Part shown: positions 1 through 64,000 of the stretch, piece after piece
Layout: every line of letters starts with the position of its first letter
Position numbering within the stretch: the stretch's first letter is position 1
NCBI GenBank assembly: GCA_910575265.1
Contig: CAJTEA010000003.1
Coordinates: forward strand, 1-64,000
Reading direction: 5' to 3'
Length of the DNA stretch: 64,000 bases
DNA from: Oscillospiraceae bacterium
Lineage (GTDB): Bacteria; Bacillota; Clostridia; Oscillospirales; Oscillospiraceae
Notes under the pieces: generated by a model
Told to the model about the DNA's origin: nothing
The model's input: the letters and a program-made list of their open reading frames with translations, nothing else
The model's database searches: none
Made by a program: the position numbers and the translations under genes

Positions 1-385
1 CGCTGTCGGCGATACGGTCGATCTCGGTCTTAAGGGCGTCTACCTCTTTCTGGAGGTTGGCGCGGTCCACGTCGTTGTCGTAGGTGCCGTTGGCGGACTG
101 AGTGGCCAGGTAGTCCATGCGGTTGAGCATGTCCTGGATCTCCTGCATGGCGCCCTCAGCGGTCTTCACCAGGGAGATACCGTCCTTCACGTTCTTCTGA
201 GCGGCTTCCAGACCGGTGATCTGGGCGCGCATCTTCTCAGAAATAGCCAGACCGGCGGCGTCGTCACCGGCGCGGTTGATCTTGTAGCCGGAGGAGAGCT
301 TCTCCAGGTTGCCCGCCAGCTTGCTGGTGTTGGTGTTGTAGTTGCGGTAGGCATTCATAGCCATGATGTTGTGCTGAATACGCAT
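1..385 (-). CDS. hag: Flagellin, N-terminal part (cut by window start)
   Basis: The reverse strand from the ATG at 385 encodes MRIQHNIMAMNAYR and then a region ending in NLEKLSSGYKINRAGDDAAG. This is the signature N-terminal D0/D1 coiled-coil segment of flagellin, the secreted filament subunit. About 128 codons are visible and the rest lies outside the window. The start is supported by GAGAGGAG seven bases upstream. The gene lies directly downstream of a csrA homologue, the usual fliW-csrA-hag neighbourhood in Firmicutes. An RNA-guided-repressor-like tnpB gene lies just beyond csrA, which suggests this may be an accessory flagellin. Without the C-terminal half I cannot say whether the gene is complete. 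Confidence 0.95.
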   Translation of the reverse strand, partial: MRIQHNIMAMNAYRNYNTNTSKLAGNLEKLSSGYKINRAGDDAAGLAISEKMRAQITGLEAAQKNVKDGISLVKTAEGAMQEIQDMLNRMDYLATQSANGTYDNDVDRANLQKEVDALKTEIDRIADS

Positions 386-537
386 AGTTTGTGCTCCTCT
401 CTAGATTAGTGTGCCCGCGGCTTCCTTACCGTGTGGCACAGGTCTGTGGTGCGCCGCTCCCTGGTATCTGGCCAGACTGCCAAGGACCAACGCGGTACTT
501 ATATTTCAACCAGCTCGTCAGCCGGAAGAAACCGGAA
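386..537 (-). promoter_or_regulatory. Flagellin mRNA leader with candidate CsrA-binding GGA motifs
   Basis: The 150-base leader between csrA and flagellin carries several GGA motifs in the flagellin sense: AAGGACC, CAGGGAGC, AAGGAAGC and the Shine-Dalgarno GAGAGGAGC itself. In Bacillus, CsrA represses hag by binding two GGA sites, one of them over the ribosome site. The arrangement here would allow the same control. A CTGGCCAG palindrome sits near 469. No clear promoter is visible, so flagellin is probably read through from csrA. The motifs are seen; their use is inferred. Confidence 0.4.
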
Positions 538-722
538 TCACGGTTTCACGCAGTCGGGACGCTTGCCTCCGCCGCGCTCCAACACCTCTCCCCGGAGGAC
601 AACAACCTCCCGGGGGCGTTAATATTCAGGTGGGCCCGCTCGTTGCTGATCTGTTCCACCTGAATGACGATGCTGTCGCCCAAGGTGACGTAATCGCCCT
701 TTCGCATGGTGATACAGAGCAT
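538..722 (-). pseudogene. csrA: CsrA translational regulator homologue, frameshifted
   Basis: From the ATG at 722 the sequence reads MLCITMRKGDYVTLGDSIVI and on to a segment ending HLNINAP. This matches the CsrA fold (MLxLTRKxGExxxIGDxI, GINAPKEV). After NINAP the frame breaks in a C/G run near 611-618: five Cs are present where six would give NINAPREVVVLRGEVLER and a stop at 538. As written, translation leaves the CsrA frame and stops at 546. CsrA binds GGA motifs in mRNA and is antagonised by FliW; it classically represses flagellin. The start has AAAGGA about eight bases upstream. A one-base homopolymer deletion could be a real mutation or a sequence error, and only re-reading the DNA can tell. 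It lies directly after the predicted guide RNA of the TnpB-like gene. Confidence 0.75.
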
Positions 723-738
723 GGTCTGTATCCTTTTT

Positions 739-960
739 GCATCGTCATAATATTTTGGACAGCCCCCTCAGGAGCTTTCAGGCGCGCGCGCGCGCCCTCT
801 CGTTTCCCACCCTCCGGTCCGGAAAACGCTGAGCGAAGCGGAACAGATGTTATTTCACTTCGCTCAACGCCCTCCAGCTGGATTATGGGCATCCACCGCT
901 GTCCCGGGCGGCAATATCGCAAAACGCTAAGCGCTTTTGCCAAATTGAACAAGGCCCTGA
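739..960 (-). ncRNA. Predicted omegaRNA-like guide RNA at the 3' end of the TnpB-like gene
   Basis: TnpB proteins use an RNA made from the 3' end of their own gene and the sequence beyond it; the last ~16-20 bases are the guide. Downstream of the stop at 927 the reverse strand shows GGGACAGCGGTGGATGCCC and ATAATCCAGC, then a 12-bp stem (arms 858-869 and 827-838). A GC-alternating hairpin (781-796) and a short terminal hairpin AGCTCC/GGGGCT (776-761) follow, then GTCCAA. This order resembles IS605-family right ends. The bases after GTCCAA, AATATTATGACGATGC (754-739), are the predicted guide, ending just before the csrA ribosome site. The boundaries are inferred from the pattern, not measured. 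Confidence 0.6.
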
Positions 961-2084
961 GCTTTGATATTTTTCGCCGCGTTGGCCTCCCGGTTGTGGG
1001 TAATCCCACACTTAGGGCAGGTCCAGGTCTTCACCTTGTAGTCCACGCTGTCCTGCGCCAGTCCGCATGCGGAACAGGTCCGGGCAGTGGGAGCGTAGCG
1101 ATCCAGAATGATCAGGGGCTTGCTCTGCCGCTCCAGCTTGTACCGCAGCATCTCCCGGAACATCCGGTAACCGGAACTGGCCGCGTCTTTCCGCGACGGC
1201 CCTTTCGACATCTCCGCCAGAGCGTCGTCCCTCATACACACGGCATTCCAGTCGTTGGCTATCCGGCTGGACTCCTTGTGGAGAAAGTCCCGGCGCTGAT
1301 TGGCGATGTGCTCGTGGAGCAGACGGTATTTTTGAACGGCTTCCTCATAGTTTTTGGATCCCGGTTCCATCCGGCTGAGCTTCTGCTGGATACGGACCAG
1401 CTTCTCCCGAGACCGCCTCAGCCACCGGGGCGGGTCGGCCATTTCGCCGTTGTCCGCCACATAGAAGTGGCCCATGGAGTATTTCAGGCCGATGGTGGTC
1501 TCGGCGTTGGGGGCCACCGGCTCAGGCCGCCTCACCGGGCACTCGTAGAGGATGGAGCAGTAGTATTTTCCTGTGCGGGTCTTACTGACGGTGATCCGTT
1601 TCAGTTTCCACCAGGCCTGGGCCCGGCGGGGGAACTTGGCTTTGACAACCCCCGCCTTGGTCATACGAATGCCGTCCCGGGTGGTATAGATGGTGGGACC
1701 GGACTCAAATACATGGTTGCAGGCGGTAAAGGAGTCCCGGTCGTCCTTCTTACGTTTGAACTTGGGATGCCGGAAGTTCTCCGGGTCTTTGAAAAACAGC
1801 CGGAACGCCTGGGAAAGCTTGTTCTGCTCCTGGATCAGGGCCTGATTGTCCACCTCTTTTAAAAATGGGGCGCTATTCTTGTACTTAGCCGGGGTGGGGA
1901 TGAAGTGGGCTCCCGTCTCAGCGTAGAACCGCCGCTGGTCGGAGAGCATCTGGTTCCATATGTACCGGCAGCAGCCGAACGTCTTTTCAAACAGCTCCGC
2001 CTGGTCCTGAGTAGGATAGAGCCGGACCTTGAGGGTGGTGTATTGAATGACCTGCCCGTCCGCGGCCTTTGCTCGACCAGCCAT
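927..2084 (-). CDS. TnpB-like protein with all three RuvC catalytic residues replaced (TldR-like)
   Basis: This 385-aa protein has the IS605-family TnpB architecture: an N-terminal wedge/REC region (KVRLYPTQDQAELFEKTFGC), a RuvC domain interrupted by a long helical stretch, and a C-terminal zinc ribbon (CSAC...CPKC). The active site is gone. RuvC-I reads GLKYSM instead of GLDYSM (K codon AAA). RuvC-II reads VCMRD instead of VCxED (R codon AGG). RuvC-III reads HNREANAA instead of HDRDxNAA. Several base changes per site make sequencing error unlikely. Length is normal and the frame is open throughout, although neighbouring genes are full of frameshifts, so the protein is probably selected to work without cutting DNA. 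Such proteins (TldRs) act as RNA-guided repressors, in known cases beside flagellin or transporter genes. Here csrA and flagellin follow on the same strand. The start at 2084 has GGAGG upstream. A dead transposon relic is the alternative. Confidence 0.85.
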   Translation of the reverse strand: MAGRAKAADGQVIQYTTLKVRLYPTQDQAELFEKTFGCCRYIWNQMLSDQRRFYAETGAHFIPTPAKYKNSAPFLKEVDNQALIQEQNKLSQAFRLFFKDPENFRHPKFKRKKDDRDSFTACNHVFESGPTIYTTRDGIRMTKAGVVKAKFPRRAQAWWKLKRITVSKTRTGKYYCSILYECPVRRPEPVAPNAETTIGLKYSMGHFYVADNGEMADPPRWLRRSREKLVRIQQKLSRMEPGSKNYEEAVQKYRLLHEHIANQRRDFLHKESSRIANDWNAVCMRDDALAEMSKGPSRKDAASSGYRMFREMLRYKLERQSKPLIILDRYAPTARTCSACGLAQDSVDYKVKTWTCPKCGITHNREANAAKNIKAQGLVQFGKSA

Positions 2085-2104
2085 CCTCGTTTCGCACCTC
2101 CGTC

Positions 2105-2140
2105 CGCCCCGGCCAGATTGTATACAACCTGGCCGGGGCG
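2105..2140. repeat. 36-bp near-perfect palindrome, copy 1
   Basis: The arms are CGCCCCGGCCAGATTGTA and its reverse complement with a single mismatch, and there is no loop (centre between 2122 and 2123). The central core GGCCAG(A/G)TTGTA, followed by its mirror half, is shared with a second palindrome 136 bp away. It sits just upstream of the TnpB-like gene start and 280 bp before a serine-recombinase gene. Loop-less palindromes with a 2-bp centre resemble serine-recombinase crossover sites or a dimeric repressor's operator. A terminator is less likely here because no T run follows. Function is inferred. Confidence 0.7.
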
Positions 2141-2239
2141 CGGCCGGCGGTTTGTTCCAAAAACTTGTTTAAAATTTTTATCATCTGGGGCTAAAGTATC
2201 AAGAAAGTCTGCCGATATGTAATATTGAAACAGTGATAT

Positions 2240-2277
2240 AAAGTGCGGCCAGGTTGTATACAACCTGGCCGCACTTT
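2240..2277. repeat. 38-bp perfect palindrome, copy 2
   Basis: This perfect 38-bp palindrome has its centre between 2258 and 2259; each half reads AAAGTGCGGCCAGGTTGTA. The inner 24 bp match copy 1 at 2105-2140 except for one base, while the outer arms differ, so the core is what is conserved. TTTTT follows on the forward strand, so a terminator role cannot be excluded. No gene transcribed rightwards ends here, however. It lies between the divergent TnpB-like and serine-recombinase genes. Confidence 0.75.
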
Positions 2278-2342
2278 TTGGCTGTTTAGTATCATAAATT
2301 CTCCGAAACAACTGTTTTCCATCAGTTTTTCACCGTGAAAAT

Positions 2343-2384
2343 TTGACAGGAAACTGTCCTGTTCAACCCGATCCCCCTTATAAT
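2343..2384 (+). promoter_or_regulatory. Probable promoter of the serine recombinase
   Basis: A perfect -10 box TATAAT lies at 2379-2384, about 36 bases before the ATG at 2420. Upstream is a small dyad GACAG-GAAA-CTGTC (2345-2358) that could bind a regulator or the recombinase itself. The -35 is not obvious at standard spacing: TTGACA at 2344 is too far away. Confidence 0.45.
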
Positions 2385-2419
2385 ACTCTCATCCCAAAGA
2401 AAAAGAGAGGAGGGCCGGC

Positions 2420-3040
2420 ATGTCAGGTATGATGTACGGCTATGCCCGCGTATCCACACGCGGCCAAAAAGAGGACCGCCAGGTGGCGGCCCTGCGGGAG
2501 TTCGGCGTGGCTCCGGAACACATCACCGTGGAAAAGCAGTCGGGGAAAAATTTTGACCGGCCCCTGTATCAGCGGCTGGTGCAGGCATTTCAGCCGGGGG
2601 ACATACTGGTAGTCAAGAGTATCGACCGGTTGGGGCGCAATTACGACGAGATCCTGGAGCAGTGGGCCCGCATCACCAAGACGAGAAGGGCCGCCATCGT
2701 CGTGCTGGACATGCCCCTGCTGGACACTCGGGAGGGCCGGGACCTGACGGGCACGCTGGTGGCGGATATCGTTCTCCAGCTGCTGAGCTATGTGGCCCAG
2801 ACAGAGCGTGAGTTTATCCACCAGCGTCAGGCGGAGGGTATCGCGGCGGCGCTGGAGCGGGGGGTCCGCTTCGGCCCGGAGCGCATCCCCATGCCGGAGG
2901 GCTTCGAGGAGTTGGCGGAGGACTGGCGGAACGGGCATGTCACTGCCACAGAGGCGGGCAGGCAGCTGGGAATCTCCCGCAAAACCTTTACCCGCCGGGC
3001 GGTCGAGTGGAGGGCCGGTCAATATAAAAAATCCCCCTGA
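2420..3040 (+). CDS. Serine recombinase (resolvase/invertase family)
   Basis: This 206-aa small serine recombinase makes and rejoins staggered cuts at paired crossover sites for resolution or inversion. The N-terminal catalytic domain has YGYARVSTRGQKEDRQ with the nucleophilic Ser in ARVS. IDRLGRNYDEI carries the conserved active-site Args, and the long E helix contains REFIHQRQAEGI. The C-terminal helix-turn-helix is VTATEAGRQLGISRKTFTRR. Length is typical of Tn3/Hin-type enzymes, and it lacks the MerR-like N-terminus of IS607 TnpA. GAGAGGAGGG lies at the right distance before the ATG. Two loop-less palindromes upstream are candidate substrates. It may be the remaining module of the element that carried the TnpB-like gene, but linkage is inferred from position only. 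Confidence 0.93.
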   Translation: MSGMMYGYARVSTRGQKEDRQVAALREFGVAPEHITVEKQSGKNFDRPLYQRLVQAFQPGDILVVKSIDRLGRNYDEILEQWARITKTRRAAIVVLDMPLLDTREGRDLTGTLVADIVLQLLSYVAQTEREFIHQRQAEGIAAALERGVRFGPERIPMPEGFEELAEDWRNGHVTATEAGRQLGISRKTFTRRAVEWRAGQYKKSP

Positions 3041-3109
3041 AAAGCATTTGCTGCCAGAGGCGGAAAGAGGGTTTACGTCAGTATCGACGCAAACCCTCTT
3101 TATATCCAC

Positions 3110-3437
3110 CTCGCTGGAAGTTCCCGCCAGTGGGGACAGCGCCTGCCTGACAGACAATATGGAAATACGGCAGGAGATGATCCGCCTGATTAACCAGACG
3201 CTCAAGACCAATGGCATGTCGGAGCCGCCGGCTAACGAAGCCCTGATGAACGCCGCCCAAGCCTGCTCCAACCGGCGCTGCACCTGGCGTCACGCTCTGG
3301 ACAACTGGATCCACTCGCCAGGCCACTTCCAGACAATGATCGACTCCAGATGCGACTGCATCGGTGTGGGGGTAACCCAATATGATGACTGCTACATGTT
3401 CGTTGGGGGACCCAACAGCGTCAACTTCTACGCGTAA
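3110..3437 (+). pseudogene. CAP/SCP-domain secreted protein, internal remnant
   Basis: This frame has IRQEMIRLINQTLKTNGM, EALMNAAQA, then a jump to [16 protein letters not shown] and GVGVTQYDDCYMF, ending in NFYA. These are the start and end motifs of a CAP (allergen V5/SCP) domain, usually found at the C-terminus of clostridial surface proteins. The middle third, with the HNRP/ENIA motifs, is missing. No start codon or signal peptide is attached; the frame simply runs on from the recombinase's alternative frame. I read it as a remnant with an internal deletion. A second copy of the [13 protein letters not shown] motif lies at 7,596. Confidence 0.65.
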
Positions 3438-3529
3438 GCAGATAGCAACCAGGAAGGGCTGTCCAAGAAAGTGGACGTCCCTTCCTGGTGGTGGCAGAAA
3501 ACAGAGTACAAGAAGGAAAATATCTCCCG

Positions 3530-4701
3530 CTAAAAGTTCAGACGAATTACGGTACTTCCCACTGTGATCTCATCTCCGCCGCGCAACCTCCGGCCCCCCT
3601 GAAGCTCCTCCCCGTTGACCTGTGTCGCGCTGGAGAAATCCAGAGCCTCCACCTCGCCCTTCACGGAAAAGAGACAGGCGTGCCGGGGGGCCGTGTCCTC
3701 GCTTTGTACCACAACATCGCGGTTCGGGTCAGAACCGATGATCAGCTCGTTTCGCAATTCCAGCTCCTGCTGGTCCTGGCCGCTGGCCAGCGTGCCCCGC
3801 ACCACCTCCAGCCGCATATAGATGGCCGCCTGCTCCCCCTGGGGGGCATGCGCGGAGCTGGAACCCCCTTGGGACTTCTGCTTTTTTTGCGTCAGGACGA
3901 CCGCGGCAGTTATAAGGATCACCACCACTATGGCGGCGATCCCTCCAATCAGCGGAACCGCCAACGGCGCGGCCGGAGGATCAGCCGGGGAGGGGGTCCC
4001 ACCCCCCGTTCCGCCAGGAGTTTGTGTCGGGGGCTCCGGCGGCGGAATGGACGGCTGGGCATCAGACTCTGTTTTGCCCTCTCCGGTGAGCGCAGGCAGC
4101 TCCACTTGCCCCTCCGCCCGACAGACCAGCTCGCCGCGCTGCCGGGGCAGTTCCTCAAAATAGTCCAGCCCCTGACTGATGGCGGTGTGGAGGCGGGTCA
4201 CCCGCTCGTCAAAGGGAATCTGTTCCATCTCACTGGACAGTTCCTTCGGAGGGACATCCTCCGCCCGGACCACAAACGTGTCTCCGAAGGTAGCCAGAAT
4301 AAATTGGGTGTTTTCCCCGCCGGAAAAACGGTAGAGCCGGGAGTCCCCCATGTGGCCCCACACCGCTCGGTCCCTGTCAATGGACAGGACCTCGCCTACG
4401 CTGACGGCGTAGAACAGGTTGGAGTCCAGCGAGGAACCGATCCGCCACCCACTGGCTGGCGGCTTTGCCGTCCTCCATGCCCCATGCCGTCGGCCACCAG
4501 GGCCAGCAGGCCCTGACGGTCCCGCGGTTCCCCCTGGGCCGGGTTGACAAGAGCGAAGGAGTCCTCCTGCCGCTCCCGGTCCCCCTGGCCCTGGAGGTTG
4601 GCGATCCGGAGGGTCAACGGCCCCTCAGCCGGGGCGGTTGGCTCCTCCTGGACCGGCTCGGGAGCCGGCTTTCCCCGGGAAAACAGCTTAAACAGTCCCA
4701 T
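3530..4701 (-). pseudogene. PP2C-type phosphatase - TM - FHA protein, frameshifted and shortened
   Basis: From the ATG at 4701 (MGLFKLFSRGKPAPEP) the frame continues to GDRERQEDSFALV and LLALVADGMG, the first two PP2C metal-binding motifs. The frame then breaks near 4480. Pieces such as DGKAASQWVADRF appear in another frame. Coding resumes with VWGHMGDSRLYRF, the third PP2C motif, and a stretch to about residue 150. It is followed by a proline-rich linker, one membrane segment (PLIGGIAAIVVVILITAAVV) and a C-terminal FHA domain (LIIGSDPNRDVVV, PRHACLF, TQVNGEEL). PP2C phosphatases oppose Hanks-type kinases; FHA domains read phosphothreonine. Between GMG and GDSR about 40 residues fewer than normal remain. 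It overlaps the upstream FHA gene by a few bases, as in a translationally coupled operon. Confidence 0.75.
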
Positions 4702-5003
4702 CCTTGCCCTCCCAGGTGAATTTTTCCCCGCACAGGGGGACAAAGAGCAGCTTGGTCTCCCCAAAGTCAATGAGGTTGTAGGCGTGGAGGGGCATGGGGG
4801 TGAATACCTCCTCGTCGTTGAGGTAGACGATATTCCGCCCCTCGCCAGGGAGGAGGTTGAAGCGGTTGCGCTTGTCACTGTAGCTGATCTTGGCGTGGTT
4901 CTCAGCGGAAATTTTTAAATCGCCGGTGATGACAATATCCATCCGCTCGCTGTGGCCGATGGAGTTTACCCCGCCCCGGACGGTGTAGCTCTTGCCCCGG
5001 TCC
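4688..5003 (-). pseudogene. FHA-domain protein, C-terminal remnant
   Basis: The frame GKSYTVRGGVNSIGHSERMD, then NHAKISYSDKRNRF, NIVYLNDEEV and DFGETKLLFVPL is a full FHA domain, which binds phosphothreonine peptides. Upstream the frame meets a TAA at the junction with a leucine-rich-repeat fragment (about 5004), so the N-terminal part of the parent gene is lost. An in-frame ATG exists at 4942, inside the domain. The 3' end overlaps the PP2C gene start at 4701. It belonged to a kinase-FHA-phosphatase operon whose other members here are also damaged. Confidence 0.7.
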
Positions 5004-5809
5004 GCTTACAAGGCAACAGGTCTACCAGCTCCTTACCGATATTGCCAGCCACAAGAATGTACAGACTTTTGAGATTGACCAGATTCTTCAGCGGCTCCAG
5101 AGAGGCAAAGGAACCTCTCGCCATATCCATATAGCCGTCTACCAGAGACAGGGATTCCAGCTTGGTCAGGTTTTGCGGCGGCGTCAAATCCTTGATGCTG
5201 TGGGGGATACTGATGGAGGTCAGTTCTGTCAAATTTGCCAGTGCGGAGATATCATAGGACCCCATCCCCTGGGCCGTGATCGGCAGGCGCAAGACCTTCA
5301 GCCCGGTCAGCCCGGACAGAAAATCCAGATCATTTAGGTCCAGCTCCTCCGCGTTGGCGCTGTATTCATGCCCGGCGATGGTCACCTTGGGACCTGATGC
5401 CTCCACAAAGGAGGGCCGACCGCTGCCACGACAGCCGCCGCGATGCCGCCGATGATGAGAGGGCTGAGCTTCTTCTTCGCCGGTTGGGCGGGGTCACGTC
5501 CCGGTGGATGAAGCCCTCGGCGCGGACCGCTGTCAGCGCCCGAAGACGGGGATCATCACGTTCGGCGTCTCGTCCACGGCCACCTTGGCCTGGAGCTGGG
5601 GGTCGAAGGCCGCGTAGGTGATGCCGAAGCCACCCTGGTCCAGGACCCGGCCCACGACGTATCGGTCATTCAGCACCGTCCCGGCCCGGAGGGCTACCGG
5701 GAATTTCTGCTGGTTCTCCCCCAGGTCAAAGCCGCAGTACGGGCAGGGGACGGACGGGGTCCTCCACATGCTGGAAGCAGTTGCGGCGCAGGGTTTGGGT
5801 GGTTGTCAT
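5004..5809 (-). pseudogene. Receptor-like Ser/Thr kinase - TM - LRR, multiply broken
   Basis: The start at 5809 reads MTTTQTLRRNCFQHVED. After a one-base frame change comes a zinc ribbon (CPYCGFDLGENQQ) and a kinase N-lobe: GTVLNDRYVVGRVLDQGG with FGITYAAFD and KVAVDE. About 100 residues are then missing. GFIHRDVTP, the catalytic loop, follows in another frame, then directly a membrane anchor (KKKLSPLIIGGIAAAVVAAV). In a third frame comes a leucine-rich-repeat ectodomain (LDLNDLDFLSGLTGLKVLRL, NLVNLKSLYIL). The order ribbon-kinase-TM-LRR is typical of clostridial receptor kinases. Loss of most of the kinase core and at least three frame changes mean it cannot make an active kinase. Confidence 0.8.
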
Positions 5810-5820
5810 GGTATCTCTCC

Positions 5821-6816
5821 TTACTGCGCCGCGGCTCCCGATGCCGGAACCGGCTGAGTGTTCAGGGTGCTGATGGTATTGATCCGATCCTGCATCACGA
5901 TGATGGATACGATCGGCAGGAATGGGGCGAAGGCCAGGCACACAATCGCCAGATTGCGGTGGATGTTGTACTCGTGGGCCAGGATATCCAGCCGCTGGGC
6001 GTTTTTGTAGATCCAATAGACGGTGTAAAACAGCACGAACAGACAGGCCAGCACCTGGGTTCTGGGCTTCTGGCGGGCCTCACCCTCCACGCGGTTCAGG
6101 TACTGTGTGGTGCGGTGAATCCAGAAAAACTGGTAGATGCCCAGGGTGAACAAGTTGAGCAGAAGGAGCTTGACCATTCCGATATAGCCGTCTCCGCCGT
6201 CTTCGCCTTCAGACAGTCCATCGGGGTAGGCGAGCCACAGGCCCGCCAGCGCCAGACCGGCGGTGAGCAGAACCGTATCCAGGTTCAGGAAAGCGGGCAG
6301 GAACGGCCAGTAGGAGCCGCCCAGGATGCTGGTAAACAGGTAAGCCAGCAGCGCCAGAACTATGCTCCCGCCCTGGAGGACAGCGGGCAGGAACCAGAGT
6401 GTCTCCGCCTTTTGCCGGTACTGGGGCGCTTTGTCGGTCAGCACAGCCACCGCTATGCCCAAAATGCCCAGCTTGGAGGCGAAATTTGCCAGTCCAGGCA
6501 GGAAGCAGAACAGATTGAACCGGAACTCATCGTCTCCGCGGTAGACCCAGATTTCAGTGCTGTAGGCATGGAGGGCGAAGCCGTTGCACCAGATCAGCAG
6601 ACCGGCCGCCGCCAGCAGTCCGAAGCCGATCAGAGGCAGGTTGGTTCGATTTCCCGTATAGAATACCGCTGCCAGGACCCCAAAGGCCGCCAGACTGGTC
6701 AGAATGATGAGCATGTATATTGCGCCTGGGGAGCCCAGTTTGGTAAGCTGTGTCAGAGCCAGCAGCGTGAAGATCACACCCGCTGGAATATTTGTCTGTT
6801 TCTCGCCGGTTGTCAT
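5821..6816 (-). CDS. Polytopic membrane protein with DUF4234 domain
   Basis: This 331-aa protein has about eight predicted membrane segments. The second half contains YIGMVKLLLLNLFTLGIYQF, then WIHRTTQYLNRVEGE, the hallmark of DUF4234, a family of unknown function often coded near kinases and zinc-ribbon proteins. The frame is intact, and GGGAGAATAACATC precedes the ATG. It lies 11 bp upstream of the broken kinase and downstream of the XRE regulator on the same strand, so it was probably part of that signalling operon and has survived its decay. Confidence 0.8.
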   Translation of the reverse strand: MTTGEKQTNIPAGVIFTLLALTQLTKLGSPGAIYMLIILTSLAAFGVLAAVFYTGNRTNLPLIGFGLLAAAGLLIWCNGFALHAYSTEIWVYRGDDEFRFNLFCFLPGLANFASKLGILGIAVAVLTDKAPQYRQKAETLWFLPAVLQGGSIVLALLAYLFTSILGGSYWPFLPAFLNLDTVLLTAGLALAGLWLAYPDGLSEGEDGGDGYIGMVKLLLLNLFTLGIYQFFWIHRTTQYLNRVEGEARQKPRTQVLACLFVLFYTVYWIYKNAQRLDILAHEYNIHRNLAIVCLAFAPFLPIVSIIVMQDRINTISTLNTQPVPASGAAAQ

Positions 6817-6914
6817 GATGTTATTCTCCCTTCTTTTTTGCCCCTATTCCTGGTCCGTGGGCCGGGAGGGCGCATGGAATCTTATACTGTTCCCTTTATC
6901 ATGAGGGACGCCAC

Positions 6915-7340
6915 TCAATACAGCGTTTTTTCATTCTCGGAAAACAGCTTGTCATTGATTCGCGCCAGAGGGGTGCGGTGGAGGATACCGTGGCCGATGA
7001 TGGCGTCCCGCTTCAGCTTGGGGTAAAGGGTGGCATACCCCACCCGCTTGAGCAGCTGCTGCGTTTCCTCCAGACTGATCTCCATGCTGACGCACAGGCA
7101 CAGCAGCCGGTCCCGGGAGGGCCTGCGCCGCCCGGAAAAGACCTGGTGGAGATAGACCTCGCTTATCCCCGCCCGCCGGGCCAGCTCCGCTTTGGACAGG
7201 CCGCATACCTCATGGAGCCGCGTCAAAAAGACCGAGATATCCGCGCGCCTCCAACAAGCCCCGTTTTCTGTCAGATACTGGTCCAGGTTGGGCTGAGTCA
7301 TCAGCTCCTGGTTCAGGTCATCGGTGGATTTCTCCCCCAT
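6915..7340 (-). CDS. XRE-family helix-turn-helix regulator
   Basis: This 141-aa protein has a central HTH of the XRE type: LTRLHEVCGLSKAELARRAG, then ISEVYLHQVFSGRRRPSRDRLL. The C-terminal part (ISLEETQQLLKRVGYATLYP) is a pattern seen in small Firmicute regulators next to Hanks-type kinases. GGGGAGGAACGAAT precedes the ATG at 7340. It faces a decayed kinase 5' region (7,381-7,500) that retains half of an inverted repeat also present in front of the intact kinase at 18,784, so it may once have controlled that promoter. The link is inferred. Confidence 0.8.
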   Translation of the reverse strand: MGEKSTDDLNQELMTQPNLDQYLTENGACWRRADISVFLTRLHEVCGLSKAELARRAGISEVYLHQVFSGRRRPSRDRLLCLCVSMEISLEETQQLLKRVGYATLYPKLKRDAIIGHGILHRTPLARINDKLFSENEKTLY

Positions 7341-7380
7341 ATTCGTTCCTCCCCTTTACTTCTGAAAAAAGCCAGTATAG

Positions 7381-7500
7381 TATAATTGTCATTGTAGCGA
7401 ACTTTACAACCGGATACAATATGCTGGCTGCATAGTGCTTGATATTTTCGGGGGGGGATCGTCACTTACGCCTGGCTGAGGGAACAGGGCGGAGACCAGG
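7381..7500 (+). pseudogene. Decayed promoter and 5' end of a second kinase gene
   Basis: TATAAT (7381), ATTGTAGCG, a 12-base gap, GGATACAATATGC(T/C)GG and the following GATCGTCA(C/T)TTACGC(C/G)TGG match the upstream region and first codons of the intact kinase at 18,784 read from the other strand. The intact gene begins IVIYAWLNEQ; here the same frame would read [10 protein letters not shown]. Coding potential is then lost after about 15 codons. A stretch reading [19 protein letters not shown] follows in another frame, family unknown. This is a duplicate of the kinase locus, now in ruins. Confidence 0.65.
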
Positions 7501-7595
7501 CGGATCGTCCGGCGGCTGCGCCAGACCCTGGAGGCGCGGGTCATTCAGACGGTGGACCACTACCCGGAGGATACCGCCGCCCAACGCGCCGTCAA

Positions 7596-7640
7596 CAAGC
7601 TGGATCAACTCTCCTGGTCATTTCCAGACCATGATAGACC
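7596..7640 (+). pseudogene. CAP-domain fragment
   Basis: The frame reads [14 protein letters not shown], the conserved C-terminal motif of the CAP/SCP domain and nearly the same as [13 protein letters not shown] at 3,300. Nothing else of the domain is present. The rest of 7,500-7,720 shows no gene; it runs into the leader of the DUF2200 gene. Confidence 0.5.
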
Positions 7641-7720
7641 CGCGCAAGGTTCGGGCTGGCGCTTTGCAAAACAATACAGGATGTGGTAAAATAGCGCATC
7701 ATGATCAGGAACGTGTGCGC

Positions 7721-8071
7721 ATGAACAACGACAAAGTATTTCAGATGGATTTTGGGAAGGTCTACGGGCTTCTGCTGGACAAGGCTGCCAGGAAGGGCCG
7801 GACAAAGGCTGAGGTGGATGAAGTCGTCTGCTGGCTGACAGGGTACAGCCCGGAGCGGCTGGAGGCGTTCCACTCCTCCGGCCTCTGCTATGGGGACTTT
7901 TTCCGCAACGCGCCCCAGCCCAATCCGAACCGGACGCTGATCAAAGGCGTGGTCTGCGGCGTCCGGGTGGAGGAGGTGGAGGACCCCCTCATGCGGGAGA
8001 TCCGCTACCTGGACAAGCTGATCGACGAGCTGGCGAAAGGGAAGCCGATGGAGAAGATTTTGCGGAAGTAG
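7721..8071 (+). CDS. DUF2200 family protein
   Basis: This 116-aa protein starts [20 protein letters not shown] and has [20 protein letters not shown] and [22 protein letters not shown]-like end motifs, matching the DUF2200 family (small cytoplasmic proteins, function unknown). The ATG at 7721 is chosen because family members begin there. The frame is open further upstream only through the CAP fragment. It is followed 12 bp later by a DUF1801 gene with a GGAGG site, so the two are probably co-transcribed. Confidence 0.8.
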
Positions 8072-8083
8072 GAGGAAGCGGCC

Positions 8084-8488
8084 ATGTGGGTATGTCCCAA
8101 GTGCGGGAGGTCATTCAAGAACACGGAGCAGAGCCACTACTGCGGAAAGCCCCCAGCGACGATTGAGGAGTATATCGCCGCCCAACCGGAGGAGGCGCGG
8201 GACTATCTGCGGCAGATCAACGACGCTATCAAGGCCAGTATCCCGGAGGCCAAGGAGAAAATCTCCTGGAGTATGCCCACCTACTGGAAGGGCCGCAACC
8301 TGATCCAGTTCGCGGCCTCCAAGCGGCATATCGGCCTGTACCCCGGCCCGGAGGCGGTGGAGGCGTTCGCCGACCGGCTGACGGAGTACAAGACCAGCAA
8401 GGGCACGATCCAACTCCCTTACAGCAAGCCCCTCCCGCTGGAGCTGATTGGGGAGATTGCGAAGTGGTGTGAGGAGGCATATTTATGA
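8084..8488 (+). CDS. DUF1801/YdhG-like protein with N-terminal zinc ribbon
   Basis: This 134-aa protein begins with a short zinc-ribbon-like stretch (WVCPKCGRSFKNTEQSHYC), followed by a DUF1801 domain (IEEYIAAQPEEARDYLRQIN, ISWSMPTYWKGRNLIQFAAS, HIGLYPGPEAVEAF, GTIQLPYSKPLP). This fold is like frataxin/YdhG and its biochemical role is unsettled. The stop overlaps the next start (ATGA at 8485). Confidence 0.85.
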   Translation: MWVCPKCGRSFKNTEQSHYCGKPPATIEEYIAAQPEEARDYLRQINDAIKASIPEAKEKISWSMPTYWKGRNLIQFAASKRHIGLYPGPEAVEAFADRLTEYKTSKGTIQLPYSKPLPLELIGEIAKWCEEAYL

Positions 8489-8865
8489 GCAGCCGGGAAG
8501 AATGGATGAATAAAGATCTCCTGAGATACAATATCCAACTTGAAGATATTGGTTCCTTGGACAAATATGATGAATATACAGCTGAAAAGGCATTCAGTGT
8601 TTTGTTAGGATGGGCCTGCTATGGGCAGCACATGGAAGGAATTGAATTGGGACGGCGTGAAATTGCGAAAATACCAAGGGTATGGCTTAAATCGCATTTA
8701 TTAGCGGTTGTAAAAAATGACTTTGAATATTCAGACTATTGGAACTATCGTAGATTATTAGAGTTGGTTGTTGAGTTGGCCCCAGAACTTAAAAACGACA
8801 TATTATCAATAAATAGTGGGACAACTAACCCTGACCTAATAGACGTAATTGACGACTACAGATAA
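8485..8865 (+). CDS. Hypothetical 126-aa protein, AT-richer than neighbours
   Basis: The family is not recognised. It is a soluble, acidic, helix-rich protein with YDEYTAEKAFSVLLGWACYG and NYRRLLELVVELAPELKNDI; no signal or membrane segment. It overlaps the DUF1801 gene by four bases, so translation is coupled. Base composition is visibly lower in GC than the flanking genes, and size and composition resemble polymorphic-toxin immunity proteins. No toxin gene is adjacent, so this is only a guess. Confidence 0.7.
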   Translation: MSSREEWMNKDLLRYNIQLEDIGSLDKYDEYTAEKAFSVLLGWACYGQHMEGIELGRREIAKIPRVWLKSHLLAVVKNDFEYSDYWNYRRLLELVVELAPELKNDILSINSGTTNPDLIDVIDDYR

Positions 8866-9026
8866 GATATAAGAGAGGCCATTTGACAGCTTTACAGCGA
8901 ATGCCTGCCCACCTCATTAGAGTGTGGACAGGCATTTTCTGCGTCCAAAACTTCTCAAAAATTTTTGTGGGATTTTACCGTCTCCGGTGTATAGTAGGAC
9001 ATACGAAGAAAAAGGAGGGAGTCATC

Positions 9027-9569
9027 GTGGAGGATACGCGGCTGGTTCACGCCCTGCAAAACCGGCAGAATGGGGCGATGGAGCAATTCCAGACGGCGTA
9101 CACCCCTCTGCTGCGGTACATCATCGCCCCCATCCTCCCCGACGAGCGGGATCGGGAGGAGTGCCTGTCCGACGTGCTGCTCCGGGTGTGGGACTCCATC
9201 GGCACCTTCGACCCGGGCCGGGCCGCCCTGACCACCTGGCTCACCCATCTGACCCGAAACGCCGCCCTCAACCGCCGCCGGGGGAATGAGCGCCGCAGGG
9301 AGGGCGGCACACTGGACGAGGCCATGCCGGACACCGCCGACGGCCCGGAGCAGTCCCTTCTGAAAGCGGAGGCGGCACAGGCCCTGTGGGCGGCGGTGGA
9401 GCGGCTGGGCCGCAGGGACCGGGAGCTGTTCCTGCGCAAATATTACTACTACCAGCCCACCGCCCAGATCGCGGCCGAACTGGGACTGACCCTCCGGGCG
9501 GTGGAGGGGAAGCTGTACCGCGTCCGCAAACATTTACAGTCGGAACTGGGAGGTGTGTTCCATGGATGA
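9027..9569 (+). CDS. ECF-type RNA polymerase sigma factor
   Basis: This 180-aa protein has sigma region 2 (MEQFQTAYTPLLRYI, ECLSDVLLRVWDSIGTFDPG, LTTWLTHLTRNAALNRRR) and region 4 (QALWAAVERLGRRDRELFLR, TAQIAAELGLTLRAVEGKLY). Start: the GTG at 9027 is preferred because AAGGAGGG lies seven bases upstream; the open frame extends back to 8883 without a ribosome site. The stop overlaps the next gene by eight bases, typical of a sigma/anti-sigma pair. The sequence GTCTCCGGTGTATAG (8,980-8,994) before the gene may be an autoregulated promoter; its class cannot be judged from one copy. Confidence 0.92.
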   Translation: MEDTRLVHALQNRQNGAMEQFQTAYTPLLRYIIAPILPDERDREECLSDVLLRVWDSIGTFDPGRAALTTWLTHLTRNAALNRRRGNERRREGGTLDEAMPDTADGPEQSLLKAEAAQALWAAVERLGRRDRELFLRKYYYYQPTAQIAAELGLTLRAVEGKLYRVRKHLQSELGGVFHG

Positions 9570-11022
9570 ATTTGACCGTCTGCTCTATGAGGGCTCCGTC
9601 CAGCTGCCGCCAGAGCTGTCCGAGCTGAAGCCGCCCTGTCCGTGGAAAAAGCCCATCGGCCAGATTTGCTGGGGACTGGCGCTCATTACCATCACCCTCA
9701 ACTTTTTGGGCCTGGACACTATCCTGTCGGCGGTGGGTACGGCGCTGCTGTGGCTGGGGCTGGCCCCCCTGCGGCGGGAGAACAGCGGGTTCCGGTTCGC
9801 CTATGCCTGCGCCACCCTCTACGCCTTGCTGCGCCTGGCTGTTGTGTTGTTCCAGGCGACACCTTTGGATCATTGGCTTGCGGGCCTAATCGGTCAGGAG
9901 TGGAACACCACCACCGGCCCAGTGCCCCTCTACTATGCGCTGCGGACGGTCCTGATCCAGCTGGTTCTGGTCTTTGCGGTCGGCGGACTGTGGCAGGGAT
10001 TGAAGGGGGTATTCTATCAGGCCGGACAGAAGCCCCGCACCGCTGCCGCTGGAGGGCTTGTCATTCTGGAGGCCCTGCTGATCCCTATGGCCCTCATTGG
10101 GTTGGAGGGCTGGCTGTTGGTGGGGCCGCTACTGATTGTATGGATTGCTCTGCTGGTGAACCTGCGCAAGATCAGTAAAAGTCTGGATCAGGCGGGCTAT
10201 GCCATGAAACCCGCTCCTGTGGCTGTATCCAGCGGAATGGCCCTGGGGGTATGGCTGGGCCTCCACCTCCTGATGATCGCCGCCCTGCCTCTGCTGTTCT
10301 CCCGGCTGCCCGCCGGTGTCCAGACGCCGGTATATGGTACGACCGCCAGCGATTCCGCCCTCCGTACCCAGCTGCTGGAACTGGGCTTCCCGGAGGATAT
10401 CCTGAGCCAGCTGGACGACCGTGAGCTGGCCCGGTTTGAGGGGGCCTACGGAGCGAAAAAAGAGGGGTATCGCAACAGCGAGGACCGGTCCCCAGACGGG
10501 ACGCCCGACATCATCACCGTGGAAGTCCCGGTGCGGGATGAGAAATACGGATTCCGCACAATCTATCTGGCCTATCTGTACTGGAACCCCAATGAGGCGT
10601 CCGGCGGCTATATGGAGGGCATCCAGGTCGCCCAGGACTATCAGGGCGTCACGGCTTGGAGCACCCAGCCGGATGGAATGCTGAAATGGCAGGACAGCGC
10701 CGGGAACGCTTACACCATGCCGCTGGATTTCTGGTTCGATACAGACAACGCTGGAACACCCTGCTATTACACCAACTTCTCTCTGCCGGAGGATGTCAGC
10801 GGCCCCACAGAGGGCTTCCTGTTCTGGGAAGCGGTCCCCACTTTCCCGGAAACCGTCTCTTTCTACAATTTTTCTGTGACCGCCGCCCACAAGCGCGGTG
10901 CCTGGCAGTATCCCTACACGCTGCCCTCTGAGCTTCTGGCCTCCGGCTTCCACGCGCCCAGCTGGCAGTGGAGGATGTACCAGTGGACCTCCGAGGGCCG
11001 GTTGGCCCCGGAAGGACAGTAG
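9562..11022 (+). CDS. Large membrane protein, probable anti-sigma partner
   Basis: This 486-aa protein has a short cytoplasmic N-terminus (MDEFDRLLYEGSVQLPPELS) and six or seven membrane segments between residues 30 and 255. An extracytoplasmic domain of about 230 residues follows (SALRTQLLELGFPEDILSQL, DIITVEVPVRDEKYGFRTIY, ending in a tryptophan-rich GAWQYPYTLP region). The ATG at 9562 overlaps the sigma gene; a GTG at 9553 is possible. Overlap with an ECF sigma gene and a membrane-plus-sensor layout suggest a transmembrane regulator of that sigma factor. No canonical zinc anti-sigma motif is seen, so the role is inferred. Confidence 0.7.
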   Translation: MDEFDRLLYEGSVQLPPELSELKPPCPWKKPIGQICWGLALITITLNFLGLDTILSAVGTALLWLGLAPLRRENSGFRFAYACATLYALLRLAVVLFQATPLDHWLAGLIGQEWNTTTGPVPLYYALRTVLIQLVLVFAVGGLWQGLKGVFYQAGQKPRTAAAGGLVILEALLIPMALIGLEGWLLVGPLLIVWIALLVNLRKISKSLDQAGYAMKPAPVAVSSGMALGVWLGLHLLMIAALPLLFSRLPAGVQTPVYGTTASDSALRTQLLELGFPEDILSQLDDRELARFEGAYGAKKEGYRNSEDRSPDGTPDIITVEVPVRDEKYGFRTIYLAYLYWNPNEASGGYMEGIQVAQDYQGVTAWSTQPDGMLKWQDSAGNAYTMPLDFWFDTDNAGTPCYYTNFSLPEDVSGPTEGFLFWEAVPTFPETVSFYNFSVTAAHKRGAWQYPYTLPSELLASGFHAPSWQWRMYQWTSEGRLAPEGQ

Positions 11023-11029
11023 GCTGGGT

Positions 11030-11480
11030 CCTGTCTCCGGGGTAATAGATGTAAAAGTCTACGATTTGGTTCGCAAACTCCGCCAGTTTACCTTCCTTGC
11101 TGTAGTCCCCCTTCAGTATTTCTTTGAGCTGCTCCACCTTATGCCGGATATTTTCCGGAGTGATAAAGGCAGCTTGATGCCCTTATCGACCAGGGCATTG
11201 TATAACATTTGTGCCATCTGCTCACGCTCAATGGGCGTGTTGGCCACGGCGTTCCAGTTGTCGCGAAGCGCCATGTCAGTGACAGGAAACAGCGCATGTT
11301 TTGCGGCCACCTCACAGGCGGCCGTCCACCACTGTGCTCCGGAAGGCTGAGCGGCGAGGTCGTCTGCGTAGAGCGCCTGGCCCAGCATGATAGCGAATTG
11401 GCTGTAAGTCACCGACTCGCCCGGCTCATACTTACCGTTGCCTACGCCGCTTACCCAGCCCTGCTGGGCCGCCTGTGACG
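11030..11480 (-). pseudogene. SLH-domain protein remnant
   Basis: On the reverse strand, WVSGVGNGKYEPGESVTYSQ leads into FAIMLGQALYADDLAAQPSG and on to ANTPIEREQMAQMLYNALVD. These are SLH-like repeats of clostridial surface proteins that anchor to the cell wall. Near 11,170 the frame shifts: KGIKLP continues only in another frame as FITPENIRHKVEQLKEILKG and ends in YYPGDRTQPTVL. Neither signal peptide nor C-terminal domain remains. It is converged on by the membrane protein at 9,562. Probably the N-terminal side of a CAP-type surface protein like the fragments at 3,110 and 7,596. Confidence 0.65.
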
Positions 11481-11668
11481 GGTGGTTTCAGGTCATCCGC
11501 CTTCCGGAAAACCGGGGGGAGATCAGCGTCTGCGGAAAAGAAGGCCTGCGCCTGAGGATCGGACCCGCCCGGGTCGTCTCCCCGGAGGAGGCGGCCACCT
11601 ACCAGTTGATAAAGTCCAAAAGGCAGAAGGGAATGGGGTGGCAAAATCCAATGGGCGGCGCGGAACCT

Positions 11669-12345
11669 ATGGCAAAAAACATCAAATATGCTGTGGCCGG
11701 AGAATTTCTGCTGGCTTTGCTGAAATTTTTGTCCCGCCGGGTATTCGTCCTTCTGCTGGGGCGGGCATACCTGGGACTGAACGGCCTCTTTGCCGATGTG
11801 CTCTCTATGCTGTCCATGCCCCCGTTTCTGAGTTTTTTGTCAAGGAGGTACCTGATATCCCCGATATCCCGCTAATCTATGTGCTGAACCTGATAAACAC
11901 CAGTATCTCCTATTTTTTCACCGACAAATCCACGCTGCTCTTTGTCCATCAAAAGAAGTATGTCGAGACTTCCATCCGTGCCGCCGTGTCGCTGGCCGCC
12001 ACCCCGGATCAGATCACAGCTCTCTTTTTGACCAGGAATTATCTGATTTACCTGTACATTGCTATAGGCGCCGCGGTGATACAAAATGCCGCCATGCGGT
12101 AAAGACGGACCGGCTTTTCCCCTATCCGCGGGAAAAAAGCGTCCGTCCGCTGCCCAACGAAACGCTGGATGAGATTTACCGCAACGTGCGTGCCATGCCG
12201 CTCCACCGGATTGGAACCGCGGCAGTTTTCAATACGGACAACCGCCGCCGGAGTGATAACGTGGCTGCTGTGCCGCGTGATTGGAGGAGGGGCTGTCGGC
12301 TTTGCGTTGAAATGCCTGACCTGTGGGGCGGCGCCCAATTTGGTT
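11669..12345 (+). pseudogene. Polysaccharide flippase (Wzx-like) remnant
   Basis: The ATG at 11669 starts MAKNIKYAVAGEFLLALLKF and reaches GRAYLGLNGLFADVLSML, the N-terminus of MOP-type O-antigen/teichoic flippases (normally RTVFIHVLGAEYLGLNGLF). The frame breaks near 11,830. IPLIYVLNLINTSISYFFTD with KSTLLFVHQKKYV and NYLIYLYIAIGAAVIQN then matches the middle membrane region. After another break come TDRLFPYPREKSVRPLPNET and NVRAMPLHRIGTAAVFNTDN. Order is preserved but segments are missing and at least two frameshifts intervene. In front of it (11,480-11,640) is an unidentified fragment (GWFQVIRLPENRGEISVC). Confidence 0.7.
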
Positions 12346-12361
12346 TACTTAGCGGTTTACG

Positions 12362-12832
12362 TCAAAGCTCCCCATAAAAATTCTCCGATTCCCCAATTAA
12401 ATTTCTCAAGAGATTTCGATAAAAGTACTCTACTTTATCTCCGCAACCCTTAACATCCCTTTTTATCTCACTCTCACGTATTCGTAATACGGACCACCCC
12501 ATCTCCGCGAGGCGCTTATTGACCTGCTTGTCTCGACAAATATTTCTCTGAATTTTTTCCGCCCACGGTTTGGAGTATCGTTTCAACTCTTCCTCCAAAG
12601 AGCCATAGCCTCGTAATGTCCAATTGTATCCATGCCAAAAATCTCCGTCACAAAAAACAGCCAGCCGCACACGGGAAAAAACGATGTCTGGCGTCCCCGG
12701 TAATGTCCTTACATTAGCCCTGTAGCGTAACCCTCGCCGCCACAGTTCTTTGCGCAGCGCTAATTCCGGTCTGGTATTTCGGGATTTAATAGCGGACATG
12801 ATCTTGTGTGTCATCTCACGTGACCGTCCCAT
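12362..12832 (-). CDS. vsr: Very short patch repair endonuclease Vsr
   Basis: This 156-aa Vsr nicks DNA at T:G mismatches arising from deamination of 5-methylcytosine made by a partner methyltransferase. Visible motifs are MSAIKSRNTRPELALRKELW, RYRANVRTLPGTPDIVF with the catalytic Asp, AVFCDGDFWHGYNW and WSVLRIRESEIKRD. Length is normal. It is divergent from the C5 methyltransferase at 12,909 with 76 bp between, the usual arrangement. Lower GC than the flanking chromosome suggests it came in with the R-M genes. Confidence 0.93.
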   Translation of the reverse strand: MGRSREMTHKIMSAIKSRNTRPELALRKELWRRGLRYRANVRTLPGTPDIVFSRVRLAVFCDGDFWHGYNWTLRGYGSLEEELKRYSKPWAEKIQRNICRDKQVNKRLAEMGWSVLRIRESEIKRDVKGCGDKVEYFYRNLLRNLIGESENFYGEL

Positions 12833-12908
12833 TTTTAATCCCTCTTTTCAGTATATTTCACTTGACTTCTAGCGGAAAAACGAATAGAATGCGTTTGGAG
12901 GGATACCG

Positions 12909-14339
12909 ATGAATTATATCACCACGACATACGCCGCGGAAAAATGGGGCATCTCCCCTCGCCGAATCCAGACGCTATGCTCTGAGAGAAGAATCCCTGG
13001 AGCGCGAAAATTCGGAGGGGCTTGGCAAATCCCAGACAGCGCCGCTCGTCCCATGCGCCTGCCAGGCGGAAAAAAAACAAATCGAAACGCGCGACCACTG
13101 AACGTCCTATCCCTGTTCTCAGGCTGCGGTGGTATGGATTTGGGGTTCGAAGGCGGGTTTCAGGTACTTACCCAATCTGTTAACTCTCATATCAATCCCA
13201 CTTGGCACGCGCGCAGAATAGATTCCCAATGGACTTATTTGCCTAAAACACGCTTTCACACAATATTCGCCAACGATATTCGCCCCGCCGCCCGCCGGGT
13301 TTGGACAAATTACTTTTCCCGATATGGCATTCAACCCGCTGACTACCACGAGCAAAGCATCGTAGACTTGGTCAAGCTTCAAAAGAGTAATCGTCATGTG
13401 ATCTTTCCCGCTCAAGTTGATGTTGTGACAGGTGGTTTTCCCTGTCAGGACTTCTCTATCGCCGGCAAACGGCAAGGCTTTGAATCTGATAAGAGTCACG
13501 AAGGCACCGCCCGGGACTCTGACACACCATCCATCGAAAGCCGCGGTCAACTCTATATGTGGATGAGAGAGGTGATCGGCATTACAAAACCAAAATTGTT
13601 CATCGCCGAGAATGTTAAAGGACTTACAAATCTTAACGATGTTAAAGAAGTAATTGAACGGGATTTCGCCTCGGTGTGCAATGGAGGTTACTTGGTTGTC
13701 CCCGCCCGCGTTTTACTCGCCGCTGACTATGGTGTGCCGCAGAGCCGGGAGCGGGTGATTTTTTATGGCTTCAAGAAATCCGCCCTGCGGCCAAAGGCGC
13801 TCGCGGCGCTGTCTCAGGCGGTTATTAACCCCCTTTATGATCCATACCCCATCCCTACACACAGCTCTCAGGGCGACGCGAAACAGCGGCTACTGCCGTT
13901 CGTCACCCTTCAGACAGCGCTCGGTGGCCTTCCAGAACCTGCCGACGCGTCAGATTTGGATCAAAAAAAGTATTCACAAGCTAAGTATATGGGCCGACAC
14001 TGTCAAGGTCAAACTGAAATCAACCTTGACAGCATTGGCCCCACGATTCGATCAGAGCATCACGGCAATATTGAGTACCGGCGCCTCAGCGCTGACCACG
14101 GTGGAAAGTATGCTGAGGAATTAGCGGCCGGCAAGCCAGAGCGTCGGCTCACCATCCGCGAATGCGCCAGAATTCAAACATTTCCTGATAACTATCAGTT
14201 TGTCCTCCCGGCGCGAAAAGGGGAACATAGCGTCAGCGCCTCCGACGCCTACAAACTTATCGGTAACGCGGTCCCCCCCCTGCTGGCATATCATATCGCG
14301 CGAAGGTTAGAGGAGAATTGGACACTATATTTTAAATGA
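12909..14339 (+). CDS. DNA (cytosine-5) methyltransferase with N-terminal HTH
   Basis: This 476-aa enzyme transfers a methyl group from AdoMet to C5 of cytosine in a specific DNA site, protecting it from the partner nuclease. C5-MTase motifs appear in order: I (VLSLFSGCGGMDLGFEGG), IV (GGFPCQDFSIAGKRQGF with the catalytic Cys), VI (LFIAENVKGL), VIII (QSRERVIFYGF), IX (RRLTIRECARIQTFPDNY) and X (AYKLIGNAVPPLLAYHIA). Residues 1-50 form an excisionase/MerR-like DNA-binding fold (TTTYAAEKWGISPRRIQTLC, GAWQIPDSA). That may give autoregulation, replacing a separate controller protein; this part is inference. GGAGGGATACCG precedes the ATG. The restriction gene converges from the other side, 11 bp away. 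Confidence 0.95.
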   Translation: MNYITTTYAAEKWGISPRRIQTLCSERRIPGARKFGGAWQIPDSAARPMRLPGGKKTNRNARPLNVLSLFSGCGGMDLGFEGGFQVLTQSVNSHINPTWHARRIDSQWTYLPKTRFHTIFANDIRPAARRVWTNYFSRYGIQPADYHEQSIVDLVKLQKSNRHVIFPAQVDVVTGGFPCQDFSIAGKRQGFESDKSHEGTARDSDTPSIESRGQLYMWMREVIGITKPKLFIAENVKGLTNLNDVKEVIERDFASVCNGGYLVVPARVLLAADYGVPQSRERVIFYGFKKSALRPKALAALSQAVINPLYDPYPIPTHSSQGDAKQRLLPFVTLQTALGGLPEPADASDLDQKKYSQAKYMGRHCQGQTEINLDSIGPTIRSEHHGNIEYRRLSADHGGKYAEELAAGKPERRLTIRECARIQTFPDNYQFVLPARKGEHSVSASDAYKLIGNAVPPLLAYHIARRLEENWTLYFK

Positions 14340-14350
14340 AGGTTGCCTCC

Positions 14351-15403
14351 TCACTTATCGTTGATAATATTCCAAATCATTTCTTTCATATTTTCCTCTG
14401 TTCCATGTTTTGAATCCGCTTTGCGGGCCGATAAAAGCGTCCATAACTTTAATACCTCGCGCTCTGTTTCTGGTATTTTATTGGCAATACCCCAATCACG
14501 CACAAGTTCCTCCGCGTTAGCCTCAGATAGCGCGTTTCTCACAATAAACCGATGTTTATGAAGCGTTTTATATATCTTCGGAGCGTCTGGATAGGTTATG
14601 GTCTTTAACACCACATCAGCTCTCCCGCTGGCGCTGAAGTTATCCCGAAGGGATGTGGACACTACACTCTGCCTCATCGTTAGCCAAAGGGCGGATCGCT
14701 GGTATTTTTTTACCGATGATGAGAACACCTCTGGAAAATGAGCAAAACAGTATCCTATCATCTCCGCCCGTTCCCGCGCCGGTAGTTCTGAGAACATTCG
14801 AATCGCCGCCGGGGTACTCTCAGCCAACCACCAAGCCCGTAAGCCCTGTGACTTAAAATAGTTTGTAACCAGGCCAATCGGATTTTCACTTTTTGAGATC
14901 TGCTGATAGTTCAATCCTGATTTTGCGAAAAATGTCTCATTTGGAGCGATATCCATGTCGATCATATATCGGGGACTGTGCGTTACGCCTACATTAGAAA
15001 CAGCTTCCTCATACCGCTTACGTCGAAATTCTTGGTGGCCCAACGCCGTTTTTCCGAAAATTATGTAGGTATCTATTACCGCCCGTTTTGTGCTGCCCAG
15101 CACACTATTCCCGTTGATTTTCCACCCCTTTGAGCCAGCGCCTGATGAGCTTTTCACTTCAATCCCATACCGTCCGTTTGATCCAAAATCGATCACCACA
15201 TCAGGGAACGCGTGGCTACCCGCAGTATATTCCACCTTGGCTTCCGGATAGCTTTCCGCCACAAGCGCCTGAGCCACTTCCACTACACAAAGCTCAAATT
15301 TTTCTCCGGTATTACATGCCGCTATTTTGTGAGGATCTCCAGCGGCGAGTTGTTCCAACCTCTCACACACCTCACGAACAAACCGCTCAAAATTGATTCC
15401 CAT
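14351..15403 (-). CDS. Type II restriction endonuclease, PD-(D/E)XK fold
   Basis: This 350-aa protein sits tail-to-tail with the C5 methyltransferase. A PD-(D/E)XK core is visible as SHAFPDVVIDF followed by RYGIEVKSSSGAG (D...ExK). The N-terminus (FERFVREVCERLEQLAAGDP) and C-terminal helical part match no family I can name with certainty. It is expected to cut the sequence protected by the partner enzyme; the recognition site cannot be derived from sequence. Start: the ATG at 15403 has GGAGGTG ten bases upstream. The frame is intact, so the system may be active. Confidence 0.8.
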   Translation of the reverse strand: MGINFERFVREVCERLEQLAAGDPHKIAACNTGEKFELCVVEVAQALVAESYPEAKVEYTAGSHAFPDVVIDFGSNGRYGIEVKSSSGAGSKGWKINGNSVLGSTKRAVIDTYIIFGKTALGHQEFRRKRYEEAVSNVGVTHSPRYMIDMDIAPNETFFAKSGLNYQQISKSENPIGLVTNYFKSQGLRAWWLAESTPAAIRMFSELPARERAEMIGYCFAHFPEVFSSSVKKYQRSALWLTMRQSVVSTSLRDNFSASGRADVVLKTITYPDAPKIYKTLHKHRFIVRNALSEANAEELVRDWGIANKIPETEREVLKLWTLLSARKADSKHGTEENMKEMIWNIINDK

Positions 15404-15469
15404 GAGAATGACACCTCCTCTATAGTCGAATTATATTACACCACTGTGTATTTTAACAGTTATTTTCCT

Positions 15470-15528
15470 TGGTCCATTGGAGGCGCCCCGCGGTGGGGGC
15501 AGGTCTTGGGGGGCTTGGTTTCGTCCAC
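15470..15528 (-). pseudogene. N-terminal stub of a third zinc-ribbon protein
   Basis: After GAGAGGGGAAAAGC, a GTG at 15528 opens DETKPPKTCPHRGAPPM. This is the same beginning as the two full-length proteins next door (ETKSCPHCGAQLP and KRCLHCGAQLP), with the second Cys of the knuckle replaced by Arg. Coding similarity stops after about 18 codons. It is a truncated third member of the tandem array. Confidence 0.5.
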
Positions 15529-15541
15529 GCTTTTCCCCTCT

Positions 15542-16798
15542 CTACTCAAAAATCGCGTCGGAGATGTCCACCTCGAGGCCGCAGCGGTTGTCGATGTCCG
15601 TGCCGTTGCCGGAGAACACCGCCTCGGGGAAGGAGAGGGGCTCCCCGGTGGATACCCGCTCCAGCAGGACGGCGGTGCCGTTGTTGCGGAACACGTCCCT
15701 CGTATAGCGGGAATCTATGGAGATTCCAGTGTCATTATTGAAATGCAGGCCGATCTCGTTCTCCTCGAAGGTACAATCAAAGGCGCTGACCCAGGCGTCC
15801 TGTACCAGCACGCCGGTGCGCCAGCCGGAGAAGCGGCAGCGCTGGAGGAACGTCCGAGTGGAGGTGGAGAAGCCCACGCCGTTTCCGCTGCCCACGAAGT
15901 CAATGTCATAGATCCAAGAGATCCCTTGGTTTGGGAACGCCATGCGGACGGGGCCGGTAAAAACGGTGCGTCCACCCTCCTCGGCGCCATAGAGATCGAT
16001 ATACCAGGGGATGGTGATGCCGCCGTCGTAGGTCACAGGGGGCAGATGGATCTCCACGGTGTTCCCTCCGCCCCCTGTGATCTCATCTAAACTGTCCAGC
16101 AGGGCCTGTACCTCTTCCACGGTGTTCATGGGAGCGTCCTCCGGGGTGATGCGGTAGACCTCCTTGGGGATGGACTGCATGGTCTGATAGAGGTGGATGA
16201 CGTCCCCATTTTTCAGCTCGACGGTCCACTGCAGGGTGCCCTGACCGCTGCCGGAGTAGAAGTGGATGGAGGAGACCAGGGCGGCCTCCGGGGCATAGCC
16301 CGGTCGGGGGATCGGCTCGTCGCAGGTCCAGGGCAGCTCCTCGCTGTCCGTCTCAACAAAGGCGGCGGTAACCCGCTCCACCTTCTCCATAAATTCGTCC
16401 TTGGCGTTGGCGCCGCTCTCCGGGTGGTTGATATACAGACACTGGGGGAAGGTGTACATCCTGTCGCGCACATCCACCGGCTGATAGACCTGATGGGCCG
16501 GATCAAAACGGTCGTTTATCCAGCCGGCCAGCACCTGATAGGTGACGCCGCCATCGGTATAGAGAATCTCGGCGGTGCCGTTGTCGCGGACCTGGGGGCG
16601 GCTGCGGAGGTAGAGCCCCCCGGCCAGCAGCAGGGCGGCGAGGACCATCAGGGCGCTGTACAGCGCCCACCCCGGCATATGCCGGGGTGGTGATACCTCT
16701 TTGCGCTGGCTGATATCCCGCGCGCAGTGGGGGCAGAAGGAGGCCCCCTCCGGAAGCTGTGCCCCGCAGTGGGGGCAGGACTTTGTCTCCTCGTTCAT
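15542..16798 (-). CDS. Zinc-ribbon / TM / right-handed beta-helix protein A
   Basis: This 418-aa protein has a double zinc knuckle at the N-terminus (SCPHCGAQLP, SFCPHCARD), then a Lys/Arg-rich PPRHMPGW segment and one membrane helix (ALYSALMVLAALLLAGGLYL). A large outer domain follows whose last 180 residues look like a parallel beta-helix (repeated short strands such as GGITIPWYIDLYG, RTFLQRCRFSGWRTGVLV). The topology places the ribbon in the cytoplasm and the helix outside. The ATG at 16798 is preferred over the upstream TTG at 16822 because AGAGGATAT precedes it. It follows its paralogue by 16 bp in one operon with the kinase at 18,077. Probably a surface sensor or carbohydrate-binding partner of the kinase (inference). 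Confidence 0.75.
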   Translation of the reverse strand: MNEETKSCPHCGAQLPEGASFCPHCARDISQRKEVSPPRHMPGWALYSALMVLAALLLAGGLYLRSRPQVRDNGTAEILYTDGGVTYQVLAGWINDRFDPAHQVYQPVDVRDRMYTFPQCLYINHPESGANAKDEFMEKVERVTAAFVETDSEELPWTCDEPIPRPGYAPEAALVSSIHFYSGSGQGTLQWTVELKNGDVIHLYQTMQSIPKEVYRITPEDAPMNTVEEVQALLDSLDEITGGGGNTVEIHLPPVTYDGGITIPWYIDLYGAEEGGRTVFTGPVRMAFPNQGISWIYDIDFVGSGNGVGFSTSTRTFLQRCRFSGWRTGVLVQDAWVSAFDCTFEENEIGLHFNNDTGISIDSRYTRDVFRNNGTAVLLERVSTGEPLSFPEAVFSGNGTDIDNRCGLEVDISDAIFE

Positions 16799-16814
16799 GG
16801 TTGATATATCCTCT

Positions 16815-18071
16815 CTACTCAAAGATAGCGGCGGCGATGCTCACCTCGTGTCCGCAGCGGTTGTCGATGTCCGCGCCGTTGCGGGAGAAGCGGGTGCCCT
16901 CGAAGTACAGGGCCTGGTCGCCGGGGACGCTCTCCAGCAGGACAGCCGTATCGTTGCGCTGGAACAGGTTGCCGCTGTACATGTGGTCGTTTCGGTTGTC
17001 GCTGGTGGAGTTGAAATGGAAGCCCACGGCGTTGTCCTCAAAGACGCTGTCTTTGATGTTCACCCAGGAATCGCCATAGCACAGCACGCCGGTGCGCCAC
17101 CCGGCAAACTGGCAGTGGTTGAAGTTGATCCGGGCGGAGGCGGACACCCCCACCCCCTCGCCGTCTCCCATGAAGCACAGGTTTTGAAATTGGCAGATGT
17201 AGCCATTCTGGGCGGTGGCCTGAAGGGTGCCGGTGAAGGTGGTGCGTGCCCCGTCCGGACCCTCGCTGCCGATAAGGTTCATGGACCGCTGTTCCAGCAG
17301 CAGGCTGCCCTCATAGGTGACGGCGGGCAGATGGATGTAGACGATTACGTCGGAGGTGATGGTCCCGTTTATTTCGTCCACCAGGGCCTGGAGCTCCTCC
17401 ATAGTGTCCATGGGCACGTCCTCCGGGTAGAAGTGCCGGGTGGAAACCACCCCCAGCGCCATCCGCTGGTACAGGCGGATGGTGTCGCCGTTTTTCATGC
17501 GGATGTTCCAGCGCAGCTCCATGTCGCCGCTGCGGTCGGTGTAGGTCAGGATGCTTTGGGAGGCGGCCTCCGGGTCGTAGTCTGAGGCCTGGGGCTGGGT
17601 GTACTGCCAGGGTTCCGGGCTGTCGCCGCCCTGGAGAAGCTCCACCGTAATGGTATCCACCTTGCGAAGAAAGACCTCCTTGGCGTTTACGCCGGTTTCC
17701 ACATGGTTGATGAACAGCCGGGAGGGCTTGTTGGAGGTGGTCCCCTCCTCCACTTCCTCGGCGTAGTCGGTCATGGGCTGGAAGCGATCCCCGAAGTGGT
17801 TGAGCAGCAGCTGGTAGGAGCCGTCGCCGTCGGTATAGATGACCTCGGCGGTGCCGTTGTCGTGGACCCGGGGCCTGGCGCGCAGCCAGCCCGCCAGGGC
17901 CACAGCCAGGATACAGACCGCGATCAGGGCGCTCCGGAGCGCCCACCCTGGCATATGCCGGGGTGGCTTGACCTCAGTTCGCTTATGGATGCTTTTGGCG
18001 CAGTGGGGGCAAAAAGCGGCCTCATTCGGGAGTTGTGCCCCGCAGTGGAGACAGCGTTTCCAATCGTCCAT
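16815..18071 (-). CDS. Zinc-ribbon / TM / right-handed beta-helix protein B
   Basis: This is a 418-aa paralogue of the next gene with the same plan: ribbon (RCLHCGAQLP, AAFCPHCAKS), PPRHMPGWALRSALIAV into a membrane helix, an outer alpha/beta part (VHDNGTAEVIYTDGDGSYQL), then a beta-helix (INFNHCQFAGWRTGVLCY, YSGNLFQRNDTAVLLE). Identical length and the shared HxNGTAEVxYTDGxxxYQ motif show a recent tandem duplication. Starts: the ATG at 18071 is listed; GTGs at 18074 and 18080 are possible because GGAGG lies close to the kinase stop. It directly follows the kinase gene. Confidence 0.75.
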   Translation of the reverse strand: MDDWKRCLHCGAQLPNEAAFCPHCAKSIHKRTEVKPPRHMPGWALRSALIAVCILAVALAGWLRARPRVHDNGTAEVIYTDGDGSYQLLLNHFGDRFQPMTDYAEEVEEGTTSNKPSRLFINHVETGVNAKEVFLRKVDTITVELLQGGDSPEPWQYTQPQASDYDPEAASQSILTYTDRSGDMELRWNIRMKNGDTIRLYQRMALGVVSTRHFYPEDVPMDTMEELQALVDEINGTITSDVIVYIHLPAVTYEGSLLLEQRSMNLIGSEGPDGARTTFTGTLQATAQNGYICQFQNLCFMGDGEGVGVSASARINFNHCQFAGWRTGVLCYGDSWVNIKDSVFEDNAVGFHFNSTSDNRNDHMYSGNLFQRNDTAVLLESVPGDQALYFEGTRFSRNGADIDNRCGHEVSIAAAIFE

Positions 18072-18076
18072 CACGA

Positions 18077-18784
18077 TCACAGCTCCTCCATCAGACGCAG
18101 CACGTCCCGGTACCGCTTGGCCGGATTCACCCGGGTGCAGTGCTCAATGATCCGGCCCATCCGGCCCTCGGCCAGCCGCTTGGAGGGGTGCTGGCCGGTG
18201 AGCATCACGTTCATCAGCACTCCCAGGGAGTAGATGTCCGTCCGGGCGTCGGACTGGCTCAGGCCGTACTGCTCCGGGGCGGCGAAGCCGGTGGTGCCCA
18301 GCACCTGGGTGTCCGCCTCCGCCTCCGGCTTGTGGAGGCGGGCGGCGTCAAAGTCGATGAGCACCGCGTCATGGCCCCGCAGAATCACGTTCTCCGGCTT
18401 GATGTCCCGGTGGACGGCGGCCATGGAGTGGAGCACCCACAGCCCCTGGCACAGATGCTTGACAATCTGCTTTGTCTCCGCCTGAGAAAACAGGGCATCT
18501 TTCAGCAGAAAGTCCAGGGTATCCCCCTCAATAAACTCCTCAATCACCAGATTCTTCCTGTCTCGCTCCGCCGCCTCGTAGATTACCGGCAGGTAGCGGC
18601 AGGAGCAGTCCAGCAGCTTCCGGTAGACCTCCCCATTGCCGGTGAAACGGCGGAGAATGAACTGCCGACCGCTCTCCCGGTGCCGGATGAGCTCCACGCT
18701 GCCCCGGGGACTCTCCTTCAAAAGGCGGACCACCTCAAACTCGGTCCGCAGTTGTTCGTTCAACCACGCGTAAATGACGATCAC
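18077..18784 (-). CDS. Small Hanks-type Ser/Thr protein kinase
   Basis: This 235-aa cytoplasmic kinase has no membrane anchor. The catalytic loop VHRDIKPENV, the metal-binding loop LIDFDAARLH (DFD for DFG), TTGFAAPEQYG (activation/APE) and DIYSLGVLMNVMLTGQHPS are all present. The N-lobe is unusual: the glycine loop reads LLKESPRGSVELIRHRESGR and the VAIK lysine position reads FILRRF (Arg or a shifted Lys). ATP binding may therefore be atypical. The GTG start at 18784 is set by frame; the ribosome site (TTTGGGG) is weak. It is the first gene of an operon with two zinc-ribbon/beta-helix proteins, a set also seen in broken form at 3.5-7.5 kb. Confidence 0.85.
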   Translation of the reverse strand: MIVIYAWLNEQLRTEFEVVRLLKESPRGSVELIRHRESGRQFILRRFTGNGEVYRKLLDCSCRYLPVIYEAAERDRKNLVIEEFIEGDTLDFLLKDALFSQAETKQIVKHLCQGLWVLHSMAAVHRDIKPENVILRGHDAVLIDFDAARLHKPEAEADTQVLGTTGFAAPEQYGLSQSDARTDIYSLGVLMNVMLTGQHPSKRLAEGRMGRIIEHCTRVNPAKRYRDVLRLMEEL

Positions 18785-18814
18785 CCCAAATTTCAGACCC
18801 TATGCGGCCGGCAT

Positions 18815-18879
18815 ATTGTATCCGGCGGCGGAGCTGGATACAATAATTATATTATACCGATCTTTTGGCCGGAAGTAAA
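18815..18879 (-). promoter_or_regulatory. Kinase operon promoter and downstream inverted repeat
   Basis: On the reverse strand a TTTACT (-35), 17 bp, TATAAT (-10, 18856-18851) promoter is followed by the inverted repeat ATTGTATCC-N12-GGATACAAT (18844-18815). The repeat lies in the transcribed leader, where it could be an operator or an RNA hairpin. The same promoter plus repeat, with one arm mutated, is found at 7,381-7,420. Confidence 0.6.
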
Positions 18880-18934
18880 GGGAGTAGACAGATACGCGGG
18901 AGAAATCCACCCCGGCCCAGGGGAAACCACCGAG

Positions 18935-19050
18935 CCCGAAACGCCCGGCAGTTCCGGCTTTGTCATTGAAAACAGCGCGCTGAAAAAGCGCGACGGACCG
19001 GCGGGCGTGTGGTCATCCCCGACGGCGGCAGCGAGGTGGAGGCCGCGGAC
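18935..19050 (+). pseudogene. BspA-like leucine-rich-repeat fragment
   Basis: GFVIENSALKKRDGPAG followed, after a frame change, by VVIPDGGSEVE resembles the N-terminal repeat of BspA-type surface LRR proteins (FVIENGVLKKYxGPGGDVVIPDGV). Only this one repeat remains. The rest of 18,880-19,100 shows no gene. Confidence 0.45.
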
Positions 19051-19102
19051 TCCCTGTCTCAGTGTCATCATGTTTGATGGTTGCAATAGGCCCGTGACAC
19101 AA

Positions 19103-19852
19103 TTAGCCCGATTGATACAGCTCCTCAATGGAAAACGCCTCATTCATCTGTGTATAAATCAGGAACTGGGAAAGAAACAGGATATACCAAATTCCAAGGA
19201 CAGGCAGCAGGAGCAAGGTCCAAGGAGCAAACAACACGAATACGGTCCAGTACCCCAGCTGCAAGAGGCCAACGCCTAGTACGCGCCAGAAATACTTGAC
19301 GCAGAACAGCAGACAGTTTCGCAGCCGGACGGAGGATTTCTGCTGGAACAGCACCAGCTGGGGCCAGTAGAGGGTATTGATGATGAGGACCACCAGCAGG
19401 GCAAGCAGGTACAAGGCCACCGCTTCTGGGGAGGGAGCGCGTTCCGCCCACCAGAAGAGCATGGCCATAAAGCTGTAAACGCCGAGTACAAGCCCCAGCA
19501 GTCCGCCGGGGAGAAGGCTGCTTTTCCAGTTCTGTTTCCAGGCGCGTTCGCTGCTCTCCCGCCAGGGCAGGGGGTCGTCCCGCAGGCCGCGCAGGATGGC
19601 GTCGTACATTCCGGCCAGGAACGGTCCGGCGATCATGCCGCCCAGGATGGAGCAGGGGAGCAGCACCAGAACGCTGGTGGACGCCACAGCGTAAAAGACT
19701 CCGGCCGCCAGAGGGGCAAAGCCCGCCAGAGCCAGCAGATTGGTCTTCCACCACCGCCCGAAGCGGGCGGATAAGAGCTGACGGTAGCGGTAAAAACCAG
19801 TCTGCCGCTGATTTTCGTCAAAGTGGGGATCTTCGGGGAAGAACAGTCCCAT
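19103..19852 (-). CDS. Polytopic membrane protein, DUF624-like layout
   Basis: This 249-aa protein has a soluble start (MGLFFPEDPHFDENQRQTGF) and six membrane segments, among them NLLALAGFAPLAAGVFYAVA, CSILGGMIAGPFLAGMYDAI, LLGLVLGVYSFMAMLFWWAE and LQLGYWTVFVLFAPWTLLLL. The segment order and the GPFLAGMYDAILRGLRDDP motif recall DUF624/YesL proteins found near sugar transporters. It is the third gene of a reverse-strand operon with the lipoprotein and the membrane-anchored protein upstream. No function can be assigned. Confidence 0.7.
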   Translation of the reverse strand: MGLFFPEDPHFDENQRQTGFYRYRQLLSARFGRWWKTNLLALAGFAPLAAGVFYAVASTSVLVLLPCSILGGMIAGPFLAGMYDAILRGLRDDPLPWRESSERAWKQNWKSSLLPGGLLGLVLGVYSFMAMLFWWAERAPSPEAVALYLLALLVVLIINTLYWPQLVLFQQKSSVRLRNCLLFCVKYFWRVLGVGLLQLGYWTVFVLFAPWTLLLLPVLGIWYILFLSQFLIYTQMNEAFSIEELYQSG

Positions 19853-19867
19853 TTTTGCTCCCTCCTG

Positions 19868-20455
19868 TCAGGCCGCGTAGTGACAGCCGTTTAAAAAATC
19901 AGTTAAAATCGTGCCTTCGTCCTCGGTAAAGCTGTCCAGGCAGTTCAGTTCCACACTGACGGCGTAGTCCTGATAGACGCCAAAAGCGGAAGCGCCCCGG
20001 GCGTAGGGGTTGGTATCGGATTTACAGGTGTAGCGGAAGACAGTATAATCCTGTCCGTTGTGGGTCTGCTTCTCAGAACCGGCGGCGTCGTAGGTCTCCG
20101 CCTGCCGGACGGTCCAGTCCTCCACCGCCTGCCGGGCGGCGTCCTCATCCTTGCGGCCATAGACCAGAACATCCAGCCGGGCGGGATAGAGGGCCACCTC
20201 GTCCCCGTCCCCGTTGATGTAGGGAGCGCCCGCGCCGATGGTCCAGGAAGCCAGGTACATGTCAGCGACAGACAGGGCGTCCTTGTTGTCCTGTAGGGTC
20301 AAATCATGCCCCGGCCCCTCCACGCCCAGGACGCCGCCCAAAACCGTCCAGCTTTCATCCCAGGAAAGGCCCTCCGCTGTTTGCTCCGGGGCGGACTTGG
20401 CGCAGCCCGACAGCAGCAGACACAAAGCCGCCAGACAGCAGATGAACTGTTTCAT
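19868..20455 (-). CDS. Lipoprotein of unknown function
   Basis: The 195-aa protein starts at MKQFICCLAALCLLLSGCAK, a signal peptide with lipobox LSGC, so it is lipid-anchored outside. The ATG at 20455 is chosen because it begins the signal; it overlaps the upstream stop (ATGA). The mature part has DALSVADMYLASWTIGAGAP and FRYTCKSDTNPYARGASAFG; family unknown. It is probably exported and works with its operon partners. Confidence 0.75.
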   Translation of the reverse strand: MKQFICCLAALCLLLSGCAKSAPEQTAEGLSWDESWTVLGGVLGVEGPGHDLTLQDNKDALSVADMYLASWTIGAGAPYINGDGDEVALYPARLDVLVYGRKDEDAARQAVEDWTVRQAETYDAAGSEKQTHNGQDYTVFRYTCKSDTNPYARGASAFGVYQDYAVSVELNCLDSFTEDEGTILTDFLNGCHYAA

Positions 20456-21036
20456 GAAATGACCTCCTTGCTCAGCGCGTCCCACAGTTGATTGCGGTGT
20501 GCTATGCTCTCAGGGGTCCGGTCCTCCCCAAACTCCCGCCGGGCCAGGAACAGGCCGCTTTCCATCGGGATCCAACCTTCCCGCAGGACCTGGTAATCCC
20601 TCTGAAAACCCTCCGGATCCTCCAGCAGGAAAAAATAGCTCTCGCAGGCGTTCAAATCGGCCATCAGTTTTACGTTGGAAGCGGCGGCGTACATCAAATC
20701 GCCATCGCTCCCGCCGGTGGGGTACTGGTTCAGCCGGACCACCAGCCTGCCGTCCCCGTTGCGGTCGGTTCCCAGGGCGGACAGGCGCTCTTCCCAGGCG
20801 GCGGCCTCCTCCTCGGAAAGGGGACAGGTCCCCACATAGGCGATCTGGTAGTCCGGATGGATCTGTGTCAGGGCGTGCCAAGCCAGATTTCCCACAATCG
20901 CGATCCCGGCAATGCCAATTCCCACATGCCACTTGTGATAGTGCCACCAGTTCTGGCGGCGCTGTTTTCTTGTCCGCTCTACCGGAGCGTCCGACCGGAC
21001 ATTCCGGTATTTCCACTTCAAATACTCGCTGGCCAT
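20452..21036 (-). CDS. Single-pass membrane protein of unknown function
   Basis: This 194-aa protein has a basic cytoplasmic start (MASEYLKWKYRNVRSDAPVE, RTRKQRRQNWWHYHKWHVG), one membrane helix (IGIAGIAIVGNLAWHAL) and a 130-residue outer domain (YQIAYVGTCPLSEEEAAAWE, GDGRLVVRLNQYPTGGSDGD). The ATG at 21036 has GGGCCTCCAAC upstream and fits the basic N-terminus better than the longer open frame to 21249. First gene of the three-gene operon; family not recognised. Confidence 0.7.
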   Translation of the reverse strand: MASEYLKWKYRNVRSDAPVERTRKQRRQNWWHYHKWHVGIGIAGIAIVGNLAWHALTQIHPDYQIAYVGTCPLSEEEAAAWEERLSALGTDRNGDGRLVVRLNQYPTGGSDGDLMYAAASNVKLMADLNACESYFFLLEDPEGFQRDYQVLREGWIPMESGLFLARREFGEDRTPESIAHRNQLWDALSKEVIS

Positions 21037-21055
21037 AGTTGGAGGCCCCCTTCCA

Positions 21056-22045
21056 TCATTCCCGTGTGGTTCCGCCAGCGGCGTAGCTGACGGGCAGGCA
21101 GACCAGGCTGGGCAGGTTGCTCCGGTCCTCCCGAAGGAGAAGGTCCACGCTGGTCTCCGCCAGCCGGGACACGGGCTGGACGATGGTGGAGCAGTAAAAG
21201 CCCTCCCGGGCAAAGCGGCGGATGCCGTCGAAGCCGATGAGCTGCACATCCTCCGGCACCCGCGGACCCAGCTCCAGCAGCATAGTCAGGATTTGGATCG
21301 CCAAAGCGTCATTGACGCAGAAGATGCCATCAAAGGCCAGACGGCCCCCCTCTATGTGGCTGGACAGGAAGTTGCGGAAGGGGGCGTAGCCCTCCTCGTC
21401 ATTGAGACGCAGGGAGACGCAGTCCATCCGCTTTTGGCGGAACACCGACTCAAAGCCGTTCCCCCGCTTGTCCGACTCGCCGGGGACCTTGGACCCGATG
21501 CGCAAAAACAGCGGACGCGCGCAGCCCAATTTCAGCAGCGTTTCCGCCGCCAGCTGGCCGCCGCCAAAGTTGTCGGAGGAGACGCAGGGGACGCCAGGGC
21601 TGAAATAGCGGTCGATGCTCACGTAGGGCAGCCGGGGGTCCACATCCAGGTCGGGTGTGTAGGTCAGACCGATGATGCCGTCTACCTTGTTCTGCTGGAC
21701 CATCTGAATACACCGCTGCTCCGCCTCCGGGTCGTAAGCGGTGGTGGATAGGATAGTCCGGTAGCCCCGCTGGCCCAGGGCCGAGCAGACACCCTGGGCC
21801 AACATGGCGAAAAAGGGGTCTGTGACATTGGGCAGAATCAAAGCCACGGAGCAGGTGCGGTTGGTTTTCAGCCCACGGGCGTAGCTGTTGACCTGATAGC
21901 CCAGCCGCCTGGCGGCCTCCTCCACCCGCCGCCGGTAGTCCTCGCCCACAGGGATGCTGTTAAAGACCTTGGACACCGTCCCCAAAGCCACGCCGGCCTC
22001 CCGGGCCACGTCCTTCATGGTAGGGGCGTGTTCCTTTTGTTTCAT
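21056..22045 (-). CDS. LacI-family transcriptional regulator
   Basis: This 329-aa protein has a classic N-terminal LacI HTH and hinge (TMKDVAREAGVALGTVSKVF, NSIPVGEDYRRRVEEAARRL) and a periplasmic-binding-like sensor domain (VALILPNVTDPFFAMLAQGV, YVSIDRYF, GFDGIRRFAREGFYCSTIVQ). The ATG at 22045 has GCGAGGTGAAC upstream. It is divergent from an LplB-YtcP-LplA transporter and GH32 fructosidase, so it most likely represses that operon until a fructan- or sucrose-derived sugar binds. GTGAAA/TTTCAC operators lie next to both starts. Confidence 0.93.
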   Translation of the reverse strand: MKQKEHAPTMKDVAREAGVALGTVSKVFNSIPVGEDYRRRVEEAARRLGYQVNSYARGLKTNRTCSVALILPNVTDPFFAMLAQGVCSALGQRGYRTILSTTAYDPEAEQRCIQMVQQNKVDGIIGLTYTPDLDVDPRLPYVSIDRYFSPGVPCVSSDNFGGGQLAAETLLKLGCARPLFLRIGSKVPGESDKRGNGFESVFRQKRMDCVSLRLNDEEGYAPFRNFLSSHIEGGRLAFDGIFCVNDALAIQILTMLLELGPRVPEDVQLIGFDGIRRFAREGFYCSTIVQPVSRLAETSVDLLLREDRSNLPSLVCLPVSYAAGGTTRE

Positions 22046-22063
22046 GGAGTTCACCTCGCAAGT

Positions 22064-22109
22064 TGTGAAATGTTTCACTTGTAATTTTATTATATTCGTG
22101 AAACGTTAT
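22064..22109. promoter_or_regulatory. LacI-type operators upstream of the regulator gene
   Basis: GTGAAA-TG-TTTCAC (22065-22078) is a perfect dyad. A second site, GTGAAACGTTA (22098-22108), has one good arm. Both match the LacI-family consensus TGAAACGTTTCA and lie within 65 bp upstream of the lacI-type start, suggesting autoregulation. Confidence 0.75.
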
Positions 22110-22215
22110 TTTTCAAGAGCTTTTTGGAAACTTAAAACAAATCGTCCAACTATACAAATTTGAAGGCCGCTTTTTGTAGAAAAGTGAAAAATCCGATTTA
22201 AACTTAAGAATTACC

Positions 22216-22276
22216 TTGACAGGACATAATTGCCTGCCATATTATAAATACATGATATGTGTAACGTTTCACATTG
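22216..22276 (+). promoter_or_regulatory. Promoter of the LplB-YtcP-LplA-GH32 operon with overlapping operator
   Basis: TTGACA (22216-22221), an 18-bp spacer and TATTAT (22240-22245) form the promoter. TGTGTAACGTTTCACA (22258-22273) covers the expected transcription start and matches the LacI-type operators across the intergenic region. Repressor binding there would block initiation or early elongation. Confidence 0.75.
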
Positions 22277-22318
22277 AGAGCAAGTAAAAGGAAACGAAAT
22301 TTAGGGAGTGAGCGATCA

Positions 22319-23029
22319 ATGGCAAAAATGAACCCCTCAGCGGCGGCGGGAACCGCCGCCGCGCTTGCCCGGCCGGGCAAGACGCTTGGTCAGCGCGTTA
22401 TGGACAACTGGCAGCTGTATTTGCTGCTGCTGGTCCCGGTGGTCCTGACCTTTGTTTATAAGTACATCCCCATGTACGGCATCCAGATTGCCTTCCGGGA
22501 CTTCAAGGCCAGCCGGGGCTATATGGGCAGCGAATGGGTGGGCTGGTACTGGTTTGAGCGCTTCTTCAGCGCCCCCCACCTTCGCCCGGATGATTCGGAA
22601 CACCGTGCTCATCAGCCTGTACAGCCTGCTTTGGAGCTTTCCGGTGCCCATCATCCTGTCCCTGATGATTAACCAGCTCCGCGGCGCCAAGTATAAGCGG
22701 GTGGTGCAGACCGTCCTCTATGCGCCCCACTTTATCTCCGTCATGGTCATCTGCGGTTTTTCCTCAGCCCCTCGGGCGGACTGCTCAACCTGATTATGGC
22801 GGCCGGCGGACTGATGAACGTGGGCTTTGAAAAGGTCTGGCTGCTCCAGACCGACCTGAACAAGGCCACCAGCGATGTCATTGCCGTCTACGTCTACGAG
22901 CAAGGCATTCAAAATGCCAAGTACAGCTACTCAACCGCCGTTGGGCTGTTCAACATGGTGGTTAACATCGCGCTGCTGCTGATTGTGAATAAAATCGCGT
23001 CCAAGGTTTCAGACGTGGAATTTGTGTAA
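22319..23029 (+). pseudogene. LplB-type sugar ABC permease, frameshifted with internal deletion
   Basis: The start at 22319 (ATG, GGGAGTG upstream) reads MAKMNPSAAAGTAAALARPG, then WQLYLLLLVPVVLTFVYKYI and PMYGIQIAFRDFKASRGYMG, typical of LplB. Near 22,590 the frame changes: ARMIRNTVLISLYSLLWSFP and YKRVVQTVLYAPHFISVMVI follow. Near 22,760 it changes again to LSPSGGLLNLIM, which jumps straight to LMNVGFEKVWLLQTDLN and a normal C-terminus ending DVEFV. About 90 residues, including the EAA loop that docks the ATPase, are missing. The partner permease, binding protein and hydrolase downstream are intact, so either the transporter is newly dead or the sequence is faulty here. Confidence 0.75.
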
Positions 23030-23045
23030 AGGAGGGGGAGCGGAA

Positions 23046-23933
23046 ATGAGAAAAGCATCCGGCATGTCCGACCGAACCAGCCAAATGATTCTGACGGTTA
23101 TCTGCGCCGTTGTGCTGCTGATTGTAGCCTATCCTCTGTACTACGTGGTGGTGGCCTCCTTCTCCGATCCCTACCAGGTCTACGCCGGGAAAACCTTTCT
23201 GTTCCCCAGCGGCTTCACACTGGACGGCTATAAGGCGGTATTCCTCAATGACGGCATTGTCTCCGGCTTCCTGAACTCGGTGAAATATACCGTGGTGGGC
23301 ACTATTTTCTCGGTGGTTATGCTGTACATCACCGCCTACCCCCTGGCCCAGAAGGACCTGCCCGGGCGGAAGGCCCTGAGCATCTTTTTCCTGTTCACCA
23401 TGTACTTCGCCGGTGGGCTGGTCCCCACCTACCTGGTGGTCAAGCAGACCGGGCTGGTGGGCAGTATGTGGTCCCTGTTCCTGCCCGGCGGCGTGGGGGT
23501 GGGCAACATGATTATTGTCCGCAACTACTTCCAAAGCTCCATCCCCCACGACCTGGTAGAGGCCGCCGAGATCGACGGCTGTTCCAAGCTGCGCACCTTT
23601 TTCAGCGTGGTGATTCCCCTGTCCATGCCTATTCTGGCGGTGATGGTGGTTTTCTCCATGGTGGCTTACTGGAACGACTGGTTTACCGCTCTGATCTACC
23701 TGGGCGGCAAAAACATTCCCCTGCCTCTGGTAATGCGGAACATTCTCATTAAAAGCTCCGCCACCGCCAGCCAGGCGGCTACCATCTCCGGCGGCTACGC
23801 CGAGCTGAACAAGCTCACCGAGCTGCTGAAATTCTGCTCCATGATTGTGGCGGCTCTGCCCATGCTGGCCATTTACCCCTTTGTCCAGAAGTATTTTGAA
23901 AAGGGCTTCATGGCTGGCGCGGTCAAGGGTTAA
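23046..23933 (+). CDS. YtcP-type carbohydrate ABC transporter permease
   Basis: This 295-aa inner-membrane permease of the CUT1 family (YtcP/LplC) has six membrane segments starting with MILTVICAVVLLIVAYPLYY. The EAA motif is EAAEIDGCSKLRTFFSVVIP, and the end is KYFEKGFMAGAVKG, typical of the family. The ATG at 23046 has AAAGGAGGGGG upstream. It would pair with the LplB-type protein encoded just before it to form the channel for the binding protein encoded next. The ATPase (MsmK-like) is not in the window, as is usual for these systems. Confidence 0.92.
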   Translation: MRKASGMSDRTSQMILTVICAVVLLIVAYPLYYVVVASFSDPYQVYAGKTFLFPSGFTLDGYKAVFLNDGIVSGFLNSVKYTVVGTIFSVVMLYITAYPLAQKDLPGRKALSIFFLFTMYFAGGLVPTYLVVKQTGLVGSMWSLFLPGGVGVGNMIIVRNYFQSSIPHDLVEAAEIDGCSKLRTFFSVVIPLSMPILAVMVVFSMVAYWNDWFTALIYLGGKNIPLPLVMRNILIKSSATASQAATISGGYAELNKLTELLKFCSMIVAALPMLAIYPFVQKYFEKGFMAGAVKG

Positions 23934-23949
23934 GAGAGGAGGAGATTTC

Positions 23950-25626
23950 ATGAAACAGAAGATTTTTTTCGCGGCCCTGTCCGCCGCTCTGCTGTTGGGT
24001 GCCCTGTCCGGCTGCGCCGGGGGACTGGTGAACAACGTGAACGACGGCACAGTCAATACCAACCTGGAGCAGACCGAGTTCAACATTATGGGCGGCATCT
24101 CCGCCCTGTCCAGCGGCTATGAGAACAACGAGGTGCTCACCGCCCTCCAGGAGCGGGCCGGGATTCACATTACCTGGGAAACTATGAGCGACTCCCTGGC
24201 CGAACAGGTGAACATCCGCGTGACCGGCGGCCAGTACCCCGACGCCTTTATGGGAGTGGGCTTCTCCAACTACGATCTGGCCCGGTACGGGGACGACGGC
24301 ACCTTCCTGGACCTGACCCCCTACCTGACCCCGGATATCATGCCCAATCTGTGCGCCATTCTGGAGGAGCACCCGGAGATCCGGGCGGCGATCACCCAGG
24401 AGGACGGCAAGATCTATGGCCTGCCCTCCGGCGAGCAGATGACCACCGCCGGCATCGGCGCGGATATGGACGACGCCTTTTCCATCTTCTCCGTTCCCCA
24501 ATACAGCATGATTAACAAGGCGTGGCTGGACGACCTGGGCCTGGAGGTCCCCACCTCCCTGGACGAGCTCCACGACGCGCTGAAGGCCTTCAAGGACAAC
24601 GACATGTCCGCCAGATACTACGGCAACGCCCCCGGAACGACCCTGCCCATGACCACCGGCTTTGACGAGTGGTGCTGGGGACAGAACATCTTCTATTCCG
24701 GCTTCGGCTTTACCAACTGGCCCAACGACGTCATCAACGACCTCCATCTCAAGAGCGACGGCACCGTGGAATTTGTCTGCGCCTCCGACGCCTACCGGGA
24801 CTGCCTGACCTACTTCCATGACTGGTACGCCGAGGGGCTGATGGATGTGGAGATGTTCTCCCAGAGTGACAGCCAGCTCATTGCCAAGTGCCAGCAGGGC
24901 TATGTGGGCGTGTCCGTCTGGTGGTACATTGAGGAGCTGAAGGGGGAGTACGCCGAGGATTACGTATTCCTGCCGCCTCTCACCGGCCCCAAGGGCACCC
25001 AGTATGAGAACACCCGCGGCGTTACTATCCGCCCCGGCTCCCCTATCACCTCCGGCCAGCTGAACATTACAAACAAATGCAAGAGCCCAATTAACTTGCT
25101 GAAGTTCTATGACCTATGGTACAATGGGGAAACGGTTATGCAGCTGCAATATGGCCCCATCGGCGTGTTTTTCACCGGCCAGGACGAGTCGGGTATGTGG
25201 CTGGCCATCACCGAGGAGGAGGCCCAGGCCAAGTACGGCAAGAGCGCCGGAGAGGTTCGCAACGCCTATGAGACCATGGGCCCCAAGCTGATTCTGGCGG
25301 AGTATTACAACGAGGTTTTCTACATGGAGGACCGGGCTGTTGAGCGCCTCACCGACTTGGACCAGTTCTGGATGCCCTATGTGAAAGATACCTCCTTCTA
25401 TCCCGTGGACTGTGTGTTCACCGGGATGGAGATGGAGACCATCGACTGGCACAAGGCCGATTTTGAAGCGGCGGTCAAGGAGCAGGAGGGGCTGTGGCTT
25501 CGGGATGGTGGCCCCACCGACGCGGAGTGGCAGGCGTACAAGGACCACCTGTCCCAAAAGTGCGGCATGGACGACCTGCTCCAGGTCTATCAGGACGCCT
25601 ATGACCGCTACGCCGCCGCGAAATAA
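23950..25626 (+). CDS. LplA-type extracellular sugar-binding lipoprotein
   Basis: This 558-aa solute-binding protein has a signal with lipobox (MKQKIFFAALSAALLLGALS then GCAGG). The mature protein resembles LplA/YtcQ: NIMGGISALSSGYENNEVLT, TGGQYPDAFMG, DLTPYLTPDIMPNLCAILEE, GKIYGLPSGE, WLDDLGLEVPTSLDEL. It captures an oligosaccharide outside the cell for the two permeases upstream. The GH32 gene downstream suggests a fructan or sucrose-like ligand. GAGGAGGAG precedes the ATG at 23950. A hairpin follows the stop and may set the high ratio of binding protein to downstream enzyme. Confidence 0.92.
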   Translation: MKQKIFFAALSAALLLGALSGCAGGLVNNVNDGTVNTNLEQTEFNIMGGISALSSGYENNEVLTALQERAGIHITWETMSDSLAEQVNIRVTGGQYPDAFMGVGFSNYDLARYGDDGTFLDLTPYLTPDIMPNLCAILEEHPEIRAAITQEDGKIYGLPSGEQMTTAGIGADMDDAFSIFSVPQYSMINKAWLDDLGLEVPTSLDELHDALKAFKDNDMSARYYGNAPGTTLPMTTGFDEWCWGQNIFYSGFGFTNWPNDVINDLHLKSDGTVEFVCASDAYRDCLTYFHDWYAEGLMDVEMFSQSDSQLIAKCQQGYVGVSVWWYIEELKGEYAEDYVFLPPLTGPKGTQYENTRGVTIRPGSPITSGQLNITNKCKSPINLLKFYDLWYNGETVMQLQYGPIGVFFTGQDESGMWLAITEEEAQAKYGKSAGEVRNAYETMGPKLILAEYYNEVFYMEDRAVERLTDLDQFWMPYVKDTSFYPVDCVFTGMEMETIDWHKADFEAAVKEQEGLWLRDGGPTDAEWQAYKDHLSQKCGMDDLLQVYQDAYDRYAAAK

Positions 25627-25636
25627 GTAAGAATGC

Positions 25637-25661
25637 AGTCCCCCCTCCGTGAGGGACTGCA
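25637..25661 (+). terminator. Intercistronic hairpin after the binding-protein gene
   Basis: GCAGTCCC-N10-GGGACTGC forms an 8-bp stem right after the binding-protein stop. No T run follows, so it is more likely a partial terminator or mRNA-stabilising hairpin than a full stop. Confidence 0.6.
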
Positions 25662-25690
25662 AATCACAAGGATATTCGGAGGAATGTTCC

Positions 25691-27196
25691 ATGACCAGTG
25701 AACTGCTGCAAAAGGCCCGGGACTTTGAAGCCCAGTACGGCCCCCATATCCCTGACAGTGAGCGTCCCGCCTTTCACGCCACCCCCACCATCGGCTGGAT
25801 AAACGACCCCAACGGGTTTTCCTTCTACCAGGGGGAGTACCACCTGTTCTATCAGTACCACCCCTACTCCAACGAGTGGGGTCCCATGCACTGGGGGCAC
25901 CTGAAAACAAAGGATTTTATCCGTTGGGAGCGTCTGCCCGCCGCCCTGGCTCCCGACCGGGACTATGACGCCGCCGGGTGCTTTTCCGGCGGCGCGGTGG
26001 AGCTGCCCGATGGGCGGCAGCTTCTGATGTACACCGGCGTCCGGCGCGGCCACAACGCCGAGGGGTTTCTCCAGGACATCCAAACCCAATGCGTCGCCAT
26101 TGGGGACGGGGTGAATTATGAAAAGGTGCTGGATAACCCCATTTTAGACGCCAAGGACCTGCCTGAAGGGGGCAGCGCCATCGACTTCCGGGACCCCAAG
26201 GTTTGGCGGGATACGGACGGCGCTTTTTACGCCGTCATCGGAAACAGGACCGCCGATGGCAGCGGGGCGATTCTGTTGTATCAAAGTCAGGACGGCCTTA
26301 AGTGGGAGTTTGTCCGCGCCCTGGACGCCAGCCGAAACCAGTACGGCAAGATGTGGGAGTGCCCCGATTTCTTCCCCCTGGACGGCAAACAGGTGCTGAT
26401 TACCAGCCCTCAGGATATGACCCCGATCGGGCTGGAGTTCCACGCCGGAAACGGCACTCTCTGCCTGATTGGGGACTATGAACCCCAGGGGAAGGGGTTC
26501 GCGCGGCAGTACATTCAAGCGATTGATTATGGCATTGACTTCTACGCCGCTCAGACCCTGCTCGCCCCCGACGGGCGGCGGATTATGATTGCCTGGATGC
26601 AGAACTGGGACACCGCGGGGGCCAAGCCCTACCACTGCCGCTGGTTCGGCCAGATGACCCTGCCCCGGGAGCTGTCCATCCGGAACGGACGGCTGTATCA
26701 GAATCCGGTTCGGGAGCTGGAACATTATCGGGACTGCCACGTGGTCCACAAAAATATCCCGGTCCGCGGGGAAATCAACCTGCCTGGTGTCCGGGGACGG
26801 ATGCTGGATATGACGATCACCGTCCGCCCTACCGGTGTGGAACCGTACCGCTGGTTCCGCGTCCGGGTGGCGAAGGACGGGGAGTACGAGACGATCATTC
26901 GCTACCGTCCCGGCAACGGCACCCTGAAAATCGACCGCACCCGCGGCGGACTGCCCCGGGACATCGTCCACACCCGCAGCTTTTTGGTCCGGCCCCAGGA
27001 GGGGGCGATCAAGCTGCGCGTTATCCTGGATCGGTTCAGCGTGGAGGTCTTTGTTAACGACGGTGAACAGGCGGCCAGCACCGTTATCTACACCCGTCAG
27101 GAGGCGGACGCCATTACTTTTGAGGCGGGCGGCTCTGTGCTGATGGATGTGGAAAAATATGACTTGGTATTGGACGCCCGGAAAAGGGACGGGTAA
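25691..27196 (+). CDS. GH32 beta-fructofuranosidase / sucrose(-6-phosphate) hydrolase
   Basis: This 501-aa glycoside hydrolase of family 32 has the nucleophile motif GWINDPNGF, the FRDPKVW transition-state Asp and WECPDFF with the acid/base Glu. A five-blade propeller is followed by a C-terminal beta-sandwich (IKLRVILDRFSVEVFVNDGE). It cleaves terminal beta-fructosyl bonds in sucrose or fructo-oligosaccharides. No signal peptide, so it acts in the cytoplasm on imported sugar. AAGGATATTCGGAGG precedes the ATG. Last gene of the LacI-controlled operon; a strong terminator follows. Confidence 0.95.
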   Translation: MTSELLQKARDFEAQYGPHIPDSERPAFHATPTIGWINDPNGFSFYQGEYHLFYQYHPYSNEWGPMHWGHLKTKDFIRWERLPAALAPDRDYDAAGCFSGGAVELPDGRQLLMYTGVRRGHNAEGFLQDIQTQCVAIGDGVNYEKVLDNPILDAKDLPEGGSAIDFRDPKVWRDTDGAFYAVIGNRTADGSGAILLYQSQDGLKWEFVRALDASRNQYGKMWECPDFFPLDGKQVLITSPQDMTPIGLEFHAGNGTLCLIGDYEPQGKGFARQYIQAIDYGIDFYAAQTLLAPDGRRIMIAWMQNWDTAGAKPYHCRWFGQMTLPRELSIRNGRLYQNPVRELEHYRDCHVVHKNIPVRGEINLPGVRGRMLDMTITVRPTGVEPYRWFRVRVAKDGEYETIIRYRPGNGTLKIDRTRGGLPRDIVHTRSFLVRPQEGAIKLRVILDRFSVEVFVNDGEQAASTVIYTRQEADAITFEAGGSVLMDVEKYDLVLDARKRDG

Positions 27197-27263
27197 GCAA
27201 TGGAGGATAAACGGCTTACTGTGTTGGCCGCGCTGATTTGGCGAGAGTTATTTGCGGAGCGAA

Positions 27264-27300
27264 GGCCGCGGACGGTTTGGCGGACCGTCCGCGGCCTTTT
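27264..27300. terminator. Strong bidirectional terminator
   Basis: GGCCGCGGACGGT-N7-ACCGTCCGCGGCC makes a 13-bp perfect stem followed by TTTT. It separates the converging GH32 operon and isomerase operon. Confidence 0.9.
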
Positions 27301-27346
27301 ATCGGCGGAGCAATAGAATTTTGCGGTTGGTCCTTTGCCTGCCGCC

Positions 27347-28834
27347 TTATGCAAAGGGATTCTCAGTGGGATAGGGCAGGGTTTTGGGCTGGTTGTAGGC
27401 GATATCCTGGACGCCCAGGAACTTGAATACCTCAAACAGGGCCTTGCCGTAGTGGCCGAAGGCCACCGCGCCGTGGTGGGGGTAGCGCTTCTGGATGAGT
27501 ACATGGCGGTAGAACCGGCCCATCTCAGGAATGGCGAACACACCGATGCCGCCGAAGGAGCGGGTTTTGACGGGCAGCACCTCGCCCTGGGCGATGTAAG
27601 CCCGAAGGACCCCCTCGCTGTCGCACTGGAGACGGTAGAAGGTGATGTCGCTGGCGGCGATGTCGCCCTCCAGGGTGCCCCGGGTGAAGTCGGGCTCGGA
27701 GTCCTTGGGCTCCAGCAGCCGATGCTGAATCAGCTGGTACTTCACCGCCCGGTCGGCGCACAGCTTGCAGGACGGGGTGTTGCCGCAGTGGAAGCCCATA
27801 AAGGTGTCGGTGAGGGTGTAATCAAATTTGCCCTTGATGTCCTCCTCGTAGAGGGAGGCGGGGACGGAGTTGTTGATGTCCAGCAGGGTGACGGTGTCGC
27901 CGGAGACACACATACCGATGTACTCGCTGAGGGCACCGTAGATGTCCACCTCGCAGGAGACGGGGATGCCTCGGCTGACCAGGCGGGAGTTGACATAGCA
28001 GGGCTCAAAGCCGAAGGCCTCGGGGAAGGCGGGCCAGCACTTGTCGGCGAAGGCCACGTACTGCCGGGAGCCCTTATGGGCCTCCGCCCAGTCCAGGAGG
28101 GTGAGCTCCAGCTGGGCCATGCGCTCATTCATGTCGGGGTAGTAGCAGCCCTCGCCCATCTCCTTTGCCATATCGGCGCACACTTCCGGAATGCGGGGGT
28201 CGTTGGCGTGGGCCTTGTAGGCCACCAGCAGGTCCAGCTCGGAGTTCTCCTCGATCTCCACGCCGATCTCGTACAGGCCCTTGATGGGGGCGTTGCAGGC
28301 GAAGAAGTCCTGGGGCCGGGGGCCGAAGGTGATGATCTTCAGCTGGGACAGGCCAATCAAAGCGCGGGCGATGGGATTGAACTCGCCGATCATCTTGGCG
28401 ATATCCTCCGCGGTGCCCACGGGGTACTCGGGGATGAAAGCCTTCAGGTGGCGCATCCCCAGGTTGTAGGAGCAGTTGAGCATCCCGCAGTAGGCGTCGC
28501 CCCGGCCGTTGATCAGGTCGCCGTCTCCCTCGGCGGCGGCCACGTACATACAGGGGCCGTCGAAGTGTTTGGCGATGAGGGTCTCGGGGGTCTCGGGGCC
28601 GAAGTTGCCCAGGAACACCACCAGGGCGTTGCACCCGGCGTCCTTCACCTCGGCCACCGCCTTGAGCATGTCCTTCTCGTTCTCCACGGTGGTCTTGCAC
28701 TCGTGGATGTCCAGACCGTCCTTGGCACAGGCGGCCACAATGGCGGTCCGGCGGCGCTCAGACAGGTCGATGATGAAGCAGTCCCGAGAGACGGCGATGA
28801 TACCCAGCTTTACCTGGGGGATGTTAGTCAGCAT
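27347..28834 (-). CDS. L-fucose/L-arabinose isomerase-family protein
   Basis: This 495-aa member of the FucI/AraA structural superfamily interconverts aldoses and ketoses with a divalent metal. Features are KLGIIAVSRDCFIIDLSERR, GCNALVVFLGNFGPET, DADINGRG-like GDGDLINGRGDAYCGMLNC, KIITFGPRPQDFFACNAPIK, FGFEPCYVNSRLV, EVDIYGALSEYIGMCVSG and GFHCGNTPSCKLC. It is the last gene of an operon with a xylulokinase, so its product is probably a ketopentose. The substrate (D-arabinose, L-arabinose, D-xylose or L-fucose-like) cannot be fixed from sequence. GAGGAGGAATATTT precedes the ATG. Confidence 0.85.
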   Translation of the reverse strand: MLTNIPQVKLGIIAVSRDCFIIDLSERRRTAIVAACAKDGLDIHECKTTVENEKDMLKAVAEVKDAGCNALVVFLGNFGPETPETLIAKHFDGPCMYVAAAEGDGDLINGRGDAYCGMLNCSYNLGMRHLKAFIPEYPVGTAEDIAKMIGEFNPIARALIGLSQLKIITFGPRPQDFFACNAPIKGLYEIGVEIEENSELDLLVAYKAHANDPRIPEVCADMAKEMGEGCYYPDMNERMAQLELTLLDWAEAHKGSRQYVAFADKCWPAFPEAFGFEPCYVNSRLVSRGIPVSCEVDIYGALSEYIGMCVSGDTVTLLDINNSVPASLYEEDIKGKFDYTLTDTFMGFHCGNTPSCKLCADRAVKYQLIQHRLLEPKDSEPDFTRGTLEGDIAASDITFYRLQCDSEGVLRAYIAQGEVLPVKTRSFGGIGVFAIPEMGRFYRHVLIQKRYPHHGAVAFGHYGKALFEVFKFLGVQDIAYNQPKTLPYPTENPFA

Positions 28835-28868
28835 AAATATTCCTCCTCAAATTGGAAAATATGTTTCA

Positions 28869-29504
28869 TCAGATTTCGCCAGAAATATCTATATTTTTGC
28901 CCTTGAGACCAATGTGGGCCCCCTGAGAGGCTTCGCTGGATTCCGGATGGGCCAGCAGCCACTTGTTCCGGGCGGTGAGCCATTCATCCTCCTCGTTCAT
29001 GGGCTTCGCGCCGGGAACACCGGTGTTGGTGCCTCGGGGAAGGACCACCGCCACCCGGAAGCCCTCCTCCGCGTTGACATGGCAGGGGGCGTAGTGCAGG
29101 GTGGTGGCGTAGACCTCCACGGCCGCGCCGGCGGGGACCCGGAAGGCTTTTACCTTGGCGGTGTCCAGCGCGCCGCCCACAATTTCGTCCTGCTTGGCCA
29201 GCAGGAGGATGAAGTCGCCGGCGCCCACGTTGACCTCGCTGTCTCGGTGGTACTCCAGGCAGTTCAGCATGGTATTCCGGCCCCAGCACATACCCAGCTG
29301 GACGGGCATCCCGCCGTAGGCGTTGTTCTGGAACTGGCCATAGACACAGGTGGCCTCCAGGGCGGGGATACTGGGTTCATAGGCGACCCCCGTCTCCGGC
29401 AGGGGGATGGCCTTCATGGCGTTCAGGAGACATGTGGTGTCATAACCCTCCAACACCTTACCGTAGGGGATAAACTCTGGATCATGAATGGAATAAATAT
29501 TCAT
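28869..29504 (-). CDS. DUF4867 family protein
   Basis: This 211-aa protein of the DUF4867 family is usually encoded next to sugar isomerases. Features are IYSIHDPEFIPYGKVLEGYD, YEPSIPALEAT, MPVQLGMCWGRNTMLNCLEY, VGAGDFILLLAKQ and VPAGAAVEVYATTLHYAPCH with HVN. The pattern of short strands and conserved His/Glu suggests a cupin-like barrel, perhaps a sugar epimerase or mutarotase; this is inference. It lies 34 bp upstream of the isomerase and shares its transcript. Confidence 0.8.
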   Translation of the reverse strand: MNIYSIHDPEFIPYGKVLEGYDTTCLLNAMKAIPLPETGVAYEPSIPALEATCVYGQFQNNAYGGMPVQLGMCWGRNTMLNCLEYHRDSEVNVGAGDFILLLAKQDEIVGGALDTAKVKAFRVPAGAAVEVYATTLHYAPCHVNAEEGFRVAVVLPRGTNTGVPGAKPMNEEDEWLTARNKWLLAHPESSEASQGAHIGLKGKNIDISGEI

Positions 29505-29524
29505 ACTATCACCTGCTAAAATGG

Positions 29525-29797
29525 TTATAGGGTCTGGTCCTGGCTCAGCGCCTCTTCCTCCTCCGGGGTGAGTTCCGCCTGTATCAGGGCAGCGCGGTAC
29601 TGTCTCCAGGTAAACCAGCCGAAGGCGGCGGCCCCCGCGGCGAACAAACCGCCCGCAAGGTAAAACAGGGGCTCCTCCCTTCCGCGGGAAATCAGCTGAA
29701 CTCCTAAATAGAGCAGATAGACCAACACCAGGGTTCGGAGCAGCGCCTTTAGATCCGCCTGTTGCTTTCGGACCACATGGTAATGTTTTTTCGCCAT
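29525..29797 (-). CDS. Small two-helix membrane protein in the sugar operon
   Basis: This 90-aa protein starts MAKKHYHVVRKQQADLKALL and has two membrane helices (VLVYLLYLGVQLI, LFYLAGGLFAAGAAAFGWF) and an acidic tail (LTPEEEEALSQDQTL). The ATG at 29797 has AGGTGA upstream; a GTG at 29806 overlapping the xylulokinase stop is the alternative. Function unknown; it is conserved in position between xylB and DUF4867 here. Confidence 0.65.
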   Translation of the reverse strand: MAKKHYHVVRKQQADLKALLRTLVLVYLLYLGVQLISRGREEPLFYLAGGLFAAGAAAFGWFTWRQYRAALIQAELTPEEEEALSQDQTL

Positions 29798-29802
29798 GGC
29801 GC

Positions 29803-31281
29803 TCACCTGCTCAAATTGGGAAACACATTCTTCAATGCGGGATAAATGGTCCGGAACTGCTGGTAGTGGGCTTCATACCGGGCGGCGATCTCCGGGTCAG
29901 GGGTGACTACCTCGGCGGTATGGACCAGCTTCCCGCAGGCGTCGGCTACGGTGGGGTACAGTCCGTGGGCCACCATGGCCAGCATAGCCCCGCCCATGCC
30001 CGGACCCTGTTCCGACTCGGGGAGCTCCAGCTGGATGTTCAGCACGTTTGCCAGAATGGATTTCCACAGGGGGCTCTTCGCCCCGCCGCCGCAGAGCTTG
30101 CTGCGCTGGATGTTGATCCCCAGCGCCTTTGCCACCTCAAAGCTGTCCCGGATGGCGAAGGCCACCCCCTCCAGCACCGCCTGGGTCAGGTCGGACCGGG
30201 AGGTGTCCATGGTCAGGCCGGTGAAGGTGCCCCGGGCGCTGGTGTCGTTGATGGGGGAGCGCTCCCCCATCAGATAGGGCAGGAAGTAGACGTGGTTATT
30301 TCCCAGCTTTTCCGAGGTGATGTCTTTCTGCTCGGCGGGGTAGTCGGAGATCTGGTAGATTTTGTCCATCAGCCACTTGTTGCAGCTGGCGGCGGAGAGC
30401 ATGCAGCCCATCAGATGGTAATGCCCGTCGGCGTGGGCGAAGGCGTGGAGGGCGTTGTGGGGGTCTACCCCGAACTTCTCGCTGGAGATGAACACAGTGC
30501 CCGAGGTGCCCAGGGAGATGTTGCAGCCCCCTGCCCCCACCGTACCGGTGCCCACGGCGGCGGCGGCGTTGTCCCCCGCCCCGGCGCAGACAATCACTTG
30601 TTCAGACAGACCCAACTGCTTGGCTATGTCGGGCTTCAGGGTGCCCACGGCCTCATAGCTCTCAAAGAGCCTGGGCATCCGCGCCATAGTGATGCCGCAG
30701 ATATCCAGCATCTCCTGGGACCAGCGCCTGTGCGCCACGTCCAGAAGGAGCGTTCCGCTGGCGTCGGAGTAATCGGTGCAGTGGACGCCGGTGAGGATGT
30801 AGTTGATGTAGTCTTTGGGGAGCATAATCTTGTGGATTCCGGCAAAGAGCTCCGGCTCGTTCTCCTTCATCCACAGGATTTTGGGGGCGGTGAAGCCGGC
30901 GAAGGCGATGTTGGCGGTGAGCCGGGACAGCTTCTCCTTGCCAATTACGCGGTTGAGGTAGTCTACCTCTTTCGCTGTTCGGCCGTCGTTCCACAAAATG
31001 GCGGGACGGAGGACCTTGTCCTCCTTGTCCAGCGCCACCAGCCCGTGCATCTGGCCGCCCGCTCCGATGCCCGCCACCTGGGAGGCGTCAAAGCCGGTGA
31101 GCAGCTCCGGGATACCCTCCCAAACGGCTTTTTTCCAGTCCTCCGGGTTCTGCTGGCTCCAGCCGGGTTTTGGGAACTCCAGGGGATACTCCTTAGATAC
31201 GATGTTTTGGATGCCGCCCTCCCCGTCCATCAGCAGCAGCTTGACAGCGGAGGTGCCCAAGTCAATTCCGATATACAGCAT
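29803..31281 (-). CDS. xylB: Xylulokinase (FGGY family)
   Basis: This 492-aa FGGY carbohydrate kinase phosphorylates D-xylulose (possibly related ketopentoses) with ATP. The N-terminal ATPase motif is IGIDLGTSAVKLLLMDGEG. Xylulokinase-like GWSQQNPEDWKKAVWEGI, IGAGGQMHGLVALD, PAILWNDGRTAKEVDYLN, CAGAGDNAAAAVGTGTVG and GGGAKSPLWKSILANVL are all present. Length is standard. It feeds the pentose phosphate pathway and sits between the transporter genes and the isomerase in one reverse-strand operon. Confidence 0.92.
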   Translation of the reverse strand: MLYIGIDLGTSAVKLLLMDGEGGIQNIVSKEYPLEFPKPGWSQQNPEDWKKAVWEGIPELLTGFDASQVAGIGAGGQMHGLVALDKEDKVLRPAILWNDGRTAKEVDYLNRVIGKEKLSRLTANIAFAGFTAPKILWMKENEPELFAGIHKIMLPKDYINYILTGVHCTDYSDASGTLLLDVAHRRWSQEMLDICGITMARMPRLFESYEAVGTLKPDIAKQLGLSEQVIVCAGAGDNAAAAVGTGTVGAGGCNISLGTSGTVFISSEKFGVDPHNALHAFAHADGHYHLMGCMLSAASCNKWLMDKIYQISDYPAEQKDITSEKLGNNHVYFLPYLMGERSPINDTSARGTFTGLTMDTSRSDLTQAVLEGVAFAIRDSFEVAKALGINIQRSKLCGGGAKSPLWKSILANVLNIQLELPESEQGPGMGGAMLAMVAHGLYPTVADACGKLVHTAEVVTPDPEIAARYEAHYQQFRTIYPALKNVFPNLSR

Positions 31282-31344
31282 AATACGCTCCTAAATATCT
31301 CAGTCTGTCATAATTATACTACATTTCCCCCAAAACAGGAAGGA

Positions 31345-32526
31345 TTATTTCGCTCCAGACTTGCGGCTGGTGACTACGTCGAAGATAACGGCGATCAGGA
31401 GCACGCCGCCCTTGATGACGTACTTCCAAGCGTCAGGCAGGCCCATGATGGACATGCCCATGTTGATCACGCCCAACAGCAGAGCGCCGATGACCACGCC
31501 GCCTACCGTGCCGCTGCCGCCGTATGCGGAGGCGCCGCCGATAAAGCAGGAGCCGATAGCGTCCATCTCATAGGAGGTGCCGGTATTGCCGTCTACGGAG
31601 CCGATGCGGGCGGCCACCAGCAGGCCGCACAGACCGGCCAGCAGGCCCATGTTGGCGTAGGCGATGAAGTAAATCTTGTCGGTGTTGATGCCGGAGAGTT
31701 TGGTGGCCTTCTCATTGCCGCCCACAGCGTAGAAGTACCGGCCGAAGGCGGTTTTGGCGGTGATGAAGTTATAGATCAGGCAGACCGCCAGCACCCACAG
31801 CAGCATGACAGAGACGCCCCGGTACTGGCTGAGCATCCAGCAGTACCACAGGATCAGGGCGGCGATGATGCCGGACTTGGTAAAGTCGGCCAGGGCGCTG
31901 TTCTGGCGGTAGCCCTTTTTTGCCCGGTCCCGGCGGTTCTTCACGGTGCTGAAAATCACATAGGCCGCGGCGGCGGCGCCCAGAATGATGGGAGAGAGCT
32001 TGAGCGTTCCGTCGTCAAGGCCGGGGATCTTGATATAGGCGGTGAAGATGTTCAGGAAGGTGGGGTCCTGAATGGCCACGGTCTTGCTGTCCAGCACCAT
32101 ACGGCCCAGGCCGCGGAAGATGAACATGCCGCCCAGTGTGGTGATGAAGGGCGGGATGCGGACATAGCCGATCCAGTAGCCCTGCCACACGCCCACCACC
32201 AGGCCGATCACCAGACACAGCAGGATGACAGGAATGGCGGGCAGGCGCATATTGGTCACCATTACGGCGGCGATGCCGCCCACCATGCAGATCACCGAGC
32301 CGACAGACAGGTCAATATTGCCGCCTGTCAGGATGCACAGCAGCATTCCACAGGCCAGCACCAGCACATAGCCCTGCTGGAGCAGCAGGTTGGACATGTT
32401 CTGCGGCTGCACCATCATCCCCTTGGTCAGAACCGCGAACAGGACAAAGACCACCACCAGGGCGATTACCATGGCGTATTTGGTCAAAAACTTCACTAAA
32501 TCGAAGCTGTTTTTACTCTCAGTCAT
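31345..32526 (-). CDS. gguB: Multiple-monosaccharide ABC transporter permease GguB
   Basis: This 393-aa CUT2-family permease has at least ten membrane segments, including MLLCILTGGNIDLSVGSVIC and the family signature PFITTLGGMFIFRGLGRMVL. YAVGGNEKATKLSGINTDKI and EMDAIGSCFIGGASAYGGSG are the typical C-terminal motifs. It forms the channel for pentoses/hexoses with GguA and ChvE. The ATG at 32526 has AGGGAGGGTAAC upstream and directly follows the ATPase gene. Confidence 0.93.
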   Translation of the reverse strand: MTESKNSFDLVKFLTKYAMVIALVVVFVLFAVLTKGMMVQPQNMSNLLLQQGYVLVLACGMLLCILTGGNIDLSVGSVICMVGGIAAVMVTNMRLPAIPVILLCLVIGLVVGVWQGYWIGYVRIPPFITTLGGMFIFRGLGRMVLDSKTVAIQDPTFLNIFTAYIKIPGLDDGTLKLSPIILGAAAAAYVIFSTVKNRRDRAKKGYRQNSALADFTKSGIIAALILWYCWMLSQYRGVSVMLLWVLAVCLIYNFITAKTAFGRYFYAVGGNEKATKLSGINTDKIYFIAYANMGLLAGLCGLLVAARIGSVDGNTGTSYEMDAIGSCFIGGASAYGGSGTVGGVVIGALLLGVINMGMSIMGLPDAWKYVIKGGVLLIAVIFDVVTSRKSGAK

Positions 32527-32543
32527 ATTGTTACCCTCCCTTG

Positions 32544-34085
32544 TTATGCCTTGGCGGTGTCGCGGATGATGTAGCCCATAATGCCCTCCTGGGTAGCGTC
32601 CGCGGCGTCCAGCTCCGCCAGCAGGCGGCCCTCGTTCATCACGTAGATGCGGTCGCACATGCCCAGCAGCTCGGGCAGCTCGGAGGAGATCATCATCACC
32701 GACTTGCCCTGCGCCACCATCTCGTTGATCAGGCAGTAGATCTCGTATTTCGCGCCCACATCGATGCCGCGGGTGGGCTCATCCATAATGAGGATATCGG
32801 GCCCGGTGAACATCCATTTGCCCAGCAAGGCCTTCTGCTGATTGCCGCCGGACAGGTTGCCCACGTTCTGCTCAATGGTGGGGGTTTTAGTGCCCATATC
32901 CCTGGTCATCTGTTCCGCCACCCCGATTTCCCGGTCGGTATCAATGATGCCGCCCCGGCACACCTTGTCCAGCCGGGCCAGGGTGGTGTTGAAGCGGATG
33001 GACTCGCCCAGGATCAGGCCGTTGGTTTTCCGGTCCTCCGTGACGTAGGCCAGCCCCCGGCGGATAGCGTCCTGGGGTGACTTCAGCTCCACCCTCTGAC
33101 CGCCGATGTACAGCTCGCCGGAGATGCCGGTGCCGTAGCTGCGACCGAAGATGGACATGGCCAGTTCGGTGCGCCCCGCCCCCTGAAGGCCGGAGAAGCC
33201 CACCACCTCGCCTCTGCGAATGTGGAAGGAGATGTTGTCATCTACCACCCGCTCAGGGTACAGGGGGTGGTGGACCGTCCAGTTTTTTACCTCCAGATTG
33301 ACCTCATCCTGAACGTTGTGCTCCCGGACAGGGTAGCGGTCCTCCATGGAGCGGCCCACCATGCCCTGGATAATCCGGTCCTCGCTGAATTCATCCACGC
33401 CCTTGACCAGGGTCTCAATGGTGGAGCCGTCCCGGATAATGGTGGCCTTGTCCGCGCAGTAGATAATCTCGTTGAGCTTGTGGGTGATGATAATGGAGGT
33501 GAGCCCCTCCTTTTTAAACTCGATCAGCAGGTCCAGCAGCATTTTGGCGTCCTCGTCGTTGAGGGAGGAGGTCGGCTCGTCCAAAATGAGCAGCTTCACC
33601 TTTTTGGAGAAGGCTTTGGCGATTTCCACCAGCTGCTGTTTGCCGGTTCCGATATCCTTGACCAGGGTCTGGGCCGACTCGTTCAGCCCCACCTGGCGCA
33701 TATGCCGCTCCGACTCGCTGTAGGTTTTGTCCCAATCAATATATCCCATGGAATTTTTGATCTCGTTGCCCAAAAACATGTTCTCCCCAATGGACAACAG
33801 GGGAATGAGGGCCAGCTCCTGGTGGATAATCACGATGCCCAGGGCCTCGCTGTCCTTCTGGGTCTTGAACTGGCACAGCTTGCCCTCGTAATAAATCTCG
33901 CCGGTGTAGCTTCCGACGGGATAGGTGCCCGACAGCACATTCATCAGGGTGGATTTGCCGGCGCCGTTCTCGCCAATCAGCGCGTGGATTTCTCCGGACT
34001 CCACCTTCAGGTTCACATTGTCCAGGGCCTTGACGCCGGGAAACAGTTTTGTGATAGCCTTCATTTCTAAAATTGTATTTGCCAA
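32544..34085 (-). CDS. gguA: Sugar ABC transporter ATPase GguA (two ATPase domains)
   Basis: This 513-aa CUT2 ATPase has tandem ABC domains. The first has Walker [11 protein letters not shown], the signature [16 protein letters not shown] and Walker [11 protein letters not shown]. The second has a degenerate Walker A ([10 protein letters not shown]), the signature [14 protein letters not shown] and Walker [13 protein letters not shown]. This asymmetry is normal for RbsA/XylG/GguA. It drives uptake through GguB. Expression is tied to the upstream chvE promoter; a hairpin between the two genes likely lowers its level. Confidence 0.95.
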
Positions 34086-34124
34086 GCGGTGCTCCTCCTC
34101 TCAGGGCTCTCTCAATCAATGTAA

Positions 34125-34152
34125 AGCGGACGGGGCGTCTGCCCCGTCCGCT
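34125..34152 (-). terminator. Intercistronic hairpin between chvE and gguA
   Basis: AGCGGACGGGGC-GTCT-GCCCCGTCCGCT, a 12-bp perfect stem, is followed on the reverse strand only by TTACATTG. It is therefore probably a partial terminator or mRNA-stabilising element after the binding-protein gene. Confidence 0.7.
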
Positions 34153-34184
34153 GGGTCGTCGCTTCTTTCAAAGGTTATGCGGTT

Positions 34185-35378
34185 TTAGCCGTTGGTGGCC
34201 TCCAGATAGCCGTCAGCGCCCACCTTGTAGTAGCCGGGAGTGACCAGCTTCTCTTCCATGTTGTCGGCGGTGACCACGTCAGGCACCAGCAGGAAGGAGG
34301 GGCACTTGTGACCGGGGGTGGTCTCATAGGAGTCGGTGTCGTAGGCGCACTCGAAGCTCCAGCCGGAGGCGGAGATCAGGCTCGCGTCGGCGGTCTTGCC
34401 GTCCAGGATGGCCTTGGCCAGGTCCAAAGTGACAACGGCCTCGTTGGCCACGGCCTTGTACACAGTCATGGACTGCACGCCGTCCTTGATGTTGCGCAGG
34501 TTGGCCACGTCGCCGTCCTGGCCGGTGATGATGACGGGGTTGCCGCCGGCGTAGTCAGAGGTGATGGCCTGGGCCACACCCAGAGAGGTGGAGTCGTTGG
34601 AGCAGAGCCAGGCGTCCAGCTTGGTGCCGTCCGCGTAGAAGGAGGCCAGCACGTTCTGCGCCCGGTTCAGGGCGTTCTCGGTTTTCCAGCCGGCGGTGCC
34701 TACCACGTCAAAGGCGGTCTGGCCGGAGACAACGTTCAGCTTGCCGTTGTCGATGTAGGGCTGAAGGATGGAGATGGCGCCGTTGTAGAAGAAGGGGGCG
34801 TTATTGTCGGCGGGGTCGCCGGCGGTGAACTCAATGTTAAAGGGGCCGGCGGCGTTGTCCAGGTCCAGGGCGTCCTTCACATAGGTGCCCTGGAGGACGC
34901 CCACGGTGAAGTTGTCAAAGGAGACGTAGTAAGACACGTTGTCGTTCATGATCAGACGGTCATAGGCGATGACGGGAATGCCTGCGGCGCCGGCGTCGTT
35001 CATCACGGTGTTCAGGGAGTTGCCGTCGATGGCGGCGATGACCAGCAGGTCCACGCCCTGGGCCAACATGTTCTGGATGTCGTTTACCTGCTGCTCAGAC
35101 TTGTCATCGGAATAGGTGACAATGGTCTTGTAGCCGGCGGCCTGGAACTGCTTATCCAGATAGTCACCGTCACGGTTCCACCGCTCCAGGGACTGAGTGG
35201 GCATGGCGATGCCGACCGTTTTGCCCTCGCCGCCGCCAGACTGGTCGGCCGACTGGCTGGCGCCGCCGCCCTGGCTGCCGCTGTTGGGAGCGGAACCGCT
35301 GCCGCTGCCGCCGCCGCCGCAGGCGACGAGAGAGAGGGACATACAGGCCGCGAGGATCAGTGCCAGTGTCTTTTTCAT
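34185..35378 (-). CDS. chvE: Multiple-sugar-binding lipoprotein ChvE-like
   Basis: This 397-aa periplasmic-binding-type protein is lipid-anchored (MKKTLALILAACMSLSLVAC then GGGG). The mature protein has VGIAMPTQSLERWNRDGDYL, YSDDKSEQQVNDIQNMLAQG, VDLLVIAAIDG, IPVIAYDRLI and VIITGQDGDVANLRNIKDGV, the ChvE/XylF pattern for binding xylose, galactose or arabinose. The ATG at 35378 is preferred because GGAGG is eight bases upstream; the ATG at 35384 is too close. First gene of the transporter operon; its promoter carries a ROK-type operator in the spacer. Confidence 0.93.
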   Translation of the reverse strand: MKKTLALILAACMSLSLVACGGGGSGSGSAPNSGSQGGGASQSADQSGGGEGKTVGIAMPTQSLERWNRDGDYLDKQFQAAGYKTIVTYSDDKSEQQVNDIQNMLAQGVDLLVIAAIDGNSLNTVMNDAGAAGIPVIAYDRLIMNDNVSYYVSFDNFTVGVLQGTYVKDALDLDNAAGPFNIEFTAGDPADNNAPFFYNGAISILQPYIDNGKLNVVSGQTAFDVVGTAGWKTENALNRAQNVLASFYADGTKLDAWLCSNDSTSLGVAQAITSDYAGGNPVIITGQDGDVANLRNIKDGVQSMTVYKAVANEAVVTLDLAKAILDGKTADASLISASGWSFECAYDTDSYETTPGHKCPSFLLVPDVVTADNMEEKLVTPGYYKVGADGYLEATNG

Positions 35379-35452
35379 ATTCATTTCCTCCTAATTGATT
35401 CGTTGTTTCCGAAACCGGGGAACGTACGGAAGCGATTGCTTCTGTAGCTGTA

Positions 35453-35481
35453 ATTTTATAAAGTAACTTTATTTATGTCAA
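35453..35481 (-). promoter_or_regulatory. chvE operon promoter with operator in the spacer
   Basis: On the reverse strand: TTGACA (35481-35476), exactly 17 bp, TAAAAT (35458-35453). The spacer is almost entirely the motif AAAGTAACTTTATTTA (forward-strand reading 35460-35475), which recurs in inverted orientation at 35572-35587. A repressor on it would exclude RNA polymerase. Confidence 0.8.
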
Positions 35482-35571
35482 TACCTTTTTGCTATTTCAC
35501 TATAAATTTGTCGCTAATATATGAAAACAATCGAGGGTAATTGTGCATTTAGACGGAAATAAACATTTGAT

Positions 35572-35587
35572 TAAATAAAATTACTTT
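35572..35587. promoter_or_regulatory. Second copy of the 16-bp operator, inverted
   Basis: Read on the reverse strand this is AAAGTAATTTTATTTA, 15 of 16 bases identical to the site in the chvE promoter and 112 bp away. The pair brackets the intergenic region beside the ROK regulator gene, suggesting DNA looping or dual-site repression by it. Confidence 0.7.
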
Positions 35588-35637
35588 CCTAATTGTGAAG
35601 AAACGCTGGAACCGCGCGGATTTTTTCAAAAATCAAA

Positions 35638-35665
35638 TTGACTGTCGCCTGGTTTGTGATACAAT
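35638..35665 (+). promoter_or_regulatory. Promoter of the ROK regulator gene
   Basis: TTGACT (35638-35643), a 16-bp spacer and TACAAT (35660-35665) lie 32 bp before the chosen start codon. Confidence 0.65.
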
Positions 35666-35696
35666 TAAAACAATTTTATAAAAGTGAGGAATGAAT

Positions 35697-36836
35697 ATGG
35701 ACATGGACTCCGGCCTGACAGATCGCCGGCGGCAGACCCGAAACAATATTTACCGCTATATCTACGACGTCAAGGGCTTCTGCTCCCGGCAGAGTCTGGC
35801 CAGGGAGCTGGGGCTCAGCCTGCCCACCGTTTATCAGAATCTGGCCGACCTGATGTCCGCCGGGCTGGTGCGGGACTCCGGAGAGCTCCAGTCCACCGGC
35901 GGGCGCAAGGCCAGCGGCCTGTCCATTGTGCCTGACGCCCGGATCGCGGTGGGTATCTCGGTGACGGAGCACCGCCTGCGTCTGGCGGCCGCCGACCTGC
36001 TGCTGAATGAGCTGGCCTATCGGGAGTTGGAGAATGTTCCTATCGTCAGCTTCGCGGACATGGGGGAGCTGCTGGCCCAGTCGCTGGAACAGTTTTTAGA
36101 CGGCTGTTCCATCAACAGGGAAAAGCTTCTGGGGGTGGGGATCGCTCTGCCCGCCGTTATGTCGCCGGACAGCCGTTATATCACCGCGGCCCCCACCCTG
36201 CGCCTGAAGGACACCCTGCTGGAGGGGCTGACCGACTCCATACCCTACCCCACCTATGTGGAAAATGACGCCACCAGCGGCGGACACGCGGAGCTGTTTG
36301 TCCGGGGAAGCAGCCGGAACATGGCCTATCTCTCCCTGGAAAACGGCATCGGCGGCGCGATTCTGTTCGCCGGGGCCCCCTATGTGGGGGATAACCGCCG
36401 AAGCGGTGAGTTTGGTCATATGTGTGTGGAGCCTGGCGGGATGCGCTGTACCTGCGGGCGGCAGGGCTGTCTGGAAGCGTACTGCTCCCCGCGGCGAATC
36501 CGGGCGGCCTTTGGAATTCCCCTGGAGGAATTTTTCCCCAAGCTGGAGAGCCGAGGCGGACAGAGCGCGGAGTACGAGGCGCTGTGGGATAACATGCTTC
36601 GCCACCTGGCTATAGGCATCTGTAATATCCGGATGACGCTGGACTGCGATGTGGTGCTGGGTGGATTTTTGAGTGAGTTTTTAGCGCCCTACCTTCCCCG
36701 TTTAAAGGAGTATGTGGCCGGGATCAATCCCTTTGAGTCGGACACGGACTATCTGCATCTGAGCACTCTCCGCCGCCATACAGTTCCGCTGGGGGTCGCG
36801 CTCCATTTTATTGTTGATTTTTTAGAGCGTATTTGA
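35697..36836 (+). CDS. ROK-family transcriptional regulator (XylR-like)
   Basis: This 379-aa protein has an N-terminal winged HTH (NNIYRYIYDVKGFCSRQSLA, ELGLSLPTVYQNLADLMSAG) and a ROK sugar-kinase-like sensor domain. The ROK signature is visible as GEFGHMCVEPGGMRCTCGRQ and GCLEAYCS. GISVTEHRLRLAAADLLLNE replaces the catalytic ATP site, as usual in regulators. The ATG at 35697 has AAGTGAGGA at good distance; the ATG at 35691 is too near it. Divergent from chvE and bracketed by a repeated operator, it most likely represses the pentose operon until sugar binds. Confidence 0.92.
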   Translation: MDMDSGLTDRRRQTRNNIYRYIYDVKGFCSRQSLARELGLSLPTVYQNLADLMSAGLVRDSGELQSTGGRKASGLSIVPDARIAVGISVTEHRLRLAAADLLLNELAYRELENVPIVSFADMGELLAQSLEQFLDGCSINREKLLGVGIALPAVMSPDSRYITAAPTLRLKDTLLEGLTDSIPYPTYVENDATSGGHAELFVRGSSRNMAYLSLENGIGGAILFAGAPYVGDNRRSGEFGHMCVEPGGMRCTCGRQGCLEAYCSPRRIRAAFGIPLEEFFPKLESRGGQSAEYEALWDNMLRHLAIGICNIRMTLDCDVVLGGFLSEFLAPYLPRLKEYVAGINPFESDTDYLHLSTLRRHTVPLGVALHFIVDFLERI

Positions 36837-36846
36837 AGTAAAAATC

Positions 36847-36875
36847 GCGGAGAGCCTCAGCTCTCCGCAATTTTT
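36847..36875 (+). terminator. Rho-independent terminator after the ROK gene
   Basis: GCGGAGAGC-CTCA-GCTCTCCGC stem followed by AATTTTT. Confidence 0.9.
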
Positions 36876-36975
36876 GGCGCGATTTCTCCCTTATTTCCAA
36901 TAAATGTATGCGAACGTCCCACTCTGGGGCGTTTTTCTTGTGTATATGGAAGCTATTTTCAAAGGAGGAATTTTT

Positions 36976-37428
36976 ATGGCAAGCAATCAGACGGAGCGTT
37001 ACGGGCTCTCCCAGTGGGAGAAAACGGACAAGGTTATCATGGAGGATTTCAACGCGGACAACAGGAAGGTGGACAGCGCGCTGGCCGGGCAGGCGGAGGC
37101 GATCGCCGGGCTGACGGCGGCGCTGGCGAAGAAAGGCAACTGCCGGGTGGAGACCCGCGCGGTCACTACTGGCGTAAGTCACAGCCGCGAGGTCCCGCTG
37201 GTTATCCAGTTTTCCGCCGTGCCGGCTTTCTTCATCCTGTTTGATGGCCGTTCCGTCGCGTTCGGGCTGGGCGGCGCCAAAAGCGCCGTGGTCGTCGTCA
37301 ACGGGCAGTATAACGCGGGGATGACCAGTCTGTCCATCACTTGGAGCGGGAGCGAGGCGACCATTACAAACCCCGATTACGCCTCGACCTATACCCAGTA
37401 TCAGATCGCCGCGTTCTACGTCCAGTGA
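36976..37428 (+). CDS. Phage-tail-like small protein, single-gene unit
   Basis: This 150-aa protein starts MASNQTERYGLSQWEKTDKV and continues with EDFNADNRKVDSALAGQAEA. This start (YGLSQWE..D.v...DFN.DN.kiD.AL) is seen in proteins coded at the distal end of clostridial prophage tail modules. The second half is beta-rich with aromatic and Gly residues (VIQFSAVPAFFILFDGRSVA, YTQYQIAAFYVQ). AAAGGAGGAA precedes the ATG. No other phage gene is near, and strong terminators lie on both sides, so it is an orphan cargo or domesticated gene. Function unknown. Confidence 0.7.
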   Translation: MASNQTERYGLSQWEKTDKVIMEDFNADNRKVDSALAGQAEAIAGLTAALAKKGNCRVETRAVTTGVSHSREVPLVIQFSAVPAFFILFDGRSVAFGLGGAKSAVVVVNGQYNAGMTSLSITWSGSEATITNPDYASTYTQYQIAAFYVQ

Positions 37429-37430
37429 CC

Positions 37431-37470
37431 CATTACAAGGCCCGCCCTAAACAGGGCGGGCCTTGTAATG
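37431..37470. terminator. Bidirectional terminator with 18-bp perfect stem
   Basis: Arms CATTACAAGGCCCGCCCT and its exact complement flank an AAAC loop. It lies between the converging phage-like gene and the S-layer gene. Only short A/T runs flank it. Confidence 0.85.
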
Positions 37471-37499
37471 CTTTGGATCAGGCTTGTGCGGCCTTAGAA

Positions 37500-40400
37500 T
37501 CAGCTGTTGCTGGCGGTAACGGTCAGATTCGCCGCGGCGATATCATCCCCATTAACCGTCCACGTGAAGGTCAGCTCCACATTGTTAAACTTAGCTCTGT
37601 TGTTGTCGATGGTTACGGTCTCATCTTCCGCTGTCATGGTAGCGGTAGCATCTACACTCTCATCAACCTCCGCGTTCACTACCTTCGCGACCGCGCCAGT
37701 ACCGCCAGCCACAGTCGCGTTGGCCATGCCAGCGGTAGCGCTATCAGCCGTAACAGTGGCCACGACTGTACCGCCGTCCTTGAGGTAATAAACCTCACCG
37801 TCAGCCGGGGTAGTCACCCCGGTCACGGCCCAGGCAATATCGCCGTTGGTAAACAGACTGTCGTCGTCGGACAGATCGGTGATGTCAGCAGGCATGGTTA
37901 CCTTGTAGTAACCGAACTCATAGGTGTTACCAGCCACAAGGAATCCAGCCTTTGCGGTGTTCACCTTATTGCTCATAGTGGTAGTTGTGACGCCTTCTCC
38001 GCCGGTTCCGTCCGGGGCCGCGTCCAGATCCACCAGGTATCCGCCTTCCTCGTTCCGGCCCAACCCGGCCAGGTCGGCCAGGTCGTCGAATGTCACATCA
38101 TCTATATCGGCAACGACCATGGACTTTGTCTCAGCTCCGTACTTGACCTTGACTACAACCCCACTGGTCACGCTGATGGTGGTATCATCAGCGCTGGTCA
38201 CCTTGTAGGTGGCTTCCAGCTTGTCAGTGTTGGCGGCGAGCACAGCGCTCTCCCCAATCAGGGTCGGGTCAACCGGGGTATCAGCCTGGAACTGGTAGGT
38301 CTTGCTATCATTCTTCCCGGTCAGCTCCAGGTTCAGCACGGTATCCTTGGCGATGTAGTACTTCGTACCTGTGGCGATGTTCCCGCCGGCATTACCACTG
38401 GTCGCGTTGGCCAGCTCGGTGTAGGTCGCGGTAACTGCGTCATTCAGGGTGACTGCGTAAGCGGTGGTCAGATACACATCGCCGTCGGTGGAAGAGACCG
38501 TAACAGTACCGTTAGTGCTGTCAGACGAGGAGGCCTTCGCATTCTTGCCGATCAGGAATTCGCCAGTAATCGCCGATGTGGTATCAGTTCCCGTACCGGG
38601 CGTTCCCAGGGTAACGCTGCCGCTGGTGGCCCGCTTGTAGCCGTTCAGCTCTCCATCCACAAAGAAAGCCTGCATACGCGCGGAATTCACGGTGATCGTT
38701 TCACCCAGGATGCTGCCGTCATCCAGATACATCTGGCCGCTGTTGGACAGGGAGCTCCATGTGCCGGGCTTCACAGTGATGCCGTTGAAGTAGTCACTGA
38801 CGGCGGCGGCGCACAGGTCACGGACCTGCTCGGCGGTCATCGCCTTGTCGGTGCCGTAATTCTTGTCGTAGTACTCAACGGTAAAGGTAGAGCCGGCGCG
38901 GAACACCTTGGTGAGATCGTCAAGATCACCCTTGTTGGTGTTACCGGTGTTGACCTTCTTGCCATAGGTATCGTTGAGGATGACGCTGCTGGCGACATGG
39001 TCCTTAACAATGATGATGAGGTAGCCGGTAAAGTTCTTGTCCAGCGCGTTGAGAGCGTCGCTCATGGCGTTCTCGCCGGTGAAGGTGCGGCTGATGTTCT
39101 CGTACTGGTTAACATCGGACAGCTTGCCCGGAGTGCCGTTCACGTTGTCCTTCAGCTTGGCCGTGGCGACGATCACAGGGGCGTTCTGGACATAGACACC
39201 CTTGGTGTTGGCGTTGTCGCGGAACAGAGTGCCGTTATCATACACCAGGGAGTGGGCGCCGTTGGTGAAGTTCTCGTACAGGACCACGGTCTCGTTGGCC
39301 TCGGCGGACTTCTCCACATTCGTGATATCGGTGGTGTACTTGCCGATACCGCCGCTGAAGACGTTGCCGGAGCCCATGTTGGCCCCATTAAACTTGGTCA
39401 GGTTGTCGGCGCGGCGGACTCTGTTGTCGGCGTCGAAGCGGATCTCGACCAGGTCGCCCATACCGATGTTGGCGGCGCTGAGCTGGCTGAGGTTGTCGCC
39501 CCGCTCGGTCAGAGTGACCTCCTCGCCGTCGATGATGGCCTTACGGGTCCACTCCCAAATCTCGTCAGAGGTCCGGGCGTCCGTGCCGACCAGGCGCTCC
39601 TCGCTGGGCTCGCTGTTGGGGAACAGGGCCAGCTTGGTGCCGGTGCCCTGGTCGTCGCCCAGGACCACGGCGGCGATCACAACGCCCTTGTCATTGTACA
39701 GGGTGTAGATCTCACTCTTGGGGAATACCAGGTCGTTGGCGGTAGTGTTGTTTCGATCGCCGTTCTCCAGGGACCTCTCCAGATCCGCCTCGGCCAGGGA
39801 GACGGCCTTGATGTTGGTGTTGGCGATGCCCACCGTGACGGAGTCAACATCGCTGATGATGGCGGTGCGGGGGTTGCCGCTGGTGGTATCGCCTACCACA
39901 TAGTTCTTATCCGTTGTACCGCCAATGCCGTCAGTCAGGCCGTTGCCGGCGCTGGTCAGGCTGTTGCTGGCGTCCACAGTACCACCCAGTTGGGTCTTGG
40001 CTTCGATGACGCTCATCTCGGCGTTGATGTAGATGGTCTTGTCGTTGCCGTAGACGCGGATATCGGTGGTGCCGTTGTTGGCCACCAGGGTGGTGTGGCC
40101 CTTGTCAATGGTGTAGGAGCTGGTTCCGCGGATGCCGTCGGCGCTGCCATTGTTGGCGGTGTGGTAGGCGTTCTGCGCCCACTGGGCGATCTTGCCGCCG
40201 CCAATGGACAGAGGCACGGCCTTCAGGGTGTAAATGTCCTTATTGTTCACCGTATAGGTGCACCAGGTGTTGATGATGGGCCCCATGTTGCGGAACGCGT
40301 TCACGCCCGTGCTCTTGCTCATATCCACCTCGATCACATCGGTGGTGCCGTCGGTGAAGATGGCCCGCATGGTGATCGTCGTGTTGTACATATCACTGTA

Positions 40401-41672
40401 GCCGCCCTCGGTGCCAGTGATAAACACATACTGGGTGGGATCCTCGATCTGCTCAATGCCGATCAGATAGCCATACTCGTCCAGGATGACGTTGTAGGTC
40501 ATATCCTTCAGGTTGATGTTGCCGTTGACCGAGGTATACTCGTCCAGATCGCCGGGGTTGTACAGGGCGGTGTTGGCGTAATCATACTGTGTGCCGTCGG
40601 AGATCACGTAATTGGTCTTGCTGAAGCCGGTCAGGTTCACGGCGCTGAGGATCTCAGGAACGATGATCTCCTGGATATCGCCGTCCGCCACATGGACCAG
40701 GAAGAGATCGTCCTTCTTGGCGTCCTTCAGCAGCTCGAAGTCCTCGCCGGCGGGGGTCAGGACCTCAGTGAAGGGGGTGCCGCGGTTGGTGGTATCCTTC
40801 ACCAGCGCGGTGCTGTTGGCCACGAAATCCACACCGTAGACGGTCAGGTCGATCTCCTCGTCCTTGGTGTTGTAATCCTCGCGGGCCTTGGCCACATAGG
40901 TGTTGATAATGGAGATGTAGACGGTGGGGTTCACGCTGCTGGTGTCCACGTAGACCTCAGTCAGAACGCCCTTGCCGGTGCGGCCCTCAATGGCGTTGAA
41001 CTTGACCTCCGTGCTGGTGCGGGGAGTGTACTCAGCCCGGTAACCCACGTTCACACCGTTGACCTCCATGCCGGGAGTGCCGGTGAAGGTCACCATCTCG
41101 GAACGCAGGGCGTTCAGGGCCATCCGGGCCACCTGGTTGCGGGTCATGGAGGCGGTGGCGCTGGAGCCTACGCCCTCAAAGATCCCGATCTGGGTGCCCT
41201 GGCGGACGGTGACGACCTCAAAGCCGTCATTGTAGTCCTCGGCATACTTGAAGTAGCCCAGGGCGCGCATCATCATGCTGGCGGCCTGGACGGGGGTGAT
41301 CCCGTCGTTGGAGCCATAGGTGTTGGCGCTGTAGCCGGAGGTGACGCCGTTGGCGTAGCACGCGCCCACGTAGCCCCGGGCCCAGGTGGGCACGTCGGTA
41401 AAGGGACAGGTGGCCTCATAGTACTGGTAGTCCAGGTTCAGCAGCAGGGCCATGACAACCGCCATCTCAACACGGGTCACATTCCGGTCGGGATCGAAGT
41501 TGCCGTTTTCGTCGCCCCGCATGACCTGTACGGCCTGCAGAACCTCAATGGCCTCGACGTTGTCGTTGTCGTCAACGTCGGGGTAGCCCTTGGCGCTGGC
41601 CCCGACAACCATCATGCCAAGCAGCATGACAGAAGCCAGGGTCAGGCTGAGAGCCCGCTTCAGGTTTCTCAT
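37500..41672 (-). CDS. Large S-layer-type surface protein with SLH domains
   Basis: This 1,390-aa secreted protein has a signal peptide (MRNLKRALSLTLASVMLLGM up to ASA) and SLH repeats in residues 28-200 (GYPDVDDNDNVEAIEVLQAV, FDPDRNVTRVEMAVVMALLL, CPFTDVPTWARGYVGACYAN, ITPVQAASMMMRALGYF). These bind pyruvylated cell-wall polymer. About 1,150 residues rich in Thr, Asn, Asp and Val follow, with repeated beta-domains (e.g. GVLTEVYVDTSSVNPTVYIS, DITDLSDDDSLFTNGDIAWA), low in Cys and Trp. This is the profile of a main S-layer or adhesin. AAAGGAGGAATATCC precedes the ATG. No promoter is obvious in the 400 bp upstream. Confidence 0.9.
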   Translation of the reverse strand: MRNLKRALSLTLASVMLLGMMVVGASAKGYPDVDDNDNVEAIEVLQAVQVMRGDENGNFDPDRNVTRVEMAVVMALLLNLDYQYYEATCPFTDVPTWARGYVGACYANGVTSGYSANTYGSNDGITPVQAASMMMRALGYFKYAEDYNDGFEVVTVRQGTQIGIFEGVGSSATASMTRNQVARMALNALRSEMVTFTGTPGMEVNGVNVGYRAEYTPRTSTEVKFNAIEGRTGKGVLTEVYVDTSSVNPTVYISIINTYVAKAREDYNTKDEEIDLTVYGVDFVANSTALVKDTTNRGTPFTEVLTPAGEDFELLKDAKKDDLFLVHVADGDIQEIIVPEILSAVNLTGFSKTNYVISDGTQYDYANTALYNPGDLDEYTSVNGNINLKDMTYNVILDEYGYLIGIEQIEDPTQYVFITGTEGGYSDMYNTTITMRAIFTDGTTDVIEVDMSKSTGVNAFRNMGPIINTWCTYTVNNKDIYTLKAVPLSIGGGKIAQWAQNAYHTANNGSADGIRGTSSYTIDKGHTTLVANNGTTDIRVYGNDKTIYINAEMSVIEAKTQLGGTVDASNSLTSAGNGLTDGIGGTTDKNYVVGDTTSGNPRTAIISDVDSVTVGIANTNIKAVSLAEADLERSLENGDRNNTTANDLVFPKSEIYTLYNDKGVVIAAVVLGDDQGTGTKLALFPNSEPSEERLVGTDARTSDEIWEWTRKAIIDGEEVTLTERGDNLSQLSAANIGMGDLVEIRFDADNRVRRADNLTKFNGANMGSGNVFSGGIGKYTTDITNVEKSAEANETVVLYENFTNGAHSLVYDNGTLFRDNANTKGVYVQNAPVIVATAKLKDNVNGTPGKLSDVNQYENISRTFTGENAMSDALNALDKNFTGYLIIIVKDHVASSVILNDTYGKKVNTGNTNKGDLDDLTKVFRAGSTFTVEYYDKNYGTDKAMTAEQVRDLCAAAVSDYFNGITVKPGTWSSLSNSGQMYLDDGSILGETITVNSARMQAFFVDGELNGYKRATSGSVTLGTPGTGTDTTSAITGEFLIGKNAKASSSDSTNGTVTVSSTDGDVYLTTAYAVTLNDAVTATYTELANATSGNAGGNIATGTKYYIAKDTVLNLELTGKNDSKTYQFQADTPVDPTLIGESAVLAANTDKLEATYKVTSADDTTISVTSGVVVKVKYGAETKSMVVADIDDVTFDDLADLAGLGRNEEGGYLVDLDAAPDGTGGEGVTTTTMSNKVNTAKAGFLVAGNTYEFGYYKVTMPADITDLSDDDSLFTNGDIAWAVTGVTTPADGEVYYLKDGGTVVATVTADSATAGMANATVAGGTGAVAKVVNAEVDESVDATATMTAEDETVTIDNNRAKFNNVELTFTWTVNGDDIAAANLTVTASNS

Positions 41673-41952
41673 TCGGATATTCCTCCTTTAAAATTTTTCG
41701 GCCTGAGAGGGGCCGTTTTTGGCTGAAACCTGAAATCCGCTTCGATTTGGTAGGCCTTTGAGATTTAACTTTTTCGAAACAGTTTTCTCCGTTTTAGCCA
41801 AATTTTTCGAGGTTCTTCAACTTTTTGTTCCCGCCACGCCCGTGTCACGCCCCTTGCGGGGGGGTGAAAAAGTCGCGGAAAGTCGGCGAAAGCCCTCCAA
41901 ACAGGGTCTTTTGGCGTAAAAAAGTAAACCTGGTAGACACCCTAAAAAATGG

Positions 41953-41993
41953 AAATCCCCCAACCTCTCGCGGCGCAAGGGGTTGGGGGATTT
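41953..41993. repeat. Inverted repeat in the S-layer upstream region
   Basis: AAATCCCCCAACC (41953-41965) pairs with GGTTGGGGGATTT (41981-41993), followed by TTT on the forward strand, so it looks like a rightward terminator with no gene feeding it. Right after it TTGGTAGACA and TTGGTAGAC occur in tandem (41995-42014), and CTGGTAGACA lies at 41928. Such GGTAGAC repeats are seen near clostridial tyrosine-integrase sites. The rest of 41,673-42,040 shows no gene. Confidence 0.55.
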
Positions 41994-42041
41994 TTTGGTA
42001 GACATTTGGTAGACTGGGCGGTGTCTGGCAAAATGGGCGCG

Positions 42042-42066
42042 AAAAAGGCCGTCCGGATGGACGGCC
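42042..42066 (-). terminator. Terminator of the SerA-like gene
   Basis: On the reverse strand GGCCGTCC-ATCC-GGACGGCC is followed by TTTTTC, 20 bp after the stop of the dehydrogenase gene. Confidence 0.88.
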
Positions 42067-42084
42067 CCGCAAAGAGGATGCGCT

Positions 42085-43026
42085 TTATTTTAAATCAAGC
42101 GCCTCTTTTACCTTATTAATGATGTGAGCGCCGATATCCCGGGAAGCGTCCACGGTCTGAGCGCCCAGGTGGGGGGAGACGACGAAGTTGTCACACTCGA
42201 ACAGGGGGGAATCAAATCCGGCGCCCTCGGTCAGACCGCCGGCGGCCAGTTCATTCTCCATAACGTCAGAGGCGTAGCCGCCGATCTTGCCGGCCTTCAG
42301 GGCCTCATACATATCCTGCTCGTTGACGATGCCGCCCCGGGCCATGTTCAGAACCACCGCGTCGTCCTTCATCCCGGCGATGGACTTGGCGTTAAAGAGG
42401 TCCTTGGTTTCAGGGGTGAGGGGCATGTGGATGGTGACAAAGTCAGAGACCTTCAGCACCTCCTCGATGGACATGCTCTTGGCGTGCTGCTGCTCGAAAA
42501 CCTCGGCGGGGAGGTAGGGGTCGTAGGCTACCACGTCCATCAGGAAGGCGCGGGCCAGTTCGCCCACACGCTGGCCGATGCGTCCAAAGCCCAGGACGCC
42601 CAGGGTTTTGCCCCGCAGCTCACGGCCTACAAATTTATACTTGTCCCAGTTTTTGTTTACCTTCACATCGATACAGGCGGGGATGGTGTGGCGGGACATA
42701 TCCAGCATCTTGGAGATGGTCAGCTCGGCCACAGCGTTTCCGTTCAGGCCGGGGGCGTTAAACACCTGGATCCCGTTGGCCTTGGCGGTGTCCATATCAA
42801 TGTGGTTCAGACCCACGGAACACACGCCGATAACCTTAAGCTTCTTGGCGGCGTCCAAAATTTCCTTGTTGATGGCGGGGTCCACGCGCATGATGAGGAC
42901 CTCATAGTCGCCGATCATGCCGGCAAGCTCCTCCTGGGTGGGGAGAATCTTGGTGGTGACCTCCATATACTTGCCCAGTTCCTCGGCAATGGCGGGGGAT
43001 ACGACATCGATGATAAGACACTTCAT
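42085..43026 (-). CDS. D-isomer 2-hydroxyacid dehydrogenase (SerA-like)
   Basis: This 313-aa NAD-dependent dehydrogenase has the Rossmann motif GKTLGVLGFGRIGQRVGELA, substrate-binding SVGLNHIDMDTAKANGIQVF, catalytic Arg (NMARGGIVNEQDMYEALKAG), Glu in ENELAAGGLTEG and the His in VVSPHLGAQT. It lacks the C-terminal ACT domain, so it is either a short phosphoglycerate dehydrogenase or another 2-ketoacid reductase. It is divergent from a LysR regulator across a 176-bp gap, which suggests substrate-responsive control. Confidence 0.88.
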   Translation of the reverse strand: MKCLIIDVVSPAIAEELGKYMEVTTKILPTQEELAGMIGDYEVLIMRVDPAINKEILDAAKKLKVIGVCSVGLNHIDMDTAKANGIQVFNAPGLNGNAVAELTISKMLDMSRHTIPACIDVKVNKNWDKYKFVGRELRGKTLGVLGFGRIGQRVGELARAFLMDVVAYDPYLPAEVFEQQHAKSMSIEEVLKVSDFVTIHMPLTPETKDLFNAKSIAGMKDDAVVLNMARGGIVNEQDMYEALKAGKIGGYASDVMENELAAGGLTEGAGFDSPLFECDNFVVSPHLGAQTVDASRDIGAHIINKVKEALDLK

Positions 43027-43141
43027 AAGCCAACATTCCTTTCTGATTAATCAAATTTGGGCGGACGCCCAGTTCAAACGGTTTTCTGTTGACTATTATG
43101 CCATATTTTCATCGGTTTGGGAAGTATCTTTTTGTCGAGGG

Positions 43142-43170
43142 TTGCTACAATCGTTTGGCTGTGGTATAAT
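43142..43170 (+). promoter_or_regulatory. Promoter of the LysR gene
   Basis: TTGCTA (43142-43147), a 17-bp spacer and TATAAT (43165-43170) lie 33 bp before the GTG at 43203. Confidence 0.75.
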
Positions 43171-43202
43171 GGGGTATCCAACAAAAAAGGATGGGCGTTT
43201 TT

Positions 43203-44135
43203 GTGAACTTTCAACATTTGAAGTACTTTCTGATGGTGGCGGAGGAGCTGAACATCACCCGGGCGGCGGAGCGGCTGTACATCTCTCAGCAGTCGCTGTC
43301 CAATCACATCGGCAATCTGGAACGGGAGCTGGACGTAAAGCTGTTCACCCGCTCCCCCAAGCTGTCGCTGACCTACGCCGGGGGGCTTCTGGTGGACACC
43401 GCCACTCAAATTCTGGATCTGCACAGCCAGTATCTGGCCAAGGTGGGGGATATCAACAAGCAGTATCTGGGGGTGCTGCGGGTGGGGGTCTCTCACACCT
43501 GCGGGCTGGCGCTGCTGCCCGATATTCTGCCCAGGTTCCGTACGGAGTTCCCGCATGTGGAATTTTCGCTGTTCGAGGGCAACTCCACCCAGCTGGAGGA
43601 CGAGCTGTCCCACGGGCGGGTGGACCTGATTATCTGCTTTCAGCCCATTATTATGGAGGGGGTGGCCACCGTCCCGCTGGTGGAACAGCGGCTGATGATG
43701 GTGGTGCCCAAAACGTTTACCCAACAGCTCTTTGGCGATCAGGCGGAGGAAAGCAGGCGGCAGCTTGCCCAGGGGGCGGATATCCGGGACTTTGAGCACC
43801 TGCCCTTCGTCCTGATCAAACGGGGCAACCGCACCCGGAGCATCGTGGACCAGTATTTCCGCCGGTACTACTTCAATCCTCAGCTGATTCTGGAGACGGA
43901 GAACACTGTCACCACCCTGGCCATGGCCCAGGCTGGAATTGGAATGACCATCTGTCCGGAGCTGTTTCTCCGGGCCATGCCCGCCCCCGCGTCGGAATCG
44001 GTGGGGGTGGACCTGTTTCCCCTCGCCGACCCGGCCACCTCCGGAAAACTGGTGGCGGGCTATCAGGAGAGCCGGTATCTGTCTCACTTCGGCCAGCGCT
44101 TCATTGAGATCGCTCAGGACACACTACAAAAATAA
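43203..44135 (+). CDS. LysR-family transcriptional regulator
   Basis: This 310-aa regulator has an N-terminal HTH (FQHLKYFLMVAEELNITRAA, ERLYISQQSLSNHIGNLERE) and a substrate-binding domain (LRVGVSHTCGLALLPDILPR, GRVDLIICFQPI, AQAGIGMTICPELFL). The GTG at 43203 begins VNFQHLKYF as in family members and has AAGGATGG upstream; the ATG at 43191 would add four residues but has no spaced ribosome site. Likely controls the divergent dehydrogenase gene. Confidence 0.9.
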   Translation: MNFQHLKYFLMVAEELNITRAAERLYISQQSLSNHIGNLERELDVKLFTRSPKLSLTYAGGLLVDTATQILDLHSQYLAKVGDINKQYLGVLRVGVSHTCGLALLPDILPRFRTEFPHVEFSLFEGNSTQLEDELSHGRVDLIICFQPIIMEGVATVPLVEQRLMMVVPKTFTQQLFGDQAEESRRQLAQGADIRDFEHLPFVLIKRGNRTRSIVDQYFRRYYFNPQLILETENTVTTLAMAQAGIGMTICPELFLRAMPAPASESVGVDLFPLADPATSGKLVAGYQESRYLSHFGQRFIEIAQDTLQK

Positions 44136-44178
44136 AAGCCGCCCCGCCGGGACAGACAGAAATCAATCAGACGCAAAA

Positions 44179-44210
44179 CAGCCCCGTTTTCATATCCGAA
44201 AACGGGGCTG
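44179..44210. terminator. Terminator between LysR gene and AT-rich cassette
   Basis: CAGCCCCGTTTTC-ATATCC-GAAAACGGGGCTG, a 13-bp perfect stem; on the reverse strand TTTTGC follows, so it mainly serves the leftward genes. Confidence 0.8.
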
Positions 44211-44235
44211 ACCATCACCCTTGACCGTTGATTGA

Positions 44236-44529
44236 TCAGACAGGAATGTAACAATAAGTAATTCCAGCGGACAGATACGCAATTGTGTAGGATATGAGAG
44301 TAAACCAGTAGTCAAATTTGCGGCTGAGCTTCAACTGCCTTTGACTGGGCAGAGAAACGAAGATTTCAAATAGCACAAACAGACACACCCCAAGAAGCTG
44401 GAATATTTTGTGGTTGTCAAGCCACCAAAACGTAATAAAGAATACGCAAAAACGCGCCCATGTAAAACCCAGCCAAGTACACAGAAGCCGCACGTTCGGT
44501 TTATTAAAAAAAGCAAAAAAGTATTTCAT
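44236..44529 (-). CDS. Small membrane protein, AT-rich cassette
   Basis: This 97-aa protein has three hydrophobic segments (LLCTWLGFTWARFCVFFITF, FQLLGVCLFVLFEIFVSL, YWFTLISYTIAYLSAGITYC). Family not recognised. GC content is much lower than the surrounding genes, as in its neighbour five bases upstream, so the pair was probably acquired together. It could be an immunity or processing partner of the secreted protein (speculation). Confidence 0.6.
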   Translation of the reverse strand: MKYFFAFFNKPNVRLLCTWLGFTWARFCVFFITFWWLDNHKIFQLLGVCLFVLFEIFVSLPSQRQLKLSRKFDYWFTLISYTIAYLSAGITYCYIPV

Positions 44530-44534
44530 TTTTT

Positions 44535-45407
44535 CTAAACAATCAGATTATCCTTCTCCCAGAAGCCATAATAAGCCGGAATAGGATTAGGGATATTGTT
44601 ATAAGTTATGTTTTGTCCGCTCATTTTATACGAAACACTAATTATTTCGTAATCGTTGATGAAGGATGTTCCTGTCCAAATAAAGTTTATTGCAAGAAGT
44701 TGAGCATCTTTCATTTTAAGCCCATAATTAAAAATGATATTTCTTTCATAATTGCTAAACACATCAAATAATGTATTATATGTATAACCGATTAAAAGAC
44801 CAGTTAACAATAACGGAATATCTTGTAATCCAGCCAGTATTGCAATTTTATTCTTTAATGCATTAATAGTTATTTCACCTGCTAAATATGCTGACATATT
44901 GTCTATAACAGTCTTATCCTTTCCTGCGCCAAGCACTAGCGCCTGAGTTCGAGTAGCATATGATACAGATAATGTCCACCAATTATTTGTTATTTCAGTT
45001 AGCGATAAGGGAGACTTATCATAGTCTCTCTTCCAACTAACACCAATATTACCAGCATAACTGGATAAATTGGAATTTGTAGAATTCGATTTCGACACAA
45101 CACTTTGCGGAACTAATTCAACATTTTCTTCCATAAACCTATAAAAATTTGACAGGTTAATTAGTGCTGTGTATGAATCAATTTCAGGAACATCATATGT
45201 ACTGACAGAGAAGATATCTTCAAATAATGTATTGATTTCCTCTTCAGAAAGGCTCCTGATTTTATCCTCGTTCCACTCAGCCAACTCAGGTGCATACCTA
45301 GCATAGACTTGTGAAGGATCCAATGTATTTGCATTGCTTGCGTATATCGAAGTACATAGCGGCAAACTCAAGGCTAATACCAGTATGATACTCAATAGTT
45401 TTTTCAT
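44535..45407 (-). CDS. Secreted protein of unknown function, AT-rich cassette
   Basis: This 290-aa protein has a signal peptide (MKKLLSIILVLALSLPLCTS, cleavage near SIYA) and no anchor. The mature region contains EWNEDKIRSLSEEEINTLFE, NNWWTLSVSYATRTQALVLG, a hydrophobic stretch ILAGLQDIPLLLTGLLIGYT that could insert in membranes, and an end rich in aromatics (IPNPIPAYYGFWEKDNLIV). The signal, hydrophobic helix and small membrane partner resemble bacteriocin or toxin-immunity pairs, but no family is recognised. It has its own consensus promoter with a ~150-base leader. AAGGAG precedes the ATG. Confidence 0.7.
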   Translation of the reverse strand: MKKLLSIILVLALSLPLCTSIYASNANTLDPSQVYARYAPELAEWNEDKIRSLSEEEINTLFEDIFSVSTYDVPEIDSYTALINLSNFYRFMEENVELVPQSVVSKSNSTNSNLSSYAGNIGVSWKRDYDKSPLSLTEITNNWWTLSVSYATRTQALVLGAGKDKTVIDNMSAYLAGEITINALKNKIAILAGLQDIPLLLTGLLIGYTYNTLFDVFSNYERNIIFNYGLKMKDAQLLAINFIWTGTSFINDYEIISVSYKMSGQNITYNNIPNPIPAYYGFWEKDNLIV

Positions 45408-45555
45408 CTTAATTACTCCTTATTTTATTCTATATTTCACCGTTCCGTCATAACATAGTCTCTACCATCGTGGATAACTAGTGTGAACTGACTAGCCCAT
45501 TGGCCTGCTCCTTTCGTGCCCCCGGTGGTATGGGATGGTGATTAGTGGCAAATAA

Positions 45556-45584
45556 ATGATAACACATAAACTTTTAATTGTCAA
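45556..45584 (-). promoter_or_regulatory. Promoter of the AT-rich cassette
   Basis: Reverse strand: TTGACA (45584-45579), exactly 17 bp, TATCAT (45561-45556). The leader to the start at 45407 is about 145 bases and holds no gene longer than a few codons. Confidence 0.8.
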
Positions 45585-45677
45585 CAACAAATAAAAGAGA
45601 TTATATATAAAGCGGCGGGTCGTCGGGAAGGCCGCAGGCGTGCGGTCATTCCTGATCGGTGTCCTCCGCAGTTTTTG

Positions 45678-45706
45678 TTGACTTTCCACAACTGATGTCG
45701 TATGAT
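45678..45706 (+). promoter_or_regulatory. Promoter of the YerB-like gene
   Basis: TTGACT (45678-45683), 17 bp, TATGAT (45701-45706), 27 bp before the start codon. Confidence 0.7.
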
Positions 45707-45732
45707 AGGAGGTACGATTGGAGGGATTCCAG

Positions 45733-46839
45733 ATGAACAAAAGACGATGGGGAATACTGCTGCTGTCCGGCCTGACACTGGCTCTGCTGTGCGCCTGCGG
45801 GGGGAAGGAGAACGGGGAGGCGTCCTCTTCCGCGCCGGGCAGCGCCTCGATTCCGGATGGGCCCGCCGTCTCGGCGATCGCCCCGGTGGAGGAGGACCCG
45901 GTGTACCCCTACGCCAACCCCCTGACCGGCGAGGGGCTCTATGAGGATATCAGCGGGAAGAGGCCGGTCGCCGTGATGTTCAATAACCTGAAAAAGGCCC
46001 TGCCCCAGATTGGGGTGTCCAAGGCGGACGTGCTCTATGAGGTGGTAGCCGAGGGCGGCATCACCCGGATCATGGGGGTCTACCAGGATCTGGAGGGGGT
46101 TGGAGAGCTGGGCAGTATCCGTTCCGCCCGGGACTACTATGTCAGCCTGGCTCTGGGCCACGACGCCATTTACATCCATGCCGGCGGAAGTCCCCAGGCC
46201 TATGAGGCCTTCAGCGCCTGGGGGGTCACCAACATCGACTTTGTAAACGGCCCCTACGGCGATATGTGCTGGCGGGACCCGGAGCGGCGGCAGGCCGCCG
46301 GGCTGGAGCACTCTCTGTTCACCTCCAGCGAAAAGATTTTGGAGCAGATGCCCAGCCGGTTCCGTCTGGAGCGCGAGGAGGACTATGAGGCGGACTGGTG
46401 GTCATTCAGCGGCCAGCCCTCCGGCGAAGGCACGCCGGCTGTCAAGCTGACGGTTCCCTTCTCCAACTACAAGACAGGTTATTTCACATATGATCCCGAC
46501 GCGGAACAGTATTTTATCCGGCAGAATCTGGACGGCGAGGATATCCCCTACATCGACGGCGCGACCAACGAACCGGTTGGGGTGAGTAACGTCTTTGTGC
46601 TGTATACCGACGTGGGCCTGATCCCCGGCGACGCCGCCGGACGGATGAGCGTGCGCACCACCGGCGCGGGAGACGGCCTTTTCCTCCGGAACGGGCAGCT
46701 CTATGAGATCACCTGGAGCCGGGACAAGCGGACAGACCAGTTCTTCTTCCTGGATTCGTCCGGTCAAGCGCTCTATATGGCCCCGGGTCCCAGCTACATC
46801 AACATTGTCAGCACCTCGGCTCAGGTTACTTGGGAATAA
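45733..46839 (+). CDS. yerB: DUF3048 lipoprotein YerB-like
   Basis: This 368-aa lipoprotein (MNKRRWGILLLSGLTLALLC then ACGGK) has the DUF3048 domain pair: NPLTGEGLYEDISGKRPVAV, MFNNLKKALPQIGVSKADVL, YEVVAEGGITRIMGVYQD, GSIRSARDYYVSLA, YIHAGGSPQAY and, near the end, YEITWSRDKRTDQFFFLDSS. YerB of Bacillus is thought to act in cell-envelope or cell-wall metabolism. The ATG at 45733 follows GGAGGG; the open frame begins at a TTG at 45718, which overlaps that site. Single-gene unit with promoter and terminator. Confidence 0.9.
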   Translation: MNKRRWGILLLSGLTLALLCACGGKENGEASSSAPGSASIPDGPAVSAIAPVEEDPVYPYANPLTGEGLYEDISGKRPVAVMFNNLKKALPQIGVSKADVLYEVVAEGGITRIMGVYQDLEGVGELGSIRSARDYYVSLALGHDAIYIHAGGSPQAYEAFSAWGVTNIDFVNGPYGDMCWRDPERRQAAGLEHSLFTSSEKILEQMPSRFRLEREEDYEADWWSFSGQPSGEGTPAVKLTVPFSNYKTGYFTYDPDAEQYFIRQNLDGEDIPYIDGATNEPVGVSNVFVLYTDVGLIPGDAAGRMSVRTTGAGDGLFLRNGQLYEITWSRDKRTDQFFFLDSSGQALYMAPGPSYINIVSTSAQVTWE

Positions 46840-46841
46840 AG

Positions 46842-46871
46842 AAAAGCGGCCGGAGCTCCGGCCGCTTTTTT
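46842..46871. terminator. Bidirectional terminator
   Basis: AAAAGCGGCCGGAG and its complement form a 28-bp palindrome followed by TT, between the converging YerB-like and stalk-domain genes. Confidence 0.88.
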
Positions 46872-46875
46872 GATG

Positions 46876-48102
46876 TTAACCCGCGTAGGGCTTGTCGCTC
46901 TCGATAAAGACGCCCCGCTCGTTGGAGTAGCCCACGTTGAAGCCCAGGGCCTTGCCCAGGTCGCGGAGCTTGAAGTAGTTGTAGCCGCCCCCCGCGTCGT
47001 CCAGGAGGGTGATGGCGGTCATGTCTACGTTGGAGCCGTTGATCTTCACCGTCCGCGCTCCGCCGGTGTAGCTCCGGTCGCCGGAGAAGGGGGTGGACAT
47101 CTCGGTGCCGGTGGAGGTGTAGGCGCTGCCGGTGGTCAGGGAGATGGTGCCGTCATAGCCCACAGAGAACTGCGCCTTGGTGCCGTTTAGAACCTGAGCC
47201 ATGTCCCGGAGCTTGATGTAGTTGGTGCCGTTGCCGCTGGCGTCCACCAGGGCGTACATCTGGAACTCCACCTTCTTGCCGTCCACGGTGACGGTCTGGG
47301 TGCTGGCCACCGCCGTGCCGCTGGCGGGGATGTTCTCCACGGTCACAGTGGGCGCGGTGGGAGTTTCCGGCTGGGTGGGGGTGACAGGCTGCCCGGCGGC
47401 CTTGGGGCCGAACCGGAAGTAAACGGGATTGTTCTCGTTGTCGGCGTAGCTGATGGCGGCGTCATCTGAATCATCCAGCACTAAGCTGGTCCTGTTTCCT
47501 ATGCAGCAAACCAAGCCATCATAGTCAATTGGAGCGGTGATGGTATAAATCATACGGCAGGAGAAAGGAGAAACCATACGGCCGCTCTCTTCATCATAAT
47601 ACCATTCTTCCTGATTCCATTCTGCGTTCTTATCGTACTCAAGGTCATAAGTCTTACCGCCATAGGTCACTTGGATCGTATTGCTGGCTGATGAATTACC
47701 GCTCAGATAGCCCGTACGAAGCTCTTGGCCGGTATAGTAGTCGTAAAGACCGTCGGTGGCGCTGCAGCCCAGCAGAAGCATCTGATCCATCTCCGGCGCT
47801 CGGGTCACGAACATGCCGTACCGCATTGTCAATGTAATGGTCTGATAACCATCCTTGTTTGAGGAATTCACGCTGATACCCTCCACATTACACTTCCCCT
47901 GCTCCACCTTGAAGTAGGCGTTTTCCTTCTCCACGGTGTTGTCATAGTTGACAAAGCTGAAGGCTACTTGGTCTTTCGGCGGTTCCGGCAGCACGGTCAG
48001 GCCATTTTTGGAAAAATAATCCTCCTGCGCCGCAAAGGCGGGGACGGTCAGGCCCAAGCACATCACCAGGGCCAGCGCGAGGGACAGGGTTTTCTTTTTC
48101 AT
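46876..48102 (-). CDS. Secreted protein with copper-amine-oxidase-N-like stalk domain
   Basis: This 408-aa protein has a signal peptide (MKKKTLSLALALVMCLGLTV up to AFA). Residues 20-230 form an unrecognised beta-rich domain (YTITAPIDYDGLVCCIGNRT). After a Pro/Thr linker (TPTQPETPTAPTVTVENIP) come two repeats of the stalk domain (VEFQMYALVDASGNGTNYIK, LRDMAQVLNGTKAQFSVGYD; VDMTAITLLDDAGGGYNYFK, LRDLGKALGFNVGYSNERG). Such domains sit in the envelope and bind cell-wall or other polymers. The ATG at 48102 has AGAGGAAGGAAACAC upstream. Confidence 0.85.
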   Translation of the reverse strand: MKKKTLSLALALVMCLGLTVPAFAAQEDYFSKNGLTVLPEPPKDQVAFSFVNYDNTVEKENAYFKVEQGKCNVEGISVNSSNKDGYQTITLTMRYGMFVTRAPEMDQMLLLGCSATDGLYDYYTGQELRTGYLSGNSSASNTIQVTYGGKTYDLEYDKNAEWNQEEWYYDEESGRMVSPFSCRMIYTITAPIDYDGLVCCIGNRTSLVLDDSDDAAISYADNENNPVYFRFGPKAAGQPVTPTQPETPTAPTVTVENIPASGTAVASTQTVTVDGKKVEFQMYALVDASGNGTNYIKLRDMAQVLNGTKAQFSVGYDGTISLTTGSAYTSTGTEMSTPFSGDRSYTGGARTVKINGSNVDMTAITLLDDAGGGYNYFKLRDLGKALGFNVGYSNERGVFIESDKPYAG

Positions 48103-48306
48103 GTGTTTCCTTCCTCTCATTTTATTTTTGGGGGAACTCTCAGCGGCATTGCCCTCGGAGGGCGGGAACTTGCGGCCCTCCGGGACGTTTTCCGCCGAGA
48201 CAAACGAAAGCGGCGCAGGATATCAAATCCCACACCGCATATGTCAGACACAAACCCCATAAAACCGCCTCTTGTAAAACGACGGCGTTTCCGATATAAT
48301 GAGGGC

Positions 48307-48390
48307 TGGCGCAGCAATGCTGTTGTGTAGGAGGTTGGTTCTCCCGCATAGAGGCGTGGGGGAGGGCCAGTCCCCCGCGCCTTGCCTTTA
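48307..48390 (+). ncRNA. Candidate small RNA with own promoter
   Basis: A good promoter, TTGTAA (48272-48277), 17 bp, TATAAT (48295-48300), points right into a stretch without a convincing gene. About 50 bases on is a GC-rich hairpin (GGCGTGGGGGA 48353-48363 with TCCCCCGCGCC 48371-48381) followed by a T-rich tail (TTGCCTTTATTTG). This is the shape of a short terminated RNA. An 82-codon open frame begins at 48299 (first ATG later at 48317) but has no ribosome site and odd composition. The region 48,400-48,630 shows only an inverted repeat TAACCGG/CCGGTTA near 48,556-48,576. Confidence 0.35.
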
Positions 48391-48632
48391 TTTGCCTCGT
48401 GTCCTCATTGTAGCGCATATTCTGGAAATACGCAAGCAGTTTTTTAGTGGGAACCCGATTTTTCAGGCGGTATTTTTCCTGAAAAAGAGTAGCCGCCCCC
48501 CACAGTTCAAAAAGGAAGCGGCATTTTCTCAAGCTATAAACTTGTAGGAAGATCGACCGCTAACCGGCTTGGACCCGGTTAACCGTCCTCTCGCGTTTAT
48601 TATAACGGACGCCTCCGGTTTGGTCAATCCGC

Positions 48633-48661
48633 TTGCAATCCGGAGCGAAATATGCTACAAT
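48633..48661 (+). promoter_or_regulatory. Promoter of the mgtE leader
   Basis: TTGCAA (48633-48638), 17 bp, TACAAT (48656-48661). Transcription would start near 48,668, giving a leader of about 270 bases before mgtE. Confidence 0.75.
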
Positions 48662-48716
48662 GGCATAGGATGTAAAGAATCCGTAAATATTATCCAGGAA
48701 GGAAGTGGGACCCAGC

Positions 48717-48818
48717 ATGGAAGGCCGAAGACGCCGCGAAGGCACGAAGGAGAGCTGCCACGAACGGGGGGCGGCGGGCCGGGGCCGGGTTGTGTCCCTG
48801 ACGCGCCGCCGGAACTGA
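48717..48818 (+). CDS. Arginine-rich leader ORF upstream of mgtE
   Basis: A 33-codon frame starts at ATG 48717 with AGGAAGGAAG 12 bases upstream: MEGRRRREGTKESCHERGAA, then GRGRVVSLTRRRN and a stop. Ten of 33 residues are Arg, with runs of four and three. It is too short and biased for an ordinary protein, but it sits between a good promoter and an attenuator-like pair of hairpins in front of a magnesium transporter gene, so it may be a regulatory leader peptide whose translation sets the hairpin choice. Expression is not shown by sequence alone. Confidence 0.5.
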   Translation: MEGRRRREGTKESCHERGAAGRGRVVSLTRRRN

Positions 48819-48822
48819 TCCG

Positions 48823-48911
48823 GAAGGACGCGCGTCCTTCTCCTTGTCATGCGCAGCCACAGGCCAGCCGCGCCCGGAGGGGCATGGCACGCCTGTGGTT
48901 TTTCGTGCCCC
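48823..48911 (+). promoter_or_regulatory. Putative transcription attenuator before mgtE
   Basis: Three elements follow the leader ORF: a perfect stem GAAGGACGC/GCGTCCTTC (48823-48840); CCACAGGC (48857-48864) pairing with GCCTGTGG (48891-48898) followed by TTTTT, a terminator shape; and GGGGC (48879-48883) that can pair with GCCCC (48907-48911), with CACG/CGTG extension, which would compete with the terminator. The arrangement suggests an on/off switch for mgtE. No match to the known Mg2+ M-box is apparent. Confidence 0.5.
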
Positions 48912-48941
48912 TTTGAGAAAACCGAAAGGGGGAAGCACATC

Positions 48942-50285
48942 ATGCACGACAACTACGAGCTTGACCAGCTGATGGAGCTGGTCAGAGAGAGGAAATTCCG
49001 CGCCCTGCGGGAAATCCTCATCGAGATGAACGAGGTGGACATCGCCGAGTTCCTGGATGAGCTGGAGGTGGACCAGGAGCTTCTGGTGTTCCGCCTGCTG
49101 CCCAAGGCCCTGGCGGCGGAGGTCTTTTCCTATCTGGAGGAGGACCAGGAAAAGCTGATCGCCGCCCTCAGCGACAGGGAGCTGCGGGAGGTGCTGGACG
49201 AGCTGTATCTGGATGACACGGTGGACCTGATCGAGGACCTGCCCGCCAATCTGGTATCTCGTATCCTGCGCAACACCGACGCCACCACCCGCGCCCAGAT
49301 CAACCAGCTTCTCAACTATCCCAAGGACTCCGCCGGGTCGCTGATGACCACGGAATTCGTCTACCTCCACCCCAACAACACGGTGGAGGAGTCCTTCGCC
49401 CGCATCCGCAAGGTGGGCCTGGACAAGGAGACGGTCTATACCTGCTACGTCACCGCCGGCCGGGTGCTCCAGGGGGTGGTGACGGTGAAGCGGCTGCTCC
49501 TGTCCGCCTATGAGACCAGGATCAGCGACATTATGGAGACCAACGTGGTGTCCGTCACCACCCACGAGGACAAGGAGGAGGTCGCCCAGCTCTTTTCCAA
49601 ATACGACCTGACCGCCCTGCCCGTGGTGGACGGGGAGGACCGCCTGGTGGGCATCATCACCGTGGACGACGCCATGGACGTAATGGAGGAGGAGGCCACC
49701 GAGGATATCGAAAAAATGGCCGCCATCCTGCCCACCGACAAGCCCTATTTTCAGACCGGCGTGGTGGAAACCTGGAAGCACCGTATCCCCTGGCTGCTGC
49801 TGCTGATGATTTCCGCCACCTTCACCGGCACCATTCTGGGCTTTTTCGAGGAGGCCCTGGCCGCCAACGCCGCCCTCACCCTGTTCATCCCCATGCTGAT
49901 GGACACCGGAGGCAACTCCGGCGGGCAGGCGTCCGTCACCGTTATCCGCGCTATGTCTCTGGGGGATGTGGAGTTCGCCGACTGCCCTCGGGTGATCTGG
50001 AAGGAGCTGCGGGTGGCCGCGCTGTGCGCTCTCACCCTGGGGGCGGTGGTGTTCGTCAAGGTGATGCTGGTGGACCGGAAGGACGCCACCGTGGCCCTGG
50101 TGGTGGCGCTGACCATCTTCCTGACCATCATTGTCGCCAAGCTCATCGGCTGCACCCTGCCCATGCTGGCCAAGCGCCTGGGTTTCGACCCGGCGGTGAT
50201 GGCCTCCCCGTTCATCACCACCGTGGTGGACGCCCTGTCCCTGCTGGTCTATTTCGCCATCGCCACCCGGGTTTTGGGCTTATAA
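48942..50285 (+). CDS. mgtE: Magnesium transporter MgtE
   Basis: This 447-aa Mg2+ channel has an N-terminal superhelical domain (LMELVRERKFRALREILIEM, VDIAEFLDELEVDQELLVFR), two CBS domains (IMETNVVSVTTHEDKEEVAQ, FSKYDLTALPVVDGEDRLVG), a plug helix and five membrane helices. The pore motif is LFIPMLMDTGGNSGGQASVT. The domain order and length match MgtE, where cytosolic Mg2+ closes the channel. A long leader with a small Arg-rich ORF and hairpins precedes it. GAAAGGGGGAAGC lies before the ATG. Confidence 0.96.
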   Translation: MHDNYELDQLMELVRERKFRALREILIEMNEVDIAEFLDELEVDQELLVFRLLPKALAAEVFSYLEEDQEKLIAALSDRELREVLDELYLDDTVDLIEDLPANLVSRILRNTDATTRAQINQLLNYPKDSAGSLMTTEFVYLHPNNTVEESFARIRKVGLDKETVYTCYVTAGRVLQGVVTVKRLLLSAYETRISDIMETNVVSVTTHEDKEEVAQLFSKYDLTALPVVDGEDRLVGIITVDDAMDVMEEEATEDIEKMAAILPTDKPYFQTGVVETWKHRIPWLLLLMISATFTGTILGFFEEALAANAALTLFIPMLMDTGGNSGGQASVTVIRAMSLGDVEFADCPRVIWKELRVAALCALTLGAVVFVKVMLVDRKDATVALVVALTIFLTIIVAKLIGCTLPMLAKRLGFDPAVMASPFITTVVDALSLLVYFAIATRVLGL

Positions 50286-50307
50286 AAACAAACTGGAGGA
50301 ATCACCT

Positions 50308-50505
50308 ATGTCCTGTGATAACACCCGCCCCTGCCCATGTACCTATGACTGTCCCCGCCACGGCAAATGCTGCGCCTGCGTGGCCCACCACCGGGCCCAC
50401 AACGATGAGGTCCCCGGCTGCTTCTTCTCCAAGGAGGGGGAGGCCACGTACGACCGCGGCATCGCCGCCCTGGCCCGGGATCACGGGCTGAAAATCGAGG
50501 AGTAA
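50308..50505 (+). CDS. Small Cys-rich DUF6485-like protein
   Basis: This 65-aa protein has CPCTYDCPRHGKCCACVAHH and GCFFSKEGEATYDRG. The spaced Cys/His residues suggest metal binding. Proteins of this kind (DUF6485) are common in Clostridia as single small genes of unknown role. ACTGGAGGAATC precedes the ATG; 22 bp after mgtE, so probably on the same transcript, and a terminator hairpin follows. Confidence 0.8.
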   Translation: MSCDNTRPCPCTYDCPRHGKCCACVAHHRAHNDEVPGCFFSKEGEATYDRGIAALARDHGLKIEE

Positions 50506-50512
50506 CAAAAAA

Positions 50513-50543
50513 GCGTTCGGCCGGCGCAAAACCGGCCGGACGC
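50513..50543 (+). terminator. Terminator after the mgtE unit
   Basis: GCGTTCGGCCGG-N7-CCGGCCGGACGC, a strong stem with one mismatch and a weak T-tract (TTGCTTAACCTT). On the reverse strand AAAAAAG precedes the stem, giving a T run leftward. In 50,550-50,800 I see only a truncated signal-peptide start on the reverse strand (MKKLFSLLLGLV then stop, near 50,617). Confidence 0.75.
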
Positions 50544-50804
50544 TTGCTTAACCTTGCCTTTCGAGGAAAGCTCCTTTTCAAACAAGCCCTAAAAGCAACG
50601 AAAATAATTTTTTCATGATTAAGTCTTTTCCTTTCTATAGTAGTAATGTTGATGAACATTTTTTTCAAGAATCACTGTTCTTTGACCGCACAGCGGGCCG
50701 CTAAACTCTGACCATGACGCATCTCTCCTTTCAATCGGGAAATCACTCCCCCCGATATTCCGCGTTATAAGACAACGCTTCTTATTTGTTAATGCTGAAT
50801 GTAC

Positions 50805-50833
50805 TTGACAAATAATATTTTTTTCCATATAAT
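50805..50833 (+). promoter_or_regulatory. Consensus promoter of the padR gene
   Basis: TTGACA (50805-50810), exactly 17 bp, TATAAT (50828-50833). TTTGACAAAACGGTGTGATATG just downstream may hold the PadR operator, but no clear dyad is seen. Confidence 0.85.
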
Positions 50834-50868
50834 AAAACTATATTTGACAAAACGGTGTGATATGCGTT

Positions 50869-51228
50869 ATGGCAAAAAAGGAAAAAATCAGCGGAAGCCC
50901 CGCGAACACGGTAATCTCTCTGAAAAAGGCCACCACGGAGATGATGGTTCTGCATCTGCTGCGCGAAAGGCCCATGTACACCTACGAGATGATGAACGCC
51001 ATTGAGGAGCGCAGCGGCGGTGAGATCACGTTCAACACCCTGTATATCTCCATCTACCGTCTGGAGGAGAACGGATATATTCGGGAGCACGGCAAGGAGA
51101 TCAGCGAGGACAACCGCACCCGTATCTATTTTGCCATCACCGACGCCGGGTCCGTCTATCTGGACGCGATCATCGCGGAATACAAACGATACACCACAGC
51201 ACTGGCCCGCGTCCTGGAGCTTGAGTAA
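50869..51228 (+). CDS. PadR-family transcriptional regulator
   Basis: This 119-aa winged-helix regulator has TTEMMVLHLLRERPMYTYEM, ITFNTLYISIYRLEENGYIR and RIYFAITDAGSVYLDAIIAE, the PadR pattern. PadR proteins usually repress an adjacent operon until a ligand is sensed. The ATG at 50869 gives the family start; ribosome-site match is poor (GTGTGATATGCG). Followed 14 bp later by a membrane-protein gene in the usual PadR-DUF1700/DUF6120 order. Confidence 0.9.
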   Translation: MAKKEKISGSPANTVISLKKATTEMMVLHLLRERPMYTYEMMNAIEERSGGEITFNTLYISIYRLEENGYIREHGKEISEDNRTRIYFAITDAGSVYLDAIIAEYKRYTTALARVLELE

Positions 51229-51242
51229 AGGAGGCGGGCAGT

Positions 51243-51634
51243 GTGGAAAACGTTGGTATGGGGATGTCGGTCTATTTCCAGAGTTTGGAGCGGTTGCTGG
51301 ACTGCCCCAAACCCCTCCGCAGCCTTTTCTGAGCCAGACCCGCCGCATGGCGGAGGAGTTTGTTCGGGAAAAGCCTGACGCCACTCGGGAGGAGCTGGCC
51401 GGCTACCTGGGCAAACCGGAGGAGCTGGCCCGGGAGTTGCTGGAGACCCTGGAACCCGAGGCGCTGGAGCGCTACCGGAAACGCAAAAAATTCCTTTCGC
51501 GCGGATGTGTCGCGGTTCTGGCCGCCGCGCTGATCTGCGTCAGCGCTTGGTTTGTTTACTTTTGGAGCATAACCCTAGATGTAGAAGTAACCGAAACAAC
51601 CATTATTTATCGTGAGTTTACGGAGGGAACATGA
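51243..51634 (+). pseudogene. DUF6120/DUF1700-like membrane protein, frameshifted
   Basis: From the GTG at 51243 (AAGGAGGCGG upstream) the frame reads MSVYFQSLERLLDCPKPLRS and LF and stops. In the next frame, from the same point, it continues FLSQTRRMAEEFVREKPDAT, LAGYLGKPEELARELLETLE, ERYRKRKKFL, a membrane helix (GCVAVLAAALICVSAWFVYF) and a short outer tail ending in FTEGT. This is the layout of PadR-linked DUF1700/DUF6120 proteins. A one-base change in CCGCAGCCTTTTCTG (about 51,315-51,330) splits it; mutation or sequence error. Confidence 0.7.
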
Positions 51635-51641
51635 TGAAAAA

Positions 51642-52079
51642 ATGTCGTTTCTGTTATCTCGTGTTTTGATGGCGGGATTGATGATCCCGTCTGCTTATGC
51701 CGCGCCTGATGTCTATCAGGAAACCGGTGTAATACATACTGAACTCGGTGATTTTGAGATTGAGAGCACTACCACTATTTATGATTCCATACTTCGCGGC
51801 AGTGGTAGACGGGCAGATAGGTCTATTTCTGCAAAAAATAACGGTAAAGTGATCGCCGATGTTACACTGTCCGTCACATTTGGTTACGACGGCAAAACCG
51901 CGTGGGTATCCGGCACCGACAGCTCACACACTACCTATGACGGCTGGTCCTACGGCAGTGAAAACATTTCAAAGTCTGGAGGTACCGCGACTCTTACCGC
52001 AACGCTTACCCACAGTGTTTACAGAAGCATTCCCATTAGTACCTCCCTCACCTGCTCCCCGACGGGGCAAATTAGTTAA
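51642..52079 (+). CDS. Small secreted beta-rich protein
   Basis: This 145-aa protein has a signal peptide (MSFLLSRVLMAGLMIPSAYA then APD). The mature part is rich in Thr/Ser strands (FEIESTTTIYDSILRGSG, VIADVTLSVTFGYDGKTAWV, TATLTATLTHSVYRSIPIST), like small immunoglobulin-type folds; family unknown. The ATG at 51631, after CGGAGGGAAC, has the better ribosome site but its frame stops after 12 codons (MMKKCRFCYLVF). A small frame error near the start is therefore possible and the true N-terminus is uncertain. Third gene of the padR unit. Confidence 0.6.
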   Translation: MSFLLSRVLMAGLMIPSAYAAPDVYQETGVIHTELGDFEIESTTTIYDSILRGSGRRADRSISAKNNGKVIADVTLSVTFGYDGKTAWVSGTDSSHTTYDGWSYGSENISKSGGTATLTATLTHSVYRSIPISTSLTCSPTGQIS

Positions 52080-52091
52080 GCGAAGAAGACC

Positions 52092-52119
52092 GCCCCCAAC
52101 CGGAAGACCGGCTGGGGGC
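52092..52119 (+). terminator. Terminator after the padR unit
   Basis: GCCCCCAACCGG-AAGA-CCGGCTGGGGGC with a two-base internal mismatch, followed by TTGTCC. It can serve both converging units. Confidence 0.75.
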
Positions 52120-52128
52120 TTGTCCTGT

Positions 52129-52452
52129 TTACAGGTCGTCCATATTGCGCAGATAGGCCTCGGCGCCGTAGCGCAGGCAGCGCTGGAGCCGGCGCTCGCC
52201 CCGCTTGATGGTGCGGGAGACGGTGGACTTGTCCACCCCCATGCTCTCGCCGATTTCCCGCATATTCTTCCCCTCGGCGTAATAGAGCAGCATCATCTGC
52301 CGCTGCTTGGCGGTAACATCCTCCCGCAGGGCGCGGATCAGGTTCCGCTTCAGGCGGCTGATCTCCTGGCTGTTGTCCGATTGAATCTGCCGGCTGTACA
52401 TGGCCATGTCGGCGGCGTACAGCTTGCCCTTTCTATATCGTGTATTTGGCAT
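52129..52452 (-). CDS. Sigma-70 region-4-like HTH protein
   Basis: This 107-aa protein has MPNTRYRKGKLYAADMAMYS, LKRNLIRALREDVTAKQRQM and MLLYYAEGKNMREIGESMGV followed by DKSTVSRTIKRGERRL. The second half is a sigma region 4 HTH without region 2, as in phage and mobile-element regulators. The ATG at 52452 is chosen by the conserved start; it overlaps the upstream gene. Last gene of a three-gene overlapping cluster. Confidence 0.8.
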   Translation of the reverse strand: MPNTRYRKGKLYAADMAMYSRQIQSDNSQEISRLKRNLIRALREDVTAKQRQMMLLYYAEGKNMREIGESMGVDKSTVSRTIKRGERRLQRCLRYGAEAYLRNMDDL

Positions 52453-52666
52453 TCCGGCGATACCCCCTGTCATAATAGCGCTCAGTCAGCACAGCCAGCT
52501 CCCGGGCCTCCCGCAGCATGGCGGACAGCATCCGGATCCGGTCCTGAAGCTGACAGCGCTTGTCCACATTTGTGGTATGGTCCAGCTTATGTTCCAGCTG
52601 GCAGATACGCAGGTCCAGCGCGTGGGCGTGGGCCCGATACTCCAGCGACAGCTCCGCCAGGGTCAT
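52433..52666 (-). CDS. Coiled-coil small protein
   Basis: This 77-aa all-helical protein, MTLAELSLEYRAHAHALDLR with ICQLEHKLDHTTNVDKRCQL and REARELAVLTERYYDRGYRR, looks like two helices forming a coiled coil. It overlaps both neighbours (ATGA at 52663-52666 and 20 bases with the sigma-like gene), so the three are translated together. Family not recognised; similar small proteins accompany sigma-like genes in clostridial mobile regions. Confidence 0.7.
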   Translation of the reverse strand: MTLAELSLEYRAHAHALDLRICQLEHKLDHTTNVDKRCQLQDRIRMLSAMLREARELAVLTERYYDRGYRRNAKYTI

Positions 52667-52821
52667 GGCAATCCCTCCTCTGTTTCAAGAAAGCGTAAAC
52701 ACAGGGCGCACAGGCGCCGTCCCCGCCGGCTCCCGCCCCGGTCAAAGCGGTACTGCTCCCCGCCGCATTTCGGGCAGAACCAGGCCGGCCCTTCGGCCTG
52801 GCTGTCCCGGAGCGGCGGCAT
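52663..52821 (-). CDS. 52-aa zinc-ribbon protein
   Basis: Reverse strand ATG at 52821: MPPLRDSQAEGPAWFCPKCG, then GEQYRFDRGGSRRGRRLCAL with CLRFLETEEGLP. Two CxxC pairs (CPKC, CALC) form a zinc knuckle. The stop overlaps the next start as ATGA, which supports it as a real gene. No strong ribosome site is seen. It is the first gene of the cluster with the coiled-coil and sigma-like proteins. Confidence 0.6.
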   Translation of the reverse strand: MPPLRDSQAEGPAWFCPKCGGEQYRFDRGGSRRGRRLCALCLRFLETEEGLP

Positions 52822-52898
52822 AAAATTTTTTTTGATTTCTACTTGACATCCCAGCCTTTCTTTGTTATAATATCGCTTGCTGTTGGACAGTCGTACAT

Positions 52899-52974
52899 GC
52901 TGGTGTAGCTCAGCCGGTAGAGCAGCTGATTTGTAATCAGCAGGTCGGGGGTTCGAATCCGTCCACCAGCTCCA
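52899..52974 (+). tRNA. tRNA-Thr (anticodon TGT)
   Basis: Acceptor GCTGGTG/CACCAGC, D arm GCTC-AGCCGGTAGA-GC, anticodon arm GCTGA-TTTGTAA-TCAGC, T arm with GTTCGAATC, CCA encoded. All stems pair. Confidence 0.97.
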
Positions 52975-52983
52975 ACTGTATAT

Positions 52984-53068
52984 GGAGGAGTTCCCGAGTG
53001 GCCAAAGGGGGCAGACTGTAAATCTGTTGCGTTTCGCTTCGGTGGTTCGAATCCACCCTCCTCCACCA
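52984..53068 (+). tRNA. tRNA-Tyr (anticodon GTA)
   Basis: A class II tRNA with a long variable arm. Acceptor GGAGGAG/CTCCTCC, anticodon arm GCAGA-CTGTAAA-TCTGT, T loop GGTTCGAATCC, CCA encoded. Nine bases after tRNA-Thr, so one transcript. Confidence 0.96.
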
Positions 53069-53071
53069 GAA

Positions 53072-53105
53072 AACCGGTGTCCCGCTCAGGGATGCCGGTT
53101 TTTTT
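53072..53105 (+). terminator. Terminator of the tRNA-Thr/Tyr unit
   Basis: AACCGGTGTCCC-GCTCA-GGGATGCCGGTT followed by TTTTT. Confidence 0.88.
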
Positions 53106-53130
53106 GCCTCTCCACAGCGGCGGATCAAAA

Positions 53131-53166
53131 AACACAGTTATAGAACGTTAGTTCCATAACTGTGTT
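53131..53166 (-). terminator. Long AT-rich hairpin
   Basis: AACACAGTTAT-A-GAAC and GTTC-C-ATAACTGTGTT pair almost completely around a GTTA loop. TTTTTTG follows on the reverse strand, so it looks like a leftward terminator, a second stop for the ATPase gene at 53,315. Confidence 0.65.
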
Positions 53167-53269
53167 TAGCATACTCGATTCTTCTTCAAATGTCAAGAGC
53201 AAAAATAGAAAATATGTTCTATTTCGTCCCGCTTTATTGTACTCATACGGCGCTCCCCCACGCCAAGTT

Positions 53270-53300
53270 AAAAACGGCTCCCCGCGCAGGCGGGGAGCCG
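53270..53300 (-). terminator. Terminator of the P-loop ATPase gene
   Basis: Reverse strand CGGCTCCCCGC-CTGC-GCGGGGAGCCG followed by TTTTTAAC, 15 bp after the stop. Confidence 0.9.
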
Positions 53301-53314
53301 TTGAGGATTCCAGA

Positions 53315-53725
53315 TCAGAAAAACTTTTTCACGCCTTCCGGGGCAAGGGACTCGTCGTCACTGATGGTAATGGTGAACTTGATGTTGTGGCGCTCGGCAA
53401 ACTTGCTCAGCCAGTCCAGGAACTTCTCGGTCTCGTTATCGCAGTCGCCGCCCACGATCTTGGTCAGGCTGTCGATAAAGACATGGGTGATGTCGTAATT
53501 GCCGGCGTACATACCGCTGATAAAGCCCTTCAGGGCGGTGTAGTTGGCGATGTCGTACTCGCTGGCCTCCACCAGGCGGATGTGGTAATGGATGTCGAAG
53601 GTCAGCTTGTTGCCTTTCTCAATGCAGACCACATTGCCGTGCTCAGTCTGAACGGCGTTATTGATCATCTCGATCACGTTCTTGGTCTTGCCGGAGCCCT
53701 TCTTGCCCATGATAACGCGAATCAT
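53315..53725 (-). CDS. Small P-loop ATPase
   Basis: This 136-aa protein starts MIRVIMGKKGSGKTKNVIEM, a Walker A motif at the very N-terminus, with a Walker-B-like strand DITHVFIDSLTKIVGG. Clostridial genomes carry this small ATPase as a single gene, often labelled PilT-like, but it lacks secretion-ATPase domains. The ATG at 53725 follows AAGGAGTGATACAC; a longer start at 53752 is possible. Substrate unknown. Confidence 0.8.
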   Translation of the reverse strand: MIRVIMGKKGSGKTKNVIEMINNAVQTEHGNVVCIEKGNKLTFDIHYHIRLVEASEYDIANYTALKGFISGMYAGNYDITHVFIDSLTKIVGGDCDNETEKFLDWLSKFAERHNIKFTITISDDESLAPEGVKKFF

Positions 53726-53830
53726 GTGTATCACTCCTTCTCGTTTTGACATCGGGGTTTCCCTCTGTTTATAACACTCTATCATATCCCGGTGTTTTTT
53801 TCAACTTATTTATTGTGAATTTTTTGCTAA

Positions 53831-53869
53831 GGTCAAAAGAGGCGTCCCCTGCCGGGGGACGCCTTGACC
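53831..53869 (-). terminator. Terminator of pgi
   Basis: AGGCGTCCCC/GGGGACGCCT stem (53840-53864), extended by GGTCAA/TTGACC; reverse strand continues CTCTTTTGACC. Four bases after the pgi stop. Confidence 0.8.
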
Positions 53870-53873
53870 GGTT

Positions 53874-55199
53874 TTACAGTTTGGCCTCCAGCTCGGCCTT
53901 CAGATCCTCATAGCCGGGCTTGCCCAAAAGGGCGAACATATTCTTCTTATAGGCCTCCACGCCGGGTTGGTTAAAGGGGTTGACCTCCAGCAGGTGGCCG
54001 GACAGACCGCAGACATACTCGAAGAAGTAAATCAGATAACCCACGCTCTTCGCGCTGATCTGGGGCAGCTCCAGCAGCACGTTGGGCACGCCTCCGTCCA
54101 CATGGGCCAGAATGGTGCCCCGCATGGCCTGCTCGGCCACAAAGGCCAGGGGCTTGCCGGACAGGAAGTTCAGGCCGTCCACATTGGCGGGATCGTCAGG
54201 GATGGCGTACTCGCCGTCCGGCAGGAACTTCACCACTGTCTCAAACATCAGGCGCTCGCCGTCCTGAATGTACTGGCCCATGGAGTGCAGATCGGCGGTG
54301 AATTCCACGCTGGCGGGGAACAGGCCCTTTCCGTCCTTGCCCTCGCTCTCGCCGTAGAGCTGCTTCCACCACTCGGCGAAGAAGCGGAACCGGGGCTCAT
54401 AGCCGGCCAGCACCTCAATGCTCTTGCCGTTCTGGTATAGGCCGTGACGGGCGGCGGCGTACTGCCAGGCTGGGTTGTCCAGGCCGGGGACGGACAGCTC
54501 CTCCATGGCCTGGCGGGCGCCGGCCATCAGCGCGTCGATATCGATGCCGGAGACCGCGATAGGCAGCAGACCCACGGCGGTGAGCACAGAGAAGCGTCCG
54601 CCGACGTCGTCAGGCACCACGAACTCCTCGTAGCCCTCGGCGTCAGCCAGACCCTTCAGGGCTCCCCGGGCCTTGTCGGTGGTGGCGTAGATACGCTCCC
54701 TGGCCCCCTCCTTGCCGTACTTCTTCTCCAGCAAGGCCTTGAAAATGCGGAAAGCCACGGCGGGTTCGGTAGTAGTGCCCGACTTGGAAATCACATTGAC
54801 GGAGAAGTCCCGGTCGCCAATGAGGTCAATCAGCTCCAGCAGATAGTCGGTGGACAGGCCGTTGCCGGCGAAAAAGATGTCGGGGGTGTCCTTCTTTTTC
54901 AGGTTATAGTTCTGGCTCAGCAGCAGCTCAATAACCGCCCGGGCCCCCAGATAGGACCCGCCAATGCCGATGACCACCAGCGCCTGGGACTGCTTCTGAA
55001 TCTTTTTGGCCGCCGCCTGAATCCGGGCGAACTCCTCTTTGTCGTAGTCCCGGGGCAGAGTCACCCAGCCGGTGAAATCCCCGCCAGGGCCGGTGTGAGC
55101 GGCCACCATCTCAGCCGCCTTGGCCAGTCGGTCCTGCCGGGAGGTCAGATAGTCCTCTGGGATGAAGCCCTTCAGCTTGGAGAGATCAAGTTTTAACAT
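53874..55199 (-). CDS. pgi: Glucose-6-phosphate isomerase
   Basis: This 441-aa cytoplasmic enzyme interconverts glucose-6-P and fructose-6-P. The sugar-isomerase fold shows [40 protein letters not shown] and the PGI signatures [20 protein letters not shown] and [20 protein letters not shown] with the C-terminal Lys/His region [15 protein letters not shown]. Length fits the short bacterial form. The ATG at 55199 is the family start ([11 protein letters not shown]) with AGGAGGAATGTTCC upstream; the longer open frame is not needed. Confidence 0.96.
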
Positions 55200-55336
55200 G
55201 GAACATTCCTCCTGTGAAAGAATGGGTTCAACGCTGGTTTTATTATACCACACTCCCAGGAACATTTCACCATGATTTTTAAATTTATCCATCCCACAGA
55301 ATTTCTCCAGAAAACACAAAAAGTTGAATTTTCCTA

Positions 55337-55365
55337 TTGACAAACACCCTCTCTGTAAGTATAAT
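55337..55365 (+). promoter_or_regulatory. Consensus promoter of tRNA-Val
   Basis: TTGACA (55337-55342), exactly 17 bp, TATAAT (55360-55365), 14 bp before the tRNA. Confidence 0.92.
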
Positions 55366-55379
55366 AATTTTTGCTGTTC

Positions 55380-55455
55380 GGACGATTAGCTCAGCTGGTA
55401 GAGCATCCGCTTGACGTGCGGGAGGTCACAGGTTCAAGTCCTGTATCGTCCACCA
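55380..55455 (+). tRNA. tRNA-Val (anticodon GAC)
   Basis: Acceptor GGACGAT/ATCGTCC, D arm GCTC-AGCTGGTAGA-GC, anticodon arm TCCGC-TTGACGT-GCGGG, T arm CAGGTTCAAGTCCTG, CCA encoded. An integrase remnant lies 70 bp downstream, so its 3' end may have been an attachment site. Confidence 0.96.
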
Positions 55456-55459
55456 TTAG

Positions 55460-55490
55460 CCCCCAGAGCCACAAGGCTTTGGGGGTTTTC
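55460..55490 (+). terminator. Terminator of tRNA-Val
   Basis: CCCCCAGAGCC-ACAA-GGCTTTGGGGG followed by TTTTC. Confidence 0.9.
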
Positions 55491-55524
55491 TCATACCAGA
55501 AAGAGCGTTTTCCCTTATTGACTT

Positions 55525-55640
55525 TTAAGCGGAAACCGACTGAATGAACCGCTCCACGCGGCTGGCGCTATCACGGCGCATTTGGGCGGTAACGCGGCCG
55601 TAAAGGTCCATAGTGAAAGCCGCCGTTTCCTGGCCATTGA
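55525..55640 (-). pseudogene. Tyrosine integrase, C-terminal remnant
   Basis: Reverse strand frame VNGQETAAFTMDLYGRVTAQ then MRRDSASRVERFIQSVSA and stop at 55525. It matches the last ~40 residues of phage/ICE tyrosine recombinases (xTLDxYxHVTxxMxxxAAxRLxxFL), including the nucleophile Tyr region. Nothing upstream of it remains; an SLH-like piece is joined instead. Its place beside tRNA-Val marks a former integration event. No other gene is visible in 55,790-55,980. Confidence 0.65.
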
Positions 55641-55647
55641 CACCCTT

Positions 55648-55787
55648 GGGATGCTGTCAGGCTGCGGGGTGTTTCCAAGGGCGCCGTAGGTGCCATCGCT
55701 GTAGCCAGAGACGATGCCCGCGTTGTCAACGTCGGGGTAGCCCGCGAGGCTTAACACTTTTGCGATAAAGTTTTCTGTTTCGCCCAA
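55648..55787 (-). pseudogene. SLH-like surface-protein fragment
   Basis: The frame reads MGETENFIAKVLSLAGYPDV with DNAGIVSGYSDGTYGALGNT, which resembles the first SLH repeat of the S-layer protein at 37,500 (AKGYPDVDDNDN, EGVGSS). No signal peptide, one partial repeat only. Joined out of frame to the integrase remnant. Confidence 0.5.
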
Positions 55788-55981
55788 TCTGTCGAGATTC
55801 TCTAATGTTTGGGCCTCCCTAGCTCGGTGTCACGATTCTTACACGGAACAAAAAAGTCAGAAAAAAGGGATTGTCGGCTTTTTTGGTAAAATTTGGCAGA
55901 CATGAGTACCGAACAGCTTGTTGAAGATCGTGAAATAGCTTAAAACGCATTCAGGGAAAAATTAGCAATACTTCAATAAGG

Positions 55982-57373
55982 TCAATAAATATAGACCGAG
56001 AGTATCGTAAAAAATACTTGCAGAACGATCATGATAATGAACAGCGGACCGATAAACCGGTACCACTTATTGATAGACACCCCCATCAGGCCACACTCCA
56101 AAGTGCAGGCAGTAGGCCAAAACATATCAGAGAAGCCGTCGCCAAAGCAGTAGCACAGCACGGCTGTCTGCCGGCTGAGGCCAACGATGTCAGCCACCGG
56201 GGCCATAATCGGCATGGTGATGGTAGCTTGGCTGGAAGAACCGGTGATAAAGAAGTTGATAACATTTTGCAGCACCAGCATCCCCACCGCCGAGAGGGCC
56301 TTGTTGGAGTAGTTCAGTAGGCGGGCCAGCTCATAGACAATGGTGTCGGAGATCATAGCGTCCTGCATGGTCAGCAGAATGCCTCTGGTAAAACCAATAA
56401 CCAGAATGGAGGGCACCACGCTTTTTGTAGCGGCGATAAAGGTCTGACAGATTTGAGTGGCGGAGTAACCGGCTACAATTCCGGTAATGACCATCATCAT
56501 CAGGAACATCGCGGCGATTTCGTCAATATACCACTCCAGCTGGGTCGTGCCGTAAAGCAAGATTCCAATAGTAACGAAAAACAGCAGCAGGCACAGCTTC
56601 TGCCGCGGGGTAAACTCCCGCGGCCCCTCCTTGGGGGCGGGGATCTGCGCCTCGTAGGGCTCACCGTACAGAACGGATTTGGCGGGGTCGTCTTTCACCT
56701 TCCGGGCGTACCGCATGACGTACCAAATGGATACCCCCTGGAATACCACGAACGCCACCGCGCGGTACATCAGGCCGGAGTTGAGGGGCACCTCCGCTAT
56801 GCTCTGGGCGATGCCCACAGAAAAGGGGTTGGTCAAGGCGGCGGCGAAGCCGGTGGCAACCCCCACATAGACCACCGAGCCTCCCACCAGCGGGTCGTAG
56901 CCCAGGGCGGACATGATTCCGATGAACACCGGAATAAGGCCGTAAGTTTCCTCGAAAATACCCAGCGTTGCCCCCAGCAGGCCAAAGAGGATCATGCAAA
57001 CCGGGATCAGCAAATGGGTGTGCTTCCCCAGAAGGCGCACCAGAACCTGGATGGAATTGTTCAAGGTCCCGCTCTCGGTGAGCAGATAGACGTAGGAGTA
57101 GGCAAACACGATCAAAAACAGAATATTCGCCGCGCTGACGTAGCCCCGCTGGAGGGCCATAAAAATGTCGAAGAAACCGGGGCGGACCCCCTCTACAAAA
57201 TGGAAGGACTCGGGGGCTACCACCATCCTGCCGCTGGCCTCGTCCAACACTCTGTCGTAGACGCCGGCGGGAATCACCCAAGTCATTGCCACAACGGTCA
57301 GCAAAATGATGGTGAGCAGAACGTAGGTGTGGGGTATTTTAATATGCAGCAGCCTGTCTTTCAGCTTATTCAA
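55982..57373 (-). CDS. YfcC-family membrane transporter, copy 1
   Basis: This 463-aa, ~12-helix inner-membrane protein of the YfcC/DcuC-like ion-transporter superfamily starts IKIPHTYVLLTIILLTVVAM and has WVIPAGVYDRVLDEASGRMV, GIFEETYGLIPVFIGIMSAL and GSSSQATITMPIMAPVADIV. Family members import or exchange C4-dicarboxylates, amino acids or peptides; substrate not predictable. Last gene of an operon with an amidohydrolase and a second YfcC protein, under the MerR-type promoter at 60,077. Confidence 0.9.
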   Translation of the reverse strand: MNKLKDRLLHIKIPHTYVLLTIILLTVVAMTWVIPAGVYDRVLDEASGRMVVAPESFHFVEGVRPGFFDIFMALQRGYVSAANILFLIVFAYSYVYLLTESGTLNNSIQVLVRLLGKHTHLLIPVCMILFGLLGATLGIFEETYGLIPVFIGIMSALGYDPLVGGSVVYVGVATGFAAALTNPFSVGIAQSIAEVPLNSGLMYRAVAFVVFQGVSIWYVMRYARKVKDDPAKSVLYGEPYEAQIPAPKEGPREFTPRQKLCLLLFFVTIGILLYGTTQLEWYIDEIAAMFLMMMVITGIVAGYSATQICQTFIAATKSVVPSILVIGFTRGILLTMQDAMISDTIVYELARLLNYSNKALSAVGMLVLQNVINFFITGSSSQATITMPIMAPVADIVGLSRQTAVLCYCFGDGFSDMFWPTACTLECGLMGVSINKWYRFIGPLFIIMIVLQVFFTILSVYIY

Positions 57374-57409
57374 GGCAATCCCGCTCCTTTATCGAGGCAG
57401 CGCCCCTTG

Positions 57410-58543
57410 TCACAGCTTTTGTACACCTTCTAAAAATACCTGGTCCGGCTTGGCCTCGCAGGCGAAGGGGTGTGCCGACCAGACCACAATGTCCGCGTCC
57501 AGGCCCGCCTTCAGCTGGCCCTTGCGGTCGTCCACGCCCAGAATCTGAGCCGGGTTGTGGGTGACGGCCTTCAGCCCCTCCAGCTCATCCAGGCCGTATT
57601 TTACGGCCAGCCCGGCGTAGGTGGACAGAAAGTAGAGGGGGGTTACGTCGTGGTCCGCGGTGACGCACACCTTCACTCCAGCCCGGTGGAGCACACCGGC
57701 GGTCTCGAAAGTCTTGTCCCAGGTCTCGTGCTTGGAACGGGGAGTCATGCCAGGGCCCACGATGACCGGGTAGTGGAATTTAGCCAGATAGTCCGCCACG
57801 GGGACAGCGTCGGTGCCGTGAACCAGCACCATGTCAAGGTCATACTCCTGGGCCAGACGCACCGCGGTGCAGATGTCGTCGGAACGGTGGGCGTGGACGT
57901 GAATGGGCATTTTTTTCTCCAGCGTCAGCAGCATGTGCTCCATGCCCCGGTCCTTCCTGAAATAGCTGCCCGAGGCCTGGGCCTCCTCCTTGTTGTGGCG
58001 GTAGTCAAGGGCGTCCTCCATACACTTGCGGAACTGCCAGGCCACCCCCATCCGGGAGGCAAAACCGTGTTTGGCCGTCTTGGGGTTCTCCCCTAAGCTG
58101 CACTTCATAGCGGCGTAGCGGCGCACCAGCATCTCGTCGGCCACCGAACCGGCCAGACGGATTACAGAGGACACGCCGCCCACCACGCCATCGCTGCCCG
58201 GGCAGACACAGGCGCAGGTGACACCGGCCCGCACCGAGGTCTCCACCGCCCGGTCGAAGGGGTACAGCCCGTCCAGTACCTCCAGCTCCGGGGTGAGGGC
58301 GTTGGAGTAGTCACAGCAGTCGTCCCCGATGTCGCCCATCCCCTCCTCGCTGATGCAGATATGGCTGTGGGCGTCGATCAGGCCGGGGGTCACATACCGG
58401 CCCGCCGCGTCGTAACAGTCCTCACCCGCCTGGGGTTGGAGACCGGCCGCGATCTCTTGAATGACGCCGTTTTCCACCCGGATATCCTTGGAAACAAAAC
58501 CGCCCTCCTCAAAAAGCAGCACTTTTCCGTTTTGAATCAGCAT
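57410..58543 (-). CDS. Metal-dependent amidohydrolase
   Basis: This 377-aa amidohydrolase-superfamily enzyme has TPGLIDAHSHICI (HxH), HVHAHRSDD and LVHGTD metal ligands and TADHDVTPLYFLSTYAGLAV with the catalytic Asp. The C-terminal HNPAQILGVDDRKGQLKAGL and DADIVVWSAHPF are like isoaspartyl dipeptidase/imidazolonepropionase relatives. No signal, so cytoplasmic. Flanked by two YfcC transporters in one operon, it probably hydrolyses an imported cyclic amide, N-acyl amino acid or dipeptide. The ATG at 58543 has GGAGTGTTTTT upstream. Confidence 0.88.
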   Translation of the reverse strand: MLIQNGKVLLFEEGGFVSKDIRVENGVIQEIAAGLQPQAGEDCYDAAGRYVTPGLIDAHSHICISEEGMGDIGDDCCDYSNALTPELEVLDGLYPFDRAVETSVRAGVTCACVCPGSDGVVGGVSSVIRLAGSVADEMLVRRYAAMKCSLGENPKTAKHGFASRMGVAWQFRKCMEDALDYRHNKEEAQASGSYFRKDRGMEHMLLTLEKKMPIHVHAHRSDDICTAVRLAQEYDLDMVLVHGTDAVPVADYLAKFHYPVIVGPGMTPRSKHETWDKTFETAGVLHRAGVKVCVTADHDVTPLYFLSTYAGLAVKYGLDELEGLKAVTHNPAQILGVDDRKGQLKAGLDADIVVWSAHPFACEAKPDQVFLEGVQKL

Positions 58544-58618
58544 AAAAACACTCCTTCCATAGACGCGGCAGAAGGATACGGGAAACCCCATACCCTTTTG
58601 CCATTTTTTATAAATTTG

Positions 58619-60016
58619 TCAGCAGTAGCCCACAGCTACCGCGATGGTGATGAACACAAACTCCAGGGCCAGGAAAATCAGGAACAGCTTGGTGGCAAAT
58701 TTGTACCACTTGTTCAGGGGTACGCCCATCAAACCGCAGCACAGGGCGCAGCCGGTGGGCCAGAAGAAGTCGGCAAAGCCGTTGCCGAACTGATAGGCCA
58801 TCACGGCAATCTGCTTGCTCAGTCCCACCAGCTCGGCGGTGGGGGCCATAATGGGCATCGTGATGGTAGCCTGGCTGGTAGAGCCGTTGATGAAGAACTT
58901 AATCAGGTTCTGGACGACAAGCATGCCGTAGGCGGCCACATACTTGCTGGCGCCCTCCAGCAGGCTGACCAGGCCAAAGACGATGGTATCGGTGATGCAG
59001 CCCTGCTTCATCAGAATGGTGATGCCGCGGGTGAAGCCCACCACCAGCATGGAGGATACCATGGACTTGGTGGACTCAATAAAGGTCTTGCAGATTTCGG
59101 TGGCGGAGTAGCCGCTGAGGATACCGGCGGCCACCATGGCCATCAGGAACAGAGAGGAGATCTCATCCACATACCAGCCCAGGTTCAGCACCGCGTACAG
59201 CAGGAAGGCAATCACGCCGAAGAACAGCAGCAGACACAGCTTCTGCCGGCCGGTCATCTTGACCTCGTTCAGGTCCTCCAGGCTTTTGCGCTCCACCTGG
59301 TCGATGTCCACGCCGTAGAGCACCGACTTGGTAGGGTCGGCCTTCACCTTCCGGGCATAGAGCATCAGGTAGACGATAGCGACCAGCTCGAATACGGCAA
59401 AGATCACCCAGCGCATCCACATGCCGGAGTAGAGCTCTACGCCGGCCACGTCCTGAGCCACCGCCACATTATAGGGGTTGGTGGTGCCGGCGGCGTAGCC
59501 CACCGACACCCCCAGGAAGATGGTGGCGCCGCCGACCAGCGAGTCGTAGCCTAGGGCCAGGAAAATTCCCACAAAGACCGGGAACAGGCCGTATACCTCC
59601 TCATAGATGCCCATGGTGGAGGCCAGAAGGCCCAAAATCAGCATGGTAATCGGGATGAGCAGCTGCACCCGGTTGCCCACCTTCTTTACCATGGTGCCCA
59701 GGGCCGCGTCCATCGTGCCGTTTTTAGTCAGCACGTAGACAAAGCCGTAGGCGAAGATAATCAGGAACATAATGTCGGCGGCCTCTACATAGCCCTGCTC
59801 CAGAGCCAGGAACAGGTCGAAGAAGCCGGGGGCCTCCACGTCCACCGTCTCGTAGGAGCCGGGGACGACCACCATGCGCCCGGAGACCGGGTCCTCCACC
59901 CGCTGATACTCGCCGGCGGGGATGATGTGGGTCAAAACCAGCATCAGCGCCATAATAGAAATCAGAATTACGTAGTTATGGGGCATTTTGAATTGGAATT
60001 TCTTTTTTGTTTCCAT
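58619..60016 (-). CDS. YfcC-family membrane transporter, copy 2
   Basis: This 465-aa paralogue of the transporter at 55,982 has the same plan: MPHNYVILISIMALMLVLTH, IIPAGEYQRVEDPVSGRMVV, GIYEEVYGLFPVFVGIFLAL and GSTSQATITMPIMAPTAELV. Two copies around one amidohydrolase suggest substrate uptake plus product exchange. First gene of the operon; AAAGGAGCGG precedes the ATG. The MerR-type promoter lies 60 bp upstream. Confidence 0.9.
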   Translation of the reverse strand: METKKKFQFKMPHNYVILISIMALMLVLTHIIPAGEYQRVEDPVSGRMVVVPGSYETVDVEAPGFFDLFLALEQGYVEAADIMFLIIFAYGFVYVLTKNGTMDAALGTMVKKVGNRVQLLIPITMLILGLLASTMGIYEEVYGLFPVFVGIFLALGYDSLVGGATIFLGVSVGYAAGTTNPYNVAVAQDVAGVELYSGMWMRWVIFAVFELVAIVYLMLYARKVKADPTKSVLYGVDIDQVERKSLEDLNEVKMTGRQKLCLLLFFGVIAFLLYAVLNLGWYVDEISSLFLMAMVAAGILSGYSATEICKTFIESTKSMVSSMLVVGFTRGITILMKQGCITDTIVFGLVSLLEGASKYVAAYGMLVVQNLIKFFINGSTSQATITMPIMAPTAELVGLSKQIAVMAYQFGNGFADFFWPTGCALCCGLMGVPLNKWYKFATKLFLIFLALEFVFITIAVAVGYC

Positions 60017-60076
60017 AGCCGCTCCTTTCCTTCTCTCACCGTTTCATGTTGGACGTTACAGCGCGCTTCTTAACAA

Positions 60077-60125
60077 ATTGTACACATTCAAGTAACTTGA
60101 ATGTCAAGGGGAAATTTGTTATAAT
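60077..60125. promoter_or_regulatory. Divergent MerR-type promoter/operator
   Basis: Leftward: TTGACA (60107-60102), a 19-bp spacer, TACAAT (60082-60077), the stretched spacing typical of MerR-activated promoters. A perfect dyad ACATTCAAGT-A-ACTTGAATGT (60084-60104) fills that spacer. Rightward: TTGAAT (60097-60102), 17 bp, TATAAT (60120-60125), the merR gene's own promoter, whose -35 overlaps the same dyad. So the regulator can activate the transporter operon and repress itself. Confidence 0.88.
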
Positions 60126-60150
60126 CAATAAAAATTTTGGAGGAATCGCT

Positions 60151-60894
60151 ATGACGAGAAACGTTTTTTCAATTGGAGATATTTCACGGCTGCTCAACGT
60201 TCCCACCGCGACCCTCCGCTTCTGGGAGGAGAAGGGGCTTTTCTCGGTGGGAAAAGGGAAAAACCGCTACCGGCGCTACACGGTGCACAATCTGGCGGAG
60301 ATCGCCGATGTCATGTTCTTCCGGAACCTGGGCATCCCGGTGTCCCGGGTGGGGGCGATGGGCTCCTATACGCTGGAGGAGTACGCCTGCCAGCTCCAGA
60401 GCACCCAGCTGCAACTGGAGGAAAAAATCCAGGCCTACAGCCAGATGTATCAACGCGCTCAAAACCAGCTCCGGCAGCTGGAGGAGGTGCGGCGGCTGAA
60501 GGAGCGGGGCTATGGGATAGAGAATGTCCCGTTTCAGATGGTATTTCCTTTTGAGTATCAGGAGAAGGATAAGCTACGCCTGTACGCCCAGGACCCCACC
60601 CGTTATGTGCGTTACTTCGATACCCGGAATATCAGCCGCAAGGCGCGGGGCATTATCCTGCCGCCTGAACCGGACAGCGGATGCCCCCTGTGGCGGAAAG
60701 ACCCGGCGTCCCGCTTTCTCACCTTTCTCATTCGAGAAAAAGTGGATCGCGGCTATGAGAGCGACGTGCTGCGGACCCTGGAGCAGATTCAAAATTACTA
60801 CGGCACCAGATATCTGCTGGCCCAGTATTTGTGCTCCGCGGCGGAGGATGGTGAGCGCGTCGACTACCTCAAGGCCTATCTGGAGATCATATGA
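60151..60894 (+). CDS. MerR-family transcriptional regulator
   Basis: This 247-aa protein has a MerR HTH (FSIGDISRLLNVPTATLRFW, EEKGLFSVGKGKNRYRRYTV), a dimerising coiled coil (LQLEEKIQAYSQMYQRAQNQ) and a ~140-residue effector domain (QMVFPFEYQEKDKLRLYAQD, ALLAQYLCSAAEDGERVDYL-like end). The long effector domain suggests a small-molecule ligand, not a metal. TTGGAGGAATCGCT precedes the ATG. Divergent from the YfcC-amidohydrolase operon with a shared operator. Confidence 0.93.
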   Translation: MTRNVFSIGDISRLLNVPTATLRFWEEKGLFSVGKGKNRYRRYTVHNLAEIADVMFFRNLGIPVSRVGAMGSYTLEEYACQLQSTQLQLEEKIQAYSQMYQRAQNQLRQLEEVRRLKERGYGIENVPFQMVFPFEYQEKDKLRLYAQDPTRYVRYFDTRNISRKARGIILPPEPDSGCPLWRKDPASRFLTFLIREKVDRGYESDVLRTLEQIQNYYGTRYLLAQYLCSAAEDGERVDYLKAYLEII

Positions 60895-60898
60895 AAAA

Positions 60899-60928
60899 GG
60901 TTCCCTGTTTCCAAGGAAACAGGGAACC
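60899..60928. terminator. Bidirectional terminator
   Basis: GGTTCCCTGTTTCC-AA-GGAAACAGGGAACC, 14-bp perfect stem; reverse strand continues TTTTTC, serving the leftward surface-protein gene, and the merR gene ends just before it. Confidence 0.88.
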
Positions 60929-60951
60929 TCTATTAAAAGCGTTAAAACTGT

Positions 60952-63054
60952 TTATCTGGCGTGCTGAACCAGGGCACGGAAGAAGTTGGCGGCGACAGCG
61001 GGGTCGCACACTGCGTCCGCGCCGCCTAAGGCGTCGGCCTCGGGGTGGAACTGAACGCCCAGGGCGAAGGTGTTGGCCTGATATTCCACGGCCTCAATCA
61101 CCTGGTCGGGGCCGTAGGAAACTACCGTCAGGCCCTCGCCCACCCGCTCAGGATTGACGACCTGATGGTGCCAGGAGGCCACGTCCTTCAGGGAGGCGCC
61201 GCCCACGATGTCCTCCAGCCACTTGGAGCCATTCTCCACGCCGACGTTATGGCGGGCCCACTCGGGCCGGTTGCGATGGACCTTGTACTCCTCGTCGCTC
61301 TTTTCCAGGTAAGTGGGCAGGTCCTGGATCAGACCGCCGCCGCGGGCCACGTTGAACATCTGCATGCCGCGGCAGATGGCCAGCATAGGTTTGTCGCCCT
61401 CAACCGCCGCCTGGATCAGGTTGTAGTCGGAGGTGTCCCGCAGGTCGCGGTACTCGTTGTTGTCCTCCAGCAGGGGGCTGTGCTCCTCGCCGTAGAGGTC
61501 GGGGTTGATGTCCTCGCCGCCAGTGACAATGACGCCGTCCAGCCGCTTCAGGGCGTTGACCGCGTCCTCCTTGCTGGTAAGCTGGGGGATGTGGGTGACT
61601 ACGCCGCCCACGTTACGGACGATGTCCTGCATATCCACATAGTCGGCAGGATCGCCGCCCCAGGAGATGCCGATGACCGGCTTATCCGCGGCATAGCCCA
61701 CCAGCGTCTCGAAGAAGGTCAGGCAGATATCCAGATCGCACAGGGCGGCCTCGGGCTTGTTCTGATAGATCGCCAGGGCGCAGTCGTTTTCAGGGTGGAA
61801 CTGCACGCCCAGGCAGAAGGTCTGGCCCTGCTTCTCCACGCCTTCCACGATGTCCAGGCCGTCTACGGTGGACTTGGCCACCATAGTCAGGTCGGTGCCC
61901 TTCAGGCTGTCGGGCTCAAGGCCCTGGTGGTGCCAGGAGGAGACGTTGTCCAGCTTGTCGCCGCCCACTACGTCGTACAGCCAGCGGGATTCCGTGGTGA
62001 GCACGTCTACCGAGTGGCGGGCGTAGGTGCGGTTGGGAGCGTCGGGAGGCATGCGGTGGGTATCGCCGTCGTCCTTGCCCTTTGCCTTGTAGAAGTCAGG
62101 GATATCCTGGATGAAGCCGCTGCCGGAAACAACGCTCATCATCTGCATGCCGCGGCAGGCGGCGAAGGTAGGCACATCGTTGACGAAGCAGTAGGCCATG
62201 AGGGTGTAGTCGGAGATATCGCGGGTGGCGTTGATCTCCTCACCGTGGTTGGCCTCCTTCTGGGGCTGAGCGTAGAGGGAGGGGCTGATGTCCTCTCCGC
62301 CGGTGAAGAACACGCCGTCGATGGCCCGCATCACGTTGGAGGCGTTGCTCTTGGACAGATCCTTGGCCTTGATCTGGTCGGCGTAGCTCTGCTTGAGCAT
62401 TCCGGAGGCCTCCAGGTACTCCGCCTGGACCGCGCCGTTGGCGTCGTAGCCCACCACGTTGCTGGTCACCTGGTCCAGCTCCACGGGGATGCCACCGGCG
62501 GCCCGGATAACGGCCTTGAAGGAGTCATAATTCTGCGCGTCGCTCTTCCAGGTGATGCCGATGTAGGGCTTGCCCGCCATGGCGTTGGCCTTGTCCAGCA
62601 TGGTCTGGAACTCCGCCTTGCTGATGGAATTGCCGGAGGCGTCCTTCTCCATCAGTCCGGCGTTGAAGGCCATACCGGCGTAGTCCCGCGGCCAGCTCTC
62701 CAGCAGCGCGCCGGGGACCTTGGCGTACCGCAGCAGGACGGAGGCGGCTTCCAGCTGGGTCGCGGGGGTGTCGGGGCTGAAGGAATTGCCGCCGGTGCCG
62801 CTGACCAGGCCCTTTTCATAGGCCAGGTTGATGTGTCCCTCGTAGGCGCTGCCCTCGGCAACGTCCTGGAAGGCGCTGGTCTTTGCCGCGTAGCTGGCAA
62901 CCTGGCCGCTCAGGCCGGCGCCCTCCACCAGCAGGGCGGCCATCTCAGCGCGGGTCAGGGCGCTGTCCGCCGCAAAACCGGTGATGCTCAGGCTGGATAC
63001 CAGAGCGGCGGCCGTGAGTAGGGAGAGGACTTTGCGAAACAGTCTTTTTTTCAT
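60952..63054 (-). CDS. SLH-anchored surface protein with two tandem peptidase-C26 domains
   Basis: This 700-aa protein has a signal (MKKRLFRKVLSLLTAAALVS up to GFA) and SLH repeats in residues 28-155 (ALTRAEMAALLVEGAGLSGQ, YEGHINLAYEKGLVSGTGGN, FSPDTPATQLEAASVLLRYA). Two class-I glutamine-amidotransferase-like domains of the gamma-glutamyl hydrolase/PuuD type follow. Each has a nucleophile elbow (FAACRGMQMM; LAICRGMQMF), the GGEDISPSLY / GGEDINPDLY motif and the catalytic His-Glu (GVQFHPENDC; GVQFHPEADA). PuuD-type enzymes are normally cytoplasmic and single-domain. Here both active sites appear intact and face outside, so the likely role is cleaving gamma-glutamyl bonds in the medium or wall. 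It ends just left of the merR-regulated transporter operon. Confidence 0.88.
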   Translation of the reverse strand: MKKRLFRKVLSLLTAAALVSSLSITGFAADSALTRAEMAALLVEGAGLSGQVASYAAKTSAFQDVAEGSAYEGHINLAYEKGLVSGTGGNSFSPDTPATQLEAASVLLRYAKVPGALLESWPRDYAGMAFNAGLMEKDASGNSISKAEFQTMLDKANAMAGKPYIGITWKSDAQNYDSFKAVIRAAGGIPVELDQVTSNVVGYDANGAVQAEYLEASGMLKQSYADQIKAKDLSKSNASNVMRAIDGVFFTGGEDISPSLYAQPQKEANHGEEINATRDISDYTLMAYCFVNDVPTFAACRGMQMMSVVSGSGFIQDIPDFYKAKGKDDGDTHRMPPDAPNRTYARHSVDVLTTESRWLYDVVGGDKLDNVSSWHHQGLEPDSLKGTDLTMVAKSTVDGLDIVEGVEKQGQTFCLGVQFHPENDCALAIYQNKPEAALCDLDICLTFFETLVGYAADKPVIGISWGGDPADYVDMQDIVRNVGGVVTHIPQLTSKEDAVNALKRLDGVIVTGGEDINPDLYGEEHSPLLEDNNEYRDLRDTSDYNLIQAAVEGDKPMLAICRGMQMFNVARGGGLIQDLPTYLEKSDEEYKVHRNRPEWARHNVGVENGSKWLEDIVGGASLKDVASWHHQVVNPERVGEGLTVVSYGPDQVIEAVEYQANTFALGVQFHPEADALGGADAVCDPAVAANFFRALVQHAR

Positions 63055-63249
63055 AAAATAGGCTCCTTTCTGCACGCCTAACGTTTGCCAGGCCTACCCT
63101 CCACAGGCTCAGCCTGGAATCTTGTCCATTATACCATCTGCCACCGGGAAAAGCAATCGGGCTTTACAAATTTCTTTCCTTATTTTGATTTTTTTGTGGT
63201 AATCTCACAATCTTCATCCGCGCGATTCTATGGTTTCAAGCCTATCCTG

Positions 63250-63472
63250 CGCCGGCCGTACCGGGGCCAAACGAAGGGGGAGAAGGACATGGTTGTCAAT
63301 CCTCGGCACTACCGGCAATTTACATTGAAACAGACGATGGATGCGGAAAATGTTCCGCTGGAACAGGGGAAAGTGATTGCTTTCCCGTTGATGCCATCCG
63401 AATTTGTCCAGATATGACGAGGGGCGTATGACTGAATTTACCATGGACATCCAGGGCGAGTCCTGCCGCTAA
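63250..63472 (+). pseudogene. Unidentified coding remnant
   Basis: The forward frame GEKDMVVNPRHYRQFTLKQT, then VPLEQGKVIAFPLMPSEFVQ and a stop, continues in the next frame as YDEGRMTEFTMDIQGESC and stop. It reads like an internal piece of a longer enzyme with a one-base break at about 63,412. No ribosome site suits the start and no family is recognised. The rest of 63,055-63,606 shows nothing convincing. Confidence 0.4.
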
Positions 63473-63606
63473 AAGCGGAGATAATCAGAGTCAGTACGCT
63501 GGTGTAAACTGAACTTGAAATGATTTTAATATTTTTGATATTACACTGATATATAGGAAGGCCCGATTAAGATAAAATAACTAAAGACAGAAGGGGGGAC
63601 ACAGAA

Positions 63607-64000
63607 ATGTTTCAGCCAGACAGTCTTTTGATTCGCTTTTTAACAAAAACATGTGACCTGCTGTTTTTGAATATCATGTTTGTTCTCTCCTGCGTAACCA
63701 TTGCCTTTTCCGGGGCGGCGGTCACGTCCCTGTACACCGTCACGCTGAAAATGATTCGGGGGCAGGACTACGCTCCAGTCAAGGCTTTTCTGCGGGCGCT
63801 GAGGGAAAACTTCCTGCCATCCTTTTCGGCCACCATCCTGCTGTTTCTGGATATGACCCTGCTGGCGATTCTTCGCGCCGCGCTCTACGCCGAGACGCTG
63901 CTCATGCCGCCAACGCTGTTTGTTCTGTTGGCAATTATCACCATTCTTTTGACAGCCCTGCTGTCCTGGCTGTTCCCTCTGCTGGCCCGCTTTGAGAATA
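63607..64000 (+). CDS. DUF624 (YesL-like) membrane protein, 5' part
   Basis: Starting at ATG 63607 after GAAGGGGGGACAC: MFQPDSLLIRFLTKTCDLLF, LNIMFVLSCVTIAFSGAAVT, SLYTVTLKMIRGQDYAPVKA, FLRALRENFLPSFSATILLF. This is the DUF624 family (four to six helices), common at the start or end of LplA/LplB/YtcP sugar-transport operons. 131 codons are visible; the window cuts the 3' end. A sugar ABC operon may continue to the right (inference). Confidence 0.85.
   Translation, partial: MFQPDSLLIRFLTKTCDLLFLNIMFVLSCVTIAFSGAAVTSLYTVTLKMIRGQDYAPVKAFLRALRENFLPSFSATILLFLDMTLLAILRAALYAETLLMPPTLFVLLAIITILLTALLSWLFPLLARFEN

Follow-up and report, generated by a model that had tools for sequence, protein, structure and literature searches.

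The tldR gene and its neighbours

The window, a stretch of 64,000 nucleotides (G000:C3:1-64000, G000 being the genome that it comes from), carries near its start hin, an inverton, tldR, a guide RNA (gRNA), csrA and a flagellin gene. The main text of a recent study (PMC13418256, Nat Microbiol 2026) describes csrA-associated TldR loci from Oscillibacter and Flavonifractor plautii with this same layout, in which a TldR with a dead RuvC site and its gRNA are found with csrA and fliC and with hin upstream. The window locus belongs to this published system and is not a new kind. The first-pass annotation had spoken of a possible parallel case to known TldRs, and this wording says too little since the csrA-linked TldRs are a published clade. 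What differs from the loci in that text is the genome, the frameshift in csrA, and the palindrome sequence and orientation described here.

We assigned tldR (927-2084, reverse strand) from its reading frame, Pfam, alignment, dN/dS and a tree. It is a 385-aa open reading frame with zero internal stops, and the product matches the Pfam domains HTH_OrfB_IS605, OrfB_IS605 and TNB, a zinc ribbon. The motifs GLKYSM, CMRD and HNREAN read as the first-pass annotation had stated, as do the length, the open frame and the zinc ribbon. That annotation had also proposed an alignment with active TnpB, and in a HMMER alignment of TldR with ISDra2 TnpB (PDB 8bf8) we found K, R and E in the columns of D191, E278 and D361. 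The intact RuvC D/E/D of active IS200/IS605 or IS607 TnpB is absent from the window protein. D191 and D361 were counted in the alignment; the residue number of E278, and the catalytic roles of all three residues, were assumed. It had further been claimed that each of the three acids was lost by two or more base changes. This is so for the first two, where the codons are AAA and AGG, but the third change, D to E, takes a single base and is conservative. Judged from the alignment, K and R at the first two positions should abolish RuvC catalysis.

We searched 99 genomes, including that of the window, for homologues and obtained matches in 22 at E ≤ 1e-20; a further scan of genome contigs gave 32 tldR loci. 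In a tree of 48 proteins the 39 without both D and E formed one branch with support of 100/99, and the nine other proteins, which are chosen outgroups, keep both D and E. The catalytic triplet of the dead proteins was KRE in 32, NRE in 2, KRG in 2, KRD in 1 and NKA in 1, and in L205 the third position is unreadable. The window TldR groups with L177, near Flintibacter muris. Pairwise dN/dS between the window tldR and 7 relatives was 0.13-0.24, which indicates that the gene is under purifying selection. With the same substitution pattern running across the clade, this speaks against chance and bears out the earlier view that the gene is not a product of random decay.

Among 44 locus entries, several of them cut by contig ends, a flagellin lies near tldR in 37, csrA in 33 and a hin-like gene in 22. 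csrA is upstream of tldR in 2 of the 33 (L201 and L113), and L179, L180, L200 and L202 have a flagellin but no csrA match. The tldR frame is open for more than 1000 bases in 39 of the 44 entries, one of which, L205, reads through Ns. Broken or short copies were found in G044 (the same record as L204), at a second G006 locus and in L207 (in pieces), contig ends cut tldR in L203, L208 and the G047 copy, and tldR fragments occur in relatives, including at G006:C1:1853257 and in G044:C152. G000 itself has a single tldR match, not the multi-copy or unlinked spread of active TnpB. The first-pass annotation had named scattered relatives lacking the linkage, and many frameshifted orthologues, as what would speak against it; we found neither. 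As a separate observation, L191 and L197 have two csrA-like matches between tldR and flagellin.

Both csrA and a flagellin do lie downstream of tldR in the window, as had been noted. However, the flagellin is cut at the contig start and csrA (546-722, reverse strand; Pfam and comparison) is frameshifted. The csrA ORF is 58 aa long and matches positions 1-38 of the 53 in Pfam CsrA, and it matches the CsrA of a relative in two frames, over residues 1-40 and 37-59. The frameshift is given as read in the assembly and could be real or a sequencing error; because of it the csrA part of the earlier claim is weakened in G000. A second CsrA of G000, on contig C5, matches over positions 1-51 of 53.

Palindromes, promoter and hin

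The first-pass annotation did not include an invertase, two palindromes, a σ28-type promoter and a guide, all of which we found at this locus. Sequence inspection and a core search placed two 26-bp hix-like palindromes upstream of tldR, one on the tldR side (2110-2135) and one on the hin side (2246-2271), 136 bp apart from start to start. Between them lies a σ28-type promoter, TAAAGTAT-N11-GCCGATAT (2192-2218, forward strand), which points toward hin and away from tldR. Scored with what we take to be the σ28 consensus, it reached 13.1, while the best of 600 shuffles reached 12.5. A search of G000 for the palindrome core, with up to 3 mismatches allowed, found these two places only. The hin-like gene (2420-3040, forward strand; ORF, Pfam and comparison) has an open frame for a serine recombinase of 206 aa.

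Inversion of the segment was seen between relatives, and the G000 assembly shows one orientation. L179 and L107 share a flank of 615 bp at 99.8% identity, and the inner segment is inverted between them, with 96% identity over 152 bp. Similarly, the inner segments of two loci in G008 are identical at 84 of 87 positions when one is inverted, compared with 45 of 108 columns in direct alignment. The main text of PMC13418256 reports hin-linked inversions of about 120 bp that carry a FliA promoter, and the window resembles those loci in this respect.

Where relatives have sites of this type and their promoter can be read, it faces away from tldR in L177, L178, L098 and L107, like that of the window, and toward tldR in L179. 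Across the 40 entries whose upstream DNA was long enough, a cut-off of 11.3 gave 8 promoters toward tldR, 18 away and 14 unclear, and a stricter cut-off of 11.8 gave 8, 15 and 17. The scoring also allows TTAA, and the 11.3 cut-off came from shuffles under an earlier scoring; recalibration with 600 shuffles under the same scoring showed that 2.7% reach 11.3 and that the 99th percentile is 11.8. The promoter site of L112 is 293 bases away and is doubtful. Two counts weigh against the explanation that we favor: 18 of the 26 classified promoters face away from tldR, and no more than half of the entries (22 of 44) have a hin-like gene near tldR. In the window, the orientation in the assembly is apparently OFF for tldR. 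The sites are present in G006, G040 and G021 with no hin in the examined surroundings of tldR, and hin copies of 86-89% identity are found elsewhere in these genomes.

The alignment of L179:1-742 with L107:501-1242 has a further feature. The 615 bp at 99.8% end at the first palindrome, and the tldR stretch beyond it is 86% identical. This suggests that different tldR cassettes may have been put behind the same hin by recombination at the sites. We also observed that L121 (G008:C113) has a palindrome pair, a longer csrA-like ORF (by eye), a flagellin and a nearby hin, with no tldR seen; it looks like a form of the locus without tldR.

The recombinase could also be read as a transposase, in which case tldR would be the decaying TnpB of an IS607-like element that came by chance to lie beside csrA and flagellin. 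The hin-like protein does have a weak match to IS607 transposase, below the family cut-off, csrA is broken in the window, and gene fragments occur in relatives. However, the gene shows purifying selection, the D and E positions are lost in all 39 members of one clade, G000 has a single copy, the gRNA and the linkage are conserved, and the recombinase sits at a palindrome pair that inverts in relatives. As a general account decay is spoken against by dN/dS and linkage, and we regard it as very improbable.

The guide RNA and its match in an unlinked flagellin

Directly downstream of tldR lies a conserved gRNA region of 173 nt (740-912, reverse strand), comprising scaffold and guide, whose 5' end is uncertain and may overlap the end of tldR. 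Its assignment comes from an alignment (A1), a fold and a model (R1). We cut out 25 gRNA regions, of which 20 were aligned in A1 and 17 in A2. Compensatory change was found at 25 of 46 predicted pairs in A1. The predicted fold of the window RNA from 740-926 has a long central stem and an energy of -87.6 kcal/mol (z -5.19). An extended gRNA stem is a feature of the published csrA-TldR loci too, where, according to the main text of PMC13418256, it is cut by RNase III.

The R1 model, which covers the 3' part of the gRNA, gave one match in G000, at tldR (740-816); of 22 genomes tested, 14 have a match. In the eight negative genomes, the tldR of G039 is divergent, G044 and G047 have pieces only, and no dead tldR was found by the homologue search in G004, G005, G010, G011 and G016. 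With E values as high as 1 admitted, Rfam returned three matches for five loci, and the gathering score was reached by a tRNA alone. The 3' part of a gRNA was also seen in L115 (G049:C100:30423-30490), just upstream of a guide-matched unlinked flagellin, with no tldR found in the available DNA.

The scaffold ends in GTCC, which is followed by two variable bases and then by the guide, AATATTATGACGATG (740-754, reverse strand). The start of the guide was inferred from the alignment, and the putative seed, AATATT, runs from 754 down to 749. A seed of 6 nt was measured for a related Enterobacter TldR (PMC13418256, main text), and we assumed by analogy that it holds for the window TldR too. We found that the guide sequence AATATTATG is that of codons 6-8 of an unlinked flagellin in G000. 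This flagellin, on contig C52, reads AATATTATGGCTATG, and the match lies outside the window at G000:C52:8962-8976. Guide and flagellin agree over 9 contiguous nt and at 13 of 15 positions overall, with mismatches at positions 10 and 12. By eye, a σ28-type promoter is present at this flagellin gene.

Besides the guide itself, five places in G000 match the 15-mer guide with 2 mismatches, and a reversed-pattern control gave 0. Among the five, the first nine bases are kept by the flagellin alone. A 9-nt match by itself is not unique in 3.6 Mb, and chance nine-base matches must exist elsewhere. We considered one non-flagellin target, GAYAARAAYATYATGACSATGA, which recurs in many of 18 genomes searched and in G000 lies within an antiporter-like membrane protein (label by eye). 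It was rejected because it mismatches the guide at position 6 in G000. The dead RuvC site, the conserved gRNA, the guide complementary to an unlinked flagellin and the linkage to csrA and flagellin uphold the first-pass reading of the protein as TldR-like.

The linked flagellin and a proposed flagellar phase variation

The linked flagellin (2-385, reverse strand; ORF and Pfam) is represented by its N-terminal 128 aa and reads AACATCATGG. Its codons 6-7, AACATC (365-370, reverse strand; sequence comparison), have two mismatches with the guide, one at position 3 and one at position 6, both of them synonymous. The linked and unlinked flagellins of G000 show 4 differences in 381 compared bases, and 2 of these fall in the seed codons (p 0.0008). 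For the flagellin pair G008/L121 it was 2 of 6 differences (p 0.002), and for the other 12 cis/trans pairs the p value for seed-codon enrichment ranged from 0.016 to 0.44. In G000 the assembly breaks off within similar 5' regions of flagellin genes (the start of C3 and the ends of C52 and C63), so the 3' parts of the two flagellins cannot be assigned.

We tabulated guide and linked flagellin for 35 of the 44 locus entries. The remaining entries (L198, L203, L204, the first part of L205, L207, L208, the second locus of L109, L113 and L114; nine in all) were left out because the guide was unreadable by pattern or there was no linked flagellin start in the available DNA. Of the 35 readable loci, 34 show a mismatch between the linked flagellin and its own guide somewhere in positions 1-6; position 6 is affected in 33 loci and position 3 in 25. 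The conservation of guide positions 1-6 in this table proves nothing, because the search pattern fixes or restricts them. Read by eye, the guides of L113 and L114 both mismatch the linked flagellin, and their spacing after the scaffold differs. The sole exception is L180, which has no csrA match and whose guide matches its own linked flagellin at positions 1-9. In L179, L200 and L202, which like L180 lack a csrA match, the linked flagellin still mismatches the guide. We noted that in L180:5001-6900 tldR and gRNA lie directly before the guide-matched flagellin.

A pattern search of the genus, which finds only the exact starting peptide, covered 64 genomes and gave 50 flagellins, spread over 30 of them. 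Where a genome has both kinds of flagellin, as 11 do, at least one unlinked flagellin carries AATATT. Two guides count against the explanation that we favor: in G049 the guide is AACATT, one mismatch from the unlinked AATATT flagellin, and in G053 it is AATATC and not AATATT. No unlinked flagellin was found by the peptide pattern in G053, G009 and G060. The cis/trans table leaves out five ambiguous flagellins from G044, G047 and G100; in G100, tldR, csrA and a gRNA with guide AATATT lie beside an AATATA flagellin, and an AATATT flagellin is on another contig.

The layout of L180 raises the possibility that the guide autoregulates the linked flagellin and that the unlinked match is incidental. 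The guide match in L180, a locus lacking csrA, would fit this, as would the 3' gRNA part of G049 that has no tldR and directly precedes a matching flagellin. However, this reading is opposed by the mismatch in 34 of 35 loci and by the unlinked AATATT flagellin in all 11 genomes with both kinds, even though the guide at the tldR locus of G049 is AACATT. We give autoregulation hardly any weight.

A second alternative keeps the same TldR mechanism and attributes the synonymous difference between cis and trans genes to codon drift, or to a high AT content where the main gene starts, close to its start codon, instead of selected self-sparing. AATATT was present in 0 of 15 linked flagellins, 13 of 15 unlinked flagellins in tldR genomes and 7 of 15 flagellins from genomes without detected tldR, a group that includes incomplete genomes and G016, whose TnpB relatives show at most 46% identity. 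About half of this last group thus differs from AATATT too, and AAC and ATC are commoner elsewhere in both groups, as drift would have it. On the other side, linked flagellins differ from those without detected tldR (Fisher 0.006) and from unlinked ones (1.8e-6), although the sequences are non-independent and these statistics ignore phylogeny. The concentration of differences in the seed codons of G000 and of G008/L121 also argues against drift, and so does ATA, found in 4 of 15 linked seeds and in 0 of 81 other Ile codons (12 linked genes tabulated).

Between cis and trans genes, seed codons were changed in 26 of 34 cases and other Asn/Ile codons in 38 of 299, in pairs that are non-independent as the G020 trans genes and the G008, G020, G024 and G039 cis genes were reused. 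With AATATT trans genes only, the counts were 24 of 28 and 30 of 246; this version is circular on the trans side, and the counts given first include two other trans genes as well. Nearby Gln, His and Ala codons showed no significant difference between linked and unlinked flagellins (p 1.0, 0.13 and 0.14), with His CAT commoner in the linked (8 of 15) than in the unlinked (3 of 15). We consider drift or AT-richness unlikely as the explanation of the seed difference.

Instead, the linked flagellin is probably immune to its own repressor purely through synonymous seed codons, at the third positions of Asn6 and Ile7, so that a two-letter silent code would decide which flagellin is made; Hin would switch the gene set and, by recombination at the palindromes, may also bring different tldR cassettes behind one promoter. 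If this rule is true, synonymous sites carry selected regulatory information, and target and self genes could become predictable from sequence alone. That the linked flagellin departs from the guide by synonymous changes is not mentioned in the main text of PMC13418256; the figures of that paper may show it.

Taken as a whole, the locus very likely drives flagellar phase variation as a TldR locus of the csrA type. Through a nuclease-dead, RNA-guided relative of CRISPR enzymes, the switchable gene set appears to silence one flagellin and to spare the adjoining one in a bacterium related to gut commensals. We propose that the Hin-like recombinase would flip the segment of about 110 bp between the palindromes. 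With the σ28-type promoter facing tldR, it would transcribe tldR, the gRNA, csrA and the linked flagellin. TldR-gRNA would then bind codons 6-8 of the other flagellin without cutting and block its transcription, and its translation would be blocked by CsrA in genomes where csrA is intact. For the linked flagellin, silent differences at guide positions 3 and 6 would interrupt the match and so spare it, and the cell would swap its filament protein. Weighing against this picture are the guide mismatches at positions 10 and 12, the non-unique 9-nt match, the frameshifted csrA and the self-matching guide of L180. The earlier suggestion of a muted resident flagellin and a supplied alternative fits the guide data; what we infer is that TldR binds and represses, that this strain switches, that the promoter acts as described and that the linked gene is spared.

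In Salmonella hin-fljBA, Hin inverts a flagellin promoter from which an alternative flagellin is expressed together with a repressor of its counterpart. The repressor there is FljA; here it would be an RNA-guided TldR, with CsrA. The part of Hin in Salmonella phase variation is cited in PMC13418256, whose main text also states that the gRNAs of csrA-linked TldRs target flagellin (fliC) ORFs, where the window guide has its match too, and that CsrA binds the target leader. The Enterobacter phage TldR-FliCP of the same text resembles the window in its dead TnpB with gRNA and in flagellin replacement, which for the window is proposed. In contrast to it, the window guide matches the start of the ORF and not the promoter region, and the window has csrA and hin. 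The locus adds an independent example to a system described only very recently, and it could serve as a sharp and cheap test of how an RNA-guided repressor separates two near-identical genes in one cell.

Elsewhere in the window, translations read by eye place a Vsr-like endonuclease (12362-12832, reverse strand) beside a C5 DNA methyltransferase (12909-14339, forward strand).
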